A stretch of 32,998 nucleotides of DNA from Bacillota bacterium (GTDB lineage Bacteria; Bacillota; Bacilli; Alicyclobacillales; SLC66), in assembly GCA_021805735.1 (NCBI GenBank), contig JAJZEE010000039.1, positions 1 to 32,998 on the forward strand, read 5' to 3'. Position 1 is the stretch's first letter. Every line of letters starts with the position of its first letter. Below, one piece after another: positions 1-32,998 of this stretch. Made by a program: the position numbers and the translations under genes. Below the pieces are notes generated by a model. It ran no database searches and was not told where the DNA came from. It saw only the letters and a program-made list of their open reading frames with translations.

Positions 1-107
1 TCTTTTGTATTTGCCATGTTATTGTTGAAATTATACCCGGTGTCGCGAAGACCTTCGATCATTCTCGAAGCGTCTGGATTGACTTCCAAAAAATCATTAT
101 TGTCCAC
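1..107 (-). CDS. N-terminal fragment of a probable GHKL (MORC/Hsp90-like) ATPase, cut by window edge
   Basis: Thirty-five codons are visible, starting at a GTG (105-107) that follows a purine-rich GAGGGG ribosome site and begins 12 bases after the stop of the B3-like gene. The peptide contains ASRMIEGLRDTGYNF. That resembles the opening of GHKL-fold ATPases found in restriction islands, where a short helix of the type LIESLRDxGY precedes the ATP-binding N-box helix. The expected N-box (ADIxDNS-like) would fall on the last visible residues, which read MANTK, so the match there is poor or the protein has diverged. Its position as the sixth gene of the restriction operon agrees with known links between MORC-like ATPases and restriction systems. 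Function is inferred from a short fragment and could be wrong; the gene itself is well supported by spacing and ribosome site. Confidence 0.4.
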   Translation of the reverse strand, partial: MDNNDFLEVNPDASRMIEGLRDTGYNFNNNMANTK

Positions 108-119
108 GTACAGTCCCCC

Positions 120-551
120 TCATGCTTCGATCACTTTCCAAGTGCCGCTTAGCCGAATGACTGACGTGCTTGGTTCCTTCACTCGGCGGTATTCCAGCAG
201 CCTGGTTTCATCCCCAGATCGTCGGGAAAAAAGCAGTGTATCCCCTGCCTTGAGGTTATTGGATCTGATGAAGGATGTCATTCCAGTAAGGCGAAATTCG
301 TTCCGGGTTCCTCCGAACCTTTTGTTATTATAGTACACGAATACGAATTTCCATGTGGATCCTGCTGCATCTCTGAACAGCATTTCCGAACGCGGATTTT
401 TGGCGGTAAAGTCAAGAGACGGGAAGTAGGACAGAATTTGCGGATCTTTGGGTACAAGGATTCCGGCCTGATGTGTGCCAGTTTCTCCTGTGTCATTTGA
501 GCTCAAGGTTTTGGCTATGGTTGAATTCGGATGCGCTGACATGGTGGTCAT
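120..551 (-). CDS. Small standalone B3-like (EcoRII-N type) DNA-binding protein
   Basis: This 143-residue protein carries one recognisable domain, roughly residues 45-135, of the pseudo-barrel B3/EcoRII N-terminal type. The WKFVFVYYNN segment is followed by TRNEFRLTG and GDTLLFSRR. In plants this fold binds DNA; in EcoRII it is the effector-site DNA-binding domain, and in NgoAVII/CglI-type enzymes a B3 domain gives specificity to an ATP-dependent complex. The endonuclease two genes upstream has the same pattern (TRTEFRLYY then GDLLIVARR), so the two domains are probably homologous. The ATG overlaps the SNF2 stop as ATGA; a second ATG at 542 has better spacing from AAAGG. No nuclease motif is seen. 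It is probably a DNA-recognition subunit of the SNF2 protein, which is inference. Confidence 0.65.
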   Translation of the reverse strand: MTTMSAHPNSTIAKTLSSNDTGETGTHQAGILVPKDPQILSYFPSLDFTAKNPRSEMLFRDAAGSTWKFVFVYYNNKRFGGTRNEFRLTGMTSFIRSNNLKAGDTLLFSRRSGDETRLLEYRRVKEPSTSVIRLSGTWKVIEA

Positions 552-2461
552 CCTTTCATCGGTGTCATACGCAGTGCTTTGAGAATATCCTCAATATCAT
601 TTGATTGACCAGATGTGCCAACAACAGCTTTATCTGCAATGTCCCGTTTTCTCACTATGCGGTCATTGATAACTTCATCTACGGTATTGGCATAAAATAG
701 ACGATGAACGGTGACAGGAAGTGTTTGTCCTCGTCTGTACGCTCTCGCGGATGCCTGATCCTCTATTGCTGGATTCCATTCCAGGTTATAGTGTATTACG
801 TGGTTGGCTGCAGTAATGTTCAAGCCTGCCCCCGCAGCGCGCGGGTTGAGAATCAGGGCTGAAAAGTCCTTCTCGTTCGTGAATCTGTCCACAATGCTTT
901 GCCGTATCCCTACTTCGACGCGCCCGTCAATAAATCCTGTTTGAACATTAAATCGGGCCTGGATGTCCCTCCCCAGAATGTCTATCATTCGGGTGTAGGA
1001 CGTAAAGACAAGAACTTTTTCTCCGCTATAAAAGACTTCCTCCAGCAACTCGCACAGACGTTCGTATTTGGGGGTACACTTGGGATCACCACCGTGATCC
1101 TTCAGGAGAAAAGGGTGTGTACAGAACATCCGCAATCTGGAAAGTGAAACAAGAGAAGAATGCGGTCCGTACTTTATTTCTATATCTCTACGAAGACGTT
1201 CATATTCTGACGAGCTTGCATCGTCAAGAGATAATACTTGTGGAATATCGATCTTCTCTGGTAGATCTGATGCAACGTCTCTCAATCTTCTTCTAAGAAG
1301 GATGGGAGACACACGTCTCTCTAGCCTTTCTGCAGAGTCGATTTCCTGGCCGCCATACTCGCTTTCGAAATTGGGCCTCGTACCCAGCAGACCTTCGAAT
1401 GCAAAATCCGAGATTGACCACAGATCAAGCAGACGATTTTCAACCGGCGTACCAGTCACAGCGATAGAGACACGTCTCGGAATACGTTTGAGTGTTTTTG
1501 TACGTTTTGCATCAGGATTTTTGATGGCCTGAGCCTCATCCAGCAACACTATATTCCAGTTCAGCATCCTGAAAAGAGAGAGATCGCGCACAGTCGTGTC
1601 ATAAGAGGTTATTACAACATCGAACTCTTCAAGAATAGTCGGGAAACCCGTCCGTGTTGCACCAAGGTGAATGAGTGTTCGCAAATCGGGAGCGAAGCGA
1701 GCAACTTCGCGTCTCCAGTTCTCAGCTAATGTAACGGGAGCAACGACCAACGACGGTCCACGTCTCTCTGCAGTTTCGCTGCACAGCAGCGCGATAACTT
1801 GAATAGTCTTTCCCAACCCCATCTCGTCTCCCAAAATGCATCCCGCATCCTCACGAGAAACAAGCTTCAGCCACCGGAATCCCGTGGCTTGGTATGGATA
1901 CAGCTGACCATTGAAATAAGGCGGAATGGGTATCATACCGGATTGGCGACCACCGTTCGCAGGGTTAATACTATCGGGAACGTTATCGTCAAGGTGATCA
2001 TATGCATTATCACTTGATATGAGTGAGGCGTACTGGCGCAAAGAAATGTATTCTGCTGACTCCGCGACTCCCGCGTCAGAGAGCATTTTCCTTATCTGAT
2101 CAACAGCTCCATGAATAAACGGGTACCAACAATTATCCATAACTGCGTGATCGAACTCGAGGTTCCTGCAAGGGGCTTCCATACGCTTTTCGTCGTGGGT
2201 GATGACCAAGCAGCACCGGATTTTGTATTCGTCACATACTTCCGAGAGATGTGTACAGAGTCGTACGTCGGCCGGGTAGCGGCTGAATTTCAAATCTGCC
2301 AATGAAGTGTCGGGGGAAGGTGCAGATGCAAATGGGACGGGAAGACCTCTCTGTTTGAAAATAAAACCATATAATTGTTCCGCGGTGGGAACGTGCTTTT
2401 CGCTTGCCGGTGAAACCATGCACAGGATTCCATCTTCTACAATCCATTCGTACGAGTCCAA
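548..2461 (-). CDS. SNF2-family DNA-dependent ATPase/translocase of the restriction island
   Basis: A full-length 637-residue SNF2-type superfamily 2 protein. Residues 1-185 are an uncharacterised N-terminal region. The ATPase core then runs from about 190: QLYPYQATGFRWL (Q-motif area), Walker A GDEMGLGKT near 211-219, Walker B LLDEAQAIKN near 306-315, TGTPVENRLLDLW (motif III), KVLVFTSYTRM, GAGLNITAANHVIHYN (motif V) and QASARAYRRGQ (motif VI). All catalytic motifs are intact, so it should hydrolyse ATP and move on or remodel protein-DNA complexes. The start is a TTG at 2461 with GGAGG six bases upstream. It lies 45 bases after the EcoRII-like gene and overlaps the B3-like gene by ATGA. SNF2 proteins are not part of classical EcoRII systems, so its presence is unusual. 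It could be a translocating partner for the B3 protein or a separate defence module. Confidence 0.85.
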   Translation of the reverse strand: MDSYEWIVEDGILCMVSPASEKHVPTAEQLYGFIFKQRGLPVPFASAPSPDTSLADLKFSRYPADVRLCTHLSEVCDEYKIRCCLVITHDEKRMEAPCRNLEFDHAVMDNCWYPFIHGAVDQIRKMLSDAGVAESAEYISLRQYASLISSDNAYDHLDDNVPDSINPANGGRQSGMIPIPPYFNGQLYPYQATGFRWLKLVSREDAGCILGDEMGLGKTIQVIALLCSETAERRGPSLVVAPVTLAENWRREVARFAPDLRTLIHLGATRTGFPTILEEFDVVITSYDTTVRDLSLFRMLNWNIVLLDEAQAIKNPDAKRTKTLKRIPRRVSIAVTGTPVENRLLDLWSISDFAFEGLLGTRPNFESEYGGQEIDSAERLERRVSPILLRRRLRDVASDLPEKIDIPQVLSLDDASSSEYERLRRDIEIKYGPHSSLVSLSRLRMFCTHPFLLKDHGGDPKCTPKYERLCELLEEVFYSGEKVLVFTSYTRMIDILGRDIQARFNVQTGFIDGRVEVGIRQSIVDRFTNEKDFSALILNPRAAGAGLNITAANHVIHYNLEWNPAIEDQASARAYRRGQTLPVTVHRLFYANTVDEVINDRIVRKRDIADKAVVGTSGQSNDIEDILKALRMTPMKG

Positions 2462-2506
2462 AGTCTCTCCTCCATGTGTCAGATTCTTGCAAGCCGAACG
2501 TGACGA

Positions 2507-3748
2507 TCAATGTTTGGTCTGATGGACTTGACGTTGCCGGACCACGCGGATGAACTCTTGCAAATTCAACAGTTTGGACGTTTGTTGCACGCTATAGGTA
2601 GCATGTAGTGGTTGAGGTATAACCAATTGAACGTTTTGGGCTGTCATTTCCCGGGTCTGTGCTTCAGAGATACCGGGTTCAAGTGTGAGAAGGTGCTTTT
2701 GGGGGATTCGCATGGCTTCACTGATGATTTGTCTCCATCGATCTCTGCAAGAGAATTTAACTCCCAACATTGTAAGGCCCTCAATGGGAAATGCGGGGTC
2801 ACCATACTCCTGATAGCCAGGGAAAATAAAATCGGGCCTGGAACGATTCTCCGTAACAGGGTTGCGGGAGTGGAGAATTTTATTGGATGTAAAAATGAAA
2901 CTCAAGTGATTTTCGAGTGCATGACCTACTCTTGACTTCCTTCGGTTTTGAATGCTCTTCGAGACGGAAAGAAAATTCTCGATGTTTACACTGCCGCCCG
3001 TGGAGAAAACGGTATGTAGTTCCTTCGAGATAAGGTGCTTCTCCAGTCTCCTGAATAGTCGCTCTTCCGACTCCATCCATGAAAGAAGTGCGTTGTCCGG
3101 ATTTTCTGTCTCGGAGTATTCGCTGGTAATCTTTCTTGCCAATGCCGAGAATTCCTTCGTTGACGGAAATCCTCCAACGAAATAGGGCTTGAGGAACTCG
3201 TCAAGCAAAGATTCCTCGGCTTCCGCAATCTCAATTCCAATCTCGTCAAGAATGTATCTCACAACAAAATCAATCTGTGCATCGTTCCGGCCTTTGACCT
3301 CCTGTACTATAAAATCGGTTCCAATCTGTTCCTTGACGTTGAACAACCAAATAAGCTGACGCTCTATCGTACTCTCCGCAGGGGCGACCATGAAATATAT
3401 GCTGTCATCCGGGCGTCTCGCAACGATCAGAAGGTCACCCTCGGAGGCAATGTCCATTACGGAGTTGGTCTGGTAATATAATCTGAACTCGGTTCTTGTG
3501 GGATGGTTTGCTCTGGCGTCATACCATGTTACGGATGACAGTTCTGTAATACCTTCATTCTCCCCACCGAGCCACATGAAGTAAGCTTCACGGCTAGAGC
3601 GGGTATCGCCAAAAAGCATCCTCAACGGGGAGATTCCGTTCAACTCGTGTTGGTTGGACCGCGTAGTATCCGTTTCAACCGCACTCAGGCGTTTGATAAA
3701 AACCCGTTTGAAGTATCTCGAGAGGAACCCTTTGGTCAAAGTGGTCAT
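2507..3748 (-). CDS. EcoRII-like type IIE restriction endonuclease
   Basis: The 413-residue product matches EcoRII (about 400 residues) over its whole length. Residues about 20-150 form the B3-like effector domain, with TRTEFRLYY, GDLLIVARRPDDS and ESTIERQLIWLF. Residues about 240-405 are the catalytic EcoRII-C domain: RPDFIFPG supplies the acidic residue and MLGVKFSCRDRW the lysine of a PD...K site, followed by the family signatures KHLLTLEPGIS, REMTAQNVQLVIP and TYSVQQTSKLLNL. It should cut double-stranded DNA, most likely at CCWGG, with a second site acting as allosteric effector; the recognition sequence is inferred from family. The ATG at 3748 is preferred over an upstream TTG (3769) because GGAGGAAAGG lies just before it. 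The Vsr gene ends two bases upstream of this ATG. Confidence 0.88.
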   Translation of the reverse strand: MTTLTKGFLSRYFKRVFIKRLSAVETDTTRSNQHELNGISPLRMLFGDTRSSREAYFMWLGGENEGITELSSVTWYDARANHPTRTEFRLYYQTNSVMDIASEGDLLIVARRPDDSIYFMVAPAESTIERQLIWLFNVKEQIGTDFIVQEVKGRNDAQIDFVVRYILDEIGIEIAEAEESLLDEFLKPYFVGGFPSTKEFSALARKITSEYSETENPDNALLSWMESEERLFRRLEKHLISKELHTVFSTGGSVNIENFLSVSKSIQNRRKSRVGHALENHLSFIFTSNKILHSRNPVTENRSRPDFIFPGYQEYGDPAFPIEGLTMLGVKFSCRDRWRQIISEAMRIPQKHLLTLEPGISEAQTREMTAQNVQLVIPQPLHATYSVQQTSKLLNLQEFIRVVRQRQVHQTKH

Positions 3749-3750
3749 TA

Positions 3751-4212
3751 TTACCTTTCCTCCTGACAACTGATTTCAGCAAATCGTGAGTCGGATTTGA
3801 GCCAGTCAGAGGACTTCTCGAGAACTCTATCCAAAGGTTGTTTGAATTTGCCCTTGATTGAACACTCCCAAATTATCAACACTCGCCACCCGGTAGACAG
3901 GAGTTCTGTAATAATTCTCTGATCTCGATCCGCGTTGTCCGACAACTTTTTCCTCCAAAAATCCTCGCGTGTCTTGGGGAACTTGAACATGTGACATCCA
4001 TGCTTGTGCCAAAAACAACCGTTTATAAAAATGAGAGCTCTAAAGCGTGGAAATACAATGTCGGGACGGCCAAGCAATTTGGGATCATGAAGACGGAAAC
4101 GAAAACCGACCCTGTGCAATCCACTTCTGATTACGAGCTCTGGTCTTGTGTTCTTGCTGTTGATTTGAGACATCGATCGACTTCGTTCATCAGAAGACAT
4201 GATATCAGACAT
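3751..4212 (-). CDS. vsr: Very short patch repair endonuclease (Vsr)
   Basis: A 153-residue Vsr-family T:G mismatch nicking enzyme. It shows the family signatures NSKNTRPELVIRSGLHRVGFRFR, GRPDIVFPRFRALIFINGCFWHKH (catalytic aspartate in GRPD plus the zinc/aromatic cluster), the later Cys of HGCHMF, FWRKKLSDNADRDQR and LSTGWRVLIIWEC. Vsr removes the thymine produced when 5-methylcytosine deaminates, so its presence says the neighbouring methyltransferase makes 5-methylcytosine. The ATG at 4212 follows the methyltransferase stop (TAGGGAC then ATG). An upstream ATG at 4233 would overlap the methyltransferase by 17 bases and add seven residues outside the family core. It belongs to the same operon as the methyltransferase and endonuclease. 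Confidence 0.93.
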   Translation of the reverse strand: MSDIMSSDERSRSMSQINSKNTRPELVIRSGLHRVGFRFRLHDPKLLGRPDIVFPRFRALIFINGCFWHKHGCHMFKFPKTREDFWRKKLSDNADRDQRIITELLSTGWRVLIIWECSIKGKFKQPLDRVLEKSSDWLKSDSRFAEISCQEER

Positions 4213-4216
4213 GTCC

Positions 4217-5503
4217 CTACACCGAAAGTGCATGTGGATTAGTGAAATTCTTTGCTTCAGATCGATTTTTAGACATCAGGATTCCCGGAAGCATGTTTCT
4301 TGCAACAGCTTCGACTGCAGGGACAACAACCGAATTTCCAAACTGCTTGTAAGCCTGAGTATCGGAAACCGGTATTTTGAAACTTCGTCCCCCGGGCATA
4401 TCAAATCCCATTAACCTTGCGCATTCTCTCGGGGTTAACCGTCGTGGGTTCATCCCTGGTTGTGCAACCAGGATTTCTGAACCGTCTTTATAGTAACGAG
4501 CGGATAGAGTCCTGGCCACATTTTCCGGATACACCAAACCGAAACCAAAACCGTTGCCTTTGGCTCGATGTTTCTCCGCGTATCCTTGCAGATAATGCCA
4601 TAATTTATCGCTCAGGGTGTATTTGGGGCTCACACGAGCATGCTCTCCGGTAGTATATGGCTCTTCCGTCGGCTCTGATCCGTCTTGCGGATGCAGGATT
4701 GTTCGAAGAGTTGGGCCGGACATCGGCTCTGGAAGTATCATGTTATCAAATGAAAATCCCACGTCATTCCTGAACCCGACAATGTAAATTCGCTCCCTGT
4801 GCTGAGGAACCCAAGCACGCCCATCAATCACTTTGAATTGCACATTATATTTAAGCTCGTCCCGCAAGGTACGCATAATAACCTTGAACGTGTTGCCTTT
4901 GTCATGACTGATCAAATTTTTCACATTTTCGAGGAGAAATGCCTTCGGTCTGTGATGTTCAATCAATCTTGCCACATCAAAGAAGAGCGTTCCCTGTGTA
5001 TCACAGTGGAAGCCGTGAGGTCGGCCCAAAGAATTCTTTTTGCTGACTCCAGCAATGGAAAATGGCTGGCAGGGAAAGCCCGCAACCAAAACGTCGTGTT
5101 CCGGTATCACATCAGGATCCACGGTTGTGATGTCACCCGCGATGGGATGGTCACAGTCGAAATTGGACAGATAGGTCTTTCTGCATGCTTCGTCCCATTC
5201 ACTCGTAAAGACACATTTTCCGCCAATCGCTTCAAATCCACGACGAAGACCCCCAATGCCTGCGAATAAATCAATGAATTTAAAGAGGTGGGAATGCGAC
5301 AGGGACTCGCGCACGAACTGCGATCCCGCAAGTGCGCTCATTTCTTTGAGTGTATGGGGGTCCGGATATGTATCGCCATTTTGCCAACGATATATTGTAC
5401 GGTAACCTACTCCAAGAATCTTGGCAATCTGGCCGACAGGAAGTCCGGTCCTCTCCTTCAGTGAAGCAAATTCGGTCTGGCATGATGTTTTCACAAACGC
5501 CAC
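4217..5503 (-). CDS. dcm: DNA (cytosine-5) methyltransferase with N-terminal HTH regulator domain (M.EcoRII/Dcm-like)
   Basis: All ten-motif landmarks of a C5 methyltransferase are present: [10 protein letters not shown] (motif I), AGFPCQPFS (IV, catalytic Cys), FLLENVKNL (VI), [11 protein letters not shown] (VIII), [12 protein letters not shown] (IX) and [11 protein letters not shown] (X). About 60 residues before motif I form a helix-turn-helix ([20 protein letters not shown]). M.EcoRII and M.SsoII carry such a domain and use it to repress their own promoter, so autoregulation is likely. The reading frame stays open up to a TTG at 5557, but that TTG is the -35 box of a good promoter, so translation must begin downstream, at GTG 5503 or GTG 5494 after GAGAGGG. 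Ribosome spacing is short for the first and long for the second; I give 5503. Probable target CCWGG, from the EcoRII partner. Confidence 0.93.
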
Positions 5504-5516
5504 GTCCCTCTCTAGG

Positions 5517-5531
5517 ACTGTTTTTGACAGT
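5517..5531. promoter_or_regulatory. Inverted repeat operator candidate over the -10/start site
   Basis: ACTGT and ACAGT (minus strand 5531-5527 and 5521-5517) form a perfect 5-bp inverted repeat separated by CAAAA. It overlaps the end of the -10 box and the expected transcription start, the usual place for a repressor. The helix-turn-helix domain of the methyltransferase is the obvious candidate ligand, by analogy with M.SsoII and M.EcoRII. Confidence 0.45.
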
Positions 5532-5557
5532 ATAACAATACGAACATGTTTTCGCAA
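5529..5557 (-). promoter_or_regulatory. Sigma-A-like promoter of the restriction operon
   Basis: On the minus strand TTGCGA (5557-5552) is followed after exactly 17 bases by TATACT (5534-5529). Transcription would start near 5522, some 20-30 bases before the two GTG start codons, which rules out the TTG at 5557 as a start. Confidence 0.65.
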
Positions 5558-5580
5558 TCGATAGAATTACGGTAGCTCAA

Positions 5581-5613
5581 GGGGGTTAACCAGGGGAAGG
5601 ACGGGTTTGGGGG
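5581..5613 (+). other. G-run cluster (possible G-quadruplex) containing a CCWGG site
   Basis: Four G-runs of five, four, three and five bases lie within 33 bases, separated by loops of 7, 6 and 3 bases, which fits the G3+N1-7 quadruplex pattern. Within it, 5590-5594 is CCAGG, a CCWGG site and the probable target of the adjacent restriction-modification pair. It sits between the two divergent promoters. Confidence 0.5.
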
Positions 5614-5650
5614 CTGGTTTTGAGTTCAAGTACAATTTTATGCAAGTCTG

Positions 5651-5679
5651 TTGGCGGTTTCACTCATTCGAAGTATACT
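5651..5679 (+). promoter_or_regulatory. Promoter of the small RHH-like gene
   Basis: TTGGCG (5651-5656) and TATACT (5674-5679) are separated by exactly 17 bases, with a GTG start about 27 bases after the -10. It diverges from the restriction operon promoter. Confidence 0.55.
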
Positions 5680-5688
5680 ACTTAGTAT
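5675..5688. promoter_or_regulatory. Palindromic operator candidate over the -10 box
   Basis: ATACTA-CT-TAGTAT is a perfect 6-bp inverted repeat with a 2-bp centre that overlaps the -10 box and the expected start site of the downstream small gene. Such sites are typical for autoregulating ribbon-helix-helix repressors. Confidence 0.45.
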
Positions 5689-5705
5689 TAACATATAGAG
5701 GGCCC

Positions 5706-5945
5706 GTGTCTGAAGAGCGTTCCAGAAGGGTGCAGATCTATGTTGCGCCCGAATCACGCCCATTGTGGGACCAAGTCAACAGCTTGGCGAAGAACGGCAA
5801 CATCAGTTTTTCAAGATGGGTCGAGAATGCAGTCCGTAACGCTGTAGATGATCAAAAGGAGGGACGAAAACGCATCCGGGTGGAGTTTGAGGACCGGATT
5901 TATGTTGGAGAGGTAAGTGAAATCCCTGTAGGTCAGCAAAGCTGA
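5706..5945 (+). CDS. Small ribbon-helix-helix-like protein, putative regulator
   Basis: A 79-residue protein starting at GTG 5706. The frame is open further upstream, but that part lies before the promoter. After a short basic start comes a predicted beta strand (RRVQIYVAP), a helix (SRPLWDQVNSLAKNGN) and a second helix (SFSRWVENAVRNAVDDQ), the order seen in ribbon-helix-helix DNA-binding proteins. The C-terminal 25 residues are charged. A palindrome covers its -10 box, which suggests autorepression. GAGGG lies only three bases before the GTG, so the ribosome site is poor. It diverges from the restriction operon and could be its regulator, the antitoxin of a lost toxin, or unrelated. No family was recognised with certainty. 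Confidence 0.5.
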   Translation: MSEERSRRVQIYVAPESRPLWDQVNSLAKNGNISFSRWVENAVRNAVDDQKEGRKRIRVEFEDRIYVGEVSEIPVGQQS

Positions 5946-6349
5946 TATAGACGAATCCAACGAGGAGGTCACGGCAGTGATCCAAATTAGCGCGTACAGC
6001 GAGCCATGCCTGAAACCAACTGCGCCAGCGAGAGAGCGTCGCGTCGTCGGCGGCCACGTCAGTCGCGGTTGATTCCGTGAGGGCGCGCTCGATGCTCTCG
6101 CCGTCGTAACGCTTGTAGGGCACCAGGATGTCCGGCAGTTCGTGGTGAATGCGTTGGCAATCCTCACACTGCAACCGGCGAATGATCAGTCGGTTCTCCG
6201 CTCCCGACGCCCGGATCCGCTTTCGGGAACGACTCCCGACACAATCCAAAGAGCCCTGAGAACAAGGACAGGGCACGATTTCCGCACTCCGAACAAAAAA
6301 CACCGTGAATCGCGCACTCTTCTAACTCATAAACTGATATAATGACCAT
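5946..6349 (-). pseudogene. Broken DUF6431 (transposase-like zinc-ribbon) gene
   Basis: The frame reading CPCSQGSLDCVGSRSRKR, then RRLQCEDCQRIHHELPD and ILVPYKRYDGESIE is the N-terminal half of DUF6431 proteins, with two CxxC-like pairs of a zinc ribbon followed by the HHELPD-VPYKR signature. These proteins are common in Alicyclobacillus-type genomes and resemble transposase N-termini. The probable start (ATG 6349, MVIISVYELEECAIHGVF) is in another frame; the two frames meet at a run of six A/T bases (6295-6300), so a one-base slip explains the break. The family continues for about 60-90 more residues, but here the similarity is lost after SRWRSWFQAW (about 6020-6050), where a second frame continues more plausibly. 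The remaining 3' part overlaps nothing recognisable, so this is a decayed copy. Confidence 0.6.
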
Positions 6350-6672
6350 ATCATGTTTGGGTCGATGTCTCTGGTGGTACTGTTCACGCGGTACCACGTA
6401 AAATAGAGGCGTCTTCTCCTTTCTATGTATATCTGAGTCCACGGCCATTCTCCGCGTCAATACTTGGACAGGCAATTCCGTCAGCTTCCGGACCGATTAC
6501 CCTAGCGGAAACACCACGGGGTAAGCACTTTGATTTTGGAAAAAATCAAGAGCTCTACTCGACAAGAAACTAAATCCCATTTGTGACTCATGCAATGTAA
6601 AATTTCTAACTTTCGATCCCCATTCTGGACTAAAGAACGCAAGACGACAACTCACAGGTGCACCCCCAAATA
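6350..6672. other. Intergenic stretch without a convincing gene
   Basis: No frame here has coding character. The one clear local structure is an AT-rich 8-bp perfect hairpin (TTGATTTT 6530-6537, loop GGAA, AAAATCAA 6542-6549) without a U-tract, so it is not a standard terminator. Confidence 0.5.
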
Positions 6673-6762
6673 ATGGAGGCGGACAGGGAATCTGATTGTC
6701 GTGAGGCCATAGAGAAAAGGAATGATTTAGCCAATACACATTTTGGAGGCGATTCGCTTTGA
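6673..6762 (+). CDS. Possible 29-residue leader ORF before the esterase
   Basis: ATG 6673 opens a hydrophilic 29-residue frame (begins MEADRESDCREA, ends HFGGDSL) whose TGA overlaps the TTG start of the esterase. The frame contains the esterase ribosome site, so it could couple translation. There is no ribosome site before the ATG and no known relative, so it may be chance. Confidence 0.15.
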   Translation: MEADRESDCREAIEKRNDLANTHFGGDSL

Positions 6763-7445
6763 GCAAACAGAAGACAGCCAGATTGGAAACCGAGATTGTA
6801 AAGAAGGTAAAGCTGAACTACCTAATCTACCTACCCAATGATTACAGCGCCGACAGTGACGTCAAATGGCCGCTCATTCTCTTTTTGCATGGCGCCAGAG
6901 AGCGCGGATCTAACATCGAGCTTGTAAAGAGACACGGTATCTCTAAAATCGTGGAGGAGCAAAGCGAATTTCCTTTTGTAGCTGTATCCCCACAATGTCC
7001 TGCAGACACGGATTGGAGTTACGAGATCGATAGTTTACTCGTGCTGCTTGACGATATTATGGAACATTATGCCATTGACCCTGCTCGCGTGTATTTGACT
7101 GGGCTCAGCATGGGCGGGTTTGGAACGTGGATGCTGGCCATGGAAGCTCCCCATCGGTTTGCCGCCATTGCGCCCATTTGCGGAGGCGGTCGGAAGGGAA
7201 AGATTGAACAACTGGAGAATGTTCCGGTGTGGGCATTCCATGGGGCAAAGGACGCCGTTGTGTCTATTTCGCAATCCGAGAAGTTGGTGGACGCCCTGAG
7301 GGAGTGCGGTGGAGATGTAGAGTTTACCGTATATCCGGAGGCAAATCATGACTCTTGGACAGAGACATATGACAATCCAAAGTTATACACTTGGTTTTTG
7401 TCGCACGCAAAAAGGGAAGAAGTTGCAGGCACAGACGATCATTGA
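6759..7445 (+). CDS. Alpha/beta hydrolase, carboxylesterase/phospholipase-like
   Basis: A 228-residue serine esterase of the dienelactone hydrolase/phospholipase-carboxylesterase type. LILFLHGARERGSN is the oxyanion region, GLSMGGFGTW holds the nucleophile (G-x-S-x-G), HGAKDAVVS supplies the acid and EANHDSW the histidine, so the catalytic triad is complete. VYLTGLSMGG and FAAIAPICGGG are typical of predicted peptidase/esterase proteins related to LpqC and PHB depolymerase. No signal peptide is seen, so it is probably cytoplasmic. The start is TTG 6759 with GGAGG (6745-6749) nine bases upstream. It is a single plus-strand gene between broken remnants. The natural substrate cannot be told from sequence. 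Confidence 0.85.
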   Translation: MSKQKTARLETEIVKKVKLNYLIYLPNDYSADSDVKWPLILFLHGARERGSNIELVKRHGISKIVEEQSEFPFVAVSPQCPADTDWSYEIDSLLVLLDDIMEHYAIDPARVYLTGLSMGGFGTWMLAMEAPHRFAAIAPICGGGRKGKIEQLENVPVWAFHGAKDAVVSISQSEKLVDALRECGGDVEFTVYPEANHDSWTETYDNPKLYTWFLSHAKREEVAGTDDH

Positions 7446-7512
7446 CGTTTAATTGTTGTGTCCATAGTCGCGTTCGTGCGTATTCAAGCCCGTTTGTTCA
7501 ATAGCGTGCCTA

Positions 7513-7745
7513 TTATTCCATCAGACATAGCGGCATCTTCAGTTCAACGATTGACTGTCCACCTTCATCGATGTTTTCAATAACAATCTCATCCACTACG
7601 GTTTCAAAGGTTTCGTCAAACGGCTCAGTGTCTGCCAAGGCAATCTCAAAAGTCCTTTTATCCCTAATTGAATCTCCGCCCGCGAGAATTCAAGAAGAAA
7701 AATACGGCTACAGGGCTTTTGTGAGTTCGAATGGGGTCTCGGCTA
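7513..7745 (-). pseudogene. Decayed reading frame with two in-frame stops
   Basis: One minus-strand frame has protein-like composition but is broken. It reads GTVAETPFELTKAL, stop (TAG), PYFSS, stop (TGA), then about 57 acidic residues (DKRTFEIALADTEPFDETF ... GGQSIVELKMPLCLME) to a TAA at 7513-7515. The last part has no usable start codon. I do not recognise the family. It lies just downstream of a GNAT gene and may be the relic of a co-transcribed partner. The rest of the 7,446-7,742 gap shows nothing else. Confidence 0.3.
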
Positions 7746-8285
7746 CAGTTCCTTCACTAAGCTGACTCGAATTACCTCATCCCAAATAGTTCCCCTTCTA
7801 ACCTTACGATACCCTAAGCGTCGGTTTAGATGAAGAACAACAGAGTTGCTTTCTTCGCTGTGTGTATAGATTAATCGGATATTTCGACGAACTGCTTCTT
7901 CTTCCACTTCCCTCTTCAACGTTGTAGCCAGTCCCTCCCTGCGTCGCGCAGGAGCAACCCACAGTTGGAATATTTGTATAAATCGGCCGTCGGTTGGGAA
8001 CACACTCCGTTGCAATTCACTGAAGATCTCATAGTCCTCATGAATGTCGCAGTTCCGAACGCGATACATAATCATCGCGATCCGGGACTGCCTCAAATTG
8101 TCGACAATAAAGACTCCCCTCTCTTCATCCGTAAGGAACGCCGCGATCTTATTCCGGTGAGCAGACGCTTCATCAGCATTTTGGGGCATATCCCCTGAAG
8201 TAGTGTAGCCTTCATTCAGGAGATCGACCTCCACCAAGAAATCGAGATCATCGAGAATTCCTCTTCGTATAGACAACAGCCTCAC
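7743..8285 (-). CDS. GNAT-family N-acetyltransferase
   Basis: A 180-residue GNAT protein. Residues about 1-60 form the acceptor side (DDLDFLVEVDLLNEGYTT), and IFQLWVAPARRREGLATTL is beta4 plus motif A, the acetyl-CoA pyrophosphate loop (R-R-x-G-L-A). LIYTHSEESNSVVLHLNRRLGYRKVRRG is motif B with the usual N-x-x-x-x-LGY pattern. It should transfer an acetyl group from acetyl-CoA to an amine; the substrate is unknown. The start is GTG 8285. A second, different GNAT gene lies upstream in the same direction, 149 bases away. Confidence 0.85.
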   Translation of the reverse strand: MRLLSIRRGILDDLDFLVEVDLLNEGYTTSGDMPQNADEASAHRNKIAAFLTDEERGVFIVDNLRQSRIAMIMYRVRNCDIHEDYEIFSELQRSVFPTDGRFIQIFQLWVAPARRREGLATTLKREVEEEAVRRNIRLIYTHSEESNSVVLHLNRRLGYRKVRRGTIWDEVIRVSLVKEL

Positions 8286-8434
8286 TCAACCTTTTCGATG
8301 AGGTATAGTTGAACATTCCGGCCCGATTACGCAAGATCGGGGCACCCTGATCCTCCGTATAATAATACACCATAACCGCGCATGGCTCCTATTGTGGACT
8401 CGCCCCGAGAGTGCAGTAGCACGTCAAACAGGTT

Positions 8435-8995
8435 TTATTTCTCTTGGACACGATACTCGTTTTCGGTCATTCCGAAGAGTATTTGGTCATGATATGCCCC
8501 ATTCATGAAGACAACATCTCGAACTAGGCCCTCCTGTTTGCACCCCAGCTTCCTCATCAACCCTGCCGAAGCAGTATTAAGGTCCAGACAAAAGGCGTTA
8601 AATTTATGAAGTCGACGTTCATTAAACGCATAATCCAATAACAACCTCATTGCCGCTTCCCCATAACCTTTTCCACGCATACTCCGAATATTAATCATCC
8701 CGATGGAAAACGTTCCATGCCTCTCATTTATGTAGTTGAAATGTATGTGCCCCACGTATTCGCCGTCAAGAGTTTCAATTGAAAAAGCGGGTGCGGCTGG
8801 ATTTTGTTTGGCCGATCCACCATTTTCGTCGACAACTTGCTTCTCAGGAGGCAAGGTGATTTCTTCGTGAACCAACGACATTCCTTCACTATCAAGATCA
8901 ACCAGGTAGTTATATTCCGCGTCCTTAGGCAGCCAGAGGCGTAATCTAACTTTATCATTTCTCCAGTAATAGTTGTTGTATGTATTTTCATCCAT
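8435..8995 (-). CDS. GNAT-family N-acetyltransferase, RimJ/RimL-like
   Basis: A 186-residue acetyltransferase of the RimJ/RimL (Acetyltransf_3) type. KVRLRLWLPKDAEYNYLVDL is the family opening, GTFSIGMINIRSMRGKGYGEAAMRLLLDYAF is beta4 and motif A with the G-K-G-Y-G loop, and NAFCLDLNTASAGLMRKLGCKQEGLVRD is motif B. RimJ-like proteins acetylate N-termini of proteins or small amines; the substrate here is unknown. The ATG at 8995 has a GGGGGG ribosome site eight bases upstream. Together with the next GNAT, two methyltransferases and the nucleotidyltransferase relic, it forms a block of small-molecule-modifying genes that looks acquired. Confidence 0.85.
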   Translation of the reverse strand: MDENTYNNYYWRNDKVRLRLWLPKDAEYNYLVDLDSEGMSLVHEEITLPPEKQVVDENGGSAKQNPAAPAFSIETLDGEYVGHIHFNYINERHGTFSIGMINIRSMRGKGYGEAAMRLLLDYAFNERRLHKFNAFCLDLNTASAGLMRKLGCKQEGLVRDVVFMNGAYHDQILFGMTENEYRVQEK

Positions 8996-9258
8996 AACAA
9001 ATGCCCCCCATCCGCTGTGGTGCTACGCAGGCCTGTTGGACAGTTCCTTACTCGGCTGTCTCCATGGTTCTCCGATTAGCTCAACAGTATGATACCAGAA
9101 TTCAGGTTCCCGGTGTGAAATCCAACGACCGACCTTTCTTGTGGAGCTAACCTGTCCATTAGCGACGCAAGGCATTTCGCTCGACAACCTTTATGTCATT
9201 TACGCAGCCGTTCGCGATAAGAGGTGATGGATTTCCAAGAAAAACCTGATGCGTTCTA

Positions 9259-10008
9259 TTAAGTGAATTCGGGCTTCGTCACACTGACCACCAGTACAGG
9301 TGGGCGTCTCCATTCTGCCGTCAAATTCGGCCTCGCGGCAATCGCTTCATCAGATGCCTCGGGCTCCAGCAGCTTTTCAACCCGGAACCCGCGTTCAACG
9401 AGACCGTTCACCAAAGTCGACAACTTACGGTGGTATTTCACTACTCCTTCGATGAACCACGTTTGCTCTCTTTGACTTTCATCCCCGTATGAATCGACTG
9501 GCCAGTGAAGCTTCCTTCCCTCAGTATCCTTTATCCATTGACCGCCTGATGGGGTCTGAGCCGTGATGATGGGATGTTCACAGGAGTAGATGAACTGACC
9601 GCCCGGTCTAAGCCACCGATATACATGGTTTACCAGTGTCGCGTAATCGGCCACGTAGTGCAAAACGAACGAACTGACCACCAGATCGAACGATTCATCT
9701 GGAAATCTGACATCCTCCACGGCAGAATGAACGTATTTGATCCGCTCGTCAGCATAATGCGCTTGTGCATACTCCAGCATTTTCCGCGAGATATCAACAC
9801 CCACGACCACATGTACTCCGTCGTCTGCACAAGCGGCGGCGAACTGCCCCATTCCGCAACCGAGATCAAGAACGTCGAGTCCGCTCAAGGACGGCAGCAG
9901 TGAACGGATCGCCGGTTGTTCCAATGCGTCATTGAGCCCAGACCCAGACTCGCGTAAGTCCTTGTACCCCTCAAAGAATTTTCGGTTGTCATATACATTC
10001 TGTTTCAT
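9259..10008 (-). CDS. Class I SAM-dependent methyltransferase
   Basis: A 249-residue methyltransferase of the UbiE/BioC-like type. LDVLDLGCGMGQFAAAC is the SAM-binding motif I, VVGVDIS is the acidic loop that holds the ribose, IKYVHSAVEDVRFPDESFDLVVSSFVLHYV is motif post-I to II, and WLRPGGQFIYSCEHP is motif III. The substrate is unknown; the C-terminal half has no further signature. The ATG at 10008 is preferred over GTG 10035 because AAAAGGGG lies ten bases upstream. About 260 bases without a gene separate it from the downstream GNAT gene. Confidence 0.85.
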   Translation of the reverse strand: MKQNVYDNRKFFEGYKDLRESGSGLNDALEQPAIRSLLPSLSGLDVLDLGCGMGQFAAACADDGVHVVVGVDISRKMLEYAQAHYADERIKYVHSAVEDVRFPDESFDLVVSSFVLHYVADYATLVNHVYRWLRPGGQFIYSCEHPIITAQTPSGGQWIKDTEGRKLHWPVDSYGDESQREQTWFIEGVVKYHRKLSTLVNGLVERGFRVEKLLEPEASDEAIAARPNLTAEWRRPPVLVVSVTKPEFT

Positions 10009-10196
10009 CAGAAAATATCCCCTTTTGCCCAGCACCAGATCACATGTATTTTCTTACATAAATATCATTCCGGACCTTTAATTCGATACACCGTTCTGGC
10101 CCTTTGCTCTCCGTCAGGATTCCATTCTTGTGGCAGTCTGTATTCGACTCGTTTATTTTGCTCGCCATGGTTCTTTCATCCATCCACCAACTGGGC

Positions 10197-10565
10197 TCAG
10201 AACGTGACTGCAAAGGTCATATAATGCATGTTCATTGCATCCAATGGCGTGAGACGAATAGAGCTTCTACACATCACAGTTATGGTGCCGTTGTTCCCTT
10301 TTCTCTCGTGTTCAAGTACAACGTGTTGATACCATGACCACGGAGCAATCATAAGTTGAAATTCCCGACTACCATAAAAAAGGCTTTCTCGCGAAAACGC
10401 TGTCAATTCGCCTATGTAACAGAGGTCAATATCGCTTCGTTCGGTGGCTTTCCCTGTCGCTTGAGAACCGCTCAAGATAACTGAGTCGACATTGCCGTGC
10501 TTAGAGAGATCCTCTTTGAGAAATTCATCGATCTCACGTTTGATTGCAGGTTGAATATTCAGCAA
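10197..10565 (-). CDS. Truncated nucleotidyltransferase-domain protein
   Basis: The 122 residues contain the nucleotidyltransferase fold signature SVILSGSQATGKATERSDIDLCYIG (G-S followed by D-x-D), as in kanamycin/MNT-type nucleotidyltransferases. The first metal-binding pair is intact. After HERKGNNGTITVM, where relatives usually go on through a second half of 100 or more residues, the frame changes character and stops at 10197. It is therefore probably a 3'-truncated or frameshifted relic. The start is TTG 10565 with GAGG nine bases upstream. No resistance specificity can be assigned. Confidence 0.55.
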   Translation of the reverse strand: MLNIQPAIKREIDEFLKEDLSKHGNVDSVILSGSQATGKATERSDIDLCYIGELTAFSRESLFYGSREFQLMIAPWSWYQHVVLEHERKGNNGTITVMCRSSIRLTPLDAMNMHYMTFAVTF

Positions 10566-10702
10566 GGAAACTCACCTCAACGTCAAGTTGATCGCTACCC
10601 TTACCTCGCAATATTTGCACCCTTAGTCCGACAAGCGTCCGGCGTTACTATCCTTACAAATGACCTCCAAAAACACAATGTGCCGCTACATCCCGAGTCT
10701 GC

Positions 10703-11617
10703 TCAACTCGTGACTTTCATACCCGATACTACAATAGACACTCCTGCTTCCCAGTCATACGCTGCGTGATTGCTCAACCAATCGAAGCGAGCATCGGTAA
10801 GCGTGATTAGTTCATCAAACTCCTCATGACTGATGCCAGTTTGACAGGTCTCCCGCAATTCTTCAAGCCATTCCTTTTGTGACTGATATTCTGCCTCCCT
10901 CAGTCGCTGCCGCTGTTCAAGTGGAACACGCGCATCATCCGGCGCAGTTCCATATCCCCACGCATTAAAGCGAATCCTTGTCACGCCGAGCTTACCTAGC
11001 AATCCAAACACTGATTGCGGAGACCAGCGTCTGCTGCCCACGCCTGAAATCAACGTATCACTGACTGCCGCCTGTATACGCTGCACAAGCTCATGATAGC
11101 GGTTGGCTCCCGGGAAAGATTCTTCCTCCAAGACAGAATCAATGCCTAAAAAGTTAATTCCCAAGCGTCCCGTTGCTGCCTCTGCAATACTAATAGTTCC
11201 CCCTGGTCGACAGACACGAATCATCTCTTGGGTGGCCACCTCTGGATCGGTAAGTACACCAAGTCCCGTATAACTCACAACAGCATCAAAACAACCATCT
11301 TCGAAAGGAAGATTATAGGCGTCTCCGACAGAAAAGGAAACATTCGGGATAGAGCTCTGATTGGCTTTGGTCTTGGCCCTCTGAATAAATTCTTCGTCCA
11401 AGTCTATTCCAGTAACCGTTCCTGGTGCGATTCCTTCGGCTAGATAAGACGCCATCGTGTCCGGACCACAGCCTACCTCAAGGACTGTCATTCCAGGAGT
11501 CAGCCCAAAATAATTTAGTAGAATAGGGCGCATCTCCGGACGGAAGCGAACGAAGCGGGATTGTTCCAAGGTCTTGGCAGATTGAATGTGTGACCAGCGA
11601 AATCTTTCTGTTCTCAC
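10703..11617 (-). CDS. Class I SAM-dependent methyltransferase (UbiE/ArsM-like)
   Basis: A 304-residue methyltransferase. MTVLEVGCGPDTMASYLAEG is motif I, VTGIDLDEEFIQRAK the acidic loop, VSFSVGDAYNLPFEDGCFDAVVS motif II and EMIRVCRPGGTISIAEAAT motif III. A long C-terminal part (about residues 160-300, QSVFGLLGKLGV ... YDWEAGVSIVVSGMK) caps the fold. The frame is open far upstream, but GTG 11617 is preceded at six bases by a strong GGAGG (11624-11628), so the shorter protein is preferred over one starting at ATG 11659. It follows the metallophosphoesterase gene by about 110 bases in the same direction. The substrate is unknown. Confidence 0.83.
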   Translation of the reverse strand: MRTERFRWSHIQSAKTLEQSRFVRFRPEMRPILLNYFGLTPGMTVLEVGCGPDTMASYLAEGIAPGTVTGIDLDEEFIQRAKTKANQSSIPNVSFSVGDAYNLPFEDGCFDAVVSYTGLGVLTDPEVATQEMIRVCRPGGTISIAEAATGRLGINFLGIDSVLEEESFPGANRYHELVQRIQAAVSDTLISGVGSRRWSPQSVFGLLGKLGVTRIRFNAWGYGTAPDDARVPLEQRQRLREAEYQSQKEWLEELRETCQTGISHEEFDELITLTDARFDWLSNHAAYDWEAGVSIVVSGMKVTS

Positions 11618-11724
11618 GTTATCCCTCCGAGAATTCGCTCGGTACTTTTTGAAGCCCATAGTGGAAACAGGTGAGAAATACAATACTCCGATTGCGCTAA
11701 AGCCCCCGTGACGCGGTGATACAC

Positions 11725-12483
11725 TCAGTACTCTTTTGCCATCCGTTCCAACATATCCGTTGCTTCCGTCGCTGTTGGAACCTGGAGCACGTTCTCCTCG
11801 GCGAACTTCTGCGCTTGCGGATATCCGCTGGCTCGTATCTCTTCTGCGGCCACCTCTCCATCGTACGTCGTCCTCCGGAATTCGCACCCCTCCGGGCTAA
11901 GTAGAAGCCAGTACGCGCCTGGCTGGTCGGCAAATGGCATCCCCACGCTCCCCGCATTGAGAATGCGCACCCTTCCTACTCCACGCTCAAACTGCATATG
12001 AGTGTGTCCGCACACAACAATCTGTTGCTCAATGCCCGTAAAGATGGTGGCGAATCGTTCCTGCGAGGTGATCGATGTAAAGATTTCCTCGTCACTACGT
12101 GGTGTGGCATGACAGAATAAGACATTGCCCAAACCCCCAACCTGGAGCGTTATCTGTTCTGGCAATTGAGCCAGAAAATCTCGCTGAGAGCTCGTTAACT
12201 GCTCGGCGACCCAGTGGGTCTGCTGGCGGCCATTCTCTGACATGTCGGCATGCAGCGGTTCGCCATCAAAATCCATGACAACTTCGCGGTCTCCATTGCC
12301 GCGAATGAAACAAACCCGATCGCCTAGCAGGGAGAGCCGCTCCAAGGTCTGCCCTGGCATAGGTCCGGAGACGATATCCCCTCCAACGACAATCACATCT
12401 GGTTGCACCTCTTTGAGCTCCTCTAGCAACGCGTTGAGCGCTGGCAGATTCCCGTGGATGTCGTAGAGTGCTGCAATTTTCAT
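11725..12483 (-). CDS. Calcineurin-like metallophosphoesterase (YfcE/ApaH-like)
   Basis: A complete 252-residue metallophosphoesterase. The metal-binding motifs are in the usual order: ALYDIHGNLPAL (D-x-H), VVGGDIVSGP (GD), FIRGNGDRE (GN-D/RE, a conservative GNGD in place of GNHE), LFCHATPR and VVCGHTHMQFER (GHTH). This subfamily of small DNA-polymerase-associated or YfcE-like enzymes hydrolyses phosphodiesters or phosphomonoesters with manganese or similar metals; the real substrate is unknown. It starts at ATG 12483. The downstream neighbour is a methyltransferase on the same strand; the upstream gene ends about 80 bases away. Confidence 0.87.
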   Translation of the reverse strand: MKIAALYDIHGNLPALNALLEELKEVQPDVIVVGGDIVSGPMPGQTLERLSLLGDRVCFIRGNGDREVVMDFDGEPLHADMSENGRQQTHWVAEQLTSSQRDFLAQLPEQITLQVGGLGNVLFCHATPRSDEEIFTSITSQERFATIFTGIEQQIVVCGHTHMQFERGVGRVRILNAGSVGMPFADQPGAYWLLLSPEGCEFRRTTYDGEVAAEEIRASGYPQAQKFAEENVLQVPTATEATDMLERMAKEY

Positions 12484-12564
12484 CTCTCAAACTCCTGTCC
12501 TTTGCGTGTATTCAAGACAACCAATGCAAGGTCCGCAAAAAGGGCGCCCCTCACGGCCCATAGG

Positions 12565-13704
12565 TTAGCTCAATCGTTGTTTACTTGCGTAGGCCTCTAT
12601 CTCCCGGTTGAACTGCTGGAATATCAGGAACTTTTGGCGTCCAAAATCTTCTTCATTGTAGACCAATTTCCATGTTCCTCCCAGCTTCGTCATTGGATAG
12701 ACAAACACGAAGTTGCTCCTGTTGCCCTGATTGGGAGGCCATATGCTGGCTGTTATGTAAGCGTCGGCCACATTGCCTTTCTCTACGACATGAACGCGGG
12801 TCAAGACAGGTCTCCAGCCTTTTTGTGGATCGCCTTGATCCTTCCATTTTGTGAACGACATATGTTGTTTGATGTCAGCGAACATCGCATATGCTTTCGC
12901 AAGATCTCCTTGATTGAACGCATCCAGGTACGCCGCCAATGTTGCGGCTATCGATTTGCTGTCGGCGGTAAGCGGCGTAATCTCCACGGGCACATTCCAA
13001 TTATTAGAAAGTTGCAGAACTTCGTTCCGGGCTTTGTTTCGATTTCCGAGTACAGTGGCGTCAATGCAGTAGGCGTATTTGCTTCCGTAGACAATGACCC
13101 AATATTCGTATGTCGGAGTGGTAGAATGGGATGCAGCCGACGGGGTTCTCTTGTTTAACACCAGTGTTGCTGTGCCCGCTGAAGTGAAGATAGTGGCGTG
13201 ACTGAGTACAGTCGAATGATTCCCCACTATTTCCGCGTATTTTGGGCTGTGTGTAGGTAGACTTGTTACGAGCAGAGATACCGAAATGTCCTTCCACCGG
13301 AACGAATGATCCGGTGGCATTATCTTCCCATTGGGCAACGTCAGCGTCGTATTAAACAGAGGATTAGGCTGTGTTTTTTGATTGGCGGCAACAGCCCTCA
13401 CTCCCGTAGTAGTCGCTGCTGCAACGAAATTAGTTGGCAAAATGCCCAATACAATACAGACCCCTATGGCTATCCCAGAAAATCGCCGCAGGCGTATTTT
13501 CTTCCCGGTTGTTGGTGGCGCGTCAGCGCCATGACAGTCTATCCCGAAAAATACCTTCCCTGCCCGCCGGGATCGTATACTGTGCCGCTGCTCAAACACG
13601 GCTGCGCCGAACTCGCCTCGGCACAGTATACGATCCCAGCCAAGCGGGTTTTTCATCAATTGATGGTGCTGCGTAGCAGCATGACAGTCTATCCGTTTTT
13701 TCAC
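12565..13704 (-). CDS. Membrane-anchored or secreted protein with NTF2-like C-terminal domain, interrupted in frame by a 150-bp insertion
   Basis: The 379-residue frame begins at GTG 13704, nine bases after GGAGG, and its GTGA overlaps the stop of the serine hydrolase gene, so the two are translationally coupled. Residues about 71-96 form a basic then hydrophobic stretch (KKIRLRRFSGIAIGVCIVLG) ending near VAAAT, which looks like a signal peptide or anchor but lies unusually far in. The 50 codons before it are encoded by a palindromic insertion; without it the signal would follow a normal 25-residue basic start. The extracytoplasmic part has an uncharacterised domain (TYEYWVIVYGSKYAYCID) and then an NTF2-like module (YLDAFNQGDLAKAYAMFADI ... 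GGTWKLVYNEEDF). Its role is unknown. Secretion may be impaired or may use an internal start. Confidence 0.7.
   Translation of the reverse strand: MKKRIDCHAATQHHQLMKNPLGWDRILCRGEFGAAVFEQRHSIRSRRAGKVFFGIDCHGADAPPTTGKKIRLRRFSGIAIGVCIVLGILPTNFVAAATTTGVRAVAANQKTQPNPLFNTTLTLPNGKIMPPDHSFRWKDISVSLLVTSLPTHSPKYAEIVGNHSTVLSHATIFTSAGTATLVLNKRTPSAASHSTTPTYEYWVIVYGSKYAYCIDATVLGNRNKARNEVLQLSNNWNVPVEITPLTADSKSIAATLAAYLDAFNQGDLAKAYAMFADIKQHMSFTKWKDQGDPQKGWRPVLTRVHVVEKGNVADAYITASIWPPNQGNRSNFVFVYPMTKLGGTWKLVYNEEDFGRQKFLIFQQFNREIEAYASKQRLS
13530..13694. repeat. Palindromic insertion flanked by direct repeats, in frame within a gene
   Basis: A 15-bp direct repeat (CATGACAGTCTATCC, 13530-13544 and 13680-13694) brackets the unit with a period of exactly 150 bp. 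Each copy is preceded on the plus strand by a small perfect hairpin of different sequence: GGCGC-GTCA-GCGCC at the first and GCTGC-GTA-GCAGC at the second. Inside lies a perfect 19-bp inverted repeat (13569-13587 and 13619-13637, arm GGGATCGTATACTGTGCCG) with a 31-base loop. No U-tract follows, so it is not a terminator. It looks like a small mobile palindromic or MITE-like element, or a partial duplication with an insert. Confidence 0.6.
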
Positions 13705-14747
13705 GACTGATCGCCTCCTGTTATTTGACCGCTCGCTGCGCAGATCAGTTCGCCGAATTCCCGCGCGTGCTTCAGAAATGTGCCGCGTTTTGCGCACATT
13801 CCGTTATACATCCGCACCGCAACAAGATCCCACTCAGGCACAACGAGGCAAAGACAACCTGACATCCCGACGATCTGGCACGAACCGACTGGCAATCGAC
13901 CGCACAACTCGCCGATCCGCGATCCCGAGTTTCCCTGTACCCACCAATAAAATCCATGTCGCGGCCACCGGCGATCAAGCGTCACGGGCGTCTGATCGCT
14001 GAGCGCCATGGCGATCGCTTCGACTGGAACGACCTGTCGACCGTTGACCATGCCGCGGCGCACATGCAAAAAACCCCAGTACGCGAGTTCCCTGGCGCTC
14101 ACAAACAGATTCCGTCCCGCACCGTCGGGCGCATCGAGTGTGATTGCCGGACCGCTCTCCCCCTTGCACACATCCCACGCCATTGCGTCTGTTTGCTCCG
14201 ATCGCCAGCCCGTTTGCACGAAGGAAAGCGGCTTAAAGACACGCTCCCGAAGCGTCTCCGCCACTGTCTTGCCCGTCGCGCGAACGATCGCATCGCAGAG
14301 CAGATCGACTCCCGTATTGGTGTAGCGCCAACTGCGCCCCGGTGTGAACACACGCCGAACGGCGCCGCGACCACCATCCAGACCGTGTGTATGCGTCAGC
14401 AAATGCCTGAGCGTCGTTTCCCCAAGCAGCGCTGGATCAACGCCATCTATATAATGCCTCGCGAGATCGTCCAACGAACCAATCGCCTGATCCGTGATCG
14501 CCAACGCAAGCGCCAGCCCGATATACGACTTGCGTACGGAATAGACGTTAAATTGGGTGTCCTCCGTTACCTCCCTGGATGCCGCCCCATGATGATGATG
14601 TCCTGAGTAGCACTCTGCGACGATGCTGCCGTGATCGATGACAACCACGGCTGCGCCCGAACTCCCCTCCTCACTCTGCACCTGCCGGACGCGGTTCAAC
14701 ACCTGTTCCATATGCGCATTGGCCACTCTGGACACCGGCAGCTCCAT
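13701..14747 (-). CDS. Serine hydrolase of the class C beta-lactamase/penicillin-binding family
   Basis: A 348-residue beta-lactamase-fold protein (family S12). The nucleophile motif is SVRKS (S-x-x-K), YTNTG is the Y-x-N motif, and LRHLLTHTHGLDGG is the typical class C segment between them. No signal peptide is seen, so it is probably cytoplasmic and more likely an esterase or peptidase than a resistance enzyme. ATG 14747 is chosen because GGGAGGGGG lies nine bases upstream; the frame extends to ATG 14786, but that part coincides with a decayed fragment of a paralogous gene. The stop overlaps the GTG of the downstream secreted-protein gene, so both form one unit. The upstream ABC-class ATPase gene ends about 80 bases away. 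Confidence 0.85.
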   Translation of the reverse strand: MELPVSRVANAHMEQVLNRVRQVQSEEGSSGAAVVVIDHGSIVAECYSGHHHHGAASREVTEDTQFNVYSVRKSYIGLALALAITDQAIGSLDDLARHYIDGVDPALLGETTLRHLLTHTHGLDGGRGAVRRVFTPGRSWRYTNTGVDLLCDAIVRATGKTVAETLRERVFKPLSFVQTGWRSEQTDAMAWDVCKGESGPAITLDAPDGAGRNLFVSARELAYWGFLHVRRGMVNGRQVVPVEAIAMALSDQTPVTLDRRWPRHGFYWWVQGNSGSRIGELCGRLPVGSCQIVGMSGCLCLVVPEWDLVAVRMYNGMCAKRGTFLKHAREFGELICAASGQITGGDQS

Positions 14748-14769
14748 GCGCCTGCACCCCCTCCCGTAT

Positions 14770-14821
14770 ATCCTGGCCGTGCGCATGAGTCAGAAAGCGC
14801 CTTAACGTCGTTTTCCCAAGC
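14770..14821 (-). pseudogene. Ghost fragment of a paralogous serine hydrolase
   Basis: Read on the minus strand, these 52 bases encode LGKTTLRRFLTHAHGQD, closely similar to LGETTLRHLLTHTHGLD inside the intact serine hydrolase (14376-14427). The DNA copies match at about 40 of 51 positions with no gaps. It lies between the ABC-class ATPase stop and the serine hydrolase start, with no other part of the gene remaining. Confidence 0.55.
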
Positions 14822-14826
14822 ACAGT

Positions 14827-16548
14827 CTAACGTATGACCAAGGCCCGCACTCTATTCCAGATCATGCCAATCTCAAATGGTCGCGGCAACGCGTAAAACC
14901 CGGAACATCCCTCGTACGGACTGATCACGGCAAAACCCTGTTCATAGACATCGTCGATGACTTGCCCCACAACCGTATGGAGCGACTTGGCGCCGTTCGC
15001 GTAGCGCGCGAGAGCATACCGGATCATCGCCGCAGCCGCCCGCGTTTGACTCTCGTCAATCAATTGCTCCAGTGCGCCGAGTTCCACAAACTCATCGCCA
15101 TACTGAAACGTCGTACGCGATTTCACGTCCATGCGTTCCATACGCGCGCCAAGCGTTAATGGAAAAGGCGACCGCTCTCGCATGGGGGAAAGCGGAGCGG
15201 TAGCCTCCACGGTCCGTCGCGCTGGAAATTTTGCACAAATCTGTTCTGCGTTGTGCGTTGCGTCAATGGGAACGTACTCATCCATCAATAGCACGACATC
15301 AGCTACATCCAAATAATCGCCCGAACCGCCAACGACAAGTATGCTTGACACTCCCATTGACCGATGCAACTCCTGAACCCGATCTACAAATGGCGTGATT
15401 GGTTCCCGCTCTTTTGCGACAAGGGCCTGCATGCGTGCATCGCGAATCATGAAATTCGCGGCGCTCGTGTCTTCATCCATCAGCAACACACGCGCGCCCA
15501 GTTCGATCGCCTCGACGATGGCCGCCGCCTGCGAAGTCGATCCACTCGCGTCCTGCGTGCTAAAGGCCGTTGTCGAACGCCCCCTCGGCAAATTGGAGAT
15601 GAACCCTGAAATATCCACCCGACTGACTCGTCGTCCGTCTTCTGCCCGCACCTTGACCGCCGTTTCGTCAGTAATACACCATTCGCGCCCGTCTCCAGCC
15701 ATATGATTGTATACGCCGCGCATAATCGCCTGCAGCAGTGTGCTCTTTCCGTGAAACCCTCCGCCGACGATCAGCGTCACGCCTTTGGGCACACCCATGC
15801 CCGACATCACCTTGCCGCTTGGCAACTGCCACGTAACACGCAATGAATCCGGCGCTGCAAAGGGCACCGCCAGATTCGCGTCCATCGGCAATTCGCTAAT
15901 GCCATTGCGACGAGCCAGTACGGCGCCGTCGCCCACAAACGCGATCAGTCCGCGCCCCGTCAGTTCGCTCCTTATATAACACTGATTGCAGTACAGCGTC
16001 ACGTGCTCACTCAGTTCGTCAAACGGAAACGTACTCCGCGACAACGCGTGCAAAAGGATAAAGGGCAGATCATCGACAAACATCGCTTCCGCGTCTTTGG
16101 CCCTGATCCGCCGTCCATCCCCGGGAAGTCCGACAGCAAGGCGCACCTCGATCGCTTCCGAAGTAACGCAAACGCTGCTTCGAGGCAACACGACCTGGCC
16201 AGGCGTATCAATCAAAATCACGCCGCTGCGACCGCTCCCACGGCGTTGAAGCCCCAACGCTTCCATGCCGGCCACCAGTCTGCGCGTTAAAAAGTCTTCC
16301 ACCGCGACGCGTCGGTCGACATTGTCCAGCAATTTTTCATCCAAACGGAGCAAATCAGCGTGCACACGAGCGCGCACACGCGATGGAGGAGCGAATGGAT
16401 CACCCTGCACATGATCGATATGTAACGTGTACGATCCCAAATCATAGGCGCCTTTGAGTTCGCGATAGCCACTGTACGATCTTCCGTCCAGCGTTCGCAG
16501 AACACGCAAAAAATGTGACCTGCTCTCCACCTCTGTGCTCCCACCCAT
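14827..16548 (-). CDS. Predicted ATPase of the ABC class (PF09818-like)
   Basis: A full-length 573-residue protein of the bacterial ABC-class predicted ATPase family. The first 240 residues are the family-specific region (YSGYRELKGAYDLGSYTLHIDHVQGDPFAPPSRVR is its hallmark). The ATPase part has Walker A GGGFHGKSTLL, a signature-like SGSTSQAAAIVEAIE, Walker B VLLMDEDTSAANFMIRD and the switch region ILVVGGSGDYLDVAD. No transmembrane segments are seen, so it is a soluble ATPase of unknown cellular role; the family has no firm function. The start ATG 16548 lies six bases after the stop of galU, so the two are probably co-transcribed. The C-terminus ends 80 bases before the serine hydrolase. Confidence 0.88.
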   Translation of the reverse strand: MGGSTEVESRSHFLRVLRTLDGRSYSGYRELKGAYDLGSYTLHIDHVQGDPFAPPSRVRARVHADLLRLDEKLLDNVDRRVAVEDFLTRRLVAGMEALGLQRRGSGRSGVILIDTPGQVVLPRSSVCVTSEAIEVRLAVGLPGDGRRIRAKDAEAMFVDDLPFILLHALSRSTFPFDELSEHVTLYCNQCYIRSELTGRGLIAFVGDGAVLARRNGISELPMDANLAVPFAAPDSLRVTWQLPSGKVMSGMGVPKGVTLIVGGGFHGKSTLLQAIMRGVYNHMAGDGREWCITDETAVKVRAEDGRRVSRVDISGFISNLPRGRSTTAFSTQDASGSTSQAAAIVEAIELGARVLLMDEDTSAANFMIRDARMQALVAKEREPITPFVDRVQELHRSMGVSSILVVGGSGDYLDVADVVLLMDEYVPIDATHNAEQICAKFPARRTVEATAPLSPMRERSPFPLTLGARMERMDVKSRTTFQYGDEFVELGALEQLIDESQTRAAAAMIRYALARYANGAKSLHTVVGQVIDDVYEQGFAVISPYEGCSGFYALPRPFEIGMIWNRVRALVIR

Positions 16549-16554
16549 GTGGCG

Positions 16555-17460
16555 TCACCGGCCACTATAGCCGGAAATTCGCTCCGTCTCCGGTAATATG
16601 CCCCGCATATAGCCAAGCACGTCTTCACGCATATCCGGTCTCGTCAGTGCAAGCCCGATAATCGCTTTTATGTAACCCAATTTGTCCCCGATGTCAAACC
16701 GCAATCCATCGATTCGACAGGCGCGAAGTCCCTGTGCGATCATTTGCCCGCGCAACGCGTCCGTCAGTTGAATCTCACCCTGTTTACCCGGCGGGGTCGC
16801 CGCGATCACAGAAAAAATATCGGGAGTAATGACGTAACGACCAACTATGGCCAAATTGGACGGCGCCTCTGTTTGCGACGGCTTTTCCACCAGATCAGAA
16901 ACGACGTATTCTTTACCATCGCCGCTCTCGCCCGCGATAATACCGTAACTGGAAACGTTTTCCCGAGGCACGGGCTGAACTCCCACAACCGAAAGTCCGC
17001 ACGTCGCATGCACACTCAGCAACTGCGTCAGCGCAGGCGTGGAAGAGTGAATGATATCGTCTCCCAGCAACACGGCAAACGGCTCGGACCCCACAAAAGA
17101 CCGCGCCATCGATACCGCATGCCCCAACCCGTTCAGTTCAGGCTGACGTATATAGTGAATATTCGCCAATTGGGAAATGCGTTGCACCTCTTCAAGCGTT
17201 GAGCGCTTTTCGTGTTCCGCCAGATGCTTCTCCAGTTCCATCGAGCGGTCAAAATGATCTTCGATCGCCCGTTTAAATCGACCTGTCACAATGAGAATAT
17301 CTTCAATCCCGGCCGCCACCGCTTCTTCCACGATATACTGAATGGCTGGTTTATCTACAAGCGGCAGCATTTCCTTCGGTTGCGCCTTGGTGGCAGGCAA
17401 AAATCGCGTACCGAGTCCCGCAGCGGGAATAACCGCCTTGCGCACACGCGTCAACCCCAT
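16555..17460 (-). CDS. galU: UTP-glucose-1-phosphate uridylyltransferase (GalU/GtaB)
   Basis: A 301-residue enzyme that makes UDP-glucose from UTP and glucose-1-phosphate, feeding cell-wall, glycolipid and capsule pathways in the cytoplasm. It shows the nucleotidyltransferase signature AVIPAAGLGTRFLPATKAQPKEMLP, then DKPAIQYIVEEAVAAGI, LGHAVSMARSFVGSEPFAVLLGDD, LVEKPSQTEAPSNLAIVGRYV and GEIQLTDALR, all in order and of usual length. ATG 17460 has GGAGA five bases upstream. A short Cys-rich frame ends eight bases before it, and the ABC-class ATPase starts six bases after it, so it lies within an operon. Confidence 0.96.
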   Translation of the reverse strand: MGLTRVRKAVIPAAGLGTRFLPATKAQPKEMLPLVDKPAIQYIVEEAVAAGIEDILIVTGRFKRAIEDHFDRSMELEKHLAEHEKRSTLEEVQRISQLANIHYIRQPELNGLGHAVSMARSFVGSEPFAVLLGDDIIHSSTPALTQLLSVHATCGLSVVGVQPVPRENVSSYGIIAGESGDGKEYVVSDLVEKPSQTEAPSNLAIVGRYVITPDIFSVIAATPPGKQGEIQLTDALRGQMIAQGLRACRIDGLRFDIGDKLGYIKAIIGLALTRPDMREDVLGYMRGILPETERISGYSGR

Positions 17461-17467
17461 CGTCTCC

Positions 17468-17650
17468 TTATGCTTGATCTAACGCACCGCGCCCACATTG
17501 ACCGGGAGGTCCTGCGTAAATCCCCTTTTCTTTGTCCAGCCAGCGATGAAACGCCTGACAATCACGCAACGTTGGTCGATCGCAAAGCGCGCAACAGCCC
17601 TCCTGTGCTTGTCCTGCCCATATGGTACCATATACAGATGAATCTTTCAT
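17468..17650 (-). CDS. Small Cys-rich hypothetical protein before galU
   Basis: A 60-residue frame from ATG 17650 that ends with a TAA just before the galU ribosome site. It reads MKDSSVYGTIWAGQ and then GCCALCDRPTLRDCQAF, with four cysteines in a C-C-x2-C-x7-C pattern plus a later CGRG, which could bind a metal. The frame is open further up to ATG 17719. A ribosome site (GGAGGGGACAA) further upstream instead fits a TTG at 17736 in another frame, which codes for only 18 residues before a stop. The order suggests either a real small gene or a frameshifted one. No family was recognised. Confidence 0.4.
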   Translation of the reverse strand: MKDSSVYGTIWAGQAQEGCCALCDRPTLRDCQAFHRWLDKEKGIYAGPPGQCGRGALDQA

Positions 17651-17752
17651 GGGGTATTGTGGCCAAACTCGTTGGTCATTCGTCCACCAGCGCGTCATCG
17701 AGCGCCCGCCATACCGCATGATCAGAGATCAATTGTCCCCTCCAGAAGACAG

Positions 17753-18058
17753 TCAGCCCATGCGAGCTGACGTAAAGTGATTCACGTATTGCGGCCCGAC
17801 TTCCTGACCCAGCACCTGGTGAGTGACTGCAACCACAATCAGCAGACGCCACATCCGTTCATCCATGCGACCGGTAATGGGAACATGCTGGTTCATCTGG
17901 AACAGCTTCAACCCCTCTTCCGTCAATTGATTAAAATGTTCGGTTACCGGACCCCGATAGTATCCCAATCGGCGCAACATATACTGCATGAACCCAACAG
18001 CATGCCCGTAGTCTTGAAACTCCAAATCATGAAATTCATAGTCTGGCTCTGCGTTCAC
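17753..18058 (-). CDS. Small protein with a peptidoglycan-binding-like (PG_binding_1) domain
   Basis: A protein of about 101 residues. The central part, GFMQYMLRRLGYYRGPVTEHF through LTEEGLKLFQMNQHVPITGRM to DERMWRLL, is the three-helix peptidoglycan-binding-like fold: a helix with LG-Y, then F-Q, then a G-hinge and a final helix. No catalytic domain or signal peptide is visible, so it is not obviously exported. The start is uncertain: GTG 18058 after CAGGAAAAAT is chosen, while GTG 18079 and TTG 18100 are also open. It is followed by the small galU-linked frame in the same direction. Its role is unknown. Confidence 0.65.
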   Translation of the reverse strand: MNAEPDYEFHDLEFQDYGHAVGFMQYMLRRLGYYRGPVTEHFNQLTEEGLKLFQMNQHVPITGRMDERMWRLLIVVAVTHQVLGQEVGPQYVNHFTSARMG

Positions 18059-18216
18059 ATTTTTCCTGTGCCCAAACACGGAGCATGTCCCCCTCGTCAA
18101 GGTCTATGCCCCATCATATGGTCATGCGCCCAGAGTGTGCACTCTATCGCCAGTTGTGCGCGCAGTTTTCATCTTTCCCAGGAAGCGCCGTGGCGACGCG
18201 TCACAGCGGTCGACGT

Positions 18217-19134
18217 TTAATCTCTCCACATGCTCTTTAGCACGAACGCCAAATTGGCGGGACGTTCGGCCAGGCGCCTCATAAAATACCCGTACCAGTC
18301 CGTGCCATAAGGAACATAGATGCGCATGGTATAGCCTTCCCTGACAAGATCGCGCTGCAGACCCGGTCGAATGCCGTATAACATTTGAAATTCAAAACGG
18401 TCGCGGGCGATCCCCTCGCGTTCAACATACGCTTTTGTCCACGCGATGAGCGCTTCATCATGAGTGGCTATCGCCGTATAATTGCCGGCGCCAAGACTGA
18501 TCTCGATCAACTGTTTGTAATTGGCGTCCACGGCCGTCTTCTCAGGAAAAGCCACTTCCTTCGGTTCTTTGTAAGCTCCCTTCACAATCCGCAGCGGGAT
18601 CCCCTGGGCGGCCAGCGCGGCGACATCATCGGCCGCACGATACAAATACGCCTGCATGACCGTGCCAACATTGTCAAACTCGCGCCTGAGTTCGAGGAGC
18701 AGATCAATGGTTTGCTGACAGTGGCTGAAATCCTCCATGTCAATGCGCACAAAATTGCCATACTGTTTGGCCCGGAGCACTATGCGGCGCATGTTGTCGA
18801 GGCAGAGAGAACGATCGATATCAAGACCTACCTGCGTCAATTTTAGCGACAGATTGGCCCGCGCTTGCGCCTGCGCGATCGCGTCCAGCGTTCGTATGCA
18901 ATAATCAGCCGATTCCTCAGCCTCTCTTGCGTCAGCCACAAACTCACCCAGATGATCGAGCGTGACAAGCATTCCTGCGTCGTTTAGCACACGGACATGG
19001 GGAATGGCCGTCTCCAGCGTATCCCCAGCCACAAACCGACCCGCTCCAAAACGGAGACCGTACCGCTTGGCCAGATCATTGGCCCCTTTTTGTTTCGATA
19101 AGTTCAACAATATGGAACGCATGAACTCTTCCAT
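18217..19134 (-). CDS. putB: Proline dehydrogenase
   Basis: A 305-residue monofunctional FAD-dependent proline dehydrogenase, the first step of proline breakdown to glutamate. Family landmarks are VTLDHLGEFV, LSLKLTQVGLDID, FVRIDMEDFSHCQQT, VMQAYLYRAADDV, PLRIVKGAYKEPKEVAFPEK, TAIATHDE, RFEFQMLYGIRPGLQ and IYVPYGTDWYGYFMRRLAERPAN. These cover the TIM-barrel FAD and substrate sites, including the C-terminal arginine pair in RRLAERP. ATG 19134 lies eight bases after GAGGAG. Monofunctional enzymes like this are usual in Gram-positive bacteria; the partner delta1-pyrroline-5-carboxylate dehydrogenase is not in the window. Confidence 0.95.
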   Translation of the reverse strand: MEEFMRSILLNLSKQKGANDLAKRYGLRFGAGRFVAGDTLETAIPHVRVLNDAGMLVTLDHLGEFVADAREAEESADYCIRTLDAIAQAQARANLSLKLTQVGLDIDRSLCLDNMRRIVLRAKQYGNFVRIDMEDFSHCQQTIDLLLELRREFDNVGTVMQAYLYRAADDVAALAAQGIPLRIVKGAYKEPKEVAFPEKTAVDANYKQLIEISLGAGNYTAIATHDEALIAWTKAYVEREGIARDRFEFQMLYGIRPGLQRDLVREGYTMRIYVPYGTDWYGYFMRRLAERPANLAFVLKSMWRD

Positions 19135-19160
19135 CACTGTATCTCCTCGTGTATGCCGGA

Positions 19161-20135
19161 TTACTCGCGTTCAGTGCGAGTCGTCGGAAGAATGTGTGCA
19201 TAATCCACCTCAAATTGCGGAGTCCAGGTATCCGGCCGATCCGGATCAAACTGTTCGAGATAGCGAATGACAGCACGGGTGATGGGCGTAGGCGTGGAAG
19301 CGCCCGCTGTTACAGCGACTGCATTTATGTTGCGCAGCCACTCGGGGTCAATTTCTGTGACATCAGCGATGCGATGCGCCTTTACACCCGCAATGTCGAC
19401 GGCGACTTGAGCCAGTCGAACGGAATTGTTGCTGCGCGGATCACCGACGACCAGACATAGATCGGCGTCTCTCGCTTGACTTGCCACCGCGTTTTGTCGC
19501 ACTTGGGTGGCGTCGCAAATCTCGCCGTACACTTCCACCGACGGGAAACGTTCCATGACCTTGTTCATCAGATCTGACGTATCCCACTGACTCATCGTAG
19601 TCTGATTCGTCACGATAATGCGCGCAGGACCTGGTGCTGGGTCGCTGTGTCCAAGATTCTCCGGCAAGCCCGCAATATCGCTTTCCGACGCCACCAGATG
19701 CACGCGCCAAGGCGCAACTCCGATGGCGCCTTCCGGTTCCGGGTGACCGGGTTTGCCTATGTAGATCACATCATAGCCCTCCGCCACTTTCTTTTTGATC
19801 AACAGATGGGTGCGAGTCACGTCCGGACAGGTGGCGTCAATGACCACCAGACCCTTTTCTTCGGCCCGCAGTCGCACCTCCGGCGATACACCATGAGCCG
19901 TAAATATCACAGTTCCATGGTCGACCTGTTCCAGAATGGCAAGCCTATCTTCCCCATCCAACGTAATGATTCCCTGACGTTCGAACGCCTCCACGACGAA
20001 CTGATTGTGGACAATCATACCAAGGATATATATAGGCCTAGGCAAATCGGCGCGTTTTGCCACCTGCGCCGCAAGCACCATGGCGTCTACGACGCCATAG
20101 CAGTATCCGCGCGGCGCAATTTTAATCACCTTCAC
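19161..20135 (-). CDS. ispH: 4-hydroxy-3-methylbut-2-enyl diphosphate reductase (IspH/LytB)
   Basis: A 324-residue iron-sulphur enzyme catalysing the last step of the MEP isoprenoid pathway, giving IPP and [18 protein letters not shown] contains the first cluster cysteine, [13 protein letters not shown] the second and [17 protein letters not shown] the third; TAHGVSPEV and [13 protein letters not shown] hold substrate-binding histidines and [11 protein letters not shown] the conserved threonines, and TAGASTPT closes the site. GTG 20135 ([14 protein letters not shown]) is preferred over GTG 20141 by ribosome spacing and by the usual family start. The C-terminus ([10 protein letters not shown]) is slightly longer than the core family. 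It lies 26 bases upstream of the proline dehydrogenase gene. Confidence 0.96.
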
Positions 20136-20204
20136 AGCCACACCCCACTAAATCAGGATACACTTCCATGTCTGAGTTTAGGGATGACCGTATTTTAAGG
20201 ATCG

Positions 20205-21737
20205 TCACAACTCAACGGTCATCTTGGTACCAACACCAAGTTCGCTCTCGACCTTCACAATACCATCATGCGCGCGTACGATCTCCGCAACAATGGCGAG
20301 ACCTAGACCCGCTCCGCCTGGGTTGCGCTGCCGCGCGCCAGATGCTCGATAAAATCGGTCAAAAATGCGATCCAGCTGTTCCTTTGCGATGCCCGGCCCG
20401 TTGTCGCGAACGACCAAGCGGGCCTTTTGATCCGGCAACGGCTCAACACAAATCCATACGCGTCCAGTATCACCGACTGTATGCTGGATCGAATTTGTCA
20501 CAATATTGTATAATATCTGTTGAACCATTGATTTATCGCACTTTGTCATGGCTGATTTCAAATCATAGCTGATTATTCGCTGCTCAGCCAGGATATCGAA
20601 TTGCGGACGCATCTCAGCAACCAACACAGCGAGATCCAGGTTCTCAAATTGGGGCGAGATCCCTTCTCCAAGTTTGGCCAATTGCAACAAATCCTTGACG
20701 AGCGCTTCCAAACGACCAGTCTCGGACGCCACGGTCAATAGTCCCTGCCGCATATCCGTGAGTTTTTGAGCATTCAATAACAGTCTGGTTATCGCCGAGC
20801 GGGACAGTTCCTCCCGATCCCCGTCATCGCCCATGCCCTGCTGAAGCAAGTCCAGTTCCTGGGAGTACGATTCGACGCGGCGCAGCAATACGTCCGTAAA
20901 TCCACGGATCGCGGTAAGCGGAGTACGCAGTTCATGAGAGGCGTCAGAGACAAACTGTTTCATCCGCCAAGCCGCGTCCTGTTCGCGTTTCACGGCATCC
21001 GCGAGTAAATCCAGAGCATCATTGATAACACCTGCGAGGCGTACAGTCTCATGGGTTCCAAGCAAAGGCAAGCGCTCCTGAAAGGCGCCCGCCCGAATTC
21101 GCAGCGCAGTCTGAATCAGACGGTGCAGTGGACGAAGTGGAGCGCGTACTACGGGAATCAGGATAGCCGCGGCAAACACCACTACAATAACGCTGACAAA
21201 AAGAAATTTGGCCGCCTGTTCAAGCAAAATGGGATAGAGCGTGGAGTCGGGATACCCCAACTCCACATAACCGACCGGCAATCTGGATGGCGCGCCGACA
21301 TTCGCGAACAGCAGGATCTGTCCATGCGACTCAGCCACAAACGCTTCCGTGCCCGCCTGCAGAGAAATGGGATCCGCCCTCATTGCCGCAGTCATGCCAC
21401 GCCTGAAGAATTGCAGATGCATAGGGTCGTAACGCGATTGTCGCTCACCGATCGGGCGAAACTGCGCATTGTAAATTCGTACATTAATGCCTCTGACACT
21501 GAGCGATTCCAGCAACATGGGCACTGTCTTGCCAAAGTCAGCGGCCGTCAGGTTGCGAGCTACACTCGGTTCCGCCAGCGCGTCACGCAAGGCAAACGAC
21601 AGGCTGCTCTCTCCGGCAACCACCAGAGCGCTGTGCAGTGATTCAAACTGAATGGCCGCTACAAGAACAAGAAGAACGGCAACCACGGCCAGGTACCTGG
21701 CATAAAGATCCCTTGTCAGAGTACTGGGCCGACTCAA
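20205..21737 (-). CDS. Two-component sensor histidine kinase (PhoR/ResE type)
   Basis: A 510-residue membrane kinase. A first membrane segment (LYARYLAVVAVLLVLVAAI, about 11-29) and a second (FLFVSVIVVVFAAAILIPVV) flank an extracytoplasmic sensor of about 140 residues. Then come HAMP (RPLHRLIQTALRIRAGAF), the H-box FVSDASHELRTPLTAIRGF with the phospho-accepting His, the N-box QILYNIVTNSIQHT, the G1 box VVRDNGPGIAKEQLDRIFDRF and the G2 box GGAGLGLAIVAEIVRAHDG. All catalytic motifs are intact. TTG 21737 after AGGAAG is preferred. It starts 14 bases after the response regulator stop, which fits a classic pair. The signal is unknown; the divergent beta-lactamase-like protein nearby could be a partner. 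Confidence 0.92.
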   Translation of the reverse strand: MSRPSTLTRDLYARYLAVVAVLLVLVAAIQFESLHSALVVAGESSLSFALRDALAEPSVARNLTAADFGKTVPMLLESLSVRGINVRIYNAQFRPIGERQSRYDPMHLQFFRRGMTAAMRADPISLQAGTEAFVAESHGQILLFANVGAPSRLPVGYVELGYPDSTLYPILLEQAAKFLFVSVIVVVFAAAILIPVVRAPLRPLHRLIQTALRIRAGAFQERLPLLGTHETVRLAGVINDALDLLADAVKREQDAAWRMKQFVSDASHELRTPLTAIRGFTDVLLRRVESYSQELDLLQQGMGDDGDREELSRSAITRLLLNAQKLTDMRQGLLTVASETGRLEALVKDLLQLAKLGEGISPQFENLDLAVLVAEMRPQFDILAEQRIISYDLKSAMTKCDKSMVQQILYNIVTNSIQHTVGDTGRVWICVEPLPDQKARLVVRDNGPGIAKEQLDRIFDRFYRASGARQRNPGGAGLGLAIVAEIVRAHDGIVKVESELGVGTKMTVEL

Positions 21738-21750
21738 CAGCCGCTTCCTG

Positions 21751-22512
21751 TTACTGTAAGTCCACACGATAGCCGACACCCCGCACGGTACGAATCAGTT
21801 GTCGCTTCGTATCGTTCAGTTTGTGGCGCAGATAGCGGATATACACCTCCAGGATGTTGTCTTCTCCAGAGAAGTCCTCGCCCCACACGCGCGCCATAAT
21901 CTGTTCGCGCGTTAACGCCACGCCGGGGGACTCAAGCAACATCTCCAACAGGGTATACTCAGTCTTTGACAACGCGAGAGCGCTGCCTTCGTAACGAATC
22001 AGCTTCTGCACTTTGTCAATCTCAAACTTGCCTACACGCTGAACAGCCGAAAGTTCTGGAAACTGATTTCTGAAGCGCGCCTCAATCCGCGCCTTCAGTT
22101 CCGCGAAGGCAAATGGTTTGACCACATAGTCATCCGCGCCGGTCACGAGACCCTTCACCCGCTCCTCCACGTCATCTCTTGCGGTCAGCATGATGATCGC
22201 GACGCGGGCGCGCGCCTTGAGCAAACGACAGACCTCATAGCCGTCCATGCCTGGAAGCATGATGTCAAGCAGGACGATATGGGGCTTGAATCGGTCAAGC
22301 AGGCGCAGCGCTTCCTCGCCGTCGCGCGCGGTCATGACGTCATACCCTTCGTCGCGCAGGCCAAAGAGTAAAAAATCTGTGATCCCCTGTTCATCATCGA
22401 CAACAAGAATACGGCCAGGTCTTGATACTGGCCCATCGAATACATGTTGCCTCTGTTCCTGTTCCTTGCTGAAGACTTGGCTCGTGGGCACAATCATACG
22501 GGTATCGTTCAA
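21751..22512 (-). CDS. OmpR/PhoB-family response regulator
   Basis: A receiver plus winged-helix transcription factor. The receiver (RILVVDDEQG ... VVLLDIMLPGMDG with the phosphorylated Asp, MLTARDD, DDYVVKPFAFAELKARI with the conserved Lys) is followed by the PhoB-type effector domain (LSKTEYTLLEMLLESPGVALTREQIMARVWG ... LEVYIRYLRHKLN, IRTVRGVGYRV). TTG 22512 has GGAGG ten bases upstream and is preferred; ATG 22497 and ATG 22584 are also possible, but 22584 would leave almost no leader after the promoter. It forms a pair with the histidine kinase gene 14 bases downstream and diverges from the beta-lactamase-like gene. Confidence 0.93.
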   Translation of the reverse strand: MNDTRMIVPTSQVFSKEQEQRQHVFDGPVSRPGRILVVDDEQGITDFLLFGLRDEGYDVMTARDGEEALRLLDRFKPHIVLLDIMLPGMDGYEVCRLLKARARVAIIMLTARDDVEERVKGLVTGADDYVVKPFAFAELKARIEARFRNQFPELSAVQRVGKFEIDKVQKLIRYEGSALALSKTEYTLLEMLLESPGVALTREQIMARVWGEDFSGEDNILEVYIRYLRHKLNDTKRQLIRTVRGVGYRVDLQ

Positions 22513-22596
22513 GTCGCATTCGCCTCCGAAAGAAAGTGATCTACCAATCGCCAGTGAGTCGTCCTTATGATAGAGTGATAACAATCAGTCATATGC

Positions 22597-22625
22597 AGTG
22601 TACCGCAGAATGATCAGTCTGTCAC
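22597..22625 (-). promoter_or_regulatory. Promoter of the two-component operon
   Basis: On the minus strand GTGACA (22625-22620) and TACACT (22602-22597) are separated by 17 bases, in the 140-base gap between the divergent response regulator and beta-lactamase-like genes. Transcription should start near 22590. Confidence 0.45.
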
Positions 22626-22655
22626 TTTTCCTATACGTAATTTCCTATAGATTGG

Positions 22656-23828
22656 ATGGTTGGGATGTATAACAACTCCGACAAGTTCACTTCAAAAAAG
22701 CAACCAGCCAATCGGCGCAAGGCGCAATCAGCGAACCGAAAAACGGACGGCGGCGCCAGGAAGACGGACCGCGCGGCAAGTTCGAGCCGTCCGCAACCGC
22801 CCGCCTCCAATCGCCGACCCCCTGTTGCCGCGAAACAGACTCATCGACAACAGAGACCCGCCCAGTCAAAGCAGGGCGCGTTTCGCAAGACGGCTTCCCT
22901 GGGCAAGTATCGACGCCGCAAAATTAGATGGGGCCGCCTGGGGGGCGTCCTTGCAGTTGCCGCCCTGTTTGGCTTTGGCGCGCAGTGGCTTATCATCCAT
23001 GGTCTGCCGCAGTTGGCCCAGCGACTTCGCGCTGATGTCACGCAAGTGACGGCCAAGTCACAGCCGCTTCCCTACACCTCTGGATCCTATCTTGCCCTTT
23101 CCCGGCAGATTCAACTGTATCTGCGCAGTCAGCCGGGCACGTACGCGGTTGCGGGAACGGATCTCACGACCGGCGCGACATTTGGTTACGGACAGCGGGA
23201 AGCGTTCAGCGCTGCAGGCACAATCGCATTGCCTGTTGCAATCAGCCTGTACAGCGCAATCGCCGGGGGCGCCATGAAACCGACGACGATCGTCCATCTG
23301 CGCGCGCAGGATGAACAGGCAGGTCCCGGCTACATCGGCGGAATGCCCGTCGGCACACCGTTTACGGTGACTCAATTAGCTCGCGCGGCAATTGTCCGGG
23401 GCGATGTAGTCGCCACTAACATGTTGATTCGGAAACTGGGCGTCGCGCAAATTGACGCGTTCATGACAGAGGCTGGCAGCGGCCATTCGCTCTCTCAGCC
23501 CCCTCTGATCACTCCGCGCGACTTGACGCTTTATCTCGCCTATCTCTATACGATGGATCAGGCGCACCCCCGCTCAGTGGGGCCGCTCATGGCTGATCTG
23601 CGCGCAGTAAACGGAGAGGGACGGATTGTTGACGGGTTCCCCGCAGGAACCCGTCTGGCCCAGGTGGTAGGCGACTGGCCAAAAGAGTTTCACAACGCGG
23701 CGATCATCTGGACCGTGGGTCATCCGATCGCACTGTCGATCTGCAGCGACGGTGTCACCATGGCCGCAGCCCGCGCTGTGGAAGCGCATGTCGCCAAACT
23801 CGCGGCAAACTTTGAACAACACGGCTGA
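22656..23828 (+). CDS. Membrane-anchored class A beta-lactamase-like protein lacking the catalytic residues
   Basis: A 390-residue protein. Residues 1-90 are basic, Gln/Pro-rich and probably disordered in the cytoplasm; a membrane segment (LGGVLAVAALFGFGAQWLII, about 95-114) follows. The rest aligns well with the class A beta-lactamase-like serine hydrolase fold (PF13354), but each catalytic motif is altered. The S-x-x-K box reads SAAGTIALP, with Gly and Ala where Ser and Lys belong; the SDN loop reads RGDVVATNML; the KTG box reads QVVGDWP. So it should be catalytically dead, perhaps a muropeptide or beta-lactam sensor or scaffold. ATG 22656 is given; ATG 22665 is equally likely. It diverges from the two-component genes. 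Confidence 0.75.
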   Translation: MVGMYNNSDKFTSKKQPANRRKAQSANRKTDGGARKTDRAASSSRPQPPASNRRPPVAAKQTHRQQRPAQSKQGAFRKTASLGKYRRRKIRWGRLGGVLAVAALFGFGAQWLIIHGLPQLAQRLRADVTQVTAKSQPLPYTSGSYLALSRQIQLYLRSQPGTYAVAGTDLTTGATFGYGQREAFSAAGTIALPVAISLYSAIAGGAMKPTTIVHLRAQDEQAGPGYIGGMPVGTPFTVTQLARAAIVRGDVVATNMLIRKLGVAQIDAFMTEAGSGHSLSQPPLITPRDLTLYLAYLYTMDQAHPRSVGPLMADLRAVNGEGRIVDGFPAGTRLAQVVGDWPKEFHNAAIIWTVGHPIALSICSDGVTMAAARAVEAHVAKLAANFEQHG

Positions 23829-23837
23829 CGTGATCGG

Positions 23838-25388
23838 CTACAGGCGCATACGAGCAACCAGCGCCTGCTTTAACTCCCAAAGTTCCCGACTAAGATCGAC
23901 GTGGTACACATGTGGATTTTTCGGACGCAGCGTCTCTCTGGGCAGCGTCTGCAACTCCGCGCGCGTAAAGGCGCGAATCTCTTCGATCGTGGGCAGGTCG
24001 TACACAAACTCACCATCGACAAAGATCGGCTGTAACAGCTCACGAACTGTGTACTCGCCGATCGTCTTTCTCTTATACGTGTGCACCGGGTCAAACAAAT
24101 GCACAGGTTCGCCTTGGGGCGTGGATTCATGGTCAAGCATGATCAGATCCGCGTTAGCCATGCCGTCTACGTAGAAACGCAAGACTTTTTTCTTGCCGGG
24201 ATTCGTCACTTTCACCGGGTTCTCTGACACTTTGCTACGGGGTACAAACTGGCCGTCCTCTTCCTCAGCGGCCAGTTTGTACACCCCCCCGAGCGCAGGA
24301 CAATCTTTTGCGGTGATCAGGGCTGTGCCGACTCCCCAACCGTCGATGGCGGCGCCTTGCAACATCAGGTCGCGTATGGTGTCTTCATCCAGGTCATCCG
24401 ACGCGATGATTTGGGTGGAATGAAAGCCCGCTGCGTCCAAACGCTTGCGCGCCTCCTTGGACAGGTAGGACAGGTCGCCAGAATCGATGCGAACAGCCAG
24501 CAAATCCTGACCGCGCGCCCGCAATTCCCGCCCTACAACTATGGCGTTTGGAATGCCCGACCGCAGCACGTCATACGTATCTACCAGCAGCACGGCGCGC
24601 GCAGGAAACGCCTCCACGTACGCGCGAAACGCCTCCAGTTCAGAATCAAAACTTTGGATCCAACTGTGCGCCTGTGTTCCAGCAATGGGAATCTGAAAGT
24701 TGTAACCCGCCGCCACGTTGCTTGTGCTGGTGCATCCGCCAATGTATGAAGCACGCGCGCCAAAAACTGCTGCGTCGGCATTCTGCGCGCGGCGCAGCCC
24801 GAACTCGCTGGTCGGGTGAGCAGCGTCCTCCACCAGCGCTCCGTGCGTGGCCAGTACAATACGCGCGGCTTTTGTCGCAATCAGGCTTTGATGATTGATG
24901 AAACAGAGCAGCGCCGATTCGATCAACTGCAGTTCAAAGATCCGTCCCTCCATCCGCACCAGCGGTTCATTCGGGAACACAATGCTGCCCTCGGGAACAG
25001 CATGCATGGTTCCCGTAAAGCGAAATTCCTCCAGATGACGCAAAAAACCCTCGTCAAACAGACCCGCTCCCCGTAGGTACGCGATTTCGTCGGGATAAAA
25101 CCGCAGCGTATGCAGATACACAGCTGCCTGCTCCAGACCTGCACAGATCACGTAGCCGTTATCACAGGGATTGGATCGATAAAAGAGATCGAATACGACT
25201 CGCTTATTCATGCGACCGCTCTTATAGTAGCCGTACATCATGGTCAACTGATATAAATCCGTGAGCAGGCCTTCCCGACGACTCCGATAAACCGGCAGGG
25301 TTGCGACGGATTCGATGCGAGTTGACCTATTCTCTTCGCTAATGTCCGCGCTCACCCGGGCACCTCCTGAATACAGCTTGATGGTCAT
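23838..25388 (-). CDS. pncB: Nicotinate phosphoribosyltransferase
   Basis: A 516-residue enzyme that joins nicotinate and PRPP to give nicotinate mononucleotide in the NAD salvage pathway. EGLLTDLYQLTMMYGY is the family opening, HPTSEFGLRRAQNADAA the substrate area, GGCTSTSNVAAG the conserved loop, AHSWIQSF the catalytic-His region (autophosphorylation His), LLVDTYDVL, RIDSGDLSYLSKEARK, IIASDDLDE and GAAIDGWGVGT the phosphoribose site, and ALGGVYKL follows. Length fits the Bacillus-type long form. ATG 25388 overlaps the stop of the upstream inositol-phosphatase gene as ATGA, so translation is coupled. Its stop lies nine bases from the stop of the convergent beta-lactamase-like gene with no terminator between. 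Confidence 0.95.
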   Translation of the reverse strand: MTIKLYSGGARVSADISEENRSTRIESVATLPVYRSRREGLLTDLYQLTMMYGYYKSGRMNKRVVFDLFYRSNPCDNGYVICAGLEQAAVYLHTLRFYPDEIAYLRGAGLFDEGFLRHLEEFRFTGTMHAVPEGSIVFPNEPLVRMEGRIFELQLIESALLCFINHQSLIATKAARIVLATHGALVEDAAHPTSEFGLRRAQNADAAVFGARASYIGGCTSTSNVAAGYNFQIPIAGTQAHSWIQSFDSELEAFRAYVEAFPARAVLLVDTYDVLRSGIPNAIVVGRELRARGQDLLAVRIDSGDLSYLSKEARKRLDAAGFHSTQIIASDDLDEDTIRDLMLQGAAIDGWGVGTALITAKDCPALGGVYKLAAEEEDGQFVPRSKVSENPVKVTNPGKKKVLRFYVDGMANADLIMLDHESTPQGEPVHLFDPVHTYKRKTIGEYTVRELLQPIFVDGEFVYDLPTIEEIRAFTRAELQTLPRETLRPKNPHVYHVDLSRELWELKQALVARMRL

Positions 25389-26209
25389 AATGACTGTAAT
25401 GGGTGATCCACATCGAGATCGCGCAGCAACTCACTGTGGATGCGTCCGTTGGTGGCCGCCACGTGGCGTGTTTCGAGAGTGTACGGAGCGCCCAACGCAT
25501 CCGTGATTTCGCCCCCTGCAGCCTTGACCAGCACGGCTCCCGCAAGCAGATCCCAGGCATTCAGGTCGTTCTCCCAAAATCCGTCCAATCTGCCCGCCGC
25601 CACATACGCCAGATGCATGGCAGCCGACCCGAAGGCGCGCACGTTACGCACATGGTAACCGAACCGCTTAATCTGTTCGGCGTTCTTTCCACGGTAAGCC
25701 CCCGTCGGGAATCCGCTGGCCAGCAACGCGCTGGACAGGTCATCCACATCCGAGACGCGCATCGGCGCGCCGTTTAGTGCGGCCCCCTGACCCGTAATTC
25801 CCGTAAACATCTCATCCCGCAGAGGATCATAGATCACCCCGACGGCCGGTTCGCCCAAAACCACGAGTCCTATGGACACTGTGCAGGCTGGCAAACCGCG
25901 AATAAAATTGAGCGTGCCATCGATCGGATCGACGACCCACAGAAACCGTCGATCCGCTTCCTGCGCCGCCAGCGTTGCAGCGACTGATCCAGGCGCCACG
26001 GTTTCTTCCCCCAAAAACGCGCTCTCTGGATACATTTGACTCAACATGTCCATAATGACATCCTGGCACGCTTTATCAACCTCCGTAACGAGATCGTGCG
26101 GCGAGGATTTGATCAAGGTCTGCTCCGGTCGACCAATGTAACGTCGGATCAGATCACCAGCCACACGCGCAGCTTCCGTCGCTGCCTGCTTCGCGTCGTC
26201 GAGATCCAT
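25385..26209 (-). CDS. suhB: Inositol-1-monophosphatase family protein (SuhB-like)
   Basis: A 274-residue Mg-dependent, Li-sensitive phosphatase fold. The metal site is intact: FLGEET (Glu), LWVVDPIDGTLNFIRGLP (D-P-I-D-G-T) and ENDLNAWDLLAGAVLVKAAGG (the second signature W-D-x-x-A-G). Such enzymes act on inositol phosphates, 3'-phosphoadenosine phosphate or NADP-like substrates; the exact one cannot be read from sequence. ATG 26209 starts the gene; no strong ribosome site is near. It overlaps pncB by four bases, which hints at a link with NAD or nucleotide metabolism and would fit a PAP or NADP phosphatase activity (inference). Confidence 0.92.
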   Translation of the reverse strand: MDLDDAKQAATEAARVAGDLIRRYIGRPEQTLIKSSPHDLVTEVDKACQDVIMDMLSQMYPESAFLGEETVAPGSVAATLAAQEADRRFLWVVDPIDGTLNFIRGLPACTVSIGLVVLGEPAVGVIYDPLRDEMFTGITGQGAALNGAPMRVSDVDDLSSALLASGFPTGAYRGKNAEQIKRFGYHVRNVRAFGSAAMHLAYVAAGRLDGFWENDLNAWDLLAGAVLVKAAGGEITDALGAPYTLETRHVAATNGRIHSELLRDLDVDHPLQSL

Positions 26210-26304
26210 TGCTCATTCACAACCTTTCCAACGAGTGTGTTCGCCTGTTCCCGTGCACTATTTTATCACACCGGCTTTCACGTCGGGAGGAGCGTACGCC
26301 GCGA

Positions 26305-27849
26305 CTAACGCACGCCCACTTCTGTCAGAAGCGGCTCCCGCAACTCCAGAAAGGCCTCCGCAAGCATCTCAATCTCCTCCGACAGGCTGCGATCTTCGAG
26401 TACCGTAGGCGCGTATTCCCGAATCATCCTGTACAGGCTTGCGGTACGCGGCGCCATTCGATCAGCCGCGTCCTGCAGATCGATCGCCTCAGCAGCCGCC
26501 ATGGACTCAATAGCCAGCACCCTTGCCGTGTTCTGGACGATGGCTGTCACCTGCCGCGCGGCCGTCGTTCCCATGGATACATGATCCTCCTGCCCTGCAG
26601 ACGAGGGAATCGAATCCACGCTTGCCGGATGGGCGAGCACCTTGTTTTCCGATACCAGAGACGCCGCGATGTACTGCAAAATCATAAGCCCCGAAGAGAG
26701 TCCGGGACTACGAGCCAAAAACGCGGACAAACCGCTCAGATTAGGGTTGACCAGACGCTCCGTCCGACGTTCGGAAATGTCAGCCATCTCCGCGATCGCC
26801 AGTTTCAGAAAGTCCATCGCCAGCGCCACTGGCTGACCGTGAAAATGACCACCCGACACCACCTTGCCCGTATCGCTGAACACCAGCGGGTTGTCTGTCG
26901 CCGCGTTTTGTTCGACCGTGAGCACCTGCTTCACATAATCAACCGCCTGACGGCTTGCCCCATGCACTTGCGGCATGCAGCGCAGGCTATACGCATCCTG
27001 CACCCTGATCTCGCCCTGCGATGTGATCAGTCGACTGCCCTCCAGCCACTCGCGCAAAGAAGTCGCCGCCTGCTCCTGACCGACGTGGGGCCGAAGCGCG
27101 TGCAGTTCTCGCGAGAACGCGTCCTGCACACCATGGAGCGCCTCAAATGTCATGGCGCCAATGCCGTCAGCCAAAGCGATCAGATAGTTGGCCCGCATCC
27201 AGGCCAGGGCTCCGATCGCCGTCATGGCCTGTGTGCCATTGATCAGCGCCAGGCCTTCTTTCGCCTGCAGGCAGAGCGGGCGCAAGCCCGCGCGCGACAG
27301 CGCGTCAGCGCCTGTCAACCGCTCGCCGCGGTACTCCGCCTTCCCTTCCCCCATGAGCACCAACGCCAGATGCGCAAGCGGAGCCAAATCGCCGCTCGCG
27401 CCGAGCGATCCTTGAGATGGAATCCGCGGGTGAACCCCCGCATTTAAACAATCGATCAGAAGAGTCAACGTCTCCTCGCGGACACCGGAATACCCTTTAA
27501 CCAAAGCATTGGCCCGCAACAGCATGAGCGCGCGCACTGTTTCCGTCGACAGTGGTTCACCGACGGCGCAGGCGTGACTGCGTATCAGATTGCGCTGCAA
27601 CGTGACCGTCTCGGATTCTGGAATCGTGATGTCGGCGAGTCGCCCAAATCCTGTATTGACCCCATACACCGGTTTGCCTTCCTGCACAAGAGCCTCCACG
27701 GTGCGGCGACTCTCGCGAATGCGCGGCCAGGCCGAGGCCGCAACAGCCACTCGCACAGCAATCTGCCCATGTCTGTCAACGGCAGACGCGACGTTCCACA
27801 CATTCTCCAAAGTCAGGTGCTCGCCAGTCAGTTCAATCGTAATCGCCAC
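26305..27849 (-). CDS. hutH: Histidine ammonia-lyase
   Basis: A 514-residue histidase, the first step of histidine breakdown to urocanate and ammonia. The self-made MIO cofactor triad Ala-Ser-Gly is at about residues 151-153 in GSLGASGDLAPLAH; VYGVNTGFGRLAD holds the catalytic Tyr, and DNPLVFSD plus GHFHGQPVALAMDFLK and SIPSSAGQEDHVSMG are further active-site segments. GTG 27849 has AAAGGAG nine bases upstream. No other hut gene is adjacent. The leader upstream carries a consensus promoter, a small ORF and an intrinsic terminator, so expression is probably conditional on read-through. Confidence 0.96.
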   Translation of the reverse strand: MAITIELTGEHLTLENVWNVASAVDRHGQIAVRVAVAASAWPRIRESRRTVEALVQEGKPVYGVNTGFGRLADITIPESETVTLQRNLIRSHACAVGEPLSTETVRALMLLRANALVKGYSGVREETLTLLIDCLNAGVHPRIPSQGSLGASGDLAPLAHLALVLMGEGKAEYRGERLTGADALSRAGLRPLCLQAKEGLALINGTQAMTAIGALAWMRANYLIALADGIGAMTFEALHGVQDAFSRELHALRPHVGQEQAATSLREWLEGSRLITSQGEIRVQDAYSLRCMPQVHGASRQAVDYVKQVLTVEQNAATDNPLVFSDTGKVVSGGHFHGQPVALAMDFLKLAIAEMADISERRTERLVNPNLSGLSAFLARSPGLSSGLMILQYIAASLVSENKVLAHPASVDSIPSSAGQEDHVSMGTTAARQVTAIVQNTARVLAIESMAAAEAIDLQDAADRMAPRTASLYRMIREYAPTVLEDRSLSEEIEMLAEAFLELREPLLTEVGVR

Positions 27850-27879
27850 AGCAGTTCACTCCTTTAGCTTGGCAGAGGG

Positions 27880-27922
27880 AAAAAGAAAAGCCGCGCAATG
27901 AGTCATCTGCTCATCCCGCGGC
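27880..27922 (-). terminator. Intrinsic terminator in the hutH leader (attenuator candidate)
   Basis: On the minus strand GCCGCG and CGCGGC (27922-27917 and 27895-27890) enclose a second stem GATGAG/CTCATT (one G-U pair, one G-G mismatch between stems) with a 7-base loop, followed by TTTTCTTTTT (27889-27880). It lies only about 30 bases before the hutH start, leaving no room for a promoter in between, so hutH transcripts from the promoter upstream must read through it. Confidence 0.75.
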
Positions 27923-27970
27923 CCGTTCGCCGATATGCGGTTGTAAGATCCGCCTGCTTCGCGGTCGCAT
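27911..27970 (-). CDS. Leader ORF before the hutH terminator
   Basis: ATG 27970 after GGAAAGGGCGGAAAGAG opens a 19-codon frame (MRPRSRRILQPHIGERAAG). Its TGA stop (27913-27911) lies in the 5' arm of the terminator hairpin, so a ribosome reaching the stop would cover that arm. Five of 19 codons are Arg, all CGA, CGG or AGG, and one is His. Role is inferred from position only. Confidence 0.35.
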   Translation of the reverse strand: MRPRSRRILQPHIGERAAG

Positions 27971-27997
27971 CTCTTTCCGCCCTTTCCAATCACACGT

Positions 27998-28027
27998 ATC
28001 ATAGGGGAAAAGGCGATGCAATGTCAA
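27998..28027 (-). promoter_or_regulatory. Strong sigma-A promoter of hutH
   Basis: A perfect TTGACA (28027-28022) and TATGAT (28003-27998) are separated by 18 bases on the minus strand. Transcription should start near 27991 and give a leader of about 140 bases before hutH. Confidence 0.75.
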
Positions 28028-28091
28028 ACCGGTTTCGGGAATGCGCCGTTTCTCCCGCCGCTGTCGAAGCTCGCGGGGAACAGGGCCCCGA

Positions 28092-30173
28092 TCACACAAA
28101 GCGCTCGAACCATTCTGTCATGTAGCGATAGCGCTCCACGCGCAACTGTGGATGTCCTGTCCGCGACAGATCGTGGTTGGATTTTGGAAAGCGGACAAAC
28201 TCCACCTCTTTGTCGAGCACTCGCAAGGCAACGAACAGTTGCTCCGCCTGTTCGATGGGACAGCGCAGATCGTCTTCTCCGTGCAGAATCAGCAGAGGTG
28301 TTTCCACTGCCGAAACGTATTTGAGTGGAGAATGATTCCACAGCTTTTCAATGTCGGTCCATGGTGTCTGGTGCGATGACCACTTCATCTCCCATTCGGT
28401 GAAATAGAAGCCGATATCGCTGACACCGTTGAAACTGATCCAGTTGGAGATGGAACGCTGCGTAACGGCCGCCTTGAAGCGGTTGGTGTGACCGACGATC
28501 CAATTGGTCATGAAACCGCCGTACGAGCCGCCAGTCACACCGATGCGGTCACCATCGAGAGTTGGCCATGCCGCAAGGGCGGAATCGAGGATAGTCATTA
28601 TGTCGCGATAGTCGGCGCCGCCATAATCGCCGCGACAGGCATCCACAAACGCTTGACCATACCCGCAACTGCCCCGCGGATTCCCATAGACAACGGCGAA
28701 TCCGGCAGCGGCGAGCAACTGAAATTCAAACACGAAAGAATAGGAATACATCGCATGCGGTCCACCATGCACCTGCAACACGACAGGCGTCTTGGCCGCT
28801 TCAGACTTGTTCCCATGAGCGGGCTGTTGCGGCATCATGCACCATCCCTGGAGTTCCTGCCCATCTTCGCCGGCAACGGCAAACGAAGTGACAGGCGCCA
28901 GTGTCCGTTCCTGCAGCCATTCATTGGTTGCGGTGAATTGGCGTTCTGTCACATGGTCCGGTTCGAGGTAATACAGATTGTTCGGATTCCCTGGATCGGT
29001 CGCAGCAAACACGATGCCCCCTGTACGCGGACTAAAGTCATACGTGAACACTTCACGATCACCTTGGACGACAGACCCGACACGTCCGTCGCGATAGAAA
29101 AAAGCAAGCGAAACAGATCCCTTCGCGCTGTATGGCGCCAGCACTGCAGCCCCATCCGCCGTAAATAACGGTCCCGGCGCATGCTCGTGACCGCGCATGT
29201 CACTCATGCCCGAGGCCGCCAGTTCATAGGCAAAGTCACGCGGCTCAAGACGAGACAATGATTTCATTGCGATATCCGCGATATAGACAGCCGTTTGCGT
29301 AGCTCCAGCAAATTCCATATCGCTTCCAAAGCAGGCAATCTCCCGCCCGTCAGGAGAAAATACCGGGGCGCTCAGAGACAGGTTGCTGTCCGATACTTTC
29401 ACACTGAGGGCAGTTGCCACATCGAGCACGTAGAGATCGCGAAAAAAAGCGCGGTCATCGGGATCGCGCTTGCTTGTATAGGCGACCTTGGCGCCGTCAG
29501 GTGAACAGCAAAACTCCTGCACATGAAACGGGCCGTCGGTCAACTGTCGCGCGTCGGACGTTACCAGGTCAACCGTCGCCAGTTGCGTGTATTTCCCATC
29601 CCACAATCCGCTGCCATTGGCTTTGTAGGACAGACGCTTCACCTCGTAGGGCGTCGGCTGTGTTTTGGCGTCAGCATCGCTGCTCCCGCCATGGCGCAGA
29701 GGAGTTCCCGAGTCCGTTCCGTCAGTATGATCCCCGCCCTGCCGCAGATGTTCTGGCGCGTCAGACGTGTACTTCACCTGTTCACCCTCTTTAATCCGCA
29801 ACAGCACGAACAACCGGCCGCCGCCAGGGCTCATCGCCGCATCTGTTACTCCGCCTTTGATAAACGTGATCTGGCGCGCCTCGCCACCCGCCAAGGGCAG
29901 TAGGTACGCCTGCGTGTCACCAGCGCGGTCGGACAGAAGTACGATACCTTCATCGCTGATATCCGCAATCCGATCGTTATGATCGCCGTGGGTAAACGGC
30001 GTGGAGATTCCAGTGGCGACATCCGCGACAAAAATCTCGCTCCTGTAGCCTTGGCGGTCACTGGCTACCGTCTTTTTTGCGTATGCGAAGCGTGTTCCGT
30101 CAGGCGTCATGCGCGGCGCGCCCAACCATTCAAAGCGATACAGGTCTTCTCTGACAAACGGTGTCTGCTCCAT
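28092..30173 (-). CDS. S9 prolyl oligopeptidase-family serine peptidase (acylaminoacyl-peptidase-like)
   Basis: A 693-residue S9 peptidase. The N-terminal 430 residues are a beta-propeller of repeated blades (MTPDGTRFAYA, MSPGGGRLFVL, CSPDGAKVAYTSKRDPDD, FSPDGREIACFGSD). The C-terminal alpha/beta-hydrolase domain has the oxyanion segment HGGPHAMYSYSF, nucleophile GVTGGSYGGFMTNW, acid HGEDDLRCPIEQ and the histidine in FPKSNHDLSRTGHP, so the triad is complete. A short acidic, Gly/Asp-rich loop (EHLRQGGDHTDGTDSGTPL) is inserted in the propeller. It releases N-terminal residues or acyl-residues from short peptides in the cytoplasm. ATG 30173 after GGAGGCGGAG is preferred over the upstream open frame. 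It diverges from the GAF-GGDEF gene. Confidence 0.92.
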   Translation of the reverse strand: MEQTPFVREDLYRFEWLGAPRMTPDGTRFAYAKKTVASDRQGYRSEIFVADVATGISTPFTHGDHNDRIADISDEGIVLLSDRAGDTQAYLLPLAGGEARQITFIKGGVTDAAMSPGGGRLFVLLRIKEGEQVKYTSDAPEHLRQGGDHTDGTDSGTPLRHGGSSDADAKTQPTPYEVKRLSYKANGSGLWDGKYTQLATVDLVTSDARQLTDGPFHVQEFCCSPDGAKVAYTSKRDPDDRAFFRDLYVLDVATALSVKVSDSNLSLSAPVFSPDGREIACFGSDMEFAGATQTAVYIADIAMKSLSRLEPRDFAYELAASGMSDMRGHEHAPGPLFTADGAAVLAPYSAKGSVSLAFFYRDGRVGSVVQGDREVFTYDFSPRTGGIVFAATDPGNPNNLYYLEPDHVTERQFTATNEWLQERTLAPVTSFAVAGEDGQELQGWCMMPQQPAHGNKSEAAKTPVVLQVHGGPHAMYSYSFVFEFQLLAAAGFAVVYGNPRGSCGYGQAFVDACRGDYGGADYRDIMTILDSALAAWPTLDGDRIGVTGGSYGGFMTNWIVGHTNRFKAAVTQRSISNWISFNGVSDIGFYFTEWEMKWSSHQTPWTDIEKLWNHSPLKYVSAVETPLLILHGEDDLRCPIEQAEQLFVALRVLDKEVEFVRFPKSNHDLSRTGHPQLRVERYRYMTEWFERFV

Positions 30174-30236
30174 GTTTCTCCGCCTCCCTATTTCACAGTA
30201 ATAATTTCGTACAGCGAAATGGAATTCCTGCTTGTC

Positions 30237-30265
30237 TGTACAAATATTCCACACGAATATATACT
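30237..30265 (+). promoter_or_regulatory. Possible promoter of the GAF-GGDEF gene
   Basis: TGTACA (30237-30242) and TATACT (30260-30265) are 17 bases apart, in an AT-rich stretch between divergent genes. Four of six -35 bases match the consensus, so it is only a moderate call. Confidence 0.35.
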
Positions 30266-30321
30266 TATAACAATACTCTTGGAACGGGCACTGATTCGTC
30301 ATTCACTAAGGGGGGGCTACC

Positions 30322-31374
30322 CTGGAAGACATACAGACACTGCACGCGGAAATCTCCCGCTTGCGCGCGCTCAACCGCCTATTGCAAGCAACACGGGATT
30401 CCATTCACACGCTTGATATTTTGCACGCGGTACGAGATCATATCGGAAAACTGGTGGGATTCGACCGCTTTGGACTTCTCGTTGCAGAACCGAGAGGCAA
30501 ATATTGCATTGTTCATGAAATGGTGACCAAGGCTGGACTCAATTTTTGTCCGCCCGGGTCGATCATGCCAATCGCCGGCACAGCCATTGAATGGATATTT
30601 TGCGAGTTGCGCACTCATGTCAACCACGACCTTTCACACAAGAAGGAATTTCTGGAAGATGAGCCGCTTTACGAGGATCAGATTCGCTCAATCGTGCGCG
30701 TTCCGCTGTTCAAATCAGGAATGGCGTATGGCGTCATGACCGTCAAATCCACTGAACCGAACCATTTTTCAGAAGCTGACATCACTTTTCTGGAGGATGT
30801 TGGCCTGCAACTCTCGTCCGCTCTCTATGTCTCAAAACTTGTTATGGAGTTAAAATTGCAGGCGTCCACAGATGCCTTGACTGGCGTGTTCAATCGGCGA
30901 GCCTTGCACGATATTCGCGATCAACAGGGACTCATGGATTTCCTTGAAGAGTTTGTCATTGATTACGATTTTGAGGACATTCACTCCGTGGCTGTTCTGT
31001 TAATTGATCTTGACGATTTCAAGCTATACAATGACCAGTATGGTCATGATGAAGGTGATCGGCGGCTTGTTGCTTTCGCTCAGATCTTGCGGTACGCGAC
31101 TCCGGGGCACCAACTCATTTTCCGGTACGGCGGCGATGAATTTGTCGTTGTCCTGCCAAACGCGACCGAGATCCAGGCTCACAACATCGCCAGCCACATC
31201 CGCCAGGCCGCATACAAAAACGGCGACCATCGCGGGCAACCGATGTCCGTCAGCATTGGCGTGAAACACGATGCATGGGAGGGACTCTCAAAACTGATTC
31301 GCGAAGCCGATGCAGCCATGTATGACAACAAGCGGCGGCGTCAACCGCAACAGTCGGAAGCGAATCTGTTTTAA
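30322..31374 (+). CDS. GAF-GGDEF diguanylate cyclase, probably starting at CTG
   Basis: A short coiled-coil start (LHAEISRLRALNRLLQ) leads into a GAF sensor domain (about residues 25-165) and a GGDEF domain (about 175-340). The GGDEF domain has STDALTGVFNRRAL, LLIDLDDFKLYNDQYGHDEGD, the intact catalytic loop FRYGGDEFVVV and SIGV, so it should make cyclic di-GMP from GTP. No RxxD inhibitory site precedes the loop. An unusual insert (DQQGLMDFLEEFVIDYDFED) splits the first helices. No ATG, GTG or TTG exists between an upstream stop (30307) and TTG 30361, yet AAGGGGGG lies just before CTG 30322 in frame, and the coiled coil begins there, so CTG is the likely start. It is not preceded by a membrane segment; it is cytoplasmic. 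Confidence 0.85.
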   Translation: MEDIQTLHAEISRLRALNRLLQATRDSIHTLDILHAVRDHIGKLVGFDRFGLLVAEPRGKYCIVHEMVTKAGLNFCPPGSIMPIAGTAIEWIFCELRTHVNHDLSHKKEFLEDEPLYEDQIRSIVRVPLFKSGMAYGVMTVKSTEPNHFSEADITFLEDVGLQLSSALYVSKLVMELKLQASTDALTGVFNRRALHDIRDQQGLMDFLEEFVIDYDFEDIHSVAVLLIDLDDFKLYNDQYGHDEGDRRLVAFAQILRYATPGHQLIFRYGGDEFVVVLPNATEIQAHNIASHIRQAAYKNGDHRGQPMSVSIGVKHDAWEGLSKLIREADAAMYDNKRRRQPQQSEANLF

Positions 31375-31387
31375 ATGAGAGCGTAAA

Positions 31388-31624
31388 ATGATCGTTGAGA
31401 TATGCGCTTCAAATGAACTGGCGTCTTATGTCGACGCGCTCGAATCCGAGGGATTCGAGGTCGTGACCTATTCGTGCCTGGACCGCTGTGAATCTTGCAT
31501 TGCAGAACCCTATGCATATGCGGACGGAAAGCTTCTGGAGACCACTGATCCGGAGGCTTTATTCGCTCTGTTGCGGGCCATGAAGGAAGAAGACGTCTGC
31601 CTGACCAGCGATGATGACTGGTGA
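31388..31624 (+). CDS. DUF1450 family protein (YuzB-like)
   Basis: A complete 78-residue protein of the DUF1450 family found in Bacilli. EICASNELASYVDALE is the family opening with the first Cys, and SCLDRCESCIAEPYAYADGKLLE carries the conserved C-x3-C-x2-C cluster and the PYA-x-x-D/NG turn, a likely iron-sulphur or zinc site in a thioredoxin-like fold. Function is unknown. It begins 13 bases after the GAF-GGDEF stop, with GAGAG nearby, so the two are co-transcribed. Confidence 0.85.
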   Translation: MIVEICASNELASYVDALESEGFEVVTYSCLDRCESCIAEPYAYADGKLLETTDPEALFALLRAMKEEDVCLTSDDDW

Positions 31625-31713
31625 ACGGCAGTTGCAACCACCGGTTGCGCGCAGTTCCCCTGATCCGCAAAGCGCAGAGACGCTTGCCACGACCACAACG
31701 AGGAGGACCGCCT

Positions 31714-32998
31714 TTGCCCCCGTCCGAAGAACTAAAGCGCGAACAGACGCACCTGACGACCATTCAGTCACACATCGAACGCGCCATTGAAGCAGCCCGC
31801 AGCGGCATCAGACAATCCCACGATCACACTCAGATCGTCATCAACACCGTCATGCAAAACCAGAGCATCCAACTGGAACGTTCACGCAACCAACCCTATT
31901 TCTCCAGGATATCCTGTCGGGAGCATGGCCAGCGCGCCACGGAAGACTTTTACATTGGCCGCTTTGGACTTTTTGATCGGGAAACACTCGCGCCCTATGT
32001 CATTGACTGGCGCTCGCCGATCGCCAATCTGTATTACGATGAATCGTTTGCCGATGTTCCGGTTCAGGTCGATCGCGATCGCGAACTGCATTTTGACGTG
32101 CATCGCAAACGCCACTTTGAACTGAGGGACGGCAAACTGGTCCAGTTTTTTGACAGCACGAGCGCCGTGCGCACCGACCAGCCTCTCCTGCAGCGCCTGA
32201 ACGCCAAGTCCGAGCAACGCATGAAAGATATTGTGGAAACGATCCAGGCTGACCAGAACCGGGTGATTCGCGCGGATCCAAACCAGCTTCTGATCGTGCA
32301 GGGAGTTGCCGGCAGCGGCAAGACGACGATTGCGCTGCATCGCCTGTCATACCTCGCCTACCAGCAAAAGGGGCGTACGACCTTCGGCAATTTTCTGGTC
32401 ATCGCCCCCAATCGTCTGTTTATCGATTACATATCTGACGTGCTCCCGAATCTCGGCGTCGAAGGCGTGACGCAGACAACCTGGGAGGACTTGCTGCTCT
32501 CGATGCTGCCAAAGCGGGTGCGACTCCAGAACCATCAGAAAAAAGTCCAGCAGTTTATCGAAGGCGCTCCCGCAACCGCGCCATTTGGCAAAGACACTGT
32601 GGCCAGGGCGGCTCTCCTGCGCAGTCATATGGCTATGAAAGAACTGTTGGACCGTTATGTGGAGCATTTGTTGGCACAGGCGATTCCCGATGAGGATCTG
32701 GTTCTCGACACTCGGCATGTGATGTCCAGAGAGCAGATCGCGCAGAAGTTCCATCGCGATTTTGCCCATTATCCGTACATCAGGCGTCGTGAACGACTGA
32801 TTGCCGCGCTGCGCGCCTGGAGCGCGGACGCGTTGGCCGAAGTCTCCGGACAGATCGCCAAAAAATTCGCAGGGCGCTATCTTGAAGCCGATGCGCACAC
32901 GCAGGCGGTCAAACAGAGCTATGAAAGAGCTCTTGACCATTACTGCGGAAAAATCCGCGCAGTCGACATTTTTGCGTCCTACCGGATGCTGGTCACGA
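31714..32998 (+). CDS. helD: HelD-like UvrD/Rep-family ATPase, cut by window edge
   Basis: About 428 residues from TTG 31714 are visible before the right edge. AGGAGG lies seven bases before the TTG. The N-terminal coiled coil (EELKREQTHLTTIQSHIERA) is typical of HelD, as is FYIGRFGLFDRETLAPYVIDWRSPIANLYYDE. Walker A is GVAGSGKTTIALHRLSYLAY; motif Ia FLVIAPNRLFIDYISDVLPNLG follows, and then the family-specific insert of charged helices. HelD binds RNA polymerase and uses ATP to pull it off DNA and recycle it. This is the larger, N-terminal part; the C-terminal helicase motifs lie outside the window. It is the third gene of a plus-strand run after the GAF-GGDEF and DUF1450 genes. Confidence 0.9.
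   Translation, partial: MPPSEELKREQTHLTTIQSHIERAIEAARSGIRQSHDHTQIVINTVMQNQSIQLERSRNQPYFSRISCREHGQRATEDFYIGRFGLFDRETLAPYVIDWRSPIANLYYDESFADVPVQVDRDRELHFDVHRKRHFELRDGKLVQFFDSTSAVRTDQPLLQRLNAKSEQRMKDIVETIQADQNRVIRADPNQLLIVQGVAGSGKTTIALHRLSYLAYQQKGRTTFGNFLVIAPNRLFIDYISDVLPNLGVEGVTQTTWEDLLLSMLPKRVRLQNHQKKVQQFIEGAPATAPFGKDTVARAALLRSHMAMKELLDRYVEHLLAQAIPDEDLVLDTRHVMSREQIAQKFHRDFAHYPYIRRRERLIAALRAWSADALAEVSGQIAKKFAGRYLEADAHTQAVKQSYERALDHYCGKIRAVDIFASYRMLVT

Follow-up and report, generated by a model that had tools for sequence, protein, structure and literature searches.

The leader of the histidine ammonia-lyase gene hutH analysed here is interpreted, with moderate confidence, as a ribosome-mediated transcription attenuator, in which translation of a short leader peptide with the motif Gln-Pro-His-Ile-Gly (QPHIG) would bring about antitermination, most likely through a histidine-responsive pause. 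In Bacillus subtilis the hut genes are controlled by HutP antitermination, and the present leader looks like a replacement for this usual control. The window, i.e. the whole stretch of DNA that was analysed, comprises 32,998 nucleotides, and the hutH leader unit lies on its minus strand from position 28027 down to 27849. For comparison, hutH was present in 37 of the 59 genomes of the order, and the best 30 of these 37 hutH upstream sequences, plus further ones, were read. QPHIG-type leaders occur in six genomes from two genera, namely the genus of the window (g1, with the present genome G000, G001 and G002) and g4 (G005, G012 and G016), and a leader was found in about four lineages, which include g5 (G006) and g2. 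Common to the g1 and g4 leaders are both hexamers of the promoter, set 18 nt apart, followed by the ORF with CAACCGCATATCGG, the terminator and a ribosome-binding site for hutH. The features of the locus are as follows:

28022..28027, minus strand: -35 hexamer TTGACA, invariant in the g1 and g4 genomes
27998..28003, minus strand: -10 hexamer TATGAT, behind an 18-nt spacer, invariant in g1, g4 and g5
27977..27987, minus strand: GGAAAGGGCGG, probable ribosome-binding region of the leader ORF (AAAGG), purine-rich, plus GCGG (27980-27977); GGGCGG conserved
27911..27970, minus strand: leader ORF of 19 codons encoding MRPRSRRILQPHIGERAAG (ATG at 27970, TGA at 27913-27911), start position conserved
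27930..27943, minus strand: CAACCGCATATCGG, codons Gln10-Pro11-His12-Ile13-Gly14, 14 of 14 positions identical in six genomes of two genera
27880..27924, minus strand: intrinsic terminator, arms 27924-27910 and 27902-27890, loop 27909-27903, T-tract 27889-27880
27855..27867, minus strand: hutH ribosome-binding region CTAAAGGAGTGAA, with TAAAGGAGTGAA invariant in A1
26305..27849, minus strand: hutH, histidine ammonia-lyase, GTG start (TIGR01225 669 bits, cut-off 539; PF00221)

The good promoter TTGACA-18-TATGAT, which the preliminary description had placed upstream of the terminator, is present at this position, and with 11 of 12 matches it is the best among 9 promoter-like sites in 9 kb. When g1 (G000) was compared with g4, 3 to 8 of the 18 spacer positions were identical, which is close to the chance level; hexamers and the 14-mer CAACCGCATATCGG, in contrast, were identical throughout. 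Because the hexamers are invariant while the spacer is nearly random, hutH is probably controlled after transcription initiation; a transcription-factor operator at the hutH promoter was rejected, as the spacer is not conserved. The distance from the -10 hexamer to the leader start codon ranges from 25 to 31 among relatives. The leader RNA folds better than its own shuffles (z -2.76), and no consistent structure was found for a hairpin that would hide the hutH ribosome-binding site.

The terminator hairpin (27924-27890, with TTTTCTTTTT) has a predicted strength of about -22 to -27 kcal/mol, and the T-tract ends at 27880, with the GTG at 27849, in agreement with the earlier placement of the end of the U-tract 30 bases before hutH. 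Its stem covaries strongly in relatives, with compensatory changes on both sides at many pairs, a check that had been suggested from the single sequence. The preliminary description had named a missing conservation of terminator or ORF as evidence against attenuation; both are conserved, which favours attenuation. As a candidate antiterminator that would use the terminator 5′ arm, only a 4-bp CGGC:GCCG pairing was seen in g1, with weaker variants elsewhere.

A conserved leader ORF which ends at or runs into an intrinsic terminator is what is expected of an attenuator. Since the arrangement is conserved in relatives, the short ORF running into the hairpin is beyond chance, although a single genome could mislead. 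The start codon lies exactly 27 nt before CAACCGCAT in g1, g4 and g5 (in G006 as a TTG start); two g2 genomes show the same 27-nt distance to CAATTGCAT. Among the frames, frame 0 of the leader has the highest amino-acid similarity and no stops, and for codons 2-9 alone the similarity is 0.43 per site in the ORF frame versus -0.17 and -0.52 in the others; protein conservation of codons 1-9 is weak. The g1 and g4 peptides retain QPHIG, that of g5 has QPH at these codons and those of g2 have QLH, with changes in the neighbouring codons, and amino-acid conservation near the proposed stall site is as expected of a ligand-dependent arrest peptide such as TnaC. The exact CAACCGCATATCGG occurs as a single copy per genome, in front of hutH. 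The leader contains one His codon in G000 and two in most relatives, with His4 present in four of the six QPHIG genomes; the run of His codons typical of a classical biosynthetic His attenuator was not found in the hutH leader.

The earlier proposal of a leader ORF whose ribosomes could decide the folding thus gains from the conserved start position and C-terminal motif, and other parts of that proposal had to be revised. The arginine codons, considered rare in the preliminary description, are not rare (CGA 12%, AGG 10% and CGG 18% of the Arg codons in 12 window genes), and relatives have His, Lys, Gln, Cys or Trp in their place whereas Gln-Pro-His-Ile-Gly is kept; rare Arg codons as the sensor were rejected on both grounds. 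As had been described, the leader ORF here stops within the 5′ arm of the hairpin, but this position is not essential, as the frame continues through the terminator in G012 and G006.

The geometry was followed by a ribosome walk, in which the RNA left free at each codon was folded with 15 nt covered from the P-site codon, the value that PMC6851288 quotes for toeprints in B. subtilis. When His12 occupies the A site, the terminator is intact in the six QPHIG leaders (-18 to -29 kcal/mol) and its foot is just beyond the ribosome. With Ile13 in the P site the hairpin is reduced to -12 to -19 kcal/mol and with Gly14 to -5 to -11 kcal/mol, and at codons 15-16 it is almost gone, the collapse spanning one to three codons past His12; in G006, where the hairpin is further downstream, it occurs at about codon 17. 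It follows from the walk that a ribosome paused just after His12, or simply proceeding, would prevent termination, whereas a ribosome waiting for His-tRNA would not.

The proposed course of events is that RNA polymerase would start at the strong, apparently unregulated promoter and by default stop at the terminator. A ribosome translating the leader as far as Gln-Pro-His-Ile-Gly would cover the foot of the terminator 5′ arm, the hairpin would be unable to close and hutH would be transcribed. The switch would most likely be a ribosome pause at QPHI(G), which histidine or its product urocanate would promote together with the nascent peptide, and the substrate would thus turn the catabolic gene on. 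The leader ORF is presumably translated, and judging from the function of hutH the pause, the histidine or urocanate signal and the inducing direction of the response are likely. The more specific idea that QPHIG is a new arrest peptide, which senses free histidine or urocanate in the exit tunnel, blocks the intrinsic terminator and replaces HutP in this Bacilli family, is put forward tentatively, as possible rather than probable.

The main rival is an RNA-only or protein-bound element, suggested by the conservation of the 14-mer down to its wobble positions and by the ability of part of it to pair near the leader start. The folded leader, with GCGG:CCGC around an inner hairpin plus AUAUCGG, would control the terminator in response to histidine, urocanate or an RNA-binding protein, and the ORF would be incidental. 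The identity of all 14 positions of CAACCGCATATCGG, wobble positions included, is not demanded by the peptide alone, and GCGG (27980-27977) pairs with CCGC (27940-27937, codons 11-12) in each of the six predicted leader folds; as these pairs never vary, covariation speaks neither for nor against them. Compared with shuffles, the segments enclosed by this pairing fold slightly better (Fisher p about 0.009), but the individual p-values are weak (0.02 to 0.28). While the inner hairpin varies from species to species, start codon and motif are exactly 27 nt apart, which fits a reading frame, and there is no conserved strong antiterminator overlapping the terminator arm. No Rfam family reached the gathering score anywhere in the window, which also led to the rejection of a known riboswitch or T-box. 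An RNA element of this kind is considered unlikely. The predicted GCGG:CCGC fold could be a pausing hairpin, a control of leader translation or the actual sensor.

Slightly less probable again is an attenuator that reads codon supply without any special arrest. Under a shortage of charged His-tRNA, the ribosome would be held up just before the hairpin, its A site occupied by His12, and termination would follow, whereas plentiful histidine would let it enter the hairpin and allow read-through into hutH, the reverse of a biosynthetic attenuator. In the six QPHIG leaders the terminator foot indeed starts just past the footprint of a ribosome awaiting His12, several leaders have a second His at codon 4, and the leader of G046 (f2), MTLRRQSYRQRYGIHIHTRMLRG, ends in GIHIHTRMLRG, its stop codon falling at the foot of the hairpin. 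However, one His codon, as in G000, would sense poorly when compared with the three to five consecutive His codons of the biosynthetic His leaders of Firmicutes (PMC9413887), and the conservation extends beyond His to Gln, Pro, Ile and Gly. In g2, moreover, the hairpin starts nearer the His codon, so that a waiting ribosome would already cover its foot.

It is very improbable that the terminator ends the transcript of the upstream S9-type peptidase gene, with hutH expressed by leaky read-through or otherwise without leader control: this gene has the same orientation in G000 and some relatives, but in G016 the upstream gene is divergent and promoter, ORF and terminator are still there, the strong promoter sits between the peptidase gene and the terminator, and no promoter was seen from the terminator to hutH. 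Because of the divergent gene in G016 the terminator is assigned to hutH, which supports the earlier view that read-through into hutH must be regulated.

The preliminary description had also reported that no hutP is seen, and a PF09021 search of G000 (genome 96.75% complete) found nothing, while the B. subtilis control was found. HutP is present in six genomes of the order, from three genera, and the hutH leaders of these genomes have different terminators, none with a QPHIG leader. Because all HutP genomes carry other hutH leaders, the QPHIG leader and HutP are mutually exclusive in the sample. Two g6 HutP genomes have NAG-N4-NAG-N4-NAG trains in the hutH leader; trains of three with NAG-N3..5 spacing are absent from every QPHIG-type leader, and no NAG-N4 trains occur here, although this strict pattern is not found in the three g22 HutP genomes either. 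HutP control of hutH was rejected for this genome, as both the hutP gene and the NAG trains are missing. In G057 and G045 (L151, L153), which gave no HutP match, a GGGGCTAAACAG hairpin before hutH resembles the leaders of HutP genomes, and a divergent HutP or another factor may act on these leaders.

The QPHIG attenuator shares features with several known systems. In B. subtilis tlrB (yxjB) transcription passes an intrinsic terminator when a ribosome stalled on the leader covers its base (PMC6851288). The likeness lies in the short leader ORF before an intrinsic terminator; in tlrB, however, the inducer is tylosin, the stall motif R/K-X-R/K and the target a resistance gene, and this motif is not conserved in the hutH leader. 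Macrolide stalling at R/K-X-R/K was rejected, the motif being found in G000 and G016 only. Escherichia coli tnaC (PMC8429421) likewise concerns a catabolic gene, with induction by the amino-acid substrate through a leader peptide as proposed here, but it uses Rho and arrest at the stop codon, whereas the hutH leader has an intrinsic terminator with the motif preceding its hairpin, and the peptides are unrelated. The B. subtilis HutP system has in common the pathway, terminator control before hut genes and the proposed histidine signal; the present leader has a leader ORF instead of hutP and NAG-N4 trains. Biosynthetic His attenuators of Firmicutes also combine a leader ORF containing His codons with a terminator, but they have His runs and an alternative antiterminator and switch on biosynthesis or hisS-type genes in starvation (PMC9413887, PMC2965389), whereas here one or two His codons precede a catabolic gene without a clear antiterminator.

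Outside g1 and g4 the picture is more varied. G010 and G013, family members with hutH, have the terminator and no convincing QPH leader. In g2 (L008, L010, L011) the leader comes after the peptidase gene with no clear promoter between; the leader reading frame of G017 (g2) is shifted, as read by hand, and the L010 frame is out of step with that of L008 and L011 because of an insertion and a deletion. In two g17 genomes, frames ending in QLHVHCDC and QLNHHCGC stop just before the hairpin, the second read by hand and with no clear start codon; the G046 and g17 leaders are suggestive only. Further genomes of the order that lack HutP likewise have terminators before hutH, with leaders of other kinds, and in a second family of the order (L018, L019, L022, L023, L029, L030, L152) a conserved TTATGSTAAAGC follows the hutH terminator, well upstream of the hutH start. 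A degenerate pattern of start codon plus QPHIG matched, in 398 genomes of the class, only the g1 and g4 hutH leaders and seven other places, which were dismissed as chance matches as a reversed control pattern gave about as many. At 43 distant loci the hutH leaders contained two terminators and no comparable leader.

Downstream of hutH (23838-26209 of the window, minus strand) lie an inositol-monophosphatase-family gene, then a nicotinate phosphoribosyltransferase gene, possibly on one transcript; in G012 the phosphatase gene comes after hutI instead of hutH. In G000, hutU is found on another contig, beside a divergently oriented gene for an RpiR-family regulator. Upstream of hutU, members of the family share a conserved sequence unlike the hutH leader; hutH therefore has its own control. 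The hutU sequence (L140, L141, L145, L138, L142) contains the conserved block ATTCAATTG-C-GCAATTGCAAGA beside the divergent RpiR-family gene and is a likely operator. The 14-mer was not found with up to two mismatches in the hutU-hutF regions examined.

No paper on a leader peptide for hutH was found in the literature. Few known leader peptides switch on the breakdown of the amino acid they sense. If histidine is sensed, the hutH leader would be a compact example of 13-15 residues in Gram-positive bacteria and a simple system for the recognition of a free amino acid by the ribosome and a short nascent chain, and it would show how a peptide can replace HutP control of hut genes.
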